Positions 1-51,640 of a stretch of DNA of 51,640 nt are shown piece by piece. Source of the DNA: Dysgonamonadaceae bacterium (lineage in GTDB: Bacteria; Bacteroidota; Bacteroidia; Bacteroidales; Dysgonomonadaceae); NCBI GenBank assembly GCA_031272205.1, contig JAISUH010000064.1, positions 1 through 51,640 on the forward strand. The letters run 5' to 3'. Within the stretch, counting starts at the first letter, position 1. Each line of letters starts with the position of its first letter. The position numbers and the translations under genes were made by a program. The notes under the pieces were generated by a model, which saw nothing but the letters and a program-made list of their open reading frames with translations, was not told the origin of the DNA and did no database searches.

Positions 1-941
1 AATTTTTAGGCTATAACGAAGATGAAATTGTAAAATATTTTCCGGAAGATTTGAAAGATACAGCCGAAAAATTTGGGATTTCCATTGAAAAATTGCTTGA
101 CAGAATGCGTTATTATTACAACGGTTTCTGTTTCGATGGTATTCATAAACTTTACAATCCATTCTCCACTATCAACTTCCTTAAAACCAAGAATTTTGAT
201 AATTTCTGGATGGAATCAGGCACTACCAAATTAATTTACGATTACTTGAAAAACCACAAACTGAGCGTAGAGCAGTTTCATAATATTCGGGTTTCGCGCG
301 ATTTTGCACGCAGTCCGGGCGATATGGATTCGACGCCGCCGGAAGGTTTTCTCTATCAGGGCGGTTATTTGACCGTCAGCCGCGCCGAAGGCGAGTTTTT
401 TGCGCTCGATTATCCGAATACAGAGGTTCTTAACTCGATGTCGCGACTGGTGTCGGAAATTGTTTGCAAAAATAACGACAATGAATTTACTGGCTGCCGC
501 AGCGCATTGTTTTTCTCGTTGGAAACAAAAAACAAGGAGACGCTAATGTCAACTTTCAACCACCTTTTGGCAAGTATTCCTTACGACGATTTTCGAAAAG
601 GCGCTGAAAATAATATCATGGACAATCGCTACACTTTTTCTTTGCACGAATGGCACTATCGCTCAATGATTTTAGCCTTTGTGCGCGGCTGCGGAGTGGC
701 GGCGGTTGCCGAAATGCACACCAATCTGGGGCGTGCCGACTTAGTGCTTGACTTTCTTGGCAATGTTTGGGTAATAGAAGTTAAAGTGGCTTACAAACCG
801 GAAGACGTGCCTGCAAAACTTGCCGAAGCAAAGGCGCAAATCATTGACGGAAATTACACAGCGCCTTATCCCAACGCCACCGCCATTGCAATGGTGATTG
901 ACGACACAAAACGGGAAATCACGGAAAGCGAGTTTGTGTAA
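1..941 (+). CDS. AAA-ATPase-like / PD-(D/E)XK nuclease-superfamily protein, 5' truncated
   Basis: The reading frame is open from the first bases of the window (codons from position 3) to TAA at 941, so the true start lies upstream. The visible part matches the C-terminal half of the Bacteroidota protein type that joins an AAA-ATPase-like domain to a C-terminal PDDEXK_9 domain. The YYYNGF segment near position 110 and the FLYQGGYLT segment near position 350 are typical landmarks. Near the end, GRADLVL followed about ten residues later by VIEVKV gives the D-(x)n-E-x-K core of the PD-(D/E)XK fold. Such proteins often occur in many copies per genome; their function is unproven and nuclease activity is inferred only from the fold. 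The ATP-binding part is outside the window. Confidence 0.8.
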   Translation, partial: FLGYNEDEIVKYFPEDLKDTAEKFGISIEKLLDRMRYYYNGFCFDGIHKLYNPFSTINFLKTKNFDNFWMESGTTKLIYDYLKNHKLSVEQFHNIRVSRDFARSPGDMDSTPPEGFLYQGGYLTVSRAEGEFFALDYPNTEVLNSMSRLVSEIVCKNNDNEFTGCRSALFFSLETKNKETLMSTFNHLLASIPYDDFRKGAENNIMDNRYTFSLHEWHYRSMILAFVRGCGVAAVAEMHTNLGRADLVLDFLGNVWVIEVKVAYKPEDVPAKLAEAKAQIIDGNYTAPYPNATAIAMVIDDTKREITESEFV

Positions 942-1021
942 ATTAAGAACCAAGAAGAAAATACGTTTTCTATTTTCATATATTTAAAGAAAACCGCACT
1001 TCTTGCGACTAAAAAACCGAC

Positions 1022-1519
1022 ATGACAAAAATTGGACTGCTATCCGACACGCACGACTATTGGGACGACCGTTTTGCCCAATATTTCGCCGATTGCGATG
1101 AAATATGGCACGCCGGCGATATCGGCTCGCTCAGTTTGGCACAGCGTTTTGAGGCTTCAGGGAAGCCTTTCAGGGCGGTATCGGGAAACGTGGATGACTA
1201 CAAAACACACCTCACCTATTCCGAGAAATTGCGTTTTAGCCTCGAAAACGTGGATGTACTGATGACACACATCGGCGGTTATCCCGGAAAATACGATTTT
1301 AAAATCAGGCAGGAATTGTTTTCGAAGCCTCCCAAACTGTTTGTATGCGGACACTCGCACATCTTGCGCGTGATGTTCGATAAATCGCTGCAATGCCTTT
1401 GCATGAATCCCGGTGCGGCAGGAAAATACGGGTTTCACAAAGTACGCACACTGTTGCGTTTCGTCCTCGACGACGGCAATATCCGCGATTTGGAAGTGAT
1501 TGAGCTGGGAGAGAGGTAA
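1022..1519 (+). CDS. YfcE/MJ0936-family metallophosphoesterase
   Basis: This is a 165-residue single-domain calcineurin-like phosphoesterase with no signal peptide, so probably cytoplasmic. The metal-binding motifs are in order: LLSDTHD near residue 6, HAGDIGS near 31, GNVDD near 56, MTHIGG near 81 and CGHSHI near 109. Length and motif order fit the small YfcE-type phosphodiesterases, which hydrolyse model phosphodiesters and whose physiological substrate is mostly unknown. The ATG at 1022 sits immediately before the first beta strand, so no longer start is needed. It ends 8 bases before the convergent cyclophilin gene, leaving almost no room for a terminator. It stands alone on this strand and I see no link to the phosphodiesterases of the glp cluster far downstream. 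Confidence 0.9.
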   Translation: MTKIGLLSDTHDYWDDRFAQYFADCDEIWHAGDIGSLSLAQRFEASGKPFRAVSGNVDDYKTHLTYSEKLRFSLENVDVLMTHIGGYPGKYDFKIRQELFSKPPKLFVCGHSHILRVMFDKSLQCLCMNPGAAGKYGFHKVRTLLRFVLDDGNIRDLEVIELGER

Positions 1520-1527
1520 AAAGGATG

Positions 1528-2364
1528 CTATTTCTTTATCACTTTCGCTGAAATAATCCGCACGTCTTTTTCCGGCCGATCTTTCCCGTCGGTTTTCACT
1601 TCGGAGATTTTGCCAACCACGTCCAAACCCTCCACAACCTCGCCAAACACCGTATATTCGTTATCGAGGTGAGGCGTTCCGCCAACGCTGGTATAGTCGC
1701 GACGCTGTGCGTCGGTAAATTGATAGATGCGCGTGCTGTCTAATTCGCGATGCACTTCGGCAAGGAGGCTGTCGCCCATCTCGTTCAGTTTCTGTTGATT
1801 GCCTTCGAGCCTGAGCCGATTGATTTCATCTTGCAGGGCGGCAACTTTCAGGGTGAACAGTTTTTCTTCTTCGCGGGCGTATTTTTTCTTTTCTTCGGCT
1901 TCCAAGCCCTCATCGGAGAATTTTTTGCCCCACACGATATAGAAATGACAACCCGACGATTCTCTTTCGGGATTCACATCGTTGCCATCGCGGGCAGCAG
2001 CCAGCACGCCACGTTTGTGGTAATGCGCAGGATAAACAAATTCGGGAGGAATGGTGTAATCAACGTCGCCCTCGCCGACCGGATCGCCGGGTTTTGCATT
2101 TTTAGTTAAAGGATCGCCCGCCTGAATCATGAAATTTTTTATCACGCGGTGGAAAAGTACGCCGTTGTAGAAACCCTTGTTCACCAGTTTGATGAAGTTG
2201 TCGCGATGAGCGGGAGTATCGTTGTAAAGTTTAACGACAATATTGCCGTAATTGGTTTTGAGACGTACCCGATACTCGCTGTTGTCCTCCGACGGCTTGT
2301 TTGCACAAGAACCAACCGTCGTGGACAACAGCAGCATCAAGGTTAATTGTAGCGCTTTTTTCAT
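1528..2364 (-). CDS. Lipoprotein cyclophilin-type peptidyl-prolyl cis-trans isomerase
   Basis: The predicted 278-residue protein begins at the ATG at 2364 with MKKALQL, a hydrophobic stretch and a lipobox ending in VGSC, so it is a lipid-anchored envelope protein. The cyclophilin core is visible as FHRVIKNFMIQAGDP, then SSGCHFYIVWG and the C-terminal EYTVFGEVVEGLDVV. It should catalyse proline isomerisation during envelope protein folding. Between the FYIVWG strand and the HLDNEYTVFG strand there is an insertion of roughly 80 residues rich in Glu, Lys, Leu and Arg that looks helical and is longer than in minimal cyclophilins. An upstream in-frame TTG at 2400 is rejected because it lies inside the -7 promoter box at 2398-2405. 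It is convergent with the YfcE-like gene. Confidence 0.9.
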   Translation of the reverse strand: MKKALQLTLMLLLSTTVGSCANKPSEDNSEYRVRLKTNYGNIVVKLYNDTPAHRDNFIKLVNKGFYNGVLFHRVIKNFMIQAGDPLTKNAKPGDPVGEGDVDYTIPPEFVYPAHYHKRGVLAAARDGNDVNPERESSGCHFYIVWGKKFSDEGLEAEEKKKYAREEEKLFTLKVAALQDEINRLRLEGNQQKLNEMGDSLLAEVHRELDSTRIYQFTDAQRRDYTSVGGTPHLDNEYTVFGEVVEGLDVVGKISEVKTDGKDRPEKDVRIISAKVIKK

Positions 2365-2420
2365 TCGAAATGGATTTTTATTATACCGATCATAACCCAA
2401 AGGTATATTAAAAAAGCGCT
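2351..2420. repeat. 11-bp inverted repeat flanking the cyclophilin promoter and start
   Basis: AGCGCTTTTTT at 2351-2361 is the exact reverse complement of AAAAAAGCGCT at 2410-2420. The left copy overlaps codons 2-5 of the cyclophilin gene. The right copy lies upstream of its -7 box, so the two copies would not both be in the transcript made from that promoter. This may be a coincidence of the common MKKAL-type start sequence or a protein-binding site. Confidence 0.4.
2398..2405 (-). promoter_or_regulatory. -7 box (TACCTTTG) for the cyclophilin gene
   Basis: CAAAGGTA on the plus strand reads TACCTTTG on the minus strand, an exact match to the Bacteroidota -7 consensus TAnnTTTG. It lies 34 bases upstream of the chosen ATG. 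No clear -33 TTTG was found. The box decides the start codon, since the longer frame would begin inside it. Confidence 0.5.
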
Positions 2421-2441
2421 TGTTGATAGTATTTCATTGAC

Positions 2442-3461
2442 TTATTTAACCAGATTGTTAATAAGATCTATAAGCGCACTGACGTTAGCCGTTTTCAGTT
2501 CGCTCTGCTCAAATACGATATAGGTATCTTTTTGCACCTCATAATTCGGTTTAAACGCATAAATGACCTTTTCTGATGCTTCGTCATAGGAAATGAAGAT
2601 GATATGCAATTTAAATCCGATCGGTGCGATTCCGTAATGTTCTGTGAAATAGGGAGAACCTTCTCCTTCATTAACATAAACGTCGAAGAGAGCCAGCATA
2701 TTGGGCATACCGAAATAACCCGCATATACGGCGCAATTCTTTTCGTTGAATCCGGTTGGAACTTTTACGCGAAGCTCCGTTTTTTCGCCGGGCAGCGACG
2801 ACAGCCAGTCGATGTTTGTCCAACCGAAAGGAAACCAGCAATAGTAGGTATTGTTTACGCTTGTGCCCTGACGGCCGCCTTCAATGCCTCCTTCTTTACC
2901 ACCTATTTCCCAGACCGTATCATCGTCATCTTCCTGCGTAAACAGGCTCATGTATTCGCCTGCGCTCGAATCCAATTCGGCATCGGTCAGGTCTGCCGGT
3001 ACTTCCAACTGAACGTCATAGTAACCCGAACAACCTTTTAGTTTTTCGTTGCCCTGCTTCGCATCAATGAAAAACTCGCCGCCTGTTACCAAGGGACCCA
3101 CGGTTCCGCTATAATCTCTGCCGAGAAGGGGTTTGTTGGCAATAACCATCGAGCCCACGTCGAAAAGTTCGGTATAAGTCAAATCCACATCTCCCGTAAC
3201 CGTTGTGCCATCACTTTTTTGCAAACAATTGGCGGGAATGGTCAGTTTCACTCCTTTGTCGGAAGTGTAGTTAAGTCCTTCTTCAGCCTTAAATGTTCTG
3301 GTCTTTGTAATAGAGGCCAAAAAATTGCTGCGTAATCCTTTAAATGCACTCTCCGAAGGGGGAGTCAAGGTTGATTGTGCTTCGGTTTTTCCGTCGTCTG
3401 TACATGAATACCAGAATGTGCACACACCAAGTACTGCAAGTGTAAAAAATAATTTTTTCAT
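2442..3461 (-). CDS. Exported lipoprotein of unknown function, possibly with a ZU5-like region
   Basis: The protein has 339 residues from the ATG at 3461. It starts MKKLFFTLAVLG and has a cysteine after WYS that suits lipid anchoring, followed by a Thr/Ser/Pro-rich linker. An upstream in-frame start at 3509 would put extra polar residues before the signal peptide and is rejected. The segment around residues 65-115 (GVKLTIPANCL and then GDVDLTYTELFD) resembles the beta-rich ZU5-like domains of Bacteroidota surface proteins, but I cannot confirm this by eye. A cluster of Asp residues (EDDDDT) lies near the middle. It starts 50 bases after the serpin stop on the same strand, so the two are probably co-transcribed. 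I do not recognise a specific function. Confidence 0.75.
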   Translation of the reverse strand: MKKLFFTLAVLGVCTFWYSCTDDGKTEAQSTLTPPSESAFKGLRSNFLASITKTRTFKAEEGLNYTSDKGVKLTIPANCLQKSDGTTVTGDVDLTYTELFDVGSMVIANKPLLGRDYSGTVGPLVTGGEFFIDAKQGNEKLKGCSGYYDVQLEVPADLTDAELDSSAGEYMSLFTQEDDDDTVWEIGGKEGGIEGGRQGTSVNNTYYCWFPFGWTNIDWLSSLPGEKTELRVKVPTGFNEKNCAVYAGYFGMPNMLALFDVYVNEGEGSPYFTEHYGIAPIGFKLHIIFISYDEASEKVIYAFKPNYEVQKDTYIVFEQSELKTANVSALIDLINNLVK

Positions 3462-3511
3462 AACTGTGTAATTTTTAATTAATAAATAAATAAGAAAAGG
3501 TTCTTTCATTT

Positions 3512-4744
3512 CTAAAAGCTCTTTACTACACCCATAAACAGGATGACTCCGGTAGAATTTTCCTGAATGACGTAAATAAATGGTTTATCGGCTTTAAACA
3601 CCATTGCATCCGAGGGGGCGACCGAGGTTACTCCCGTTACCACGGTAACAGCCGCTGCCTCCGTACCTTCCTCATCGGTGTTGATATAGGTGAATTGATC
3701 GACGGATGAAATCATTGCCGGAATGTCTGATATCTTGGAGAAATCGGCATTTTGGGTAAAGATGATTTCCATCCCCATATCTTTCAATATTTGGTTCAGG
3801 TTTTTGTTGTATTCTGTTTTGAATTTGGGAAGGAACAGATCCACTTTTGTTTTGTACATGCTCGATTGCAGGGTTTCCCAATAGTTGTCGCCCTGTGTTG
3901 CGGCAATCACGTCCTGCAATTTCTTTCCTTCTTGCGGGAGCAACACGATCATGCTGAAGGCCTCGTTTCCATACGGCAACTGAACGGCTTGCAGTGTTTC
4001 GTTTTCGCCATAGTTGAAGTACTCGGTTTGTTTCATCATATCCACGTCCTTCGATGTGCCGTTTTCGGATGTGAAAGGCATTTTCGACGTATTTTTTTTA
4101 TCGAACTGCGATGTCCAGATGCCTTTAAAATAGATGGCATTCAGCAGATATATCAAATCGTTAGAGTTTGTTTTATTCAGAACTTCGTCAATCAGTCCCT
4201 CGGTGTTGTCCGAAGCCCATTGGTTAATTTGGCCTACCGTTTTCGAATCGCTAAAATCCACTGATTCGGCGGTGGCGCTGTAATAAGATTTGTTTACCGA
4301 AAGATAATCGGATTTGATGGCAATATTTTTGTTTGTCCAAATGGAATTGGCAATGGCTATCTTGGTTGAAGGGTCGGTTTTCAACAAAGCATCCCTCAAT
4401 TTTTTGAAGTATTCATTGGCTTCTTCAGCGCTAAAATCACCCAGTCCCAGAGCCTGTTTCATGGCCGTTTGGGTTGCTCCGGCCGCGCCGTTCCAAGTCA
4501 TAGACAAGGCCATACTCAGGCTGAAAGGCGAAACCATAAAGTTTTTATCTTCATCGGCAAAAATCTTGGAAAAGAAATCGAAGGCGAAATTCTTATCGGA
4601 TTGTAAAATCCGTGTTTGTGTACTGTTCAATTCAATATCTATGGGATCGGTCAGCACGATTGAATTTGAATTGTCCGATTTTTCACAGGAAGAGAAAAAG
4701 ACAAGCAAAGCAAGAATCGAAGCTGTTTTCACGAGAGTTTTCAT
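3512..4744 (-). CDS. Serpin-family serine/cysteine protease inhibitor lipoprotein
   Basis: This 410-residue protein starts MKTLVKTAS with a signal sequence ending FFSSC, so it should be lipid-anchored and exposed. The serpin fold is recognisable along its length: NFMVSPFSLSMALSM near residue 70, then LLNAIYFKG, and the C-terminal FKADKPFIYVI and ILFMGVV strands. The hinge of the reactive-centre loop is intact (DEEGTEAAAVT, about residues 357-367). Small residues in the hinge are what inhibitory serpins need for loop insertion, so it is predicted to be inhibitory rather than a non-inhibitory relative. Counting from the hinge glycine as P15 puts P1 near a Ser in GVTSVA, but the loop is about three residues longer after that point than in antitrypsin, so the scissile bond is uncertain. 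It heads a two-gene unit with the unknown lipoprotein downstream. Confidence 0.95.
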   Translation of the reverse strand: MKTLVKTASILALLVFFSSCEKSDNSNSIVLTDPIDIELNSTQTRILQSDKNFAFDFFSKIFADEDKNFMVSPFSLSMALSMTWNGAAGATQTAMKQALGLGDFSAEEANEYFKKLRDALLKTDPSTKIAIANSIWTNKNIAIKSDYLSVNKSYYSATAESVDFSDSKTVGQINQWASDNTEGLIDEVLNKTNSNDLIYLLNAIYFKGIWTSQFDKKNTSKMPFTSENGTSKDVDMMKQTEYFNYGENETLQAVQLPYGNEAFSMIVLLPQEGKKLQDVIAATQGDNYWETLQSSMYKTKVDLFLPKFKTEYNKNLNQILKDMGMEIIFTQNADFSKISDIPAMISSVDQFTYINTDEEGTEAAAVTVVTGVTSVAPSDAMVFKADKPFIYVIQENSTGVILFMGVVKSF

Positions 4745-4837
4745 ATTATAGTTGGTTTTTTATTGTAAATAATTCCCCTTTTTACGTGGTTTTGTCCTTA
4801 ATTTTAAAAAATAGATGCAGTTTTAACGAAAACGTTG

Positions 4838-4875
4838 CACGCCCGATGGTTAAAAAACATTAACCATCGGGCGTG
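4838..4875 (-). terminator. Strong 16-bp hairpin downstream of glgP
   Basis: CACGCCCGATGGTTAA (4838-4853) and its exact reverse complement (4860-4875) enclose a 6-base loop. It lies 49 bases past the glgP stop and before the serpin on the same strand, so it most likely ends the phosphorylase transcript. The T-run that follows on the minus strand is short (TTTTCG about six bases later), so termination may not be purely intrinsic. Confidence 0.7.
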
Positions 4876-4924
4876 AAAACGATATGTTTTTTCTGTCTTT
4901 CGGGCAGAAAACGATTGCAAAAAT

Positions 4925-7492
4925 TTATCCGATCCAGCGCAGGTATGCGAAATCCATGCGGTGTGGCAGGTCGGCATTTTTGGGGAATACGCGCAAGCCG
5001 TACTGGTGCGTGCCCGGATCGTTGAGGGCTTTGTGTGTTTCGAAATAGAGCATCGAACCTTCCTGTTTTACCAGATCAAATTGGTAAGATTCGAGAAATT
5101 CGGGGCGGTTTGTCGTCTGGTTGAAATCAACCACTACACATTCGACGCCCAAATCGCAAGCCAAATCTTTCTTGTCGATAATCACTCTTCCGTAAACCAT
5201 ACTTGCCTGATTTTTAAGTTTCACTTTCTGGTTGGGGTTAAATTCGAGTTTCACCACTTCAAACGAATCCCATTTCGAAGCCGTATCTTCTTTCCATGCT
5301 GTAATTTCTTTTGCTTTCGCAAAATTGTTTTCTTTCAGCAATTTGGAACGGGTCGCGAGTTTCACATAGAAACGGTCGAAATAATCGTCCATCATGCGTT
5401 TCGTGGTGAAGTGCGGGGCAATTTCGCCGATGGATTTTTTGATGTATTGAATCCATTCGCTCGAATAACCGTTGCTGTTGGTGGCGTAATAAAGCGGAAT
5501 GATTTCATTTTCCAGCAACGAATAGATGAACGAAGCGTCCAACTCGTCCTGAAACATCTGGTTTTCGTAAGTTTTTTCGGCCGTCAGCGCCCATCCGGCT
5601 TTCTCCTTGTAGCCTTCGTACCACCATCCGTCGAGGACGGATAGGTTCAGCACGCCGTTCATCTCGGCTTTCTCGCCCGATGTTCCCGACGCCTCCTGCA
5701 AACGGGTCGGAGTGTTCAGCCAGATGTCCACGCCCGAAACCAAACGTTTGGCTAAGCGCATGTCGTAATTTTCGAGGAAGATGATTTTCCCCAGAAATTC
5801 GGGACGGCGCGAGATCTCGACAATTTGTTTGATGAGTCCCTGACCTCCTCCGTCGGCAGGGTGCGCTTTCCCGGCAAAAATAAACTGTACCGGGTGTTTG
5901 GGGTTGTTTACGATTTTGGCCAAACGATCGAGGTCGGTAAACAACAGGTGTGCACGTTTATAGGTGGCAAAACGGCGGGAGAACCCGATGAGCAGCGCGT
6001 TGGGGTTCAACTCTTCCAATACCGTTACGATGCGCGACGGATCGGCCTGATTTTTCAGCCAGCCGTCTTTAAATTCGTTGCGGATGTAATCCACCAATTT
6101 GTTTTTGAGGTGCATGCGCAAGGTCCAAAGTTCGTCGTCGCTCACGTCGTAGATCTTGCTCCAGATGGCGGGATTCGACTCATCGGCGTAAAAACTCTTG
6201 TCGAAATGCTTCTCGTACAGACGTTTTACCGAGGATGTCGCCCATGTAGGCAGGTGAACGCCGTTGGTTACAAAACTCACGTGCAACTCTTCGGGGAAAT
6301 ATCCTTTCCAGACGGGCTGGAACATGTCCCGCGAAACTTTGCCGTGCAGTTCGCTCACGCCATTGGCTTCCTGTGCCGTATTTAAAGCGAATACGCTCAT
6401 GGAGAATTTCTCGTTTGTTCCGGGATTTTCGCGCCCCATATCCATAAACTGTTGCCAGAAAATTCCTATTTGCTGGACGAGCGGCCCCATGTATTTCCCG
6501 ATGAGGCTTTCTTCAAAATAATCGTGTCCTGCGGGAACCGGCGTGTGAACGGTATAGAGCGACGAGGCGCGAACGACTTCGAGAGCCTGATTGAAAGTCA
6601 GTTTGTCTTCGCGCACGTAATCGAGAAGGCGCTGTGCGTTGATGAGGGCGGCGTGCCCCTCATTCATGTGATAAACGTCTTTTTTAATGCCTAATTTCTT
6701 CAGCAGGTGAATACCGCCAACTCCAAGCAGGAACTCCTGTTTCATGCGGTTTTCCCAATCTCCTCCGTAAAGCTGGTGGGTAATGGTACGGTCGAACTCG
6801 CTGTTCAGGTTTATGTCCGTATCCATCAAAAAGAGGTTGATGCGGCCTATGGCCACCTTCCAAACATTCGAATAGATGATGCGGTCGTGGAAAGGCACTT
6901 CGAGAATTAATGGATTTCCTTCACCGTCCAATAATTGAGTAATGGGCAGGTTGCCGAAATTCTGCGCTTCGTAATTGGCAATCTGCTGTCCGTCAACCGA
7001 AAGGCTCTGCGTGAAATACCCGAAACGATAGAGGAAGCCGACGGCTGTCATGTTCACGCAACTGTCGCTGGCCTCTTTCAAATAATCTCCGGCCAAGATA
7101 CCCAAACCACCCGAATAGATTTTCAAGACGTGGGTCAAACCGTATTCCATACTGAAATAGGCTATGCTCGGACGTTTGGCATCCATCGGAGTATCCATAT
7201 ATTTGCGGAACGATGCGTAAACATCTTTTATCTGCTGCATCATTTCTTCGTTCCTAACAATCTCATCCGTACGTTCCGACGTAAGATTCTGCAATAAGAC
7301 AACGGGATTTTTTTCGCTTTTTTCCCATTCTTCAGCGTCGATAGCCTCGAATAAATCTTTGGCTTTTTCGTTCCAAACCCACCATAAATTGCGGGCTACT
7401 TCTTCCAACGGCTCCAATTCTTTCGGTAATACCGAATGGACATGAATTTCATGCCAGACCGGAGTATTCGAATAACTTGATCGGATTATCAT
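4925..7492 (-). CDS. glgP: Alpha-glucan phosphorylase, GT35 (GlgP/MalP type)
   Basis: This 855-residue cytoplasmic enzyme should release glucose-1-phosphate from glycogen or maltodextrin using phosphate and pyridoxal phosphate. The N-terminus ([13 protein letters not shown]) belongs to the bacterial alpha-glucan phosphorylase subfamily. The active-site region is clear: [20 protein letters not shown] followed by AEMNG and LDGWW. The lysine in SGEKAEMNG, residue 608, aligns with the PLP-binding lysine. The [21 protein letters not shown] segment near residue 115 is also conserved. It follows the GT3 glycogen synthase gene on the same strand with a 106-base gap, so synthesis and breakdown genes are paired. 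A TATCTTTG box in that gap suggests it also has its own promoter. A strong hairpin follows the gene. Confidence 0.95.
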
Positions 7493-7584
7493 TTTTTACT
7501 ATAAATTAAATTGTGTTTTAAATATCAATACATTAACCGAAATATTCGCAAAAGCCGACACCCATAGACGGCTCCAATTCTCTG

Positions 7585-7592
7585 CAAAGATA
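7585..7592 (-). promoter_or_regulatory. -7 box (TATCTTTG) for glgP
   Basis: CAAAGATA on the plus strand is an exact TAnnTTTG box for a minus-strand promoter 93 bases upstream of the glgP ATG and just after the stop of the upstream synthase gene. No convincing -33 TTTG is present at 19-22 bases. It would allow glgP to be made independently of the synthase. Confidence 0.5.
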
Positions 7593-7598
7593 CAAATT

Positions 7599-9293
7599 TT
7601 ATTCACTTCGAAGCTTATAGGGCTTTGATAATCTGACAAAAGAATTATACAAAGCTTTGCTGTACGCATCTTGATAATAGCGTATAAAATGTTTCCAGTC
7701 GCATTTGTCGGACAGTTTTAACGCGCAATCGCGCAACAGCGTGATTTGTTCCACGCTTTTCAAAGAGAAGTCGTAAATCAGCGACGCGATTTCTTGAGCC
7801 ACTTCATATTGATTGGCATCGTCGCGGTAAATCACTTCGAAGCCGTCGCTCAGACCTTTTTTCCGGATTTTATTGGCCCACAATCCAAATCCGGCTAACG
7901 TGGTGGTTACGGTGGGCACCGAGAAAGCGACGCTCTCGTGAGGCGTATAGCCCCATGGCTCGTAGTACGACGGAAATACCGTCAAATCCATCCCAATGAG
8001 CATTTCGTAATAGTCCATATTGAAGATGCCGTCGTCGCCATTGAGGTAGGAAGGTACGAAAATCACTTTCACGTGTTCTTTTTTCGAATTGCTGAAGCCG
8101 AGGTAGCCGAGCTGGTTGAGGATGGGGTCGTGTGTCGGGTCGTGGAGCGTGTGCGTGGTGAACGGATTTCCCGACAATGCTGCTCCGTTTCTTTTTTTCA
8201 AAGCGCCGTTTTTCTGTTCCTCCTGCAAATCGGTACGCGGCCCGTCGATCCACGCGGGTACCATGATGAAAGCAACGATATCTTTCGTTATCTGAGGGGT
8301 TTTCCGCACCTGATTCATGGCTTCGATGAACACGTCTATCCCCTTGTTTTTATATTCGTAGCGACCGCTGATAGCGACAAACAGGGCGTCTTTATGGATG
8401 GAATGTCCCGTAACAAGTTCGGCTACCCGCAAAAGGTTTTGCCGCGCTTTCTTCCTCAGTTCCTTATGCGCTTCCCCTTTGGGGATGAAGTCTTTCTCAA
8501 ACCCGTTGGGCGTTACTTCGGGATGGCGATGGAAAAACTGTGTACATTCCTGCGCTGTGATGTCGCTCACGGTGGTGAAGCAATCTGCATTTTGCGCGGC
8601 AAGCTTCTCTACGGAATGTTTGGCTACAATATTCAACTGTCGGGACATCTGATCGCCGTTGTAGGTTTTCAGGTTGTCGTACAGCGGAAGGTTATTCCCT
8701 GCAATAGACCGGCCTGCGGTGGTGGCGTGGGTGGTGAATACGGTCGCCATTTTCGGTACATTTTTCTTTATGTACAACACCCCCATGCCCAGCATCCATT
8801 CGTTGAAATGAGCAATGACGTTTTTGGTTTCCAAATGATGATAACGGTAAAAACTCTCCATCACCACTCCGGTTGCATAAGCAAACATGCAAGACTCGTC
8901 GTAATCACCGTAAGCCGAAAGCGAATCCACCCCGAAATCGACCCACATTTGTGCATAGACATCGTTTTTTTGCGGGTAAAACCGGTCGAACTTTATTAAA
9001 AAGACGATGGGTTTGCCGGGAATCTTCCATCGCCCAACGCGGATATGGAGGTTCTGATTGATCCTCGCATGGTCTTTCCATTGGGCGTAAAGTTTTTTAT
9101 CCTCCTCAAACCAAGGACTTTCTTCTTTTGTCCAGACATCGGGGCCGATGAAAAACACACAGTCGTTATATAATTTTTGGAGCGAATTGGCTTTGGATGA
9201 TAATACGGTGTATATCCCACCGACTTTATTGCAAACTTCCCAGCTGGTTTCAAAAATATAATCAGGCTCTATAAAATTGTCTTTAGTGTGCAT
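7599..9293 (-). CDS. Glycogen synthase, GT3 (eukaryotic GYS-like) family
   Basis: The 564-residue protein has the GT3 landmarks. WEVCNKVGGIYTV near residue 20 is the nucleotide-sugar-binding loop, and FTTHATTAGR and VAKHSVEKLAA lie mid-protein. The C-terminal Glu-x7-Glu motif of retaining GT-B enzymes is in SYYEPWGYTPHE near residues 440-455. GT3 is the family of yeast and animal glycogen synthase and is also found in Bacteroidota, in place of or beside the usual GT5 GlgA. It should elongate alpha-1,4-glucan from a nucleotide-glucose donor; the donor (UDP- or ADP-glucose) cannot be told by eye. No signal peptide is present. Its promoter box at 9316-9323 faces away from the thiamine riboswitch region. 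Confidence 0.92.
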   Translation of the reverse strand: MHTKDNFIEPDYIFETSWEVCNKVGGIYTVLSSKANSLQKLYNDCVFFIGPDVWTKEESPWFEEDKKLYAQWKDHARINQNLHIRVGRWKIPGKPIVFLIKFDRFYPQKNDVYAQMWVDFGVDSLSAYGDYDESCMFAYATGVVMESFYRYHHLETKNVIAHFNEWMLGMGVLYIKKNVPKMATVFTTHATTAGRSIAGNNLPLYDNLKTYNGDQMSRQLNIVAKHSVEKLAAQNADCFTTVSDITAQECTQFFHRHPEVTPNGFEKDFIPKGEAHKELRKKARQNLLRVAELVTGHSIHKDALFVAISGRYEYKNKGIDVFIEAMNQVRKTPQITKDIVAFIMVPAWIDGPRTDLQEEQKNGALKKRNGAALSGNPFTTHTLHDPTHDPILNQLGYLGFSNSKKEHVKVIFVPSYLNGDDGIFNMDYYEMLIGMDLTVFPSYYEPWGYTPHESVAFSVPTVTTTLAGFGLWANKIRKKGLSDGFEVIYRDDANQYEVAQEIASLIYDFSLKSVEQITLLRDCALKLSDKCDWKHFIRYYQDAYSKALYNSFVRLSKPYKLRSE

Positions 9294-9315
9294 ACGCGGT
9301 TTCGTAAATGAAGCG

Positions 9316-9323
9316 CAAAGATA
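9316..9323 (-). promoter_or_regulatory. -7 box (TATCTTTG) for the GT3 synthase gene
   Basis: CAAAGATA on the plus strand gives TATCTTTG on the minus strand, 22 bases from the ATG at 9293. The transcript leader would be very short. The -33 element is not clear. It is divergent from the riboswitch promoter at 9390. Confidence 0.5.
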
Positions 9324-9389
9324 TATAAAAATATGTATTGAACGATAAATTTTTTTCGTCTTTATGTTCTATTATTGGATGAAAACTGC

Positions 9390-9397
9390 TATTTTTG
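9390..9397 (+). promoter_or_regulatory. -7 box (TATTTTTG) before the TPP riboswitch
   Basis: TATTTTTG matches TAnnTTTG and ends 6-8 bases before the first nucleotides of the TPP aptamer, which is the spacing expected if transcription starts at the aptamer's 5' end. The -33 element is weak (a TTTATG at 9361). Confidence 0.55.
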
Positions 9398-9402
9398 CAA
9401 CG

Positions 9403-9485
9403 TATTAATACGGGGGTGCCCAATTAACAGGGCTGAGATTATACCCAATGAACCTGATGCGGGTAATGCCGACGAAGGGAAAAAG
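9403..9485 (+). promoter_or_regulatory. TPP (THI-box) riboswitch aptamer
   Basis: The conserved thi-box blocks are all present in order: GGGGGTGCC at 9412-9420, GGGCTGAGATTATACCC at 9430-9446, TGAACCTGATGCGGGTAATG at 9449-9468, then CCGACGAAGGGA up to about 9480. The CUGAGA and ACCUGAU cores contact the pyrimidine and pyrophosphate parts of thiamine pyrophosphate. It precedes a TonB-dependent receptor and PnuT, a known arrangement for thiamine uptake in Bacteroidota. Exact ends are estimated. Confidence 0.95.
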
Positions 9486-9490
9486 GAAAA

Positions 9491-9527
9491 AAAGCTCGCA
9501 TCCGTATGCATGAGCTTTATTTTTTTG
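9491..9527 (+). terminator. Intrinsic terminator, expression platform of the TPP riboswitch
   Basis: AAAGCTC (9491-9497) pairs with GAGCTTT (9512-9518), with an inner GCAT/ATGC stem and a two-base bulge, followed at once by ATTTTTTT. Placed just after the aptamer, it implies transcriptional OFF control when thiamine pyrophosphate is bound. The remaining 9528-9622 is an untranslated leader in which I see no gene or further conserved element. Confidence 0.8.
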
Positions 9528-9622
9528 GTATTATTCTTCACTATTTCCCCTTTTTTGTTTCACAAAGTTGCGCAAAGGTCGCCCCAATCGGTGCGCCTTT
9601 TGCAACATAAATTTCGTAAAAA

Positions 9623-11869
9623 ATGAAAAAGGTATTTCTTTTATGCGCAGCGCTGATTATCTCCGGCGCAATTTCCATTTTCGGACAGGCGCAATCCGAC
9701 AGCGACAGTCTCAAAAACATCAAGCTCGAAGAGGTGGTGGTTTCCTCCACGCGAGCCGGCAAACAAGCGCCGATGGCGTACAGCAACTTATCGGGGGAGG
9801 CCATCGAAAAACAAAATTCGGGACAAGACATTCCCTATATTTTATTGCTGACGCCTTCGGTTACGAGCACCTCGGAGGCCGGGTCGGGAATCGGATACAC
9901 CGGATTCCGCATCCGCGGGACGGATGCTAACCGCATCAACATCACTGTCAATGGGATTCCGCTCAACGATTCGGAATCGCATGGCGTGTTCTTTGTCAAT
10001 ATGCCGGATTTTGCCTCATCGCTCTCGTCGATACAGGTGCAACGCGGCGTGGGTACATCCACGAACGGGTCGGCGGCGTTTGGCGCCAGCGTGAACATGC
10101 AGACCGAAAACGTGAGCCGTCAACCTTTCGCCGAAATCAGTTCGTCTTACGGCTCGTTCAACACCAACAAAAACACGATGAAAGCCGGTACCGGCCTTAT
10201 CGGGAACCACTTTGCCATCGAGGGGCGCTATTCGACCATCAATTCCGACGGATACATCGACCGCGCATCTGTGAACATGCGTTCCTATTACCTTGCGGCA
10301 GCCTGTTTTACCGAGAATACAGTGCTGAAGTTCATTACATTCGGGGGAAAAGAGAAGACCTATCAGGCATGGAACGGAGTCGATTTGGATTTGGTGCGGA
10401 AAGACCCCGTGCATTATTCGCGCACTTACAACGAGTTGGGTCAATATACTGACGATGAGGGTAATACTCAATATTATAACAACCAAACCGACAATTATAC
10501 GCAGACGCATTATCAGTTGCATGCCGTACATCAGTTATCGCCCGAGTTGAGCTTAAACGCGGCTTTGCATTACACCAAAGGAGTCGGATATTACGAGGAA
10601 TACAAAACCGGCAGGGTTTATGCAGAATACCTGCTGACTCCGGCGGTAGTAAACGGTGTAACATTGAAAAAAACCGACCTTGTGCGCCAAAAATGGCTCG
10701 ATAATCATTTTTACGGCGCTACCGCCGCCCTAAACTATTCTGCAAACCAATTCGGTTTGGTATTCGGTGGCGGAGCCAATAAATACGACGGGGAGCACTT
10801 CGGGAAAGTGTTGTGGGTGAGATACCCCAATCATTTCGACGCCGATAAGGACTGGTATCGGAACTCGTCGGTAAAAACAGACGCGAATACCTATTTGAAA
10901 CTCCATATAGAGCCGGTCGATAATCTGTTTTTGTACGCCGACGCACAATATCGATACATCAAATACGATATAGACGGTAAAGACGACAAATACGACGGGG
11001 ATACGCAGGCCATGCGCGACATCACGCAACAACACACGTTTTCGTTTTTTAATCCGAAAGCCGGAGCCACCTACCGTTTCGACACGAAAAACGAGATCTA
11101 TGGATCCCTCTCGATGGCCAACCGTGAGCCGAACCGCAATAATTACACCGATGCCGGCCCTAATGACCAACCCACAGCCGAACGTTTGTACGACACGGAA
11201 GCGGGCTATCGGTATCAATCTGGCGATGCAGGTTTCGGTCTGAACCTCTATTACATGAAGTATAAAGACCAGCTGATTCTAACCGGGAAAATCAGCGAGA
11301 TCGGCGAAGCTCTGACAACAAATATCCCCGACAGCTACCGCGCAGGAATCGAATTGACTGGAGCGTTGAAAATCAGTCCGATGCTGCGCTGGGACGGAAA
11401 CGTAACCTTCAGCCGGAACAAAATTAAGAATTTTGTGGAGCAAGATATCGATGAATACGATGCCGACTGGAATTGGACGGGTTCCCGTTCCAACGATTTG
11501 GGGACGACCGATATCTCCTATTCGCCGAACATCATCGCCAACAGTATCGTTACTTTCAATTACAAGGGGTTCGAAACGGCGCTGATGAGTCATTATGTCA
11601 GCCGCCAATACATCGACAACACGTCGGACAGAGACCGCAGTATCCCCGGCTATTTCGTTAATAACCTGAGGGGAAGTTACAGTTTCAAAGTCCCCAACGT
11701 GCGTGCCGTCGAATTGGGAATTTGGGTTAATAACCTTTTCAACGCGGAATATTCCTGCAACGGTTATAACTGGTACAGCTATTACCTTGGCGGAGAACGG
11801 GTGAACGAAAAACGCTATTTCCCGCAAGCCGGCACCAATGTACAGGCAAGCATGACGCTGAAATTTTAA
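9623..11869 (+). CDS. TonB-dependent outer membrane receptor, predicted thiamine importer
   Basis: The 748-residue protein has an N-terminal signal peptide (MKKVFLLCAALIISG), a likely TonB box (LEEVVVSST) near residue 35, and a plug domain with FRIRGTDANRINITVNGIPL and SIQVQRGVGTSTNGSAAFG. A long beta-barrel follows, ending in the terminal motif ASMTLKF. It lacks the N-terminal carboxypeptidase-like domain seen in SusC proteins, so it is an ordinary TonB receptor. The TPP riboswitch and terminator directly upstream, and PnuT downstream, point to thiamine or a thiamine derivative as substrate. This is the Omr1-type receptor described for Bacteroidota; the assignment rests on context, not on the protein alone. 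Confidence 0.92.
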   Translation: MKKVFLLCAALIISGAISIFGQAQSDSDSLKNIKLEEVVVSSTRAGKQAPMAYSNLSGEAIEKQNSGQDIPYILLLTPSVTSTSEAGSGIGYTGFRIRGTDANRINITVNGIPLNDSESHGVFFVNMPDFASSLSSIQVQRGVGTSTNGSAAFGASVNMQTENVSRQPFAEISSSYGSFNTNKNTMKAGTGLIGNHFAIEGRYSTINSDGYIDRASVNMRSYYLAAACFTENTVLKFITFGGKEKTYQAWNGVDLDLVRKDPVHYSRTYNELGQYTDDEGNTQYYNNQTDNYTQTHYQLHAVHQLSPELSLNAALHYTKGVGYYEEYKTGRVYAEYLLTPAVVNGVTLKKTDLVRQKWLDNHFYGATAALNYSANQFGLVFGGGANKYDGEHFGKVLWVRYPNHFDADKDWYRNSSVKTDANTYLKLHIEPVDNLFLYADAQYRYIKYDIDGKDDKYDGDTQAMRDITQQHTFSFFNPKAGATYRFDTKNEIYGSLSMANREPNRNNYTDAGPNDQPTAERLYDTEAGYRYQSGDAGFGLNLYYMKYKDQLILTGKISEIGEALTTNIPDSYRAGIELTGALKISPMLRWDGNVTFSRNKIKNFVEQDIDEYDADWNWTGSRSNDLGTTDISYSPNIIANSIVTFNYKGFETALMSHYVSRQYIDNTSDRDRSIPGYFVNNLRGSYSFKVPNVRAVELGIWVNNLFNAEYSCNGYNWYSYYLGGERVNEKRYFPQAGTNVQASMTLKF

Positions 11870-11872
11870 ATA

Positions 11873-11921
11873 CGAAGGATTGTCTCATGAATTTTGCGAT
11901 TGATGAGACAGCCTCTTTTTA
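11873..11921 (+). terminator. Hairpin with T-run between the receptor and pnuT
   Basis: TGTCTCAT at 11881-11888 pairs exactly with ATGAGACA at 11903-11910. Further pairing is possible inside (AA/TT after a G-G mismatch) and outside with wobble pairs, and CCTCTTTTT follows. It has the form of an intrinsic terminator yet lies inside an apparent two-gene operon, so it may lower pnuT expression relative to the receptor. It overlaps an alternative upstream ATG of pnuT at 11894. Confidence 0.65.
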
Positions 11922-11938
11922 CAAAAAACATCCGCAAA

Positions 11939-12508
11939 ATGGAAATCATCGAAATCGTCGGCGCCGTTATCGGGCTGCTCTATCTTTATTTGGAATACAA
12001 GGCCGATAAATGGCTCTGGCCGGTGGGCGTGCTGATGCCGCTGATATACGTCTATATTTTTTTTCACGCAAAATTTTACGCCGACATGGGCATCAATGTT
12101 TATTATTTCTTTGCGTCGGTTTACGGGTGGATAAAATGGACGAAAGCGTCGGGTGACGAAGCCGGAACGCCCATTTCGTCCATCCCAGCGAAAAAGATAA
12201 TCCCTATAGCCGTTGTTTTTGCGCTCATTTTCGCCTTTATTGCCCACATCCTTTTTCATTATACCGACAGCCCTGTGCCCATCGGCGACAGCCTGATTAC
12301 GGCGTTGAGCATCATTGCCATGTGGATGTTGGCCAACAAATACATCGAACAGTGGTGGGTGTGGATTGTAGTGAATGCAATTTCTTGCGGACTGTATTTC
12401 TGGAAAGACTTGAATTACACTGCGTTGCTGTTCGTTATTTATACTATTGTGCCTTTTTTCGGCTATTTCAAATGGAAAAAACTCATGAAAGAACAAACCG
12501 GCAAGTGA
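11939..12508 (+). CDS. pnuT: PnuC-family vitamin transporter, predicted thiamine transporter PnuT
   Basis: This is a small inner-membrane protein of about 189 residues with seven or eight hydrophobic segments. The start MEIIEIVGAVIGLLYLYLEY at 11939 has the usual N-terminus of PnuC homologues; the earlier in-frame ATG at 11894 would add residues from inside a terminator hairpin and is rejected. Other PnuC hallmarks are YFFASVYGWIKW mid-protein, and then NKYIEQWWVWIVVN and a C-terminal FGYFKWKK. PnuC relatives move vitamins by facilitated diffusion with trapping by phosphorylation. Position behind the TPP riboswitch and TonB receptor selects thiamine over nicotinamide riboside. No thiamine pyrophosphokinase gene, which often completes this operon, is in the window. 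Confidence 0.88.
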   Translation: MEIIEIVGAVIGLLYLYLEYKADKWLWPVGVLMPLIYVYIFFHAKFYADMGINVYYFFASVYGWIKWTKASGDEAGTPISSIPAKKIIPIAVVFALIFAFIAHILFHYTDSPVPIGDSLITALSIIAMWMLANKYIEQWWVWIVVNAISCGLYFWKDLNYTALLFVIYTIVPFFGYFKWKKLMKEQTGK

Positions 12509-12604
12509 AACAATTTTTTTGCGAATAATCATAAAAAATCAGCGTTCTTTTAGAAAAATCCTCAAAAAAAATTCCGCATACAGTGTTTTTTAGATTTAAA
12601 AGCG

Positions 12605-12612
12605 TATATTTG
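12605..12612 (+). promoter_or_regulatory. -7 box (TATATTTG) for the ECF-type gene
   Basis: TATATTTG is an exact TAnnTTTG box 48 bases before the ATG at 12660, and separates the next unit from the thiamine operon. The -33 element is only a T-rich GTTTTTT stretch. Confidence 0.5.
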
Positions 12613-12659
12613 TGGGATATATTGGATATTTTCGAACCGTAATCAAAATAATTATCGTC

Positions 12660-13169
12660 ATGAATACTCCTGTAAAAAACTATTCGCTGAATTTAGCAAA
12701 TACAGACACCTATCTTTTTTCTGTTATTTTCGTTGCCGGAAATATATTGCTTCCGCAATTGACGCATCTCATCCCGCAAGGCGGATTGATATGGCTGCCC
12801 ATTTATTTTTTCACGCTTGTTGCGGCGTACAGATACGGCATTCATGTGGGCTTGCTCACCGCCGTGCTTTCGCCTTTGGCCAATCACTTGCTGTTTGGGA
12901 TGCCGCCTGCAGCCGCGCTGCCCATCATCATGACAAAATCGGTTCTCTTGGCTGTTGCCGCTTCAATAGCCGCCAAACGCTTCGGGATGACGTCGTTTTG
13001 GGGTATTTTGCTGACTGTATTGGCCTACCAACTCATCGGGACGAGTATCGAATGGGCTGTGGGAAAAGATTTCACTATGGCCGTGCAGGATTTCCGTATC
13101 GGGATTCCCGGAATAATCCTTCAATGGATAGGCGGATATTTTGTGTTGAGAGCTTTGGTTAAAATATAA
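12660..13169 (+). CDS. Predicted ECF transporter S component-like membrane protein
   Basis: The 169-residue protein has about six hydrophobic segments: SVIFVAGNILLPQLTHLI, a second beginning LIWLPIYFFTLVAAY, then segments around VGLLTAVLSPLANHLLFG, IIMTKSVLLAVAAS, GILLTVLAYQLIG and a C-terminal GYFVLRALV. Length, the short polar N-terminus and the loop-rich helix pattern fit a substrate-binding S component. The longer start at 12612 falls inside the -7 box and is rejected. An S component alone cannot drive uptake; the shared ATPase and T components must be elsewhere. It is followed 5 bases later by a phosphoribosyltransferase, hinting at a nucleobase-type substrate. The family assignment is by pattern and is moderate. 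Confidence 0.65.
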   Translation: MNTPVKNYSLNLANTDTYLFSVIFVAGNILLPQLTHLIPQGGLIWLPIYFFTLVAAYRYGIHVGLLTAVLSPLANHLLFGMPPAAALPIIMTKSVLLAVAASIAAKRFGMTSFWGILLTVLAYQLIGTSIEWAVGKDFTMAVQDFRIGIPGIILQWIGGYFVLRALVKI

Positions 13170-13174
13170 AAACG

Positions 13175-13573
13175 ATGGGGGATAAATCCTTCGAGGAGGT
13201 CATGAAACGATTTCGCGAGATTGAGTTTCGCGAAATTTTTGATACGATTGTGGCGATAGCCAACGGAGGTGTCATTCCTGCGGCAATCCTCAACCAGCGG
13301 TTGAATATTGATTTTCAATTGTTGAAAATCAACCTCCGCGATCCGGCTCAACAGCCAAAATACGACAAGCCTCGCTTGCTTTCGCCCATCGATTTCGATG
13401 TTGCAGGCAAAACCATCCTTTTGGTAGAAGACCGTGTGAAAACGGGGGCAACGCTGCAGTTCGCCGTCGATCTCCTGCAGGGAGCCGCGCAAATAAAAAC
13501 CTTTGCCGTGAACGGAAAGGCCGACTATTCGTTGTACGACGAATCGTGTTTCCGCTTTCCGTGGATCGTTTAA
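13175..13573 (+). CDS. Small phosphoribosyltransferase
   Basis: The protein has 132 residues. The PRPP-binding signature is ILLVEDRVKTGATL near residues 80-93, with the acidic pair ED and the TGAT phosphate loop. The N-terminal DTIVAIANGGVIPAAIL matches the beta strand and PPi loop of type I phosphoribosyltransferases. No regulatory or second domain is present, and the hood region is short, so the base specificity cannot be read. It starts 5 bases after the stop of the ECF-type membrane protein and is probably translationally coupled to it. A plausible role is to trap an imported base as its nucleotide. No signal peptide; cytoplasmic. Confidence 0.85.
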   Translation: MGDKSFEEVMKRFREIEFREIFDTIVAIANGGVIPAAILNQRLNIDFQLLKINLRDPAQQPKYDKPRLLSPIDFDVAGKTILLVEDRVKTGATLQFAVDLLQGAAQIKTFAVNGKADYSLYDESCFRFPWIV

Positions 13574-13646
13574 AGATGAAATCGCTACAGGTGCGGATTT
13601 CGTTTGAAAATTGAATTGTTCACATACACTAAAAAATAATCGGGAT

Positions 13647-14588
13647 ATGGATAGACGAAATTTTTTGAAAGCTGTGGCCTTGTCGGGTGCAGCCTTCACC
13701 TCGATAAAAGAATCGGATGCGATGAATCTGCTGGTTCAATCGTTTCAAACGGCTCAAGCCACAGCCAAATACGATTTGGTTGCTATCATGGGCGGCGAAC
13801 CGGACGAAATGTACAAAAAAGCCATTGCAGAAATCGGAGGGATGAAAAACTTCATTAAGCCGGGCGACAAGGTAGTGGTGAAACCCAATATCGGATGGGA
13901 CAAAACGCCCGAATTGGCGGCAAATACCAACCCCAAGCTTGTGGAAGCCATTATCAAAGACTGTTTCTCGGCCGGAGCGAAAGAAGTTACGGTTTTCGAC
14001 CATACCTGCGATGACTGGCGGAAATGTTATGCCAACAGCGGAATAGAAGAGGCTGTGAAGGCGACAGGCGCAAAGCTCGTTCCTGCGAATGAGGAATCGT
14101 ATTATAAGCCGGTATCGCTGCCCCAAGGGAAAAGCTTAAAATCGGCAAAAGTGCATCAGGCCATTGTGGATGCCGACAAGTGGATCAACGTGCCCATCTT
14201 GAAAAGCCACGGTGGAGCCCAAATGACCATTTCCATGAAAAACTATATGGGAATCGTTTGGGACAGAGGCTATTTCCACGCCAATGACCTGCAGCAGTGC
14301 ATCGCCGATGTGTGCACTTATTCCAAACGTCCGGCGCTGAATATCGTGGATGCCTACCGCATCTTGAAAACCAGCGGCCCGCGTGGCCGTTCGGAAGCCG
14401 ATGTGGCTTTGGCCAAAGGTTTGTTCATCTCGCAAGATATCGTTGCGGTGGATACGGCCGCCGCCAATTTCTTTAACCAAGTGAGAGAGTTGCCGGTGGA
14501 CAGGGTAGGACATTTGGCCAAAGGACAGGAATTGGGCATCGGCACAATGGATCTGTCGAACTTGAATATCAAACGGATAAAAGTTTGA
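13647..14588 (+). CDS. DUF362 domain protein with Tat signal
   Basis: The protein has 313 residues from the ATG at 13647. It begins MDRRNFLKAVALSGAAFTS, a twin-arginine signal (RRNFLK followed by a moderately hydrophobic stretch), so it should be folded in the cytoplasm and exported. The rest matches DUF362: VVVKPNIGWDK near residue 75, VTVFDHTCDDW near 115, and WINVPILKSHGGAQMTISMKNYMGIVWDR near 180-205 in shorter blocks. Many DUF362 proteins carry ferredoxin clusters, but this one does not; the clusters are instead in the next gene, 28 bases downstream. An in-frame ATG at 13611 would precede the Tat motif by 12 residues and is less likely. The function of DUF362 is unknown; the pairing suggests an envelope redox role. 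Confidence 0.88.
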   Translation: MDRRNFLKAVALSGAAFTSIKESDAMNLLVQSFQTAQATAKYDLVAIMGGEPDEMYKKAIAEIGGMKNFIKPGDKVVVKPNIGWDKTPELAANTNPKLVEAIIKDCFSAGAKEVTVFDHTCDDWRKCYANSGIEEAVKATGAKLVPANEESYYKPVSLPQGKSLKSAKVHQAIVDADKWINVPILKSHGGAQMTISMKNYMGIVWDRGYFHANDLQQCIADVCTYSKRPALNIVDAYRILKTSGPRGRSEADVALAKGLFISQDIVAVDTAAANFFNQVRELPVDRVGHLAKGQELGIGTMDLSNLNIKRIKV

Positions 14589-14616
14589 CAACCCCTCCGA
14601 TTTTAGCAAAAACATC

Positions 14617-16152
14617 ATGTTGAAAAAAATACGAATAGCTGTATCTGTCATTCTGTTTGCGCTGATTTCATGGCATTTCCTCGATTTCGCAGGATTGTTG
14701 CCCCAACAGTTGCACTGGCTCGAAAAGATACAGTTTATCCCTGCATTGCTGGCGGTTAATGTACTCATTATCATCGGATTGATATTGATGACGGCGATTT
14801 TGGGGCGGGTGTACTGCTCGTCCATTTGTCCGATGGGTGTTTATCAGGATATTGTGGCGTGGCTTTCCAAACGCTTTATCCGAAAGAAAAAATACACTTA
14901 CGGCAAAGCAAAAACCGTGTTGAGGTGGAGTTTTTTGGGACTGACTGTCGTTGCGTTTCTGTTCAATTTTTCTTTTTTGTTGGGTTTGCTCGACCCTTAC
15001 GGGGCCTACGGCCGCATGACCACCCATCTTTTCCGTCCGGCATATTTGGCGGGAAACAATCTGTTGGCCGCCATTTTCACGTCGTTTGACAATTTTACAT
15101 TTTATAAAACGGCCATTTACGGCCTGGGCGTTTTTTCAACGGCAGTATCTTTGGCGACGCTCGTGTGTATTGCTGTGCTGGCGTGGAAAAACGGCCGCAC
15201 CTATTGCAATACCGTTTGTCCGGCAGGTACGATACTTGGAACCATCAGCCGTATTTCGGTATTCAAAATCCGTTTCGTTGAAGAACGTTGCAACAAATGC
15301 GGCCTTTGTCGCATGAAATGCAAAGCATCGTGTATTGATTCAAACAAGCTGCAAATTGATTACAGCCGCTGCGTTACCTGCTTCAATTGCATCGAAATCT
15401 GTAACAGGGACGCAATGCAATACGCGCCAATGAAATTAAAAAAGCAGGAATCGTCTCTTGTCCTTCCAAGCGACTCCCCTCCGGTGAATGAAGCACGCCG
15501 GCGCTTTCTCTCGGCTTCGTTGTTGACAGGCCTTGCGGCAGGAAAAATGATAGCGCAAGAATCGTCCGACGGAATATTGCAAAAGAAAGCAGTGAAGCGT
15601 GAAACGCCGATTGCTCCTCCGGGAGCCGTCAGTTTTGACCGTTTACGCGATAAATGTATCTCGTGCCACCTTTGCGTGAGTAAATGCCCGTCGCACGTCA
15701 TCAAACCGGCCTTTTTAGAATACGGGCCGGGCGGGATGATGCAGCCGATACTCTATTTCGATCGCGGTTTTTGTAATTACGACTGCACCGTCTGCGGAGA
15801 GGTTTGCCCCACCGGGGCACTTGTTCCCTTAACCAAAGAAGAAAAGAACGCTACCCAAATGGGGCAGGTGCAATTTACTATGGCAAACTGCATCGTTTAT
15901 TACGATGAAACCAATTGCGGAGCTTGCTCCGAACATTGCCCCACGCAGGCCGTGAGCATGGTTTCCTACAAAGATTCGTTGACCATACCGCACATCGAAC
16001 CGACCATTTGTGTGGGTTGTGGTGGCTGCGAATACGTTTGCCCGGCCATCCCTCACAAAGCCATTTACGTGAAAGGGTTGAAATCGCAAAACACCATCGA
16101 AATCAAATTTGAAAAACAAAAGGACGTTGAAATAGAAGGCTTCGGATTTTAA
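14617..16152 (+). CDS. Membrane polyferredoxin, NapH-like domain joined to NapG-like ferredoxin domain
   Basis: The protein has 511 residues. The N-terminal 220 residues hold about four membrane segments and two NapH-type CxxxCP motifs (Cys67/71 and Cys197/201). Two ferredoxin motifs follow at Cys225-235 and Cys252-262. Then residues 294-310 contain a twin-arginine-like RRRFLSASLLTGLAAG segment, exactly as a Tat signal would look at the start of NapG. The last 170 residues hold four more cysteine groups: 347-357, 386-397, 425-441 and 465-475. The layout is that of NapH plus NapG in one chain, with room for about six [4Fe-4S] clusters. It probably passes electrons across the inner membrane, perhaps to the exported DUF362 protein encoded 28 bases upstream. 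No nitrate reductase or other terminal enzyme is nearby. Confidence 0.85.
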   Translation: MLKKIRIAVSVILFALISWHFLDFAGLLPQQLHWLEKIQFIPALLAVNVLIIIGLILMTAILGRVYCSSICPMGVYQDIVAWLSKRFIRKKKYTYGKAKTVLRWSFLGLTVVAFLFNFSFLLGLLDPYGAYGRMTTHLFRPAYLAGNNLLAAIFTSFDNFTFYKTAIYGLGVFSTAVSLATLVCIAVLAWKNGRTYCNTVCPAGTILGTISRISVFKIRFVEERCNKCGLCRMKCKASCIDSNKLQIDYSRCVTCFNCIEICNRDAMQYAPMKLKKQESSLVLPSDSPPVNEARRRFLSASLLTGLAAGKMIAQESSDGILQKKAVKRETPIAPPGAVSFDRLRDKCISCHLCVSKCPSHVIKPAFLEYGPGGMMQPILYFDRGFCNYDCTVCGEVCPTGALVPLTKEEKNATQMGQVQFTMANCIVYYDETNCGACSEHCPTQAVSMVSYKDSLTIPHIEPTICVGCGGCEYVCPAIPHKAIYVKGLKSQNTIEIKFEKQKDVEIEGFGF

Positions 16153-16224
16153 GGAATCTTCCGCCAACAGATAGTTTCCTGACGATTTTTAATTTTTTAA
16201 TAGCGCTGCCTGCAATGTTTTTCG

Positions 16225-16232
16225 TATTTTTG
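16225..16232 (+). promoter_or_regulatory. -7 box (TATTTTTG) for the small outer-membrane protein
   Basis: TATTTTTG at 16225-16232 matches TAnnTTTG and lies 45 bases before the ATG at 16277. No TTTG is seen at the -33 distance. Confidence 0.45.
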
Positions 16233-16276
16233 CATCTAACTATAAACTGTAAATTTTAAACGTTCAATAAACTATT

Positions 16277-16807
16277 ATGAAAAAACTCTCAGCCATCCTG
16301 TTCGCTTTACTGATAAGCAGCGCCATCTTCGCCCAAGAAGAGGTTCTCAATCTGTCAAATAACAAACTAAACGAATTTAAATTCAATTTATTAATGCCTG
16401 TTGTCTTCTTATATCCGGAAATAAGTTACGAGCGGATTCTCGATTCGGAAATCAGCATCGGTGCATCGCTGGGATTCGCTGCGGACGATGATTATTTTCA
16501 AAACATCGCATTCACTCCCTATTTACGATGGCATTTTGGTGATGCTAAGAAAAAAGAGGCTTCCGGCTTTTTTATTGAGGCAAACGGTTCATTGTTTTCT
16601 CAAAAGCAAGATTCTTGGGATTATGAGAGTGAATATGCTGCTGATACGAAATCTCAATTCGGCGCAGGGCTGGGTGTGGGACTTGGATGGAAATACGTCA
16701 GCAGGAACAATTGGGTGGGCGAAACGCTCTGGGGAATTGGTCGCGACTTTATAAATAAAGACGGGGCCTATTTGCGCATGGGTATTTCCATCGGAAAAAG
16801 ATTCTGA
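16277..16807 (+). CDS. Small outer-membrane beta-barrel protein
   Basis: The 176-residue protein begins with a clean signal peptide (MKKLSAILFALLISSAIFAQ). The remainder alternates hydrophobic and polar residues in strands such as EISIGASLGFA, GFFIEANGSLF and FGAGLGVGLGWKYV, and it ends with MGISIGKRF, a terminal aromatic as in outer-membrane barrels. The size suits an eight-stranded barrel. I do not recognise a specific family or ligand. It is preceded by its own -7 box and is convergent with the DUF4270 gene, ending 25 bases before that gene's stop. Confidence 0.7.
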   Translation: MKKLSAILFALLISSAIFAQEEVLNLSNNKLNEFKFNLLMPVVFLYPEISYERILDSEISIGASLGFAADDDYFQNIAFTPYLRWHFGDAKKKEASGFFIEANGSLFSQKQDSWDYESEYAADTKSQFGAGLGVGLGWKYVSRNNWVGETLWGIGRDFINKDGAYLRMGISIGKRF

Positions 16808-16831
16808 AAACCCTGTTTTTCAAATAAATAG

Positions 16832-18238
16832 CTATTTGAACGCACTGAAAATCAAATCGATTTTCATGTCTTCCGGTTTCTTACTCAACGTAACAGCTGC
16901 CGGCATCATCAGGTTATGGACAGCGGTATATACCGTGCTTGAGCTGGATGTGCTGCTTGAGGTGCTAACATCCACCGGCACGAGCAAAAACGGCAAGTCG
17001 AAGGTCTCCGTCCCGTTTTTGTATTTGTCCACCTCCTTGTAATAGTTGATCATCGTGGCGATATTTCCGAAATCGTAAGTGTAGGACGTCGATGAGAAGG
17101 TGGCGAGAAACGAGGTCTTGCTGTCCATCAATTTGCCTTTTTCAAAGAAGGATTTCAGGGAATCCTGATGGATAAGCATCATATAAGTCGGTGGGCTGAT
17201 TTTTACCAAATTGTTGTCGTAATTGTTTTCGGTCAGGGCTTTTATCGAAAAATAGGCTTGGTTTAACGAGCCTGTTTTCAGCTTGTCTTGAATTTGAGAC
17301 AAGGGGAAAACAATTTTCGTATCCACACCGGCCGGGCTTGCTACGTATGTCTTTTCGCTATTGTCGGGTAAGAGATCGGCGTGTTTGTTTGCGATGTGAT
17401 TGATTTGAATAACTTCGGGCGTCATGGTCAGCGTGAAAACCGAGGTCAGGGTTGTATCGGCTCCGGTGGAAGCGCCTCCTGCTTTTATATAGTGGTAATT
17501 AACATTGATGGATGTCTGCGAAACATTGACGATGGTGCTGTTCCCAAAGGTCGGGGTGATGTACAAACCTCTGAAATATTCGTTGAACGCATCCGCGTTT
17601 TTAAATGCGGTTGATGAAGGGTCGTTGAATTCTTGGAGAAAATCTTCGCCCAATGAATTGGGGAGATTGATATTGATGTGATAAACCCGCAAGGTATCGT
17701 AAATGGTCGTGTAATAAGTATAGGAATAATAGCTGTAAGGAATGTCTTCATAATCGGCATTTTTTCCCGTGAAACTCTGGCTTCCTATCGGCGACGACAT
17801 GTCGCAATATTCCGTTGGGTCGATGTTGTTGTACGCTTTGGCCGGCAAGGCTTTGTTTACGGGATATGCGGAGATCTGCATCGGGGCGAGGGAGTCGCCT
17901 ATCAGCGATGAATAATAAACCGTAAGCCGTACAGAATCGATAACTGCGCCGCTCGCAAACTTCGAAGCCTCGGAGTAGTAAAATTGTCCGATGTAATCGG
18001 ATTTGATGGTTCCATAAACGGGATCGGAATATTCGCCCAGCACCGGGTATTTGGTTTTCATGTAGATGGAATCTACGTTCAAGGTGCTTGCCGACAAATT
18101 CAGCGTTCCGGTGGTTACCTCTATTCCGTCGCCGCCGGGCTGAATGTTGTATCCTATTTGGCTTAAGTTGTCATTACACGAGGGGAAGAGGGTAATAACC
18201 CAACCCAACAATGCGAAAAACAGAAAATGATGCTTCAT
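16832..18238 (-). CDS. DUF4270 family lipoprotein
   Basis: The 468-residue protein starts at the ATG at 18238 (MKHHFLFFALLGWVITLFPS followed by Cys), a lipoprotein signal; an in-frame TTG three codons earlier is less likely. The N-terminal part (LSQIGYNIQPGGDGIEV, then DSIYMKTKYPVLGEYSDPVYG) and the following VIDSVRLTVYY strand match DUF4270, a family found in Bacteroidota and of unknown function. The protein is mostly beta and Ser/Thr-rich near its C-terminus (STSSSTSSSST region). It lies 154 bases downstream of the starch-synthase-like gene on the same strand. Similar neighbours occur in other Bacteroidales as far as I recall, so the two may act together. Confidence 0.8.
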   Translation of the reverse strand: MKHHFLFFALLGWVITLFPSCNDNLSQIGYNIQPGGDGIEVTTGTLNLSASTLNVDSIYMKTKYPVLGEYSDPVYGTIKSDYIGQFYYSEASKFASGAVIDSVRLTVYYSSLIGDSLAPMQISAYPVNKALPAKAYNNIDPTEYCDMSSPIGSQSFTGKNADYEDIPYSYYSYTYYTTIYDTLRVYHININLPNSLGEDFLQEFNDPSSTAFKNADAFNEYFRGLYITPTFGNSTIVNVSQTSINVNYHYIKAGGASTGADTTLTSVFTLTMTPEVIQINHIANKHADLLPDNSEKTYVASPAGVDTKIVFPLSQIQDKLKTGSLNQAYFSIKALTENNYDNNLVKISPPTYMMLIHQDSLKSFFEKGKLMDSKTSFLATFSSTSYTYDFGNIATMINYYKEVDKYKNGTETFDLPFLLVPVDVSTSSSTSSSSTVYTAVHNLMMPAAVTLSKKPEDMKIDLIFSAFK

Positions 18239-18392
18239 TCGTTTCAACTTAAATGTTGTTTTTTTGACCGCGCAAATATCTGAAAAAATAGCGGGATAAC
18301 AAAACTTTTCGGGCTTTCTTCACCCATTTTACAATTATTTTTATATCCTGTAGAGAGAAAGGGCTTCTTAGTGAAAAATCGTAAAACGAGCA

Positions 18393-19205
18393 TCAAACAT
18401 CGATTTTATCGTAGAAATCACTGGTTTTTTCCACCATTTCATCAAAATCGGGATAGTAGGGAAGTCGTTCAATGCCTTTCTCCTCGATGTATTTGGCTAT
18501 TTCGGGGGAAATGGTCTCGGAAGCTTGGACAATACCGTCGGAAAAATCGATGGCTAACTTTGTCAAGTTCTCGAAGTCCATTGCGCCTCGTCCTTTCACG
18601 TCTTCGATTTCTTTGCTGCCAATGGCGTCGAAGCGCAGTTTATCGGCGAAACTCTCACGGAACGGGGTTTCGAGCATATCGTTGTAAACCGAATAGATTA
18701 CCTTTGTATTTTTGAAGCAAGGATCATCGATATAACCTTTTTTCAGGTAAAACGGCACCAAGGCCGTCATCCAGCCGTGACAGTGTACTATGTCGGGAAT
18801 CCACCGGAGTTTTTTGATGGTTTCCATCACGCCGCGGATAAAAAAGATACTTCTCTCATCGCTGTCTTCGTATTCGATGCCGGTTGCATCGTTAACCCGA
18901 TTTTCGAAAAAGTCTTCGTTATCGATGAAATATACCTGCATCCGCGCCGGTTGCAGCGATGCCACTTTGATGATGAGCGAGTGGTCGGTGTCGTCGATAA
19001 TCAAGTTCATCCCCGAAAGACGGATTACCTCATGCAATTGATTCCTCCGCTCGTTGATATTACCGTATTTTGGCATGAAAGTGCGTATTTCGCGCCCTTT
19101 TTCCTGTATGGCTTGCGGCAAATATCGACTGGTATATGAAACGGGAGTTTCAGGTAAATACGGAAATATTTCTTGCGTGATGTAGAGAATTCTTTTTGGA
19201 GCCAT
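18393..19205 (-). CDS. Starch/glycogen synthase catalytic-domain-like protein (GT5-type N-terminal half only)
   Basis: The protein has 270 residues and aligns with the N-terminal Rossmann half of GT5 GlgA: RILYITQEIFPYLPET, IQEKGREIRTFMPKYG, and DIVHCHGWMTALVPFYLK near residue 140. The C-terminal half of a GT-B enzyme is absent, and the frame ends cleanly, so this is not a recent frameshift. The position where GlgA has the ADP-glucose-binding Lys-x-Gly-Gly-Leu motif reads PETPVSYTSRYL here, with no lysine-glycine-glycine. It is therefore unlikely to be an active synthase. Short proteins of this kind are commonly annotated as glycogen/starch synthase in Bacteroidota. A good promoter precedes it. 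True glycogen synthesis in this organism probably relies on the GT3 enzyme at 7599-9293. Confidence 0.8.
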   Translation of the reverse strand: MAPKRILYITQEIFPYLPETPVSYTSRYLPQAIQEKGREIRTFMPKYGNINERRNQLHEVIRLSGMNLIIDDTDHSLIIKVASLQPARMQVYFIDNEDFFENRVNDATGIEYEDSDERSIFFIRGVMETIKKLRWIPDIVHCHGWMTALVPFYLKKGYIDDPCFKNTKVIYSVYNDMLETPFRESFADKLRFDAIGSKEIEDVKGRGAMDFENLTKLAIDFSDGIVQASETISPEIAKYIEEKGIERLPYYPDFDEMVEKTSDFYDKIDV

Positions 19206-19231
19206 TAAACGAATGTCTTAAAAATAAAGTA

Positions 19232-19265
19232 CAAAGATAATAAAAAAAAATTGTATAACTACAAA
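19232..19265 (-). promoter_or_regulatory. Promoter for the starch-synthase-like gene
   Basis: On the minus strand this reads TTTG (19262-19265 on the plus strand as CAAA), 22 bases, then TATCTTTG (19232-19239 as CAAAGATA). Both elements of the Bacteroidota promoter are present, 27 bases upstream of the ATG. Confidence 0.6.
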
Positions 19266-19349
19266 ATTTTATGGATGCTTTTTTTGATTTTCACAGAGTT
19301 TTCGATAAAACAGGGGGGCTTTTGTTGAAAATCGGACGGAAAATATAGC

Positions 19350-19380
19350 GTTGAATTACGGCAAAAAATACGTATCTTTG
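19350..19380 (+). promoter_or_regulatory. Promoter for the MATE gene
   Basis: GTTG at 19350-19353, 19 bases, then TATCTTTG at 19373-19380 match the -33 and -7 elements closely. It rules out the in-frame start at 19351, which lies in the -33 element, and supports the ATG at 19426. Confidence 0.6.
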
Positions 19381-19425
19381 CGCCCCTTATCGGTGAAAAA
19401 ACATGCGGTAAAAAATTTATGTTGC

Positions 19426-20745
19426 ATGTACTCTAACAGGCAAATACTAAAGATAAGCTATCCCATATTCCTGAGTTTGCTGACGCAAAACATCATACAG
19501 GTAATAAGCACCGCTTTTTTGGGTCGAGTGGGGGAGGTTGAACTTGGGGCTTCGGCTTTGGGCGGCTTGTTCTATGTCGCCATTTTTACGCTCGGCTTCG
19601 GATTCAGCATGGGCGGTCAGATTCTTATCGGGCGACGAAACGGGGAGGGGCGCTTCGACCGTATTGGCGAGATTGTTTTGCAAGGAATGGTTTTTTTGCT
19701 TGCTGCGGCGTTGATTCTGATTCCCGTTGTAGGATATGTTTCGAGGCACGGGCTTACGCTTCTCTTTCGGTCTGCAAACGTCGCTCAGGCCGCTATCGAA
19801 TATCTTGACCTGCGTATCTACGGGCTGATTTTTGCTTTTGTCAACTCCATGTTCCGCGCTTTTTATGTAGGCATTGCCCGGACAAAAGTGCTCACGCTGA
19901 ACGCAGGCGTGATGGCGGGGGTGAATGTATTTTTCGATTACGGGCTGATTTTTGGAAATTTTGGCCTGCCCGAAATGGGTATCAGCGGGGCTGCGTTGGC
20001 AGCAGTGATTTCGGAAGCGGCATCCACCTTGTTTTTTGTCCTGTTTTCGTTGAAAACGGTGGACGGAGTCAAATACGGTTTCCGCCGCATGCGTTTCCGG
20101 TGGAGCGTAGTAAAAAAGGTGCTCGATATCTCGGTTTTCATGATGATTCAATTCCTTTTTTCCATCGGTACATGGATGCTTTTCTTTTCGTTTATCGAGC
20201 ATTTGGGCGAACGCGAATTGGCCGTTTCGAACATCATCCGCAGTTTTTACATGTTGCTGACAATTCCGGCCACTGCGATGGGGTCGGCTACAAGTACCAT
20301 GGTCAGCAATACCATTGGTGCGGGGCATAAAGAGCAGGTGCTGAATTTGGTGAAGCGGGGAGCGCTGCTTAGCTTGGGCGTTATGATAGTTGTGATTACT
20401 GCGGTTGGCCTCTCCTCCGAAATGTTTGTTCGCATTTATACCGATGATGTGTCGTTGCTAAACGATACTTTGCCCCCGTTTTTTGTGCTGCTTTCCTCCC
20501 TTCCGTTTTTTGCGGTGGGGGCGGTATTGTTTAATGCCGTTTCCGGAACGGGAAATACACGCATGACCTTAGTTTTTGAGCTCATTACGCTTGCCGTTTA
20601 CACAACGTATATATGGTATATTGTGCTGCATTTGAGGTCTTCAGTCGCCTTGGCATGGACAAGCGAGCATCTTTACTGGGGGATTATCGCGATACTTTCG
20701 TTGTTTTATTTGCGCGGTGGGATGTGGAAGAAGAAACAGATCTGA
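19426..20745 (+). CDS. MATE family multidrug efflux transporter
   Basis: The protein has 439 residues from the ATG at 19426 with about twelve membrane segments. The start reads MYSNRQILKISYPIFLSLLT, and FLGRVGEVELGASALGG follows, both typical of the first helices of MATE antiporters. The second half repeats the pattern around AVSNIIRSFYMLLTIPATAMGSATSTMVSN. It should exchange a drug-like or metabolic organic cation for sodium or protons in the inner membrane. The physiological substrate cannot be inferred. It sits alone on a well-formed promoter, divergent from the starch-synthase-like gene. Confidence 0.92.
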   Translation: MYSNRQILKISYPIFLSLLTQNIIQVISTAFLGRVGEVELGASALGGLFYVAIFTLGFGFSMGGQILIGRRNGEGRFDRIGEIVLQGMVFLLAAALILIPVVGYVSRHGLTLLFRSANVAQAAIEYLDLRIYGLIFAFVNSMFRAFYVGIARTKVLTLNAGVMAGVNVFFDYGLIFGNFGLPEMGISGAALAAVISEAASTLFFVLFSLKTVDGVKYGFRRMRFRWSVVKKVLDISVFMMIQFLFSIGTWMLFFSFIEHLGERELAVSNIIRSFYMLLTIPATAMGSATSTMVSNTIGAGHKEQVLNLVKRGALLSLGVMIVVITAVGLSSEMFVRIYTDDVSLLNDTLPPFFVLLSSLPFFAVGAVLFNAVSGTGNTRMTLVFELITLAVYTTYIWYIVLHLRSSVALAWTSEHLYWGIIAILSLFYLRGGMWKKKQI

Positions 20746-20808
20746 ATTTGTTTCAAAAAGTCGGGTCTTATTCGTGCTTTTGTTTTTACTTTGATTAAAA
20801 ATTATGCT

Positions 20809-20816
20809 TATCTTTG
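20809..20816 (+). promoter_or_regulatory. -7 box (TATCTTTG) for the unknown exported protein and ligA
   Basis: TATCTTTG matches the -7 consensus 27 bases before the ATG at 20843. A TTTG at 20790-20793 is present but at 15 bases it is closer than usual. The box excludes the in-frame start at 20804. Confidence 0.5.
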
Positions 20817-20842
20817 GGCAAAATTGTGTGGACGATTTCGTG

Positions 20843-23942
<3,100 letters not shown>

Positions 23943-23964
23943 TATATTCTCATTGTTTTAAGTG

Positions 23965-24022
23965 GAAACCCCGGTTTCTCGTATCCTCGCTCAGTTCTAA
24001 CGATACGGAAATCCGGGGTTTC
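23965..24022. repeat. 21-bp imperfect inverted repeat between ligA and the BACON lipoprotein gene
   Basis: GAAACCCCGG at 23965-23974 pairs with CCGGGGTTTC at 24013-24022, and GTATC at 23981-23985 pairs with GATAC at 24002-24006, giving a nearly continuous 21-bp stem around a 16-base loop. It lies between two convergent genes and could end both transcripts, but neither side has a T-run, so factor-dependent termination or mRNA end protection is as likely. Confidence 0.6.
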
Positions 24023-24087
24023 GCACAATTAATTCTACTAAAATTCAAACAAAACTATGAAATTAAAAAAACACGTTTATGTCATTT

Positions 24088-25602
24088 TCAATTGGCTTTG
24101 CAAATTTCGATATTGTCGAGGAACCAGCGGTTGGCTGTAGCTAACTTCCAGTTGGTCTGACGAATCGTAATCTTGGTGTCTTTGGTAATAGCAACGCCGG
24201 TGAGCGCTACTTCGGCCGTGATCCACTCAAGTTTCTGACCGCTCGCGAAATAACTGTTCGACGTGGGTGTAACGGTAAATTCCACCTCGCTGCTCCCATT
24301 GGCAACGATGATGATCAGGGTAACAGGGTCGATTGTGCCTGAAGCTTGGCGCATCGGACACCAGTCGAACGACATCACGGTTGAAACGCCGTCGGGGATA
24401 TTCTCAATCTTCGGAAGGATGATACCGGCCTGATAGCCCGTCTTGCCAAATTTGAGGTAATTTTCCTGAAGGTAGATACATTCGCTCGCATTATCGCTCG
24501 TTGGGGTTACGCGCAGGAACGAATATCCCTTTTCGAGAAGGGCATCTTCGGAGGTAACGCCGTTAACCGCTGTGCTTGATGCCGATATCTGCGGGGCTGT
24601 TGCGCTGAGGTTGTCCGTCTCGACCGTTCGGCCTGCTGAGCTGGCTGCTGCATACGGGGCAAGCCACTCGAAATTTTCGGAGAAATAGATGATTTTCTGG
24701 ATTCCATGGTCTTCGAGGTCGGCGACGATGATTTTGACCGCCGGGGCAGCCACTCCGTCGAAATAACCCTTGACCGTTACAAGATGCCCGTTCATCGATG
24801 CCAGATTCAGCGATGCGGGAGCATCGGTGAGGCTGGCCGAATAGGTAGCTCCCTCGACCGTAATCTTGCTGCCGGTTAAAACGCCGCTTACTTCGACAAA
24901 TTCCCGCGTCCCCGGATTGTAAGTGTCTATCCGGTCGGTTATGTCAGTCGTTGCGGGATAGGTCGCCGTTCCGCCCGTCGATACCGTTTCTATCCGGTCG
25001 GCTTCCACAAGGGTAAGCGACTGTGTATTGGACGATTTGGAACCCCAAATCGAGATTTTGTCTCCAACACTTACGGATTCGCTGCTCAACACATAGACGT
25101 TTTTTTGTCCGTCGGAAACAACAAATCCTGCCGACGAAACGGCCATGACGGTTACATTGGGAACAGATACGACCGTCTCGTTGCTTAAAGCATCGAGTTC
25201 GCCAACCGTATATTCCCTTACATCACGGTACTTGTCTCCTGACTGATTGATAAGTACTTCCGCACGGCTGGCAAGAGTGGCGCCTTTGAAAACAACGACG
25301 GCTTTCCTCGGATTGTCCAATGCTCCGCCGCGCATGTTGTCGGACACCGAAACGGTTACATCCATCACGCCGCTGCCCGAAGCAGGGCTAACCGTTATCC
25401 ATTCGGGAACTTCCGTAATCCAGTCAGCATCGGCATAAACGGTGATGATTTGGCTTGTGGCATTGTTCCCGTCGAAGGTCAATGAACTGGCGCTCGCCAG
25501 AACAGCCTTCGAAAGTCCCGATTCTTCTTTTTCGCAACTCCCTACAGAAAACAGGGTTGCCGTCAGAAGCAGGGCTGTATATGCACATTTCAAAAATTTC
25601 AT
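24088..25602 (-). CDS. BACON-domain surface lipoprotein of the glp/SusCD locus
   Basis: The protein has 504 residues with a lipoprotein signal ending SVGSC. Residues about 35-120 have the BACON pattern: ITVYADADWITEVPEWITVSP, then SGSGVMDVTVSVSDN, a proline/arginine turn and EVLINQSGD. Residues about 130-280 look like OB-fold or DUF5689-like repeats (VVSVPNVTVMAVSSAGFVVSDG, VEVSGVLTGSKITVEG). The C-terminal 180 residues are beta-rich and include WFLDNIEI near the end. No hydrolase motif is visible. It is the last gene of the ten-gene unit, 27 bases after susD. Genes in this position usually encode extra surface ligand-binding lipoproteins, so a substrate-binding role is inferred. Confidence 0.8.
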   Translation of the reverse strand: MKFLKCAYTALLLTATLFSVGSCEKEESGLSKAVLASASSLTFDGNNATSQIITVYADADWITEVPEWITVSPASGSGVMDVTVSVSDNMRGGALDNPRKAVVVFKGATLASRAEVLINQSGDKYRDVREYTVGELDALSNETVVSVPNVTVMAVSSAGFVVSDGQKNVYVLSSESVSVGDKISIWGSKSSNTQSLTLVEADRIETVSTGGTATYPATTDITDRIDTYNPGTREFVEVSGVLTGSKITVEGATYSASLTDAPASLNLASMNGHLVTVKGYFDGVAAPAVKIIVADLEDHGIQKIIYFSENFEWLAPYAAASSAGRTVETDNLSATAPQISASSTAVNGVTSEDALLEKGYSFLRVTPTSDNASECIYLQENYLKFGKTGYQAGIILPKIENIPDGVSTVMSFDWCPMRQASGTIDPVTLIIIVANGSSEVEFTVTPTSNSYFASGQKLEWITAEVALTGVAITKDTKITIRQTNWKLATANRWFLDNIEICKAN

Positions 25603-25629
25603 GATTATGTAAATTTAATACGTTTCAAT

Positions 25630-27390
25630 TTAGAAATTAAGTCCGTCATTCCATCCCGGATTCTGCGTGAGATTCTTGTTGAGAGAACGCTCGTTGATAG
25701 GAATGGGGTAGAGATAGTCCCTCACTTCGTTGAACTTGGTTCTCTCTACGTTCTTGTGGAAGTCGAGATTTCCTTTATTCCCGTTGGTGAGTAAAATTTC
25801 TTCGCCAATCTTATATACCTGTACGCCTGCGGGGGCGGACGGTTTGGCGTCTTCGTAGAGGATCAGGTCGGTGTTTCCGTCGCCGGAGAGATCGTAGGAA
25901 CCGGGGCCCGGAAAATACATACCGATGAGATCTCTGTCGATGCAAGAACCTGCTTTCCATCGCATAAGATCGGTTAAACGGAAGCCTTCCTGTACCAACT
26001 CAACCGCGCGTTCGCGACGAATTTCGAGGATAATGCCGCTGCTCACATTCGGGTACATCTCTTTGAGATACCGGTCTGCCGCCACGCCGATACTGAGGTT
26101 GGGCATGCCTGCGCGAGCCCGGATTTTATTTACAGAGAGATCCAAGTCGGCTTGCGTCAGTGTTCCCAGTTCGGCTTTCGCTTCGGCATAGTTTAGAAGC
26201 ACTTCGGCATAACGATAGACCGGAAGGTCGCAGGTTGAACGGTCGTTGCGGTCAACATTACCGCCGGAAGCGGTAGGATCCTGAACAAACTTGATGGGCT
26301 GATAACCGGTAACCGTAACACCGAGGTCGGATGCAAGCACTTCGGTCTTTCCGATCCGTGTATATCCGGGTGTGCGGATGCTCTGTGCCAAACGCGGGTC
26401 GCGATTTTTCACCTCGTCGGCAAACGGCATCGATTCCCATCCCACTTGGTCGGTGAATGCAGTGCCGTCGGACATCAGATACTGATCGACCATGTTCTTG
26501 GTATAACCCGGACGACCCTGAGTCGGCACCAGCGTATAGGCCGTAGCATTGTGATAAATACCGAGTCCGTAATCGAACTTGATAGCCAAGATATACTCGT
26601 CTGTACTGGCATTTTCCTGCGCGAAGAGCGTCAGGTAATCCTTCTTCGGGTTGCCGGTCGTGTACAGCTTGTAGGGGCTTCCGTCGATTAAGGTCTTTGC
26701 CGCCTTTGCCGCCAAATCGAGATAATACTGATAATCGTGTCCTTCGAGACTAATCCCGTGATATTTCCGGTAGGTTCCTTCGTACAGGCAGAACTGCGCT
26801 TTCAGAGCCAGTGCAGCCCATTTGTTGGCTCGATAGGTGCTCACGTCCGAAGACAGGTTCGCGATGGCTTCATCGACGTCTTCGATCATCTTAGTCATCA
26901 CCAGTTCGCGCGAGTCGCGAGGATTGTATAACTCTTCGTCCGCCGAACCGAGTTGTTGGCCGTACCAAGGCACATCTCCAAATCGTTTCACCTTTTCGAA
27001 ATAGAAGTAGGCTCTGAAAAATTTCGTCAGGGCTTTGTATTTGGTAACCGCCTGTTCGTCTTCACATTGGTCTGCATATTCGAGGAGCGTATTCATGCGG
27101 CGCAAATCGGTCCAAGTCCATCCTCCGCCGGAGTTGGGAACCGTGCGTTTGTTACCGCCCTGAAGAATATCGGAAAGAGTCAATTGAACCAAAAGGTCAC
27201 TCTGTTCATTGAACGGGGACTTGTTCAGCAGGTTGTTATAGAAGGGATTGCTGAATAGCTGCAGGTCGCCTTCGGTTTTGAAATAATCCTTCTCCGAAAT
27301 TTTATCCAATGGTTTCGTATCGAGGAGATTATCACAAGCCGACAAACCTACTGTTAGCATAATAATAGCCAAAATAATAAATCGCTTCAT
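25630..27390 (-). CDS. RagB/SusD family outer-membrane nutrient-binding lipoprotein
   Basis: The protein has 586 residues from the ATG at 27390 (MKRFIILAIIMLTVGLSAC), a lipoprotein signal followed by DNLLDTKPLDKISEKDYF, the classic SusD N-terminus. Mid-protein ALTKFFRAYFYFEKVKRFGDVPWY and AEVLLNYAEAKAELG are SusD tetratricopeptide-like helices. The C-terminus has IRRERAVELVQEGFRLTDLMRW, and then YPIPINERSLNKNLTQNPGW. SusD proteins cap the SusC barrel and bind the substrate at the cell surface. The gene is 22 bases downstream of susC. With no glycoside hydrolase in the unit, the substrate is inferred to be a glycerophosphate compound rather than a plain glycan. An upstream ATG at 27402 is in frame but gives no better signal. 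Confidence 0.97.
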   Translation of the reverse strand: MKRFIILAIIMLTVGLSACDNLLDTKPLDKISEKDYFKTEGDLQLFSNPFYNNLLNKSPFNEQSDLLVQLTLSDILQGGNKRTVPNSGGGWTWTDLRRMNTLLEYADQCEDEQAVTKYKALTKFFRAYFYFEKVKRFGDVPWYGQQLGSADEELYNPRDSRELVMTKMIEDVDEAIANLSSDVSTYRANKWAALALKAQFCLYEGTYRKYHGISLEGHDYQYYLDLAAKAAKTLIDGSPYKLYTTGNPKKDYLTLFAQENASTDEYILAIKFDYGLGIYHNATAYTLVPTQGRPGYTKNMVDQYLMSDGTAFTDQVGWESMPFADEVKNRDPRLAQSIRTPGYTRIGKTEVLASDLGVTVTGYQPIKFVQDPTASGGNVDRNDRSTCDLPVYRYAEVLLNYAEAKAELGTLTQADLDLSVNKIRARAGMPNLSIGVAADRYLKEMYPNVSSGIILEIRRERAVELVQEGFRLTDLMRWKAGSCIDRDLIGMYFPGPGSYDLSGDGNTDLILYEDAKPSAPAGVQVYKIGEEILLTNGNKGNLDFHKNVERTKFNEVRDYLYPIPINERSLNKNLTQNPGWNDGLNF

Positions 27391-27412
27391 AGTGATTGTC
27401 ATTTATTGTTAT

Positions 27413-30400
27413 TTAAAAAGTAAGATCTAAACCGAACATGAACGTTTTGGGCCAGGGGTAATACGCTTGATTGTCGTAATCGCTATTGCCGCTTCTGGAT
27501 ATCGCTCCTTCGGGATCAACGTATTTCGAATTTTTCTTGATGGGAGACCAATAGCAGAGGTTCTCACCGGAGAAATAAACGCGCAAATGATCAATGCCGG
27601 CCTTTTTCGTGATAGTTACCGGAACGGTGTATCCTACCGTCAGATTCTTGAATCGCAGGTAGCGGATATTTTGCAGGTAGTGATCGTTCACCTTGCTCAA
27701 ATAACCGCCCGTTGAAAGATAAGGCCTTGCACGCGGGAAATAGGAATCTTGATTGTCCTCTGCCCATACTTTGTCGGCAAAATCCGCCGGAAGGAAGGTC
27801 AGGTAGGGGTAGGAATAGCAACCCCAGAAAGGCATCGACCGTCCGTGAGGATACCAATAGTGGTTTCCTGTTCCCTGGAAGAAAACGGAGGCGTCGAAAC
27901 CTACCCATTTGATGTTGGCATTGATACCGTAAGAAAGGCTGGGAAGCGCGTTCCCTAATATCTTGAGGTCGCCCGGATCATTCACTGTGTTGCTGCCGAT
28001 ACCCCATTTGCCATCCCCGTCGGTATCGAGGAATTTGAGGTCGCCGGCAAGCCATCCACCGGTCAGGCGGCTGGAAACATAGCTCAGATCCACCTCTTTG
28101 GCGTAGGCTTGCGCTTCTTCATCGGTTTTGAAAAATCCGTCGGTCGTAAAGCCCCAGATTTCGCCGATGCGCATTCCTTCGTAATAGGCTTTGGCAAACG
28201 ATTTTTCGGGGTTATCGTATTTGGTAATCACGCTTTTGAAATCGCTGAGATTGAATCCGAGGCCGTATTCAAAGGGCTTATTGGCAACTAAGAACTGATC
28301 CCTCCAGTTGATGGAAAATTCGTATCCTTTCGTCCTCAGGTCGGCGGTGTTCATATCGGGGGGATCGGCTCCATAAACGCTGGGCAGCGCGATGCCGGCG
28401 GTCAACATGTCTTTGGTATCGCGGATATATACATCGCCTGTGAAGTTGAGTCGATTGTTCAAAAAAGTAGCGTCGAGACCGAGGTTCCATTGTTGAGCGG
28501 TTTCCCAAGTCAGGTCGGAGGCCACAGGCGCACCCAGCGAGGAGTATTGCGCCATGGAAGAACCTTCGTTGAAGGAATATGCCGCGAATTTGTTGATCGA
28601 AACCAGACGCATGTACGCATAATAGGACGAAATGTTCTGATTGCCGAGACTGCCGAAAGAAGCCCTCAATTTCAGGTTATCGACGGTTTTGCGAGCCGGT
28701 TCGAAGAAGGATTCTTCGGAGATGCGCCATCCTACGGATGCCGAAGGGAACCAGCCCCAACGGCTTCCCGCAGCGAAACGCGAAGTTCCGTCGAGACGTC
28801 CGCTCACTTCGGCGAGATAACGGCCTTTGTAATCGTAATTGACCCGCCCGAAGTAGCCTAAGAGCGCGTAGTCGTTCTGTCCGCCGCTAACGCCGGTAAT
28901 GGTCTCGCCGGCATCATTCGGAGATACAAGGTTCAAGTCGTCCAAATCCACCGAGGCGAGATTTTGCCCCCATGCTCCAACGTTCTTGCTGGCCCATGTT
29001 TCGTAGTTGAACCCGCCGGTAGCCGACACGTGGTGTGCATCGCCGAACGTTTCGTTGTAGTTGGCGAATACATTGGTCGAAAGATATTGTCTTGTGTTGA
29101 CGGTTTCATCGAGCTGATTCTGACCGGCGCCGGTGGCGTAGGAGGCCATTGCGGCATCGGGATATTCGCGGTAATACATCTCGGAGCTGCGGCTCGTATT
29201 GCGCGTTTGATATTGGCGGAAAGTGAAATCGCCTGTAATACTCAATGATTTGACCGGAGTAATGACCAATCGTGCGGTGTTGGAGAAATCGCTTGCGCGA
29301 TCCACGTTGCGGTGAGTTCCTTCGTTGAGGATGATGTGGCGGCCGTTACCCACTTTGTAGCTCAAATACGGGGTTCCGTAAAGCCACGAACCGTCGGGGT
29401 TCTTCATGGGGAAGCAGGCCAATGCGTGGCTGGCCAGATAACCTAAAGTGTTTTCTATGCTGCCGTCTCCCAATGAGGAGTAATCCGAAGCGTAAAACGA
29501 CGTGTTGTTGGACAAGGTTGCATACTTGTTGATCCGAAAATCGAGTTTCGAACGCATGTTGTATTTGTTGAACACGTCGGGAATGGCGCGTTGAATACCT
29601 TCCTGTCGGTCGTAAGCTGCCGAAACAAGGTACTTGATGTCTTTCGAGCCCCCGCTGAGGGATACATTGTGCTGCTGAACCGGACGTTTTTCACGGAAAA
29701 GCATATCCCACCAATCGTAGTTACCGTAATAGACCCACTGCTTCCGGCCGTTTCGCACTTCTTCGACGACCCAGGGGCGGTCGGGGTTCTCCGTTTTGTC
29801 GTTTACACGAGCAAGGAGCTGCTGCATATCCTGATCGGTGTAATTGACGTACAAAGTTCCCGAATCGGCTTTCCAAAACTTATTGACCATATAAACAGAC
29901 CAGTATCCCCGGTTTTCGTAGTCGGTTGAGGAGGTTGATTCTTCCCATCCGAAACGGCCGCTGTAGCGCACCGTAGCTTTGCCTTCCTTTGCCGCGCCTG
30001 ATTTGGTGGTAACCAAAATAACGCCAAAAGCTGCGCGTGCTCCGTATATGGCGGCTGCGGCAGCATCTTTGATGACGGAAATCGATTCCACGTCATTTGG
30101 ATTGACACGGTTAAGGTCGCCGACAGCGCCATCAATCAGGATGAGCGGCTCGGCCCCGTTGATCGAGGTTATACCGCGGATATTGATGTCGGGCGTACTG
30201 CCGGGCTTTCCCGAAGACGTCGTGATGTTAAGCCCCGATACGGAACCTTGTAACATGTGTGTCACAGAATGGGCAACGCGGTCTTCGAGGTCTTTGCCTC
30301 CCACAACCGCTATGGAACCCGTAAGATTGACTTTTTTCTGCGTACCGTAACCGACAACGACCGCTTCATCAAGAAGAACGGCGTCTTCTTGCAGGTAAAC

Positions 30401-30682
30401 GGTAATGCTCTTTTGGGTTGCAGAAACCTTTATCTTTTGGGAAATAAATCCCATAAACGAAACATTCAGGACAACGTCTCCCGATGGAACTTCAAATGCA
30501 AAACTTCCGTCATCGGAAGTAATGCTTCCTTTGGTCGTGCCATCAAGCTGAACAAGCACTCCCAGCATGGGCTGTTGTTCAGCATCAAAGACTTTTCCTG
30601 AGATCTCTCTGGTCTGAGCCGACAGGGATAACCCTCCCATTATCAGAAACAGAGATAGAACCAATAGTCTAAATACTCTCAT
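27413..30682 (-). CDS. SusC/RagA family TonB-linked outer-membrane transporter
   Basis: The protein has 1089 residues. A signal peptide (MRVFRLLVLSLFLIMGGLSLSAQ) is followed by a carboxypeptidase-like regulatory domain (GKVFDAEQQPMLGVLVQLDG, residues about 28-110). The TonB box and SusC signature (DEAVVVGYGTQKKVNLTGSI) come next, then the plug with INIRGITSINGAEPLILIDG and SISVIKDAAAAAIYGARAAFG, and a long barrel. It should import the substrate captured by the SusD lipoprotein encoded 22 bases downstream, powered by TonB. It follows the calcineurin-like phosphoesterase by 42 bases, with no promoter box seen between, so it appears to be expressed together with the upstream glp genes. Confidence 0.97.
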   Translation of the reverse strand: MRVFRLLVLSLFLIMGGLSLSAQTREISGKVFDAEQQPMLGVLVQLDGTTKGSITSDDGSFAFEVPSGDVVLNVSFMGFISQKIKVSATQKSITVYLQEDAVLLDEAVVVGYGTQKKVNLTGSIAVVGGKDLEDRVAHSVTHMLQGSVSGLNITTSSGKPGSTPDINIRGITSINGAEPLILIDGAVGDLNRVNPNDVESISVIKDAAAAAIYGARAAFGVILVTTKSGAAKEGKATVRYSGRFGWEESTSSTDYENRGYWSVYMVNKFWKADSGTLYVNYTDQDMQQLLARVNDKTENPDRPWVVEEVRNGRKQWVYYGNYDWWDMLFREKRPVQQHNVSLSGGSKDIKYLVSAAYDRQEGIQRAIPDVFNKYNMRSKLDFRINKYATLSNNTSFYASDYSSLGDGSIENTLGYLASHALACFPMKNPDGSWLYGTPYLSYKVGNGRHIILNEGTHRNVDRASDFSNTARLVITPVKSLSITGDFTFRQYQTRNTSRSSEMYYREYPDAAMASYATGAGQNQLDETVNTRQYLSTNVFANYNETFGDAHHVSATGGFNYETWASKNVGAWGQNLASVDLDDLNLVSPNDAGETITGVSGGQNDYALLGYFGRVNYDYKGRYLAEVSGRLDGTSRFAAGSRWGWFPSASVGWRISEESFFEPARKTVDNLKLRASFGSLGNQNISSYYAYMRLVSINKFAAYSFNEGSSMAQYSSLGAPVASDLTWETAQQWNLGLDATFLNNRLNFTGDVYIRDTKDMLTAGIALPSVYGADPPDMNTADLRTKGYEFSINWRDQFLVANKPFEYGLGFNLSDFKSVITKYDNPEKSFAKAYYEGMRIGEIWGFTTDGFFKTDEEAQAYAKEVDLSYVSSRLTGGWLAGDLKFLDTDGDGKWGIGSNTVNDPGDLKILGNALPSLSYGINANIKWVGFDASVFFQGTGNHYWYPHGRSMPFWGCYSYPYLTFLPADFADKVWAEDNQDSYFPRARPYLSTGGYLSKVNDHYLQNIRYLRFKNLTVGYTVPVTITKKAGIDHLRVYFSGENLCYWSPIKKNSKYVDPEGAISRSGNSDYDNQAYYPWPKTFMFGLDLTF

Positions 30683-30724
30683 AAAATCAATGTTTTTAGG
30701 TGTTAGTGATAGTTTATATAATTA

Positions 30725-32692
30725 TCATTTATTCAGATAGTCATCTGTCGAAAATGCTTTTGGTCGCTGCATGTTTTCGGTCCATGTGTTTCCAAATTCA
30801 TCTTTGACGGTAATTACCAAGTCCACATCGGCGCTGCTCGCTGTTACCTTAAAGAAATGGGTGAATTTATCGGTGATGAACGAGGGCGTTGTTGAGAGAC
30901 TTGCACTGTTGAATCGTTTTACGGAAAGCGCTGCTATGTGAAGCGGATCGTATGCCCATACTTCCGTGGGTGTCAGTGCGTTGTTGTTTTCGTCAACAAC
31001 ATTCAATGTCCATTTCGGATTCCAGTTCCACACGTTGATCAGCACCTCATTGTTGCTGTTCACCGGATAGGCATCGACGTATTTCAAATACTCGTTTTTG
31101 ACGGTTGTCGAAACAGTTGAGGGCATCAGCGGAACGTCGGCCATAGAGAAATGCACATTGTTGAGGTCGTAACTGCGGAATTGATAGTTTTCCGGCCATC
31201 CGGTAGCTTTATACATCCACTTGAAGTCGGTTCCGGAAATATCCCAGACGCCATATCCCCCCGGAGTTCCGTCGAGACTGATGTGAACGCCCGGCGTAAG
31301 GTTGCCCGACCACCACCACGACGCGCATATCGCCCCCGAATTGTGCTCAGAGAAATTTTGCCCGCCTACGATAGCGGCTTCGGGCGTTACGTTGAAAATC
31401 ATGTGCGTATGACCCGTTACAAACTGTACCTTATATCCGTTTAAGATCGAAAAAAGTTGATTGGTATTTGTCGCATCGTGGTCGATCTTAAACCCGGTTG
31501 TGGTTGGATAAAACACTTGCGCGTGCATCGCAACGACAAGAGGTGTCGTTTTGCTCACGTATGACAGGTCTTTAGCCAACCATTGCAACTGTTCGGTTGA
31601 GATGGTTTTTTTGTAATTGCGGGATGTAGTGCCGTCGTATTGGCTGCAATCAATATCGTCCAAAATAACATAGTGAACCTTGCCTATATTGAAGGAATAG
31701 TAGGTGGGGGCAATTTTGTCCCGATATTGTATTTCTGCAGCAAAATCCGATGTGGCTTTGAAATCGTTGTCGTGGTTGCCCATGACATGGAATATCTGCA
31801 AATTTTTGACCCCGTTGTTGATGTCTTCCAAATATTGCGGAAATTGGTATTTGTTGTCGTACCAATACAAATCCCAAGTCATGTCTCCAAGGGCAATAGC
31901 GTACATTTTCTCGCTTTTGTGGCTGTTCATGTAGTTGCTCAGGTCAGCTGTGAAATTAGCAAATTGTTCCCTGTCTTTTGTGCGGTTGGCAAGGTGCATG
32001 TCTCCGAGCATAAAGATTTTGTAGGTATCCTGATTGTTCACTTTTGTGAGCGTGAAATCCACCCGTTCGACATCATTAGTTTCTCCTTTCAAGGTGTATT
32101 GGAACAAAGGCAACACGCCGTCGGACGGCACTTCGTACCCGCTTGGCACGGAGATGAATACCTTGCCGTTTTTCTTGGCTGACTTGAGTTGGTAGATGCC
32201 ATCCTTATTGGTTGCGGTTACCTCTACGCCGTCGGACACTACTACATTTTCCACGCCGCCGGCAGTTGTAGAGACGATGCCGTAAACCGTGGTGCCTGCA
32301 TCCGGGACAAAACCGATGTCTTCAACAACCTTTATGTAGGTTTTTCCCATCAATTTCTTTCGCGAGTCTCTTTTGATGTAAATGGTGTAATTGCCGGTTG
32401 TGCAGCTATTACCCAAACGGATGGTGAAGCTTGTGGACGATACATTGACGATGCTGCAAACATAAGATACGCCCGCATCCGATTCAATAATAAATGAATC
32501 GGAGATCTGTGGAGCTTTCCCGTTCTTTACCGTAAAGGTATATTCACCGCCTTTGGTGATTTCAATCAAAGTCGGAAGTTCAAACTGTACATCAAACTCA
32601 TTGACAACAGGTTCATCTTCTTTGCCGCCGCAGGTAATAAACTGAAAAGCGATGACAAGCAGGAGCAATAAATACTTCGTATTGTTTTTCAT
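30725..32692 (-). CDS. Lipoprotein calcineurin-like phosphoesterase with N- and C-terminal accessory domains
   Basis: The protein has 655 residues; the signal peptide ends FQFITCGGKED, so it is lipid-anchored. An Ig-like N-terminal region precedes a carboxypeptidase-regulatory-like segment (TVYGIVSTTAGGVENVVVSDG, near residue 135). The metallophosphoesterase core has all its metal ligands: MLGDMHLANR, IALGDMTWD, HVMGNHDND, VAMHAQVF and VTGHTHMIF. A C-terminal domain of about 200 residues follows, as in the MetallophosN-Metallophos-MetallophosC type. It should cut phosphodiesters or phosphomonoesters at the cell surface or in the periplasm. Between the exported GDPD gene (31 bases upstream) and susC (42 bases downstream), it is well placed to process the polymer or head group of the locus substrate. 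Confidence 0.93.
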   Translation of the reverse strand: MKNNTKYLLLLLVIAFQFITCGGKEDEPVVNEFDVQFELPTLIEITKGGEYTFTVKNGKAPQISDSFIIESDAGVSYVCSIVNVSSTSFTIRLGNSCTTGNYTIYIKRDSRKKLMGKTYIKVVEDIGFVPDAGTTVYGIVSTTAGGVENVVVSDGVEVTATNKDGIYQLKSAKKNGKVFISVPSGYEVPSDGVLPLFQYTLKGETNDVERVDFTLTKVNNQDTYKIFMLGDMHLANRTKDREQFANFTADLSNYMNSHKSEKMYAIALGDMTWDLYWYDNKYQFPQYLEDINNGVKNLQIFHVMGNHDNDFKATSDFAAEIQYRDKIAPTYYSFNIGKVHYVILDDIDCSQYDGTTSRNYKKTISTEQLQWLAKDLSYVSKTTPLVVAMHAQVFYPTTTGFKIDHDATNTNQLFSILNGYKVQFVTGHTHMIFNVTPEAAIVGGQNFSEHNSGAICASWWWSGNLTPGVHISLDGTPGGYGVWDISGTDFKWMYKATGWPENYQFRSYDLNNVHFSMADVPLMPSTVSTTVKNEYLKYVDAYPVNSNNEVLINVWNWNPKWTLNVVDENNNALTPTEVWAYDPLHIAALSVKRFNSASLSTTPSFITDKFTHFFKVTASSADVDLVITVKDEFGNTWTENMQRPKAFSTDDYLNK

Positions 32693-32723
32693 TTCGAAAC
32701 TTTAGTTTTTCAAATTAAAATGC

Positions 32724-33482
32724 TTAATGGATCAGTTTCTGCAGTTTTTCGGGATAGTCTGTTGTGATATAGTCCACACCCAAATCGATAAAATAGTTCA
32801 TGTCAGCCTCCTCATCTACGGTCCACACATTTACTTCCAAGCCCAGTTTGTGGCTCTCCTCCACCCATTCAGGATGTTGCTTCAGCGCTTTTATCGAATA
32901 ATCGATACCGGCCAAACCCAAACTCTTTATTTTTTTGGGAGACAGGTCTCCATCCAAGTAGTATATTTTTGTGTCGGGGATCAATTTTTTAAAGGCCAAG
33001 CAAGCATTAATCGAAAATGCGATGATGTCCGTGCGATCCAATACGTTGTGTTTTTTCAGAGCCTTGACTATCCTCAGCGCCGATTCATCTTCTCTTGATA
33101 AATCGGTCAATGATTTCATTTCCAATACAATACGGGTATTCGGCTTGCTTGCTGCGGATTTCAGATATTCATCCAACGTCGGAAGTTGTTCTCCGTTGTC
33201 CAAACGCACTTTCCGAATCTCGGAAAAGGGGCTTGTTTCCATATTTACGCCTTTAAAGGTTCGGTCGTGATTGACCACCAATTTTCCGTCGGTTGTCATC
33301 CAAACGTCAAATTCCGAGCCAAAAGCTCCGATAGAATCGGCTTTTGCAAAAGAGGTCAATGAATTTTGCGCCGATCCGGGCGCCTTCCAATAGCCGCGGT
33401 GTGCAACGACCTTTACCTGTGCTTGCGAAATAGAAAATAGGGCAAATGCGAATAATGCCAAGAAAGTAATTTTTTTAATCAT
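32724..33482 (-). CDS. Exported glycerophosphodiester phosphodiesterase (GDPD)
   Basis: The protein has 252 residues with a signal peptide (MIKKITFLALFAFALFSISQAQ), so it acts in the periplasm. Catalytic residues of the GDPD TIM barrel are present: VAHRG with His28 and Arg29, GSEFDVWMTTDG with Glu57 and Asp59, NHDRT with His72, and VLEMKS. The usual PENT sequence after HRG is AQNS here. The product would be sn-glycerol-3-phosphate plus an alcohol. It lies two genes from glpT, the importer of that product, with the HAD phosphatase between. No lipobox is seen, so it is likely soluble. Confidence 0.93.
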   Translation of the reverse strand: MIKKITFLALFAFALFSISQAQVKVVAHRGYWKAPGSAQNSLTSFAKADSIGAFGSEFDVWMTTDGKLVVNHDRTFKGVNMETSPFSEIRKVRLDNGEQLPTLDEYLKSAASKPNTRIVLEMKSLTDLSREDESALRIVKALKKHNVLDRTDIIAFSINACLAFKKLIPDTKIYYLDGDLSPKKIKSLGLAGIDYSIKALKQHPEWVEESHKLGLEVNVWTVDEEADMNYFIDLGVDYITTDYPEKLQKLIH

Positions 33483-33507
33483 GTTGTTTAAATATTAAGT
33501 AGTTTTG

Positions 33508-34449
33508 TTATTGAGGATTGGAGGTGTCTTTGTTCCTCCGAATCTTCCATTGTTCCGTATGATAACCGATACCGGGATCGACAGAATCTTTGCAATAGAC
33601 AATGATACCGTCGTTTTGTTCCCAATACGTTTTCACCGTGTGTCCGGCAATTACGCCGTCTTCTTTCGGGCGGATCGTCGAATTGTCGGGGTTAACCACA
33701 ATTTTCAGTCCGCTCGACAAGTTCAACATATCCAGGTCGCCTCGGCTGTTGCCTCCGACAATAAGGGGTTTCGCCTGTATGAAAGTCTCGATGGTGTAGC
33801 CTTTGCCGTCGTCCTGAGGGATGGGCATAATGACTGTGCCGCTCGACACGCCGTTCTCTATCACCGATTTCACGCCGACGATATTGAGCATCGGTATGTT
33901 TAATTCTTCCGAGACGAATTTCTGATACAACAATTCGGGTGAGGCCGTCAATATCCACACTTCGAAGCCGTAATTTTTCAGATTGGCGATCAACTTTTTC
34001 ATTTCGGGATAGATTCTTCCTTTATAGGATTTTTGGTAGCAATCCGCTCCTATTTGCCTGATTTGGTCGGCCGTTAATCCCGATAGAAAATGCACCCGGT
34101 CTTCCACGTATTCTTTGCTGACGTTGTCCCCATTTTCGACCATACGGTTTAAAATGGCTAATTTTTTCAACGACAGCGAGTCGGTTTTGCCCTTGTAATT
34201 CTCATCGGCATACATGTAAAGCGCTTCGTCGGCAAGATAATAGGGCACTTGCCCGAAAACAGTCCCGTCGCAATCGAACACGGCGACTTTCCGGCCTTCG
34301 TAATGCTTCTTCGAATTTAAAAAAGTTTCAATCCGCTGATTAACCTCTTTCGACCATCCTTTTATCGGAACAAATTTTTGCGCGTTCAACGGGACGGCGC
34401 CGAAGATAACGGCGAAGAATAATAAATGGATAAAGAGTTTTTTACTCAT
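33508..34449 (-). CDS. Exported HAD-family phosphatase
   Basis: The protein has 313 residues with a signal peptide (MSKKLFIHLLFFAVIFGAVPLNAQ). HAD motifs are complete: motif I VFDCDGT with Asp59 as nucleophile and Asp61 as acid, motif II ILTASP, a motif III lysine in DDGKGY, and motif IV GGNSRGDLDML. A helical cap follows motif I. It resembles phosphoserine-phosphatase-like and phosphorylcholine-phosphatase-like enzymes of the same superfamily. Secreted HAD enzymes of this kind remove phosphate from small monoesters. Placed between GDPD and GlpT it could act on a phosphorylated head group such as phosphocholine or phosphoethanolamine, or make glycerol for GlpF from glycerol-3-phosphate. The substrate is inferred from context only. 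Confidence 0.85.
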   Translation of the reverse strand: MSKKLFIHLLFFAVIFGAVPLNAQKFVPIKGWSKEVNQRIETFLNSKKHYEGRKVAVFDCDGTVFGQVPYYLADEALYMYADENYKGKTDSLSLKKLAILNRMVENGDNVSKEYVEDRVHFLSGLTADQIRQIGADCYQKSYKGRIYPEMKKLIANLKNYGFEVWILTASPELLYQKFVSEELNIPMLNIVGVKSVIENGVSSGTVIMPIPQDDGKGYTIETFIQAKPLIVGGNSRGDLDMLNLSSGLKIVVNPDNSTIRPKEDGVIAGHTVKTYWEQNDGIIVYCKDSVDPGIGYHTEQWKIRRNKDTSNPQ

Positions 34450-34497
34450 AATTTTTTCTTTTAGTGTATTTTATATTGTATGCTGCGGAACGATTGT

Positions 34498-35919
34498 TTA
34501 ATGTCCGTTTTTTTGTGCCTTCCTCAATTGTTTTTCTTTTCTTGAAACAATGAGCATCAATAAAATAGCTAAAACGCAACTGAGGACGAGAACTGCGAAA
34601 TATGAGTTCCAGGTAAGGTCTGTGTCGATCAGATACCCCAGCAAGTTGTTCGCTAAGAGCGCTGTTCCAAAGAAATAACCGAAGAATCCCGTCAGTCCGG
34701 CCGATGTGCCGGCTGCATTTTTCGGTGACAAATCCAATGCCTGAACGCCAATCAACATAATCGGACCGTATATCAGGAAGCCTATGGATATCAGGGTGAT
34801 GTTATCGATCATTTGGGTGTTTGTGGTAAACAAATGCAAGATCGAGTCGATAGCGCCTCCCTGACCGTTTTTCCAATAAACCAATACGGCTATCATCGTT
34901 AGAGCCATAAAGATGATATTTGCAATGGCTCTTCGGCCGTTGAATACTTTATCGCTGATCCATCCGCAGAGTATCGTTCCGGGAATCGCCGCCAATTCGT
35001 AGTAGGCGTAAGCCCATCCCGACTCTTTGATATTATAGCCTTTGACCTGTTGCAGATAAGTGGGCGCCCAGTCGAGAACCCCGTATCTCACCAAATAAAC
35101 GAAGATATTTGCAATGGCAACAAACCAAAGGATCTTATTGTTCAGTACGTATTTAAAAAAGATGTCTTTGGTAGAAAGAACCTTTTCCTGAGCTTCCGTG
35201 TAGTTCGGCGAATAGTCGTTGCGGTGTTTTTCGATAGTAGGCAAGCCGCAGGAGCCCGGATTATCGCGGATCAGCAGATAGGCAATCAGGGCGATTAGAA
35301 TGGCGATGACAGCCGGCAGGACGAAAAAACCAAACTGGGCGCTGAGCAATTTCGGGTATCCTTGCATCAATAAAAACGAGAATCCGAACGAGGTTATCGG
35401 GCCGAGAGCAGCCCCTCCCACATTGTGCGCGGTATTCCATAAAGACACTATTGAACCTCGCTCTGTTATGGAGTACCAGTGGGTCATGACACGGCCGCAG
35501 GGTGGCCATCCCATTCCGCCGACCCAACCGATCAAAAATTGGCAGACGGCCATAGTCGCCACATTGTAGAGCCCCAGCTTTGAGCCTGCAAGCATGATAG
35601 CCAAGGAAGCCAATATAAGGCCTAAGGGCAAGAATTTGCGAGCATCCGAGCGATCGGATATTCCACCCATGATGAATTTCGACAATCCGTAGGCAAACGC
35701 ATTTAACGAGAGGGCGAAGCCCAGGGAGGACTTCGAAATTCCCAAGGTTTCTTCTAAAATGGGCATTGCCAAGGAAAAATTTTTCCGTACCAGATAGAAG
35801 GCTGCATAGCCCAAAAATATTCCAATAAAAACTTGAATTCGGTATAAAGGATATGCCGAATCTATTTCTTTTTGGGTTCTTAACGGTTTATCGGAGGGTG
35901 GCAGTAAAATATTTTTCAT
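34498..35919 (-). CDS. glpT: Glycerol-3-phosphate:phosphate antiporter (MFS, OPA family)
   Basis: The protein has 473 residues and twelve predicted membrane segments. It follows Escherichia coli GlpT closely in what I can recall. FLGYAAFYLVRKNFSLAMP contains Arg45 and FVYLVRYGVLDWAPTYL contains the second arginine; these two bind the substrate phosphate in GlpT. GMGWPPCGRVMTHWYSITERG and PGTILCGWISDKVFNGRRA are also characteristic, which separates it from UhpT. It should import glycerol-3-phosphate in exchange for phosphate. It is 89 bases downstream of glpF and 48 upstream of the HAD gene. The 89-base gap is the largest in the unit and contains a possible internal -7 box. Confidence 0.95.
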   Translation of the reverse strand: MKNILLPPSDKPLRTQKEIDSAYPLYRIQVFIGIFLGYAAFYLVRKNFSLAMPILEETLGISKSSLGFALSLNAFAYGLSKFIMGGISDRSDARKFLPLGLILASLAIMLAGSKLGLYNVATMAVCQFLIGWVGGMGWPPCGRVMTHWYSITERGSIVSLWNTAHNVGGAALGPITSFGFSFLLMQGYPKLLSAQFGFFVLPAVIAILIALIAYLLIRDNPGSCGLPTIEKHRNDYSPNYTEAQEKVLSTKDIFFKYVLNNKILWFVAIANIFVYLVRYGVLDWAPTYLQQVKGYNIKESGWAYAYYELAAIPGTILCGWISDKVFNGRRAIANIIFMALTMIAVLVYWKNGQGGAIDSILHLFTTNTQMIDNITLISIGFLIYGPIMLIGVQALDLSPKNAAGTSAGLTGFFGYFFGTALLANNLLGYLIDTDLTWNSYFAVLVLSCVLAILLMLIVSRKEKQLRKAQKNGH

Positions 35920-35948
35920 TCTTTTTTTAGTTTAGTTGAAAGGGATAT

Positions 35949-35956
35949 CAAATGTA
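35949..35956 (-). promoter_or_regulatory. Possible internal -7 box before glpT
   Basis: CAAATGTA on the plus strand reads TACATTTG on the minus strand, matching TAnnTTTG, 30 bases upstream of the glpT ATG. No -33 partner is visible. It might give extra transcripts of glpT and the genes below it. Confidence 0.3.
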
Positions 35957-36008
35957 ATTAAAAAATTTGTTGCTAATGGTGATTTAATCTTTTTTAGTGT
36001 CCGCTGCT

Positions 36009-36710
36009 TTAAACGATTGCCATGTAAACTGCGGCGGCAATCATTGCGCCCGCAATCGGACCGAGAATCGGCACCCACGAATACGACCAGTCGCTGTCCC
36101 GCTTATCCTTTATCGGGAGGATGAAATGGGCTATGCGGGGAGCCAAATCGCGTGCAGGATTGATGGCGTAGCCTGTTGTGCCTCCCAAGCTCATCCCGAT
36201 GACAACGATCAGCAGCGCCACGGGAAAGGGGCCTTCAAAACCGCTACCTTCTTTTACGGCAAACAAAATTCCGAAAACCAGCATAAATGTGCCGATCACT
36301 TCGCAAACGAAGTTGTAAAAATAGTTCCTGATGGCCGGAATTGTACAAAAAACGCCCAATTTCAGGTCTTTATTTTCTTCGATATCGAAATGCTGTTTAT
36401 AGAATACATAAACGAGTACGGCTCCGAATATCCCGCCTAACAGTTGCGCGATAATATATCCGATTACGCTCCCCGAAAATTTCCCCGTAAGGGCAAGCCC
36501 AAGGGTAAGGGCAGGATTCAAATGAGCTCCCGAATAAGGTCCCGAAACGTATGCGGCGACGAACACCGCAAGTCCCCATGCGATGGTGATAACCGCCCAT
36601 CCGGCGTTATGACCTTTCGTTCCTTTCAAAATAACGTTGGCCACCACCCCATCCCCCAAGAGGATGAGGATTGCTGTTCCTATAAATTCGAATAATAAAT
36701 CCTGAGGCAT
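36009..36710 (-). CDS. glpF: Glycerol uptake facilitator (aquaglyceroporin)
   Basis: The protein has 233 residues from the ATG at 36710 (MPQDLLFEFIGTAILILLGDG), with six membrane segments and two half-helices. The first NPA box is in GAHLNPALTLG and the second in GYAINPARDLAPR. The Asp directly after NPAR is the hallmark that separates glycerol channels from water channels. The inserted loop before the second box and the GTFMLVFGILF helix fit GlpF. Longer in-frame starts upstream overlap the glpK reading frame and add no plausible sequence. It begins 11 bases after the glpK stop, so it is co-transcribed with the kinase that traps its substrate. Confidence 0.96.
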   Translation of the reverse strand: MPQDLLFEFIGTAILILLGDGVVANVILKGTKGHNAGWAVITIAWGLAVFVAAYVSGPYSGAHLNPALTLGLALTGKFSGSVIGYIIAQLLGGIFGAVLVYVFYKQHFDIEENKDLKLGVFCTIPAIRNYFYNFVCEVIGTFMLVFGILFAVKEGSGFEGPFPVALLIVVIGMSLGGTTGYAINPARDLAPRIAHFILPIKDKRDSDWSYSWVPILGPIAGAMIAAAVYMAIV

Positions 36711-36721
36711 AGTAAAAAAAT

Positions 36722-38212
36722 TTAATGGGTCCATGATTGTGCGCGGAGAACGGCGTCCGCCCATTTTCTTTTGGCGATGTGCATGTCTGTTTCGGGGTCG
36801 GGGATAAAAGCAGTGTCCAAACTCCATTGTTCCCCGATTTCATCGGTATCCTTCCAATAACCGACAGCTAATCCGGCCAAGTAGGCTGCTCCGAGAGCGG
36901 TTGTCTCGGTTATCCGGGGACGAACGACCTTTTTAGACAAAACATTCGCTTGAAACTGCATCAACAGGTTGTTTCGGGAAGCCCCTCCGTCAACGCGAAG
37001 TTCTTTCAATCCCATATTGGCATCCAAAGCCATGGCATTGATGACGTCTCCGGTTAGGAAGGCGATGCCTTCCAAGGCAGCTCGTGCAATATGAGCGTCG
37101 GTTGTCCCTCTCGAAATCCCGACGATTGTTCCTCGTGCGTATTGATCCCAATAGGGGGCGCCCAAGCCCGTTAAAGCCGGAACGAAGTAAACGTCTCCAT
37201 TATCATCGGCTTTGCGTGCCAAGGCCTCTATTTCGGACGACGACTCAATGATTTTTAATCCATCGCGGAGCCATTGAACAATCGCGCCGCCTATAAATAT
37301 GCTCCCTTCTAAGGCATAAGTCGTCTTGTTTCCTATCTTCCATGCAACGGTTGAAATCAGATTGTTTTTCGACATTACCGGTTTGCTTCCGGTGTTCATC
37401 AGGATGAAACAGCCGGTTCCATAAGTATTCTTGACCATCCCCGGATCGATACATAACTGCCCGAACAATGCCGCTTGCTGGTCGCCGGCAATTCCCGCAA
37501 TCGGAACTTTTGAGGCGAAGATGGTTGTTTTGGTGTGCCCGTAAATACAGCTGGAATCGCAGACTTCCGGAAGGATGCTTGCCGGAATGTCGAATAGCTT
37601 CAACAGTTCTTTGTCCCATGTCAGGGTGTTTATATTGAACAACATTGTCCGTGATGCGTTCGTAACATCCGTAATATGGCGCTCGCCTCGCGTCAATTGC
37701 CAAACCAACCAAGTATCGACGGTTCCGAAGGCTAATTCGCCCCTGTTGGCTTTTTCCCGCGCTCCCGCCACATGATCCAATATCCACTTGATTTTGGTGG
37801 CGCTGAAATAGGCATCGATAATCAAGCCCGTTTTTTCGCGGATAAAAGGCATCAGTCCTTCGGTTTTCAGTTTGTCGCAGTATTCCGAAGTTCTGCGGTC
37901 TTGCCATACAATGGCATTATAAACGGGTTCGCCCGTTGTTCTGTCCCATACGATTGTGGTCTCGCGCTGGTTGGTGATTCCGATTCCGGCTATATTGGCG
38001 CCGTTTACTCCGATTTTTGCAATCGCTTCCGCAATCACTGCGGCCTGAGAAGACCATATCTCATGCGGATCGTGCTCTACCCAGCCGTTTTGAGGGAAAA
38101 TCTGAGAAAATTCCTTTTGCCCAATGGAGCATATCTCACCCTTTTGATTGAAGAGAATAGCCCGGGAACTGGTTGTCCCGGCATCGAGCGATAAAATGTA
38201 TTTGTCTTTCAT
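36722..38212 (-). CDS. glpK: Glycerol kinase
   Basis: The protein has 496 residues from the ATG at 38212 ([20 protein letters not shown]), the standard length for GlpK. The phosphate-binding loop DAGTTSSR, the glycerol-binding [11 protein letters not shown], the central [11 protein letters not shown] and [18 protein letters not shown], and the C-terminal [18 protein letters not shown] mark the FGGY-family glycerol kinase. It makes sn-glycerol-3-phosphate from glycerol and ATP. The reading frame is open for another 77 codons upstream, but those codons lie in the end of glpD and its spacer, so the start at 38212 is chosen. It is 49 bases after the glpD stop and 11 before glpF. Confidence 0.97.
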
Positions 38213-38261
38213 CTGTGTGAGGTATTCTAAATGTATATTTTTTGATTTACAGGTTGTAATG

Positions 38262-39836
38262 TTATGAATCCAAGAGATAGTTGCGTGCCAATTTCGTAAA
38301 CTCATCGACCTGAGCTGCTTCCCAATCCTTGTCTTTTCCGGTTTCCTGCGCGATAATCGAGGCAATTTTTGGGGCGCAGTCAATAGCCGCTTGAGCGTCC
38401 AAAAACAAAAGGCGCACCCTTCGGGCGAGGACGTCCTCCACATTTTGAGCCATCTCTTCCCTCACCGCCCAGATTACCTCCGCAAGAGTGTAACCGTAAT
38501 TCGGATGAATTTTGGAGGCGTATTCGGGCTTCTCCTGTTGTATCCTTTTTATTTGCGGAATGTCGGCGCCATATACATAAAGATGGGAAGATCGATCCAC
38601 TTTTTTCTTGTCCATATTTCCGTGTATGGAGAGATTAAAGGTGCGGCATGCCGTTTTGGCAAGGTTGTGGACTTCTATTGCTTTGTCGATGACGTCTTCG
38701 GCCATCTTACGGTAGCTGGTCCATTTTCCTCCGGTAAGCGTGAGCATTCCCGATTCGTGCACAACGACCTTGTGGCTTCTTGATACTTCTTTGGTGCTTT
38801 TTCCCTCCTGTTTTGGAGCAGCCAAAGGCCTTAGCCCTGCAAATACGGATAAAACGTCTTTTCTTGCGGGCTTTTTGTTAAGGTACATTTGTGCCGATTC
38901 CATCACAAATTCAATTTCTTTTTCCAAGGCACGAGGCTCATAATTTGCATCTTTTACCAGCGTATCGGTAGTCCCAACCAAACACTTATCGTGCCAAGGC
39001 ACAATAAACAAAACCCGCCCGTCCGAAGTTTTCGGGATCATGACGGCATTGTCGCTCAACAGGAAGGACTTGTCCAATACGATATGAATGCCTTGGCTGG
39101 GAACAATAAATTTGCCGTGGTGGGGGTTGTCCTCATTCAGAATATCGTTTGCAAACACGCCGGTGGCGTTTATCACCGCTTTGCAATGAATGGTATATTC
39201 TTTCCCCGATAACTTATCCGTTGCTTTCACACCGATGATTTTGCCCTGCGCATTTTTAACGAAACCGGTCGCTTCCACATAGTTTATGGCGCAAGCGCCC
39301 AAGTCGTCGATCGTTTGAGCCATATTTATTCCGAGTCGAGAGTCGTCGAATTGGCCGTCGGTGTAAACAACGCCACTCCGCAATCCTTCCGCCTTGATGT
39401 TCGGAAGTTCCTTCAAGGTCTTTTTCTTCCCAATCAGCCGCGTTTTGCCCAGACTTAATTTTCCCGACAAAAAATCGTAGAAAGTCAGGCCGACGGCATA
39501 CAAAAGACTGTTCCACAAGGTGTAATTGGGAATTACGAAATCTTGCGTTTTTACCAAATGGGCTGCGTTGTGCGACAGCAGTCCGCGCTCTTTCAGCGCT
39601 TCCCGCACCAGATCGATGTATCCCTGCGCCATGTACCTGACGCCGCCGTGTACCAATTTTGTACTCCTGCTCGACGTCCCCTTGCAAAAATCGTGCGACT
39701 CCAAAAGCAGGGTCTTAAACCCTCTGGACGCGGCATCGATGGCGCTGCCGAGGCCGCTTGCACCTCCGCCTATGACGACAAAGTCCCATTGAACAGACTC
39801 GTTGGATAATTGCTGTAAAGATTTATTTCGATTCAT
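38262..39836 (-). CDS. glpD: FAD-dependent glycerol-3-phosphate dehydrogenase
   Basis: The protein has 524 residues. The FAD-binding motif [21 protein letters not shown] is near residue 18 and continues to a terminal acidic residue at the end of the second strand (LLLES). [16 protein letters not shown] near residue 55 is the GlpD signature, and [14 protein letters not shown] and [17 protein letters not shown] lie further on. The C-terminal domain ends around residue 520. It oxidises glycerol-3-phosphate to dihydroxyacetone phosphate at the membrane, passing electrons to quinone. It is the first gene of the ten-gene unit, with a -7 box 23 bases upstream and the putative operator just beyond. 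Confidence 0.96.
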
Positions 39837-39858
39837 TTTGAATTATATTTTGATTTGG

Positions 39859-39866
39859 CAAAAATA
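39859..39866 (-). promoter_or_regulatory. -7 box (TATTTTTG) of the glpD-to-BACON unit
   Basis: CAAAAATA on the plus strand reads TATTTTTG on the minus strand, 23 bases upstream of the glpD ATG. The expected -33 region, about 39885-39890, falls inside the tandem repeat, so a protein bound there would compete with RNA polymerase. Apart from a weak candidate before glpT, it is the only -7 box I found in the ten-gene unit. Confidence 0.55.
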
Positions 39867-39880
39867 ATACATTGTTTTTA

Positions 39881-39923
39881 TAAAACGAAATAAAACGAAA
39901 TAAAAAACAAGTTCAAACGAAAA
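39881..39923. promoter_or_regulatory. Tandem 10-bp repeats, putative GlpR operator
   Basis: TAAAACGAAA occurs twice head to tail (39881-39890 and 39891-39900). A degraded third copy TAAAAAACAA follows directly, and a further CAAACGAAAA lies at 39914-39923. On the other strand the core is TTTCGTTTTA, which resembles the TTTCGTTT-type direct repeats bound by several DeoR-family repressors. The 10-base period places the copies on one face of the helix. The site overlaps the -33 region of the glpD promoter and lies between glpD and the divergent DeoR-family gene. Confidence 0.6.
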
Positions 39924-40063
39924 TTTAATCGCTGGATATTTCCCCTTACAGGTTTTGATTTCGAAACTGCAAGAATGAAGATCCTAAGCCAACACTTCGT
40001 TTTAGCCTGTTTAACTACTGTTTATATGTTTATATCGGCAAAGGGCAAGACTTTTTCGATATA

Positions 40064-40096
40064 TTTGCGAAATATGAGAAAATAATTGTATTTTTG
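40064..40096 (+). promoter_or_regulatory. Promoter for the glpR-like gene
   Basis: TTTG at 40064-40067, 21 bases, then TATTTTTG at 40089-40096 form a two-element promoter. TATATTTG at 40060-40067 could itself be an alternative -7 box. The first reading excludes the TTG start at 40094 and supports ATG at 40118 or 40121. Confidence 0.55.
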
Positions 40097-40117
40097 ACAG
40101 ACGAATCAAAAAAAGAG

Positions 40118-40885
40118 ATGATGAAAAATATTGCTCAGCGACATCAATTTATCTTAGAACGGCTTAAAGAAAAAGGATGGGTCGGGGTAGAGGAGATCAG
40201 CCGTGAGTTGAACGTTTCGGAGGTAACGGTTCGGAAAGATTTGAAATACCTCGAAAGCAAAAAATACCTTTTCCGAAATCACGGCGGCGCCAGCGACCTC
40301 AATACCATAATAACGGACAAGCATATCGATATAAAAGAAAAGCAGCACCGGGAAGAAAAAGAACGGATTGCAAAGGAGGCAAACAAGCTACTGAATCCTG
40401 ACGATAAGGTTATTATCGCTTCGGGTACCACCTTGCTGGCTTTTGCAAACGAAATCAGGGTGCAAGACAGCCTGACCGTGATAACCTCTTCGGTGAAAGT
40501 GTCTTTGGCGCTGTGCTACGATCCCCATATCGAAGTGATTCAACTGGGCGGGAATATCCGAAAAAATTCGGTTTCCGTCATCGGGCATTATGCAACCAAT
40601 ATTTTGGAAAGCGTCTCGTGCAATAAACTGTTTATAGGAGTGGATGGTCTGGACTTCGATTACGGGCTGACTACGTCAACGCTCGACGAGGCTTTAATCA
40701 ATCAGCAGATGATAGACGCCGCTCAGGAAATTATTGTTTTAACCGATTCGTCGAAATTCGGCAAACGGGGGTTCTGCAAAATTTGCGGGATCAACAAAGT
40801 CCATCGCATCATAACGGACAAAAATGTTTCCAAACATATTGTTGATATGCTATCGGAACAAGGAATCATCGTAACCGTCGTTTAA
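40118..40885 (+). CDS. glpR: DeoR-family transcriptional regulator, GlpR-like
   Basis: The protein has 255 residues from the ATG at 40118; a second ATG follows at once. The N-terminal winged helix reads RHQFILERLKEKGWVGVEEI, then SRELNVSEVTVRKDLKYLES with the recognition helix, then FRNHGGA. The C-terminal sugar-phosphate sensor domain shows VIIASGTTLLAFANEI, LGGNIRKNSVSVIG, FIGVDGLDFDYGLTT and VLTDSSKFGKRGF, the ligand-binding loops of DeoR repressors. It is transcribed away from glpD, the usual place for a regulator of the neighbouring unit. Glycerol-3-phosphate is the likely inducer by analogy with other GlpR proteins; this is inference. It is the only regulator gene beside the locus, and there is no HTCS or anti-sigma/ECF-sigma pair. 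Confidence 0.88.
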   Translation: MMKNIAQRHQFILERLKEKGWVGVEEISRELNVSEVTVRKDLKYLESKKYLFRNHGGASDLNTIITDKHIDIKEKQHREEKERIAKEANKLLNPDDKVIIASGTTLLAFANEIRVQDSLTVITSSVKVSLALCYDPHIEVIQLGGNIRKNSVSVIGHYATNILESVSCNKLFIGVDGLDFDYGLTTSTLDEALINQQMIDAAQEIIVLTDSSKFGKRGFCKICGINKVHRIITDKNVSKHIVDMLSEQGIIVTVV

Positions 40886-40927
40886 TCGGATATTTCGCCA
40901 TAATTCAAACAAACTATCAGTAAATCA

Positions 40928-41548
40928 ATGAAATGTAAGATTATTTTTATCGGGTGTGCGTTTATTCTTTTTGCGATTTCCGCTTGCGATAAAGAACAGG
41001 CTTCACGCATTGATGATTATATAGTAGAATTTGCCACCGTGATGAACGACGGTTCTTCCGTTAAATTTAAACTCGACAACCAGAAGATTCTTGTTCCGAG
41101 TGCGTCGGATGATTTTTCCGATAAAAAAAACGGGCAGCGCATCGTGCTGAATTATACTCCGCTCAACGGCGATACCGTAAAGGTGAACAGCGCATCCAAC
41201 ATCTTCACAGCTTCGTTGCGGACGGACGGATTTCCCGTCGAATATCACAGCGACCCCGTGAAAATACAAAGCCTGTGGGTTGGAGGTAATTATTTGAACG
41301 CGATAATAGAGGTCGAGTATCACGATACTGCGCATACCGCAGCGCTTTTTCAGCCCAATCCCGCCGAACCCGATCAATTGTATTTCAGTTATTCCCGAAA
41401 CGGCGATCCGGCCGGTTACCCGGTGAAAGCGTATGCGTCTTTTTTACTTGATAAATTAAAAGAATATGCTGGATCACAGCCTTTTAAATTTGTGCTGTAC
41501 ATCAATACTTACGAGGGAATGCGCAGCATAGAATTGCAGTTAAAGTAA
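40928..41548 (+). CDS. NigD-like lipoprotein
   Basis: The protein has 206 residues with a lipoprotein signal (MKCKIIFIGCAFILFAISAC). The two-domain layout, an N-terminal small beta domain around IVEFATVMNDGSSVKFKLDN and QRIVLNYTPLNGDTVKVNSA, then a C-terminal beta domain from about residue 115 (LWVGGNYLNAIIEVEYHD and QLYFSYSRNGD), fits NigD-like proteins of Bacteroidota. NigD was named from a bacteriocin locus, but most homologues are of unknown function. It starts 42 bases after the glpR-like stop and may be read through from it; I see no separate promoter box. Family assignment is by pattern. Confidence 0.65.
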   Translation: MKCKIIFIGCAFILFAISACDKEQASRIDDYIVEFATVMNDGSSVKFKLDNQKILVPSASDDFSDKKNGQRIVLNYTPLNGDTVKVNSASNIFTASLRTDGFPVEYHSDPVKIQSLWVGGNYLNAIIEVEYHDTAHTAALFQPNPAEPDQLYFSYSRNGDPAGYPVKAYASFLLDKLKEYAGSQPFKFVLYINTYEGMRSIELQLK

Positions 41549-41621
41549 GCCGATTAATGATTTTTAAAGATTAATTGGAAAATGAAAGCCCATTCGATGA
41601 GCTAATATCGTGAGAATTATG

Positions 41622-41629
41622 TATCTTTG
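41622..41629 (+). promoter_or_regulatory. -7 box (TATCTTTG) for the DUF2723 gene
   Basis: TATCTTTG is an exact match to TAnnTTTG, 67 bases before the ATG at 41697. The in-frame ATG at 41610 lies upstream of it, which excludes that start. Confidence 0.5.
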
Positions 41630-41696
41630 CCGCCAATTTGACATAGAAGAATCAAGTGCTGAATATCGAAACAAATATTTTATCGCATCATTTTGT

Positions 41697-44600
41697 ATGA
41701 CAAAACAATATAAACGGATAAACAACATAGTGGGCTGGGTCGTATTCGTTATTGCCGCCGTTGTTTATCTAAAAACCATCGAGCCCACAGCCAGTTTTTG
41801 GGATTGCGGGGAATTTATCACTCAAGCCTATAAATTGGAAGTAGGACACCCTCCGGGAGCTCCCATTTTTATGTTGGTGGGCAATTTGTTCTCCCAATTT
41901 GCATCCGACCCGTCGCAAGTGGCGAAAATGATCAACACCTTGTCGGCTTTGCTGAGCGCCCTCACCATTTTATTTCTTTTTTGGACGATAACGCATTTGA
42001 CGCGCAAGTTAGTTTTGTCCGACAAAAACGAGGTCGCCAACCTGGGACAAACTTTGGTCATCATGGGTAGCGGATTGGTGGGCGCATTGGCCTACACTTT
42101 TTCGGACACCTTCTGGTTTTCGGCTGTCGAAGGAGAAGTTTACGCCTTCTCTTCCATGCTTACGGCCTTGGTTTTCTGGTTGATTTTGAAATGGGAAAAC
42201 AACGCCGAAAAATCCGATTCCGATAAATGGATTGTCCTCATTGCCTACGTGATAGGCCTGTCTATTGGAGTCCACCTGCTCAATTTGCTCTGTATTCCCG
42301 CCATCGTGCTGGTATATTATTATAAGAAGAAAGAAGATGCTACTTGGAAAGGCGCATCGCTGGCACTGCTTGGTTCCTTTGGCCTGATTGCCGTGCTGAT
42401 GTTCGGCATCATTCCCGGATTCACCAAAGTGGGCGGCTGGTTCGAATTGTTTTTTGTGAACACGCTGGGTATGCCGTACAATTCGGGAGTTTTTGTTTAT
42501 CTTGCTTGCCTTGTTGCCGCTCTCGTCGGGGCTCTTTATGAAACCATGGCCGTAAAGCAAAACGAAAAAAGAGCGAAAATTCTTTTTTTAGTAGGGCTTG
42601 GTCTTGCAGGGGGGCTGTTTATCGGGAGCAGCGTCGTCTTTTGGCTGATGCTTATCGCAGCGGCGCTCTATTTCGTATTCAAATCGAAGAAGATGAATAT
42701 GAAGCTCATCAACCTGACCATGTCGAGTTTGCTGGTCATCCTGATAGGTTTTTCGGCCTATGCGATTATCCCGATCCGTTCCAGCGCGAATCCTCCGCTC
42801 GATTTGAACTCTCCGGAGGACGTTTTTTCGTTGGGCAGCTACCTCAACCGCGAGCAATACGGGCAAACGCCGCTGCTCTACGGCAGCACCTACGCTTCGG
42901 AAGTTGAACGGGACGGCGATGGCCGGGCTCTGTATTCCGAAAAGAAGAAATACGACCGGGTAATTAAAACTTCACCCGATCAAAAAGACCGCTATGTGGT
43001 CTCCACAACGGTTGAATCGTATAAATTCACCAATTCAATGCTGTTCCCCAGAATGCACTCCACTCCCACAAGCGCTGCTTTCAAGAATCACATTCAGGGA
43101 TATCATATATGGGGCGGAGTGGTTGATGACGATACACCTCCGACGATCTTCCAAAATTTGCAATTCCTTTTCAGCTACCAAATCAACTACATGTACTGGC
43201 GGTATTTCATGTGGAATTTTTCCGGACGACAGAACGATATACAAGGTGATGCGGGACTGACCAAAGGAAATTGGATTACCGGCATTCCGGTAATCGACGA
43301 ATATGTGCTTGGCCTTGGACCGCAAGATCATATTGCGCCGGATATTGTTGACAATAAGGGGCACAACGTTTATTTCATGCTGCCTTTCCTGCTGGGCATC
43401 ATCGGACTTGTCTATCAGTTGCGGCTGAAAGAAAAAGGGGTGAAGAGTTTCTCGATTGTCTTCATGCTGTTTTTCATGACGGGATTGGCTATCGTGCTAT
43501 ACCTCAATCAAACCCCGTTTGAACCGCGCGAACGCGATTACGCTTACGCCGGATCGTTTTACGCCTATGCCATCTGGATAGGAATTGGCGTGGCGGGCAT
43601 CAGCTCTTTTTTGCGGGAATATCTGAAAAATACAGCCTTTGCCGCCTCAGTAGCCACTGTCGCCTGCCTGTTTGTGCCGCTGTGGATGGGCGCCCAAAAT
43701 TGGGACGACCACGACCGTTCCGGCCGTTATTTGGCACGCGATACGGGACATAATTACCTGAGTTGCATAGAACCCGGCGGAATCATCTTCACCAACGGCG
43801 ACAACGATACCTATCCCTTGTGGTATGCGCAGGAAACGGAAGGCATCCGTACCGACGTGAGGGTGTGCAACCTCAGCTTTTTACAGACCGAGTGGTATAT
43901 CGACCAAATGATGCGGCAGGCCTACAGTTCTGATCCCTTACCGATAAAATGGTCAAGAGAACGTTATTACAGCGAAAACGGCGGACTTGCTTACATCATT
44001 ACGAAGAAGCAGATTGAAAACGCATTGAAGCAGAATAACATTCCGTCCATTTCCTATTCCTCATATTACGATGTCAACAGTTATAAGGATTCCGCATCGC
44101 TTACGCAAGTGATGGAAAATCTGCGGACGGGACAAAATGCCTCGCCAAAAAATCCGTTTTTGGACAGAGAGGTATCCATTATCCCCAGCAATTTGCTCTA
44201 TTTAGATGTGGATACCGCAAAAGTTGATTGGAAAGCGCTAAATTCCAAGCCTTCTGCAAGAATGACGGTCAATTTGGGCGAAAAAAACGCTTTGTATCGT
44301 CAGGAATTGATGATTTTGGAAATGATAGCCAATTTAAACGCAGATAATTGGAAACGCTCCATTGCGTTTGCCACAACAGTGGACAGAAGTCTTTTCATGA
44401 ACCTGACAAACAATTTCACGCTCGAAGGGCTGGTTTACCGCGTTACTCCCGGAACGCCCTTGGACGATGGCGTGAATATTGATGCGGCTTACGACAATAT
44501 GATGAACAAATTCCGATGGGGAGGGCTCGAAGAAAATCCGGATATTTATCTCGATGAAACCGGCCGCCGCATGATTTCCACCTTCCGATTGTATTTCTCT

Positions 44601-45185
44601 CAGTTGATTGATGCGCTGATAGAGAAAGGCGATACGGAGAGAGCCCTCGCGGCATTGGATAAATGCACCGCGATGATGCCCGACCGAAGTGTGCACTACG
44701 GTACCGACGGCATCCTTTTTGCTCAGAATTATTACCAAATCGGACAGGAAGAAAAAGGGGCGGCAATGCTTAACGAAATATCGGATCGAATCATCAAAAA
44801 CCTCGACTGGTACCAGCGTTTGAAACCCGTGCAGATTGCCAATATTCTCCGCGACGTTGTGGTGGAGAATATCAATCCCTTGTTACTTATCGCTTCCGTG
44901 TATCACGAGTACGCCCCTGCAAAATACCAGCCGTTGGCTGATGATTTGCTGTTGCGTGCCCAAATCTTCTATATGCAAGGGCTTTCGACTATCGGCGACA
45001 TTATCCTCAAAGAGGTAACCGACGGTTCCATCCGCGCTTACCATCGGGCGGTCGAAGGTCAGGACAGCGTTGCGCAAAAATCGGAGGAAACAATGATGCA
45101 GCACACCTTGCAAATGATGAATCAGTTCAGCCCCAAATTGTTGGAACAATACAATATAGGCAGTCAGTCAAGTTCTGCAAATTAG
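41697..45185 (+). CDS. DUF2723 large membrane protein, GT117/TMEM260-like glycosyltransferase
   Basis: The protein has 1162 residues from the ATG at 41697. The N-terminal half has about a dozen membrane segments, starting with IVGWVVFVIAAVVYLK. PTASFWDCGEFITQAYKLEV, with Asp36 and Glu39 in the first outer loop, and GHPPGAPIFMLVGNLFSQ are the DUF2723 signature and resemble the acidic catalytic site of GT-C protein O-mannosyltransferases. Human TMEM260, which carries a DUF2723 domain, O-mannosylates proteins, and the family is classed as GT117. The C-terminal half is soluble, with helical repeats around residues 960-1120 (RALAALDKCTAMMPD, AAMLNEISDRI). A role in protein or lipid glycosylation in the envelope is therefore likely. 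It is followed by surface-glycan genes. Confidence 0.88.
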   Translation: MTKQYKRINNIVGWVVFVIAAVVYLKTIEPTASFWDCGEFITQAYKLEVGHPPGAPIFMLVGNLFSQFASDPSQVAKMINTLSALLSALTILFLFWTITHLTRKLVLSDKNEVANLGQTLVIMGSGLVGALAYTFSDTFWFSAVEGEVYAFSSMLTALVFWLILKWENNAEKSDSDKWIVLIAYVIGLSIGVHLLNLLCIPAIVLVYYYKKKEDATWKGASLALLGSFGLIAVLMFGIIPGFTKVGGWFELFFVNTLGMPYNSGVFVYLACLVAALVGALYETMAVKQNEKRAKILFLVGLGLAGGLFIGSSVVFWLMLIAAALYFVFKSKKMNMKLINLTMSSLLVILIGFSAYAIIPIRSSANPPLDLNSPEDVFSLGSYLNREQYGQTPLLYGSTYASEVERDGDGRALYSEKKKYDRVIKTSPDQKDRYVVSTTVESYKFTNSMLFPRMHSTPTSAAFKNHIQGYHIWGGVVDDDTPPTIFQNLQFLFSYQINYMYWRYFMWNFSGRQNDIQGDAGLTKGNWITGIPVIDEYVLGLGPQDHIAPDIVDNKGHNVYFMLPFLLGIIGLVYQLRLKEKGVKSFSIVFMLFFMTGLAIVLYLNQTPFEPRERDYAYAGSFYAYAIWIGIGVAGISSFLREYLKNTAFAASVATVACLFVPLWMGAQNWDDHDRSGRYLARDTGHNYLSCIEPGGIIFTNGDNDTYPLWYAQETEGIRTDVRVCNLSFLQTEWYIDQMMRQAYSSDPLPIKWSRERYYSENGGLAYIITKKQIENALKQNNIPSISYSSYYDVNSYKDSASLTQVMENLRTGQNASPKNPFLDREVSIIPSNLLYLDVDTAKVDWKALNSKPSARMTVNLGEKNALYRQELMILEMIANLNADNWKRSIAFATTVDRSLFMNLTNNFTLEGLVYRVTPGTPLDDGVNIDAAYDNMMNKFRWGGLEENPDIYLDETGRRMISTFRLYFSQLIDALIEKGDTERALAALDKCTAMMPDRSVHYGTDGILFAQNYYQIGQEEKGAAMLNEISDRIIKNLDWYQRLKPVQIANILRDVVVENINPLLLIASVYHEYAPAKYQPLADDLLLRAQIFYMQGLSTIGDIILKEVTDGSIRAYHRAVEGQDSVAQKSEETMMQHTLQMMNQFSPKLLEQYNIGSQSSSAN

Positions 45186-45206
45186 AGCCGGTTATGAGTA
45201 AGAGAT

Positions 45207-45214
45207 TATTTTTG
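45207..45214 (+). promoter_or_regulatory. -7 box (TATTTTTG) for the deacetylase gene
   Basis: TATTTTTG matches TAnnTTTG and lies in the 70-base gap after the DUF2723 stop, 41 bases before the ATG at 45256. No -33 TTTG is visible. Confidence 0.4.
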
Positions 45215-45255
45215 TCGCGCGTTCGTTCAATCATTTATTTAGTTACGGATACCGT

Positions 45256-45873
45256 ATGTTGATTGAACAGCCCCCCCTTTTGTATCGGATGTTTTTCCCG
45301 AAGGCTTGTTGGCGCATTCCAAAATCGGGGCAGAAAACCGTATATCTTACCTTCGATGACGGCCCCATACCCGAAGTTACCCCTTGGGTGTTGGACTTGT
45401 TGGACAGGCATCAGATAAAGGCTACTTTTTTTTGCGTGGGCGACAACGTGCGCAGGAACGCTGATGTGTTTCATGATTTGATATCGAGAGGACACGGTGT
45501 GGGAAACCACACCCAAAACCATTTGCAGGGTTGGAAAACCTGTACGTGGACCTTCCTTAAAAATACGGAGATGGCCGAAGCCGATATTCATTCGCGGAGA
45601 TTCAGACCGCCTCACGGACACATGCGTTATCCCCAAGCCTTGCTGCTGAAGGCGAAAGGCTACAAGATAGTGATGTGGGACGTGGTTCCGCGCGATTACA
45701 GTTGGAGGGTAAGTCCCGAACAAGTTTTGGAAAATGTAAAGAAATACACCCGCGACGGCTCAATTATTGTCTTTCACGATTCTCTGAAAGCCGAGAAAAA
45801 TTTACGCTATGCGCTTCCCCTTGCTATTGAATGGCTCAAAGAACAAGGCTATCGATTTGAGTTGATACCATAG
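45256..45873 (+). CDS. Polysaccharide deacetylase (NodB-homology) family protein
   Basis: The protein has 205 residues and is almost only the NodB domain. Motif 1 is YLTFDDGP with Asp34 (base) and Asp35 (metal). Motif 2 is GNHTQNH with metal-binding His85 and His89. Motif 3 is RFRPPHGH. The fourth and fifth motifs appear as VMWDVVPRDYSW and IIVFHDS. All catalytic positions are therefore present and a metal-dependent N-deacetylase is expected, acting on peptidoglycan or another N-acetylated glycan. No signal peptide is evident, although a short hydrophobic N-terminus exists, so the compartment is uncertain. Confidence 0.92.
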   Translation: MLIEQPPLLYRMFFPKACWRIPKSGQKTVYLTFDDGPIPEVTPWVLDLLDRHQIKATFFCVGDNVRRNADVFHDLISRGHGVGNHTQNHLQGWKTCTWTFLKNTEMAEADIHSRRFRPPHGHMRYPQALLLKAKGYKIVMWDVVPRDYSWRVSPEQVLENVKKYTRDGSIIVFHDSLKAEKNLRYALPLAIEWLKEQGYRFELIP

Positions 45874-45956
45874 CCGAAAACGAGTGCTTTTTCTGAAATA
45901 AACGCTGTTTATACGATTTTTTGAAAGAAAACGCCGATGCTTACTGTTTTTTTAAT

Positions 45957-45964
45957 TATATTTG
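45957..45964 (+). promoter_or_regulatory. -7 box (TATATTTG) for the WecA-like gene
   Basis: TATATTTG matches TAnnTTTG, 93 bases upstream of the ATG at 46058, with a T-rich stretch before it. The -33 element is unclear. Confidence 0.45.
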
Positions 45965-46057
45965 TGTTTTAATTTGTGGAGCGCTCAGTAAAATAATTTA
46001 GTCAAACTAACTATTCTTTTATCGTTTAAAAAGATATTAGTTGTAAAAATCAACCTT

Positions 46058-47251
46058 ATGAAATTACTTTTCATTTTAGCGGCATTTGTTGTCGCCATAG
46101 TTATGGGACGGATCATTATTCCATATATCATGTTAGTTACTTTTCGAAAAAGATTGTTCGACCCCGTTAGTAATAGAAAAGTACACAAAGGTATTGTGCC
46201 CCGTTTGGGCGGTGTTGCTTTCGCACCTGTACAATGTACGATTCTCACGCTTTCGGTTGTGATTATGTACAAGTTTAATATTTCCGAAATCGATACCCAT
46301 ACCTCTGCGGTGTTGCCCATGTTTTTGGTGCTGATGGCCGGTATAGTACTCCTTTTCATGATGGGGGTGATGGACGATTTGGTGGGCGTAAGCTACAAAT
46401 GGAAATTTGTGGTGCAAATCATAACGGCGTCTTTTTTTCCCTTAGCGGGATTATGGATTAACGACCTTTACGGTATTCTCTTTATAACCTACCTTCCGGA
46501 TTGGGTTGGTATTCCCCTGACAATATTTATAACAGTATTGATAATCAATGCAATAAATCTGATTGACGGTATCGACGGCCTTTGCTCCGGCCTTATGATT
46601 GTAGCCTCCATAACCTTGGGGACGCTATTCCTTATTAAAGGCGCATGGCTGCACGCTACCTTTGCTTTTATTACGGCGGGAGTGCTGCTGCCCTTTTTCT
46701 ATTACAACGTTTTTGGACGGACAAAACGGCACCGGCGTATTTTCATGGGAGATACCGGAAGCCTGACCTTAGGTTATTCCATCGCGTTTTTGGCGATAAG
46801 CTACACGATGAACAATCCGTATATTGAGACCTTCTCCGAAGGAGCCATTGTAGTTGCTTTCTCTGCCGTACTGATACCGGTGCTCGACGTGGGCAGGGTA
46901 ATGCTCTTGCGTTTCAGGCAGGGCAGACCCGTATTCCAACCCGACCGCAACCACATCCACCATAAGTTTCTGCGGCTGGGTATTTCGCACCGATACACCA
47001 TGATTTTGATATTGGCAATGGCCTTGTTTTTCAGCGTATTCAATATCGTCAGCGTTGAAATAATGAGCAACAATATCGTTTTGCTTCTCGATCTCCTTAT
47101 TTGGATTGGATTCCATCTGTGGCTCGGCTGGATAGAAAAAAGAAAATTGAAACCGCAAGCCGAAAAAGCAGCGCTTGCCCAAAAGGAAGATACACCCCCA
47201 CCCGAAAAGAAGAGGAGCCTTTGTGTAGGAAAAGTGATAGAATTGAAGTAA
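46058..47251 (+). CDS. MraY/WecA-family polyprenyl-phosphate sugar-1-phosphate transferase
   Basis: The protein has 397 residues with about eleven membrane segments. Family motifs are in order: RKVHKGIVPRLGG near residue 45, GVMDDLVGVSYKWKF with the Asp pair near 108, NAINLIDGIDGLCSGL near 165, IFMGDTGSLTLGY near 228, and the C-terminal cytoplasmic DRNHIHHKFLRLG. The histidine-rich loop and absence of MraY-specific length favour the WecA/TagO branch, which starts glycan synthesis by moving GlcNAc-1-phosphate or a related sugar phosphate onto undecaprenyl phosphate. It begins the surface-glycan cluster, 61 bases before the epimerase gene. The sugar used cannot be read. Confidence 0.92.
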   Translation: MKLLFILAAFVVAIVMGRIIIPYIMLVTFRKRLFDPVSNRKVHKGIVPRLGGVAFAPVQCTILTLSVVIMYKFNISEIDTHTSAVLPMFLVLMAGIVLLFMMGVMDDLVGVSYKWKFVVQIITASFFPLAGLWINDLYGILFITYLPDWVGIPLTIFITVLIINAINLIDGIDGLCSGLMIVASITLGTLFLIKGAWLHATFAFITAGVLLPFFYYNVFGRTKRHRRIFMGDTGSLTLGYSIAFLAISYTMNNPYIETFSEGAIVVAFSAVLIPVLDVGRVMLLRFRQGRPVFQPDRNHIHHKFLRLGISHRYTMILILAMALFFSVFNIVSVEIMSNNIVLLLDLLIWIGFHLWLGWIEKRKLKPQAEKAALAQKEDTPPPEKKRSLCVGKVIELK

Positions 47252-47312
47252 TTTTGTAACCTGTCGGAATACAACCTGACAGGCAAAGGTTTAAAAAGTT
47301 CGAATAAATAAG

Positions 47313-48275
47313 ATGAGAATAGCCGTTATAGGAGGATCCGGTTTTGTAGGAACTAAATTGATTGCTACGCTGTTAAATGCCAGTCCGGAATACGATATAC
47401 TCAACATCGATAAACAAAACAGCGCTCGATACGCGGAGATAACCCGGATTGCAAACGTGTTGGATGCCGATTCGATAGCTGCGCAATTGAAAGGAACAGA
47501 CGTGATTGTTCTCTTAGCCGCCGAGCATAAAGACAATGTAACGCCCGCCTCGCTTTATTACGACGTGAACGTGCAGGGGATGAAAAACACCCTTGCCGCC
47601 ATGGAGAAAAACAATATAAAGAGAATCATCTTTACCAGCACGGTAGCCGTTTATGGCCTGAATAAAGAAAACCCTTCGGAAACGCAGCCTGCCGACCCGT
47701 TTAACGATTACGGCCGCAGCAAATGGCAAGCCGAACAGGTCTTGCAGGAATGGTACAAAGCCCACCCCGACCGAAATGTCAACATCCTCCGTCCTACGGT
47801 GATTTTTGGCGAAGGCAATCGCGGCAATGTCTATAACCTGCTGCACCAAATTGCATCGGGGAAATTCATGATGATCGGTAAAGGAGACAACAAAAAATCA
47901 ATGTCATACGTCGGGAATGTGGTGGCCTTTATCGATTTTTTGATTCAACACAAAACCGAAGGTTATAATGTTTACAATTACGTGGACAAACCCGATTTTA
48001 CCACCAACGATTTGGTTTACCATACCGGCGACGTCCTCGGCAAACACATACCGACCCTGCACATCCCCTATTGTTTGGGGATGCTGGGCGGATACGGCTT
48101 TGACGTATTGGGAAAAATCATCGGCAGAAAACTGACGATCAGCTCGGTGCGCGTGAAGAAATTTTGCGCCGTTACGCAATTCGATTCCTCAAAAGCAATG
48201 AACTCAGGTTTCGTCCCGCCCTTTAGCATCGAAGAGGGGCTGAGAAGAACGCTGAAAGCGGAGTTCGGAAAATAA
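47313..48275 (+). CDS. NAD-dependent epimerase/dehydratase (extended SDR)
   Basis: The protein has 320 residues. The Rossmann motif is VIGGSGFVGTKL at residues 4-15, the acidic end of the second strand is in ILNIDK, and the active-site Tyr-x3-Lys is DYGRSKWQAEQ near residue 130, preceded by the catalytic serine/threonine region IIFTSTVAVYG. These mark an extended short-chain dehydrogenase acting on a nucleotide sugar, such as a UDP-hexose epimerase or dehydratase. It is 22 bases before the ABC exporter and 61 after the WecA-like gene, so it should supply a sugar for the same glycan or act on the lipid-linked sugar. The exact reaction is unknown. Confidence 0.92.
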   Translation: MRIAVIGGSGFVGTKLIATLLNASPEYDILNIDKQNSARYAEITRIANVLDADSIAAQLKGTDVIVLLAAEHKDNVTPASLYYDVNVQGMKNTLAAMEKNNIKRIIFTSTVAVYGLNKENPSETQPADPFNDYGRSKWQAEQVLQEWYKAHPDRNVNILRPTVIFGEGNRGNVYNLLHQIASGKFMMIGKGDNKKSMSYVGNVVAFIDFLIQHKTEGYNVYNYVDKPDFTTNDLVYHTGDVLGKHIPTLHIPYCLGMLGGYGFDVLGKIIGRKLTISSVRVKKFCAVTQFDSSKAMNSGFVPPFSIEEGLRRTLKAEFGK

Positions 48276-48297
48276 CAAACACATCATCATCGATTCA

Positions 48298-50100
48298 ATG
48301 AACAATATTAAACAATTCCTCAAACAAAAGTTTGAAACCCTTTATTTCTTCTATCAATACTTGGGTTACAGGATGGTTGTCCTTTTGGTCTTCAGTTTTT
48401 TTATGGTAACCATGGATAATATCGGTCTGACTTTGTTTGTCCCCCTGTTTCAGGTGGCGGAAAAAAGCGTTCCCGGACATGAGCCCGCGCCCAACGACAA
48501 AATCGGATATTACGTGAATGAAGTGTTTCAATTTCTCCATTTACCCGTAAACATCTATTCGATGCTGTTGCTGATTATGGCGATATTTATTCTGAAAGGA
48601 TTTTTCAGCTACTGTTCGTCGAAATACAGCGGAATCAACCAACATTTGTTTTCCAAATCGATAAGAAACCGTTTGGCCGGCGGAGTGAGGGATTTGGCCT
48701 ACAAAAATTTTGTTTCTATGGACATTGGGCGTTTGCAAAGCTCAATGACCGGCGAGGCATGGCAGGTGGTGAATGCTTGTAATCAATATTTGGAAACCAT
48801 TAAAAACGGACTGTATATTTTTGTGTATCTGTTTACGGCCTGTCTTCTTGACTGGAAATTTTCTATTTTCTGCGCCATCGGAGGAGGCCTTACAAACCTT
48901 GTATATAGGCGTTTCTATAAGCATACCCAGCAAATATCGAGGGAAATTACCAAAAACAACCACCGCTATGGCGCTGTTGTGATTGAAATCATTGAGCATT
49001 TCAAATATATAAAATCAACAGGGCGGAACATTTTGTTTTTCAATCGCTTAGAAGACGAATTAAATAATTTGACACGAAACAACATCCGTGTAACAATGTT
49101 AACCGCCCGGTTATCGGCTATACGCGAGCCGATGACCATCGCGGTCATTTGCGCTGTGATTATCTTGTATGTGGCCGGTTTTAAATCGCCGCTCTCGTCA
49201 GTGATTGCGGTTCTGTTTCTTTTTTACAGGGTGATGCAAAAAATTGTTGATATTCAGGGTACATGGAACAGTTACTTGGCGAGTATCGGCGTGATTGAAA
49301 ATGTTCAATCTTTCCAAAAATACCTCGACCAGAACTGCGAAAAACAATACGGCAACTCGCCTTTAAATCAGATAAGTACGATTGAGTTAGAAGACATCGT
49401 CTTGCATTACGACGATGTACTTGCGTTGAATAAGATCAATCTTGTCATTCACCGCAACCAGTCGATTGCTTTTGTAGGCGAGTCGGGTTCCGGGAAAACC
49501 AGTTTGGTAAACGTCATTTGCACCCTGTTTCCCTTCGATTCGGGAAGGTTTAAAGTAAACGGGCGGGACATCAACGAATATTCCAATATCGACTATAAAT
49601 CAAAAATAGGCTATATTGCACAGGAATCCACCGTTTTTAGCGCCGATATTTTCGATAACGTTACTTTTTGGGACGAGCGGACGCCCGAAAACATGAACAA
49701 GTTTTGGCATGTGATTAATATGAGCCGCATGGATACGTTTATCGAATCCTTACCTGAAAAAGAAAATACGCTGTTGGGCAATAACGGTATCAATATTTCG
49801 GGAGGTCAAAAACAGCGGATTTCTATCGCTCGCGAACTTTACAGAGACGTCGAGATACTGATTATGGACGAAGCCACTTCTGCCCTCGATTCGGAGACGG
49901 AATGGCTGATAAAAGAAAGTATTGAGTCGCTGAAAGGCAAGGTAACCATTATTTCCATCGCGCACCGCCTTTCCACAATTCAACATGCCGACATCATCTA
50001 TTTGTTGGATGGCGGAGAAATTACGGCTCAGGGACGTTTCGAAGAACTTAAAAAAAGATCTTCGTATTTTAAGAAATTAACGGAGTTGCAAGGAATGTAA
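48298..50100 (+). CDS. ABC exporter, fused permease and ATPase (MsbA/PglK-like)
   Basis: The protein has 600 residues. The N-terminal part has about six membrane segments (MVVLLVFSFFMVTMDNIGL and others). The C-terminal ATPase has Walker A GESGSGKTS with Lys400, a Q-loop in GYIAQESTVFSA, the signature NISGGQKQRISIARE, Walker B VEILIMDEATSALDSE and the H-loop ISIAHRLSTI. The signature has Ile in place of the usual Leu. Half-transporters of this form flip lipids or lipid-linked oligosaccharides. Next to a WecA-like enzyme and an epimerase, a flippase for the undecaprenyl-linked glycan is likely, as for PglK. It ends the first glycan transcription unit, since a strong promoter follows. Confidence 0.93.
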   Translation: MNNIKQFLKQKFETLYFFYQYLGYRMVVLLVFSFFMVTMDNIGLTLFVPLFQVAEKSVPGHEPAPNDKIGYYVNEVFQFLHLPVNIYSMLLLIMAIFILKGFFSYCSSKYSGINQHLFSKSIRNRLAGGVRDLAYKNFVSMDIGRLQSSMTGEAWQVVNACNQYLETIKNGLYIFVYLFTACLLDWKFSIFCAIGGGLTNLVYRRFYKHTQQISREITKNNHRYGAVVIEIIEHFKYIKSTGRNILFFNRLEDELNNLTRNNIRVTMLTARLSAIREPMTIAVICAVIILYVAGFKSPLSSVIAVLFLFYRVMQKIVDIQGTWNSYLASIGVIENVQSFQKYLDQNCEKQYGNSPLNQISTIELEDIVLHYDDVLALNKINLVIHRNQSIAFVGESGSGKTSLVNVICTLFPFDSGRFKVNGRDINEYSNIDYKSKIGYIAQESTVFSADIFDNVTFWDERTPENMNKFWHVINMSRMDTFIESLPEKENTLLGNNGINISGGQKQRISIARELYRDVEILIMDEATSALDSETEWLIKESIESLKGKVTIISIAHRLSTIQHADIIYLLDGGEITAQGRFEELKKRSSYFKKLTELQGM

Positions 50101-50145
50101 TGCGGAACAAAACCTGCCTTCGCGCGTAAACAATTCGGGTATAAT

Positions 50146-50176
50146 TTTGCAAAACAAAAAATTATACGTAACTTTG
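50146..50176 (+). promoter_or_regulatory. Consensus promoter for the acetyltransferase-licD unit
   Basis: TTTG at 50146-50149, exactly 19 bases, then TAACTTTG at 50169-50176 match the Bacteroidota -33 and -7 elements perfectly. It is the best promoter in the window and starts a new unit in the glycan region, 20 bases before the ATG at 50196. Confidence 0.7.
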
Positions 50177-50195
50177 TTGGAAAGATATAAGAATT

Positions 50196-50759
50196 ATGAA
50201 CATAAGCCGAGTGTCGCGGCAACGAACGACTTTAAAAAAATACATGAGCATCGACGGATACAAAATGCCGTCGGTGTTTTCAAAAAAATATTGGGTGGAG
50301 CGTTATCTGAAGACGGATCAATATTACGTGCGGGCTTTTGTACGCTGCCTTCGCGCCGAAGAATATTTCACGTTCATAAAATCCAATGAATGGATGAAAT
50401 ATTATTATCAGCGCAAAAAAAATAGATTGGGAAGTCGCTTGGGTTTTTTTATCCCGGCGGGATGTTTTGATACGGGATTGAAAATTGAGCATTACGGATC
50501 GATTATCGTCAATCCCAAATCGCGTATCGGCAAGAACTGCACGTTGCACGGCAACTGTTGTATCGGCAGCAAAGGCTGTTATCCTGACGATTCGCCCGTC
50601 ATCGGCGATAACGTCGATATCGGGCAAAATGCCCAAGTTTTGGGCGGAATCGCCATTGCTGACGGAGTGAAAATAGGCGCGGGAGCGGTGGTAACCAAAT
50701 CCGTTATGGAAGAGAACGTAACCGTGGTGGGAGTGCCGGCAAAAGTAATCGGCAAATAA
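50196..50759 (+). CDS. Hexapeptide-repeat acetyltransferase (serine acetyltransferase-like)
   Basis: The protein has 187 residues. The N-terminal 95 residues are basic and helical. From about residue 95 the left-handed beta-helix repeats appear: IEHYGSIIVNPKSRIGKNCT, LHGNCCIGSKG, VIGDNVDIGQNAQVLGGIAI and ADGVKIGAGAVVTKSV, ending VVGVPAKVIG. This fits acetyl-CoA-dependent O-acetyltransferases of capsule and O-antigen clusters, which share the fold with CysE. The catalytic His is probably in the LHGNCCIG repeat. With LicD downstream it probably modifies a surface glycan rather than serine. It starts the second glycan unit behind the consensus promoter. Confidence 0.88.
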   Translation: MNISRVSRQRTTLKKYMSIDGYKMPSVFSKKYWVERYLKTDQYYVRAFVRCLRAEEYFTFIKSNEWMKYYYQRKKNRLGSRLGFFIPAGCFDTGLKIEHYGSIIVNPKSRIGKNCTLHGNCCIGSKGCYPDDSPVIGDNVDIGQNAQVLGGIAIADGVKIGAGAVVTKSVMEENVTVVGVPAKVIGK

Positions 50760-50830
50760 CACGGTGTTTGTCTCGTTTTGAAAGGAAAGGATCAAAAATT
50801 GTAGGAAATATAACCAAAAACAGAAAGTAA

Positions 50831-51640
50831 ATGAATAATAATACGGAAACAACAAACGCACAAGAAAAGTTGCAGAAGGTACTTGTTGAAATCTTGCAAT
50901 ATTTTGTTTCGGTTTGCGAGGAACACAATCTGCAGTATTTTGTTACTTACGGTACGCTGATAGGAGCGGTAAGGCACAAAGGGTTCATCCCCTGGGATGA
51001 CGATATCGATGTGGCTATGCCACGGGATGATTACAATCGCTTTTTGGAAATCATGGATGGAAAGAAAGGCAAATATGCAATTATTTATCCTACAAAAGAG
51101 AACAACTATTATCTGCCCTTTATCAAACTGTATGACACAACCACATTACTGGTTGAATATCGCGATATAGACTGTTCGTACGGGATATATATAGATGTGT
51201 TTCCCATAGACGGTACGGTGCAAGACAAGCGCAAACAACAGGCCTTGTTTCAAAAGTTTGTCGTATTGAAAAATCAGTTTCATATTTGTTCGAAGACGTC
51301 CGTATCCCACATAAAGGATGCATGCTTGAAGCTTCTAAAGTTTAAACTGAGAACTGTTTGGTACGAGTTGTTCTATGGCGTTTTCAGACGGAAAGGGAGG
51401 GAAGTTTTATTGAAAAAGATGAACGATTTGATGACTTCCTGTCCGTACAACACAGCCGAATATGTCGTATGCTATCCGGGGTCGGCAGATATCAAAGAAA
51501 TCATCAAGAAAGAATGGATTAACGAAACCCAAGAGGGTTGGTTTGAGGGATTGAAAGTGAAAATCCCGATCGATTACGACTCCTTTTTGAAACACATCTA
51601 TGGCGATTATATGGAACTGCCTCCGGAGGAAGAAAGGGTA
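50831..51640 (+). CDS. LicD family nucleotidyl/phosphotransferase, 3' truncated
   Basis: Reading from the ATG at 50831 gives 270 codons without a stop to the window edge. Residues 40-60 hold the LicD signature: YGTLIGAVRHKGFIPWDD followed by DID, with the conserved aspartates at 56-60. IDVFPIDGT near residue 120 and the late YPGSADI segment also fit the family. LicD proteins move phosphorylcholine (or related phospho-groups) from CDP-activated donors onto surface glycans. The gene is 71 bases after the acetyltransferase. Whether the donor is CDP-choline here is unknown; no choline uptake or activation genes are in view. The C-terminus is missing. Confidence 0.92.
   Translation, partial: MNNNTETTNAQEKLQKVLVEILQYFVSVCEEHNLQYFVTYGTLIGAVRHKGFIPWDDDIDVAMPRDDYNRFLEIMDGKKGKYAIIYPTKENNYYLPFIKLYDTTTLLVEYRDIDCSYGIYIDVFPIDGTVQDKRKQQALFQKFVVLKNQFHICSKTSVSHIKDACLKLLKFKLRTVWYELFYGVFRRKGREVLLKKMNDLMTSCPYNTAEYVVCYPGSADIKEIIKKEWINETQEGWFEGLKVKIPIDYDSFLKHIYGDYMELPPEEERV

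Follow-up and report, generated by a model that had tools for sequence, protein, structure and literature searches.

The window analysed here is a stretch of 51,640 nucleotides from a Dysgonamonadaceae bacterium whose genome (2.33 Mb) is 82.8% complete. At positions 14617..16152 on the forward strand it carries a single open frame of 511 amino acids without an internal stop, whose two halves match the NapH and NapG families, respectively, and which has full-length homologues across Bacteroidota. Directly upstream, separated by 28 bp, lies a gene for a 313-residue DUF362 protein (13647..14588, forward strand; PF04015, E 7e-51) with a Tat signal of its own, MDRRNFLKAVALSG. This gene is preceded by one for a small membrane protein that is possibly ECF-S-like (12612..13169, forward strand) and was picked out by orthologue linkage. 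Further upstream, a TPP riboswitch (9402-9497; Rfam RF00059, 58.8 bits) is followed on its 3' side by a TonB-dependent receptor (9623-11869) and then by a PnuC-family transporter (11894-12508), which together resemble an operon for thiamine uptake that stops shortly upstream of the fusion gene's neighbourhood.

Hydropathy, charge distribution and a match to TIGR02163 define a NapH-like half comprising residues 1-285 (14617..15471). It contains two CxxxCP motifs located shortly C-terminal of the second and fourth transmembrane segments, C67-P72 (14815..14832) and C197-P202 (15205..15222); C67 and C71 of the former and C197, C201 and P202 of the latter are invariant in the homologue alignment. 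These are followed by two ferredoxin-type cysteine groups, C225-C239 and C252-C262 (15289..15402), which match Fer4 Pfam models, have invariant cysteines and are predicted to be cytoplasmic. The NapG-like half (residues 331-487; 15607..16077), defined by matches to NF007012 and TIGR00397 and by alignment with E. coli NapG, contains a PPGA motif and has four 4Fe-4S motifs formed by 16 cysteines (C347-357, C386-397, C425-441 and C465-475), predicted to be periplasmic. The whole chain has 30 cysteines, and every cysteine motif that an earlier note had read from the sequence in the NapH-type domain and after the Tat-like segment is present.

NCBIfam profiles matched residues 153-269 as NapH/MauN (E 5e-20), residues 290-485 as NapG (E 3e-18) and residues 312-484 as MauM/NapG (E 4e-17). 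All these scores are below the curated cut-offs (72 vs 213 bits for NapH TIGR02163, 64 vs 234 for NapH NF007013 and 66 vs 269 for NapG NF007012), indicating that the fusion is a relative rather than an equivalog of these proteins. The only PDB entries matched by sequence were polyferredoxins and NuoI-like proteins, most of these matches falling in the second half, and an AlphaFold model of the fusion computed with 36 relatives had a mean pLDDT of 42, too low for use.

Between the two halves lies the twin-arginine motif R294-R-R-F-L298 (15496..15510), which opens a Tat-like segment running through R295, R296, F297 and L298 to G309. The segment is one residue shorter than the 294-310 first proposed, but the motif is real and conserved. 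Among 89 distinct full-length Bacteroidota homologues, R295 is kept in all 89 and position 294 is K or R in all 89, while F297 occurs in 73 and L298 in 76; the linker flanking the motif varies in both length and sequence. This pattern indicates that the motif is not there by chance. All 89 have [K/R]-R-x-φ-φ followed by a hydrophobic stretch, so that a homologue lacking both, which would have counted against a signal, was not encountered. The RR pair of the earlier note needs a correction in that the twin position is KR in 62 of the 89 and RR in only 27, the window protein among the latter. In addition, EARRRFL of the fusion aligns with NGRRRFL near the start of E. coli K-12 NapG, and PPGA at 334-337 with the PPGA that begins the folded domain of E. 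coli NapG, indicating that the fusion junction is the Tat signal of a NapG. Of 61 relatives, 37 have a homologue of the fusion. Named genomes contributed 45 loci (the nearest in Proteiniphilum, Petrimonas and Dysgonomonas), and a sample of 296 Bacteroidota genomes yielded homologues in 30.

Four strong hydrophobic maxima precede R294 (residues 7-25, 44-62, 107-125 and 170-188), and the numbers of lysines plus arginines per loop are 3/1/10/3/19. By the positive-inside rule these charges place both ends of the NapH half in the cytoplasm. With four transmembrane segments, the twin-arginine motif would consequently be cytoplasmic, where TatC would read it. The predicted h-region after the arginines (residues 297-313; 15505..15555) is only weakly hydrophobic: over the homologues, the 15-residue Kyte-Doolittle maximum averages 1.56 in the Tat segment vs 2.86 in the second transmembrane segment. 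Weak hydrophobicity of the Tat-dependent segment is a reported property of dual-targeted proteins (PMC5449189). For Bacteroidota members, we found no topology, fractionation or spectroscopy data.

In one relative the same chain is divided between two genes. A DUF362 gene is followed there by a 299-residue NapH-like gene (locus L106, 1372-2271) and a 223-residue NapG-like gene (2264-2935 of that locus), the division falling exactly at the Tat signal. The NapG-like gene begins MDKSRREAIKKGFLLFIG, its start reading MDKSRREAIKK, and the two genes overlap at start and stop in ATGGATAA. The split may reflect a sequencing error, but such an overlap is typical of coupled genes. The predicted Tat motif is in the same position whether the halves are fused or split. 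The homology of the halves and this natural split at their junction bear out the original reading of the gene as a fusion of NapH and NapG.

The source genome encodes both TatA and TatC, on one contig. Among the 61 relatives, 36 of the 37 fusion-bearing genomes encode TatC vs 17 of the 24 that lack the fusion (Fisher p 0.005, a statistic that ignores kinship), and the sole fusion genome lacking TatC is 79% complete. Three relatives, all from a single family, have the fusion in one cluster with tatA, tatC and a gene for a Tat-signal aldo/keto reductase (L124, L125 and L126); L124 additionally contains a flavodoxin, a DUF1893 protein and an ECF-S-like membrane protein. The proposal of an internal Tat signal is upheld by its conservation, the topology rule, the presence of TatA and TatC, the linkage to tatAC and the natural split.

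A DUF362 gene neighbours the fusion at 81 of 89 distinct homologue loci, making the DUF362 protein its probable functional partner. Within this DUF362 family, R3, R4, F6 and L7 of the Tat motif are invariant, as are four cysteines (C106, C121, C218 and C223). The protein had no match in the PDB by sequence. Its structure model (mean pLDDT 66) had LarA lactate racemases as best Foldseek matches (E about 1e-5), with TM scores of only 0.3-0.44 and an rmsd often above 10, a hint of a LarA-like fold that agrees with the placement of DUF362 in Pfam clan CL0471 (PMC11770544). A literature search for DUF362 plus polyferredoxin retrieved no paper from the collection searched.

In a second clade, the place of DUF362 is taken by an aldo/keto reductase that has a Tat signal and ferredoxin motifs. 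In a tree of 73 proteins, the sequences paired with this reductase form one group (support 100/100) among those paired with DUF362. The source genome itself carries a second fusion of this clade on another contig (C18, 2026-3603), 41% identical to the first and adjoining an aldo/keto reductase (536-2029) that has a Tat motif, a lipobox-like sequence and ferredoxin motifs. The pairing of the fusion with partners bearing Tat signals suggests electron transfer, in one direction or the other, between it and an exported enzyme. Orthologues of the small membrane protein at 12612..13169 also cluster with tatAC and the second-clade fusion; the one in L124 has a weak match to PF12822, below the cut-off. 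A Parabacteroides distasonis plasmid record (NZ_OY725762.1) contains two adjacent pairs annotated as 4Fe-4S binding protein plus aldo/keto reductase.

Polyferredoxins with an internal Tat motif were identified by Tooke et al. (2017; PMC5449189), who described the polyferredoxin PFD of the delta-proteobacterium MLMS-1 (Q1NSB0) as a 'fusion of NapH with NapG' and used MBP and AmiA fusions to establish that its translocation, but not its membrane insertion, needs Tat and the twin arginines. The dual Sec-Tat NapH-NapG class is therefore already known, with Tat dependence published in 2017 for the same architecture, and the question raised in the earlier note, whether the C-terminal half is moved across the membrane, has been answered for a protein of that architecture. 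The window protein shares with PFD the fusion of NapH with NapG, the internal Tat motif before a last segment of low hydrophobicity and clusters predicted on both sides of the membrane. It also has the other features of the class, namely an even number of transmembrane segments before the motif with the N-terminus inside, a conserved [KR]R, and a C-terminal domain with four 4Fe-4S motifs, the assignment being made by described architecture. PFD differs from the Bacteroidota members in that its MBP fusion product is apparently uncut; the latter mostly have KR, carry a signal-peptidase-like A|Q site and have either DUF362 or a Tat-signal aldo/keto reductase as partner. The PFD members named in the text of that study are from chloroflexi, nitrospirae and euryarchaeota, not Bacteroidetes (PMC5449189). 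What is new here is a widespread Bacteroidota branch, mostly KR, that has partners of its own and a site at which it may be processed.

Two other systems offer partial parallels. E. coli K-12 NapG and NapH comprise the same two modules but are separate proteins encoded in the order G-H, whereas in the window fusion a single gene joins them in the order H-G, without nap genes. The actinobacterial three-transmembrane Rieske proteins (e.g. Sco2149) likewise have Sec-inserted helices followed by an internal twin-arginine motif and an FeS domain that Tat exports (PMC5449189), although their protein family and cofactor are unrelated to those of the fusion.

We infer that the window protein is a dual Sec-Tat inner-membrane polyferredoxin (probability roughly 0.85), in which Sec and Tat probably cooperate to place the two halves on opposite sides of the membrane. 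Sec would insert the four helices of the NapH half, leaving its two ends in the cytoplasm, but would not hold the weakly hydrophobic segment after R294-R-R-F-L, and Fe-S clusters would be loaded into the C-terminal half while it is still in the cytoplasm. TatC would then recognise the internal [K/R]R-x-F-L and the folded NapG-like half would cross the membrane. The protein could then relay electrons, in either direction, between the quinol pool or the cytoplasmic clusters and a partner exported by Tat, in this case the DUF362 protein, with which it would make contact. In most of the family, the exported half may then be cut free at the A|Q site. The occurrence of KR in most homologues counts against this dual Sec-Tat reading, as lysines replacing residues of the arginine pair are poorly tolerated by E. 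coli Tat signals (PMC7317946).

Alternatively, the RR segment might not be a signal at all, both halves remaining in the cytoplasm so that the chain is a membrane polyferredoxin facing the cytoplasm. The low-confidence AlphaFold model leaves room for such an arrangement, being uninformative, but we regard it as very improbable given the invariant R295 and the conserved F297 and L298 within an otherwise variable linker, the NapG type of the second half, the Tat signals of the neighbours, the tatAC linkage and the N-terminal Tat signal produced by the natural split. It is even less credible that the fusion belongs to a periplasmic nitrate reductase (Nap) system. NapH and NapG are indeed the closest named families, yet the scores fall far under the curated cut-offs, the neighbours are DUF362 or aldo/keto reductase genes rather than nap genes, and no TIGR01706 match, i.e. 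no NapA, was found in the source genome (82.8% complete), which makes a role in nitrate reduction unlikely. We therefore rejected membership of a Nap system.

The dual Sec-Tat reading can be extended to a polyprotein, in which signal peptidase I would cut at A313|Q314 (15553..15558) after export and yield a membrane NapH-like protein and a free periplasmic NapG-like protein. This predicted site consists of a conserved A and Q between variable neighbours: in the nearest 64 homologues, A313 is kept in 58/63 and Q314 in 55/63. Of the 89 distinct homologues, xx[AGS]|Q is present in 71 and an AxA-type site in another 10, but 8 of the DUF362 type lack a recognisable signal-peptidase site. In 264 kb of the source genome screened with a crude home-made signal-peptide filter, 19 of the 44 N-terminal signal peptides of non-lipoproteins have AQ immediately behind the hydrophobic core vs 4.8% of other 18-residue windows; the internal segment thus resembles the usual cleavable signal peptides of the lineage. 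The natural split at the same place also favours processing, as does one homologue (L091) with a lipobox-like LNSC at the end of its internal Tat segment, which suggests that its NapG half might become a lipoprotein. An FbcH-type precedent is the Bradyrhizobium cytochrome b/c1 polyprotein, which is cut by signal peptidase. On the other hand, residues 297-313 could simply remain as a fifth helix, and the published PFD-MBP fusion was retained in the membrane at about its full mass, so that this relative was not cut there (PMC5449189) and cleavage in the Bacteroidota branch would be a difference. On balance, we consider the polyprotein a tentative extension with somewhat less than even odds, and slightly more doubtful still the full scenario in which one gene would give rise to an electron carrier on each side of the membrane through a cleavable internal Tat signal and release by signal peptidase I.

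With these homologues, the few published Sec-Tat dual-targeted proteins are joined by a family found across Bacteroidota. The split and tatAC-linked versions make the hand-over from Sec to Tat testable, and the conserved A|Q site raises the question of whether cleavage of an internal Tat signal is possible. The consistent association of the fusion with a DUF362 protein of the LarA clan that bears a Tat signal offers a way into an uncharacterised redox pathway in the periplasm of common bacteria of guts and digesters.
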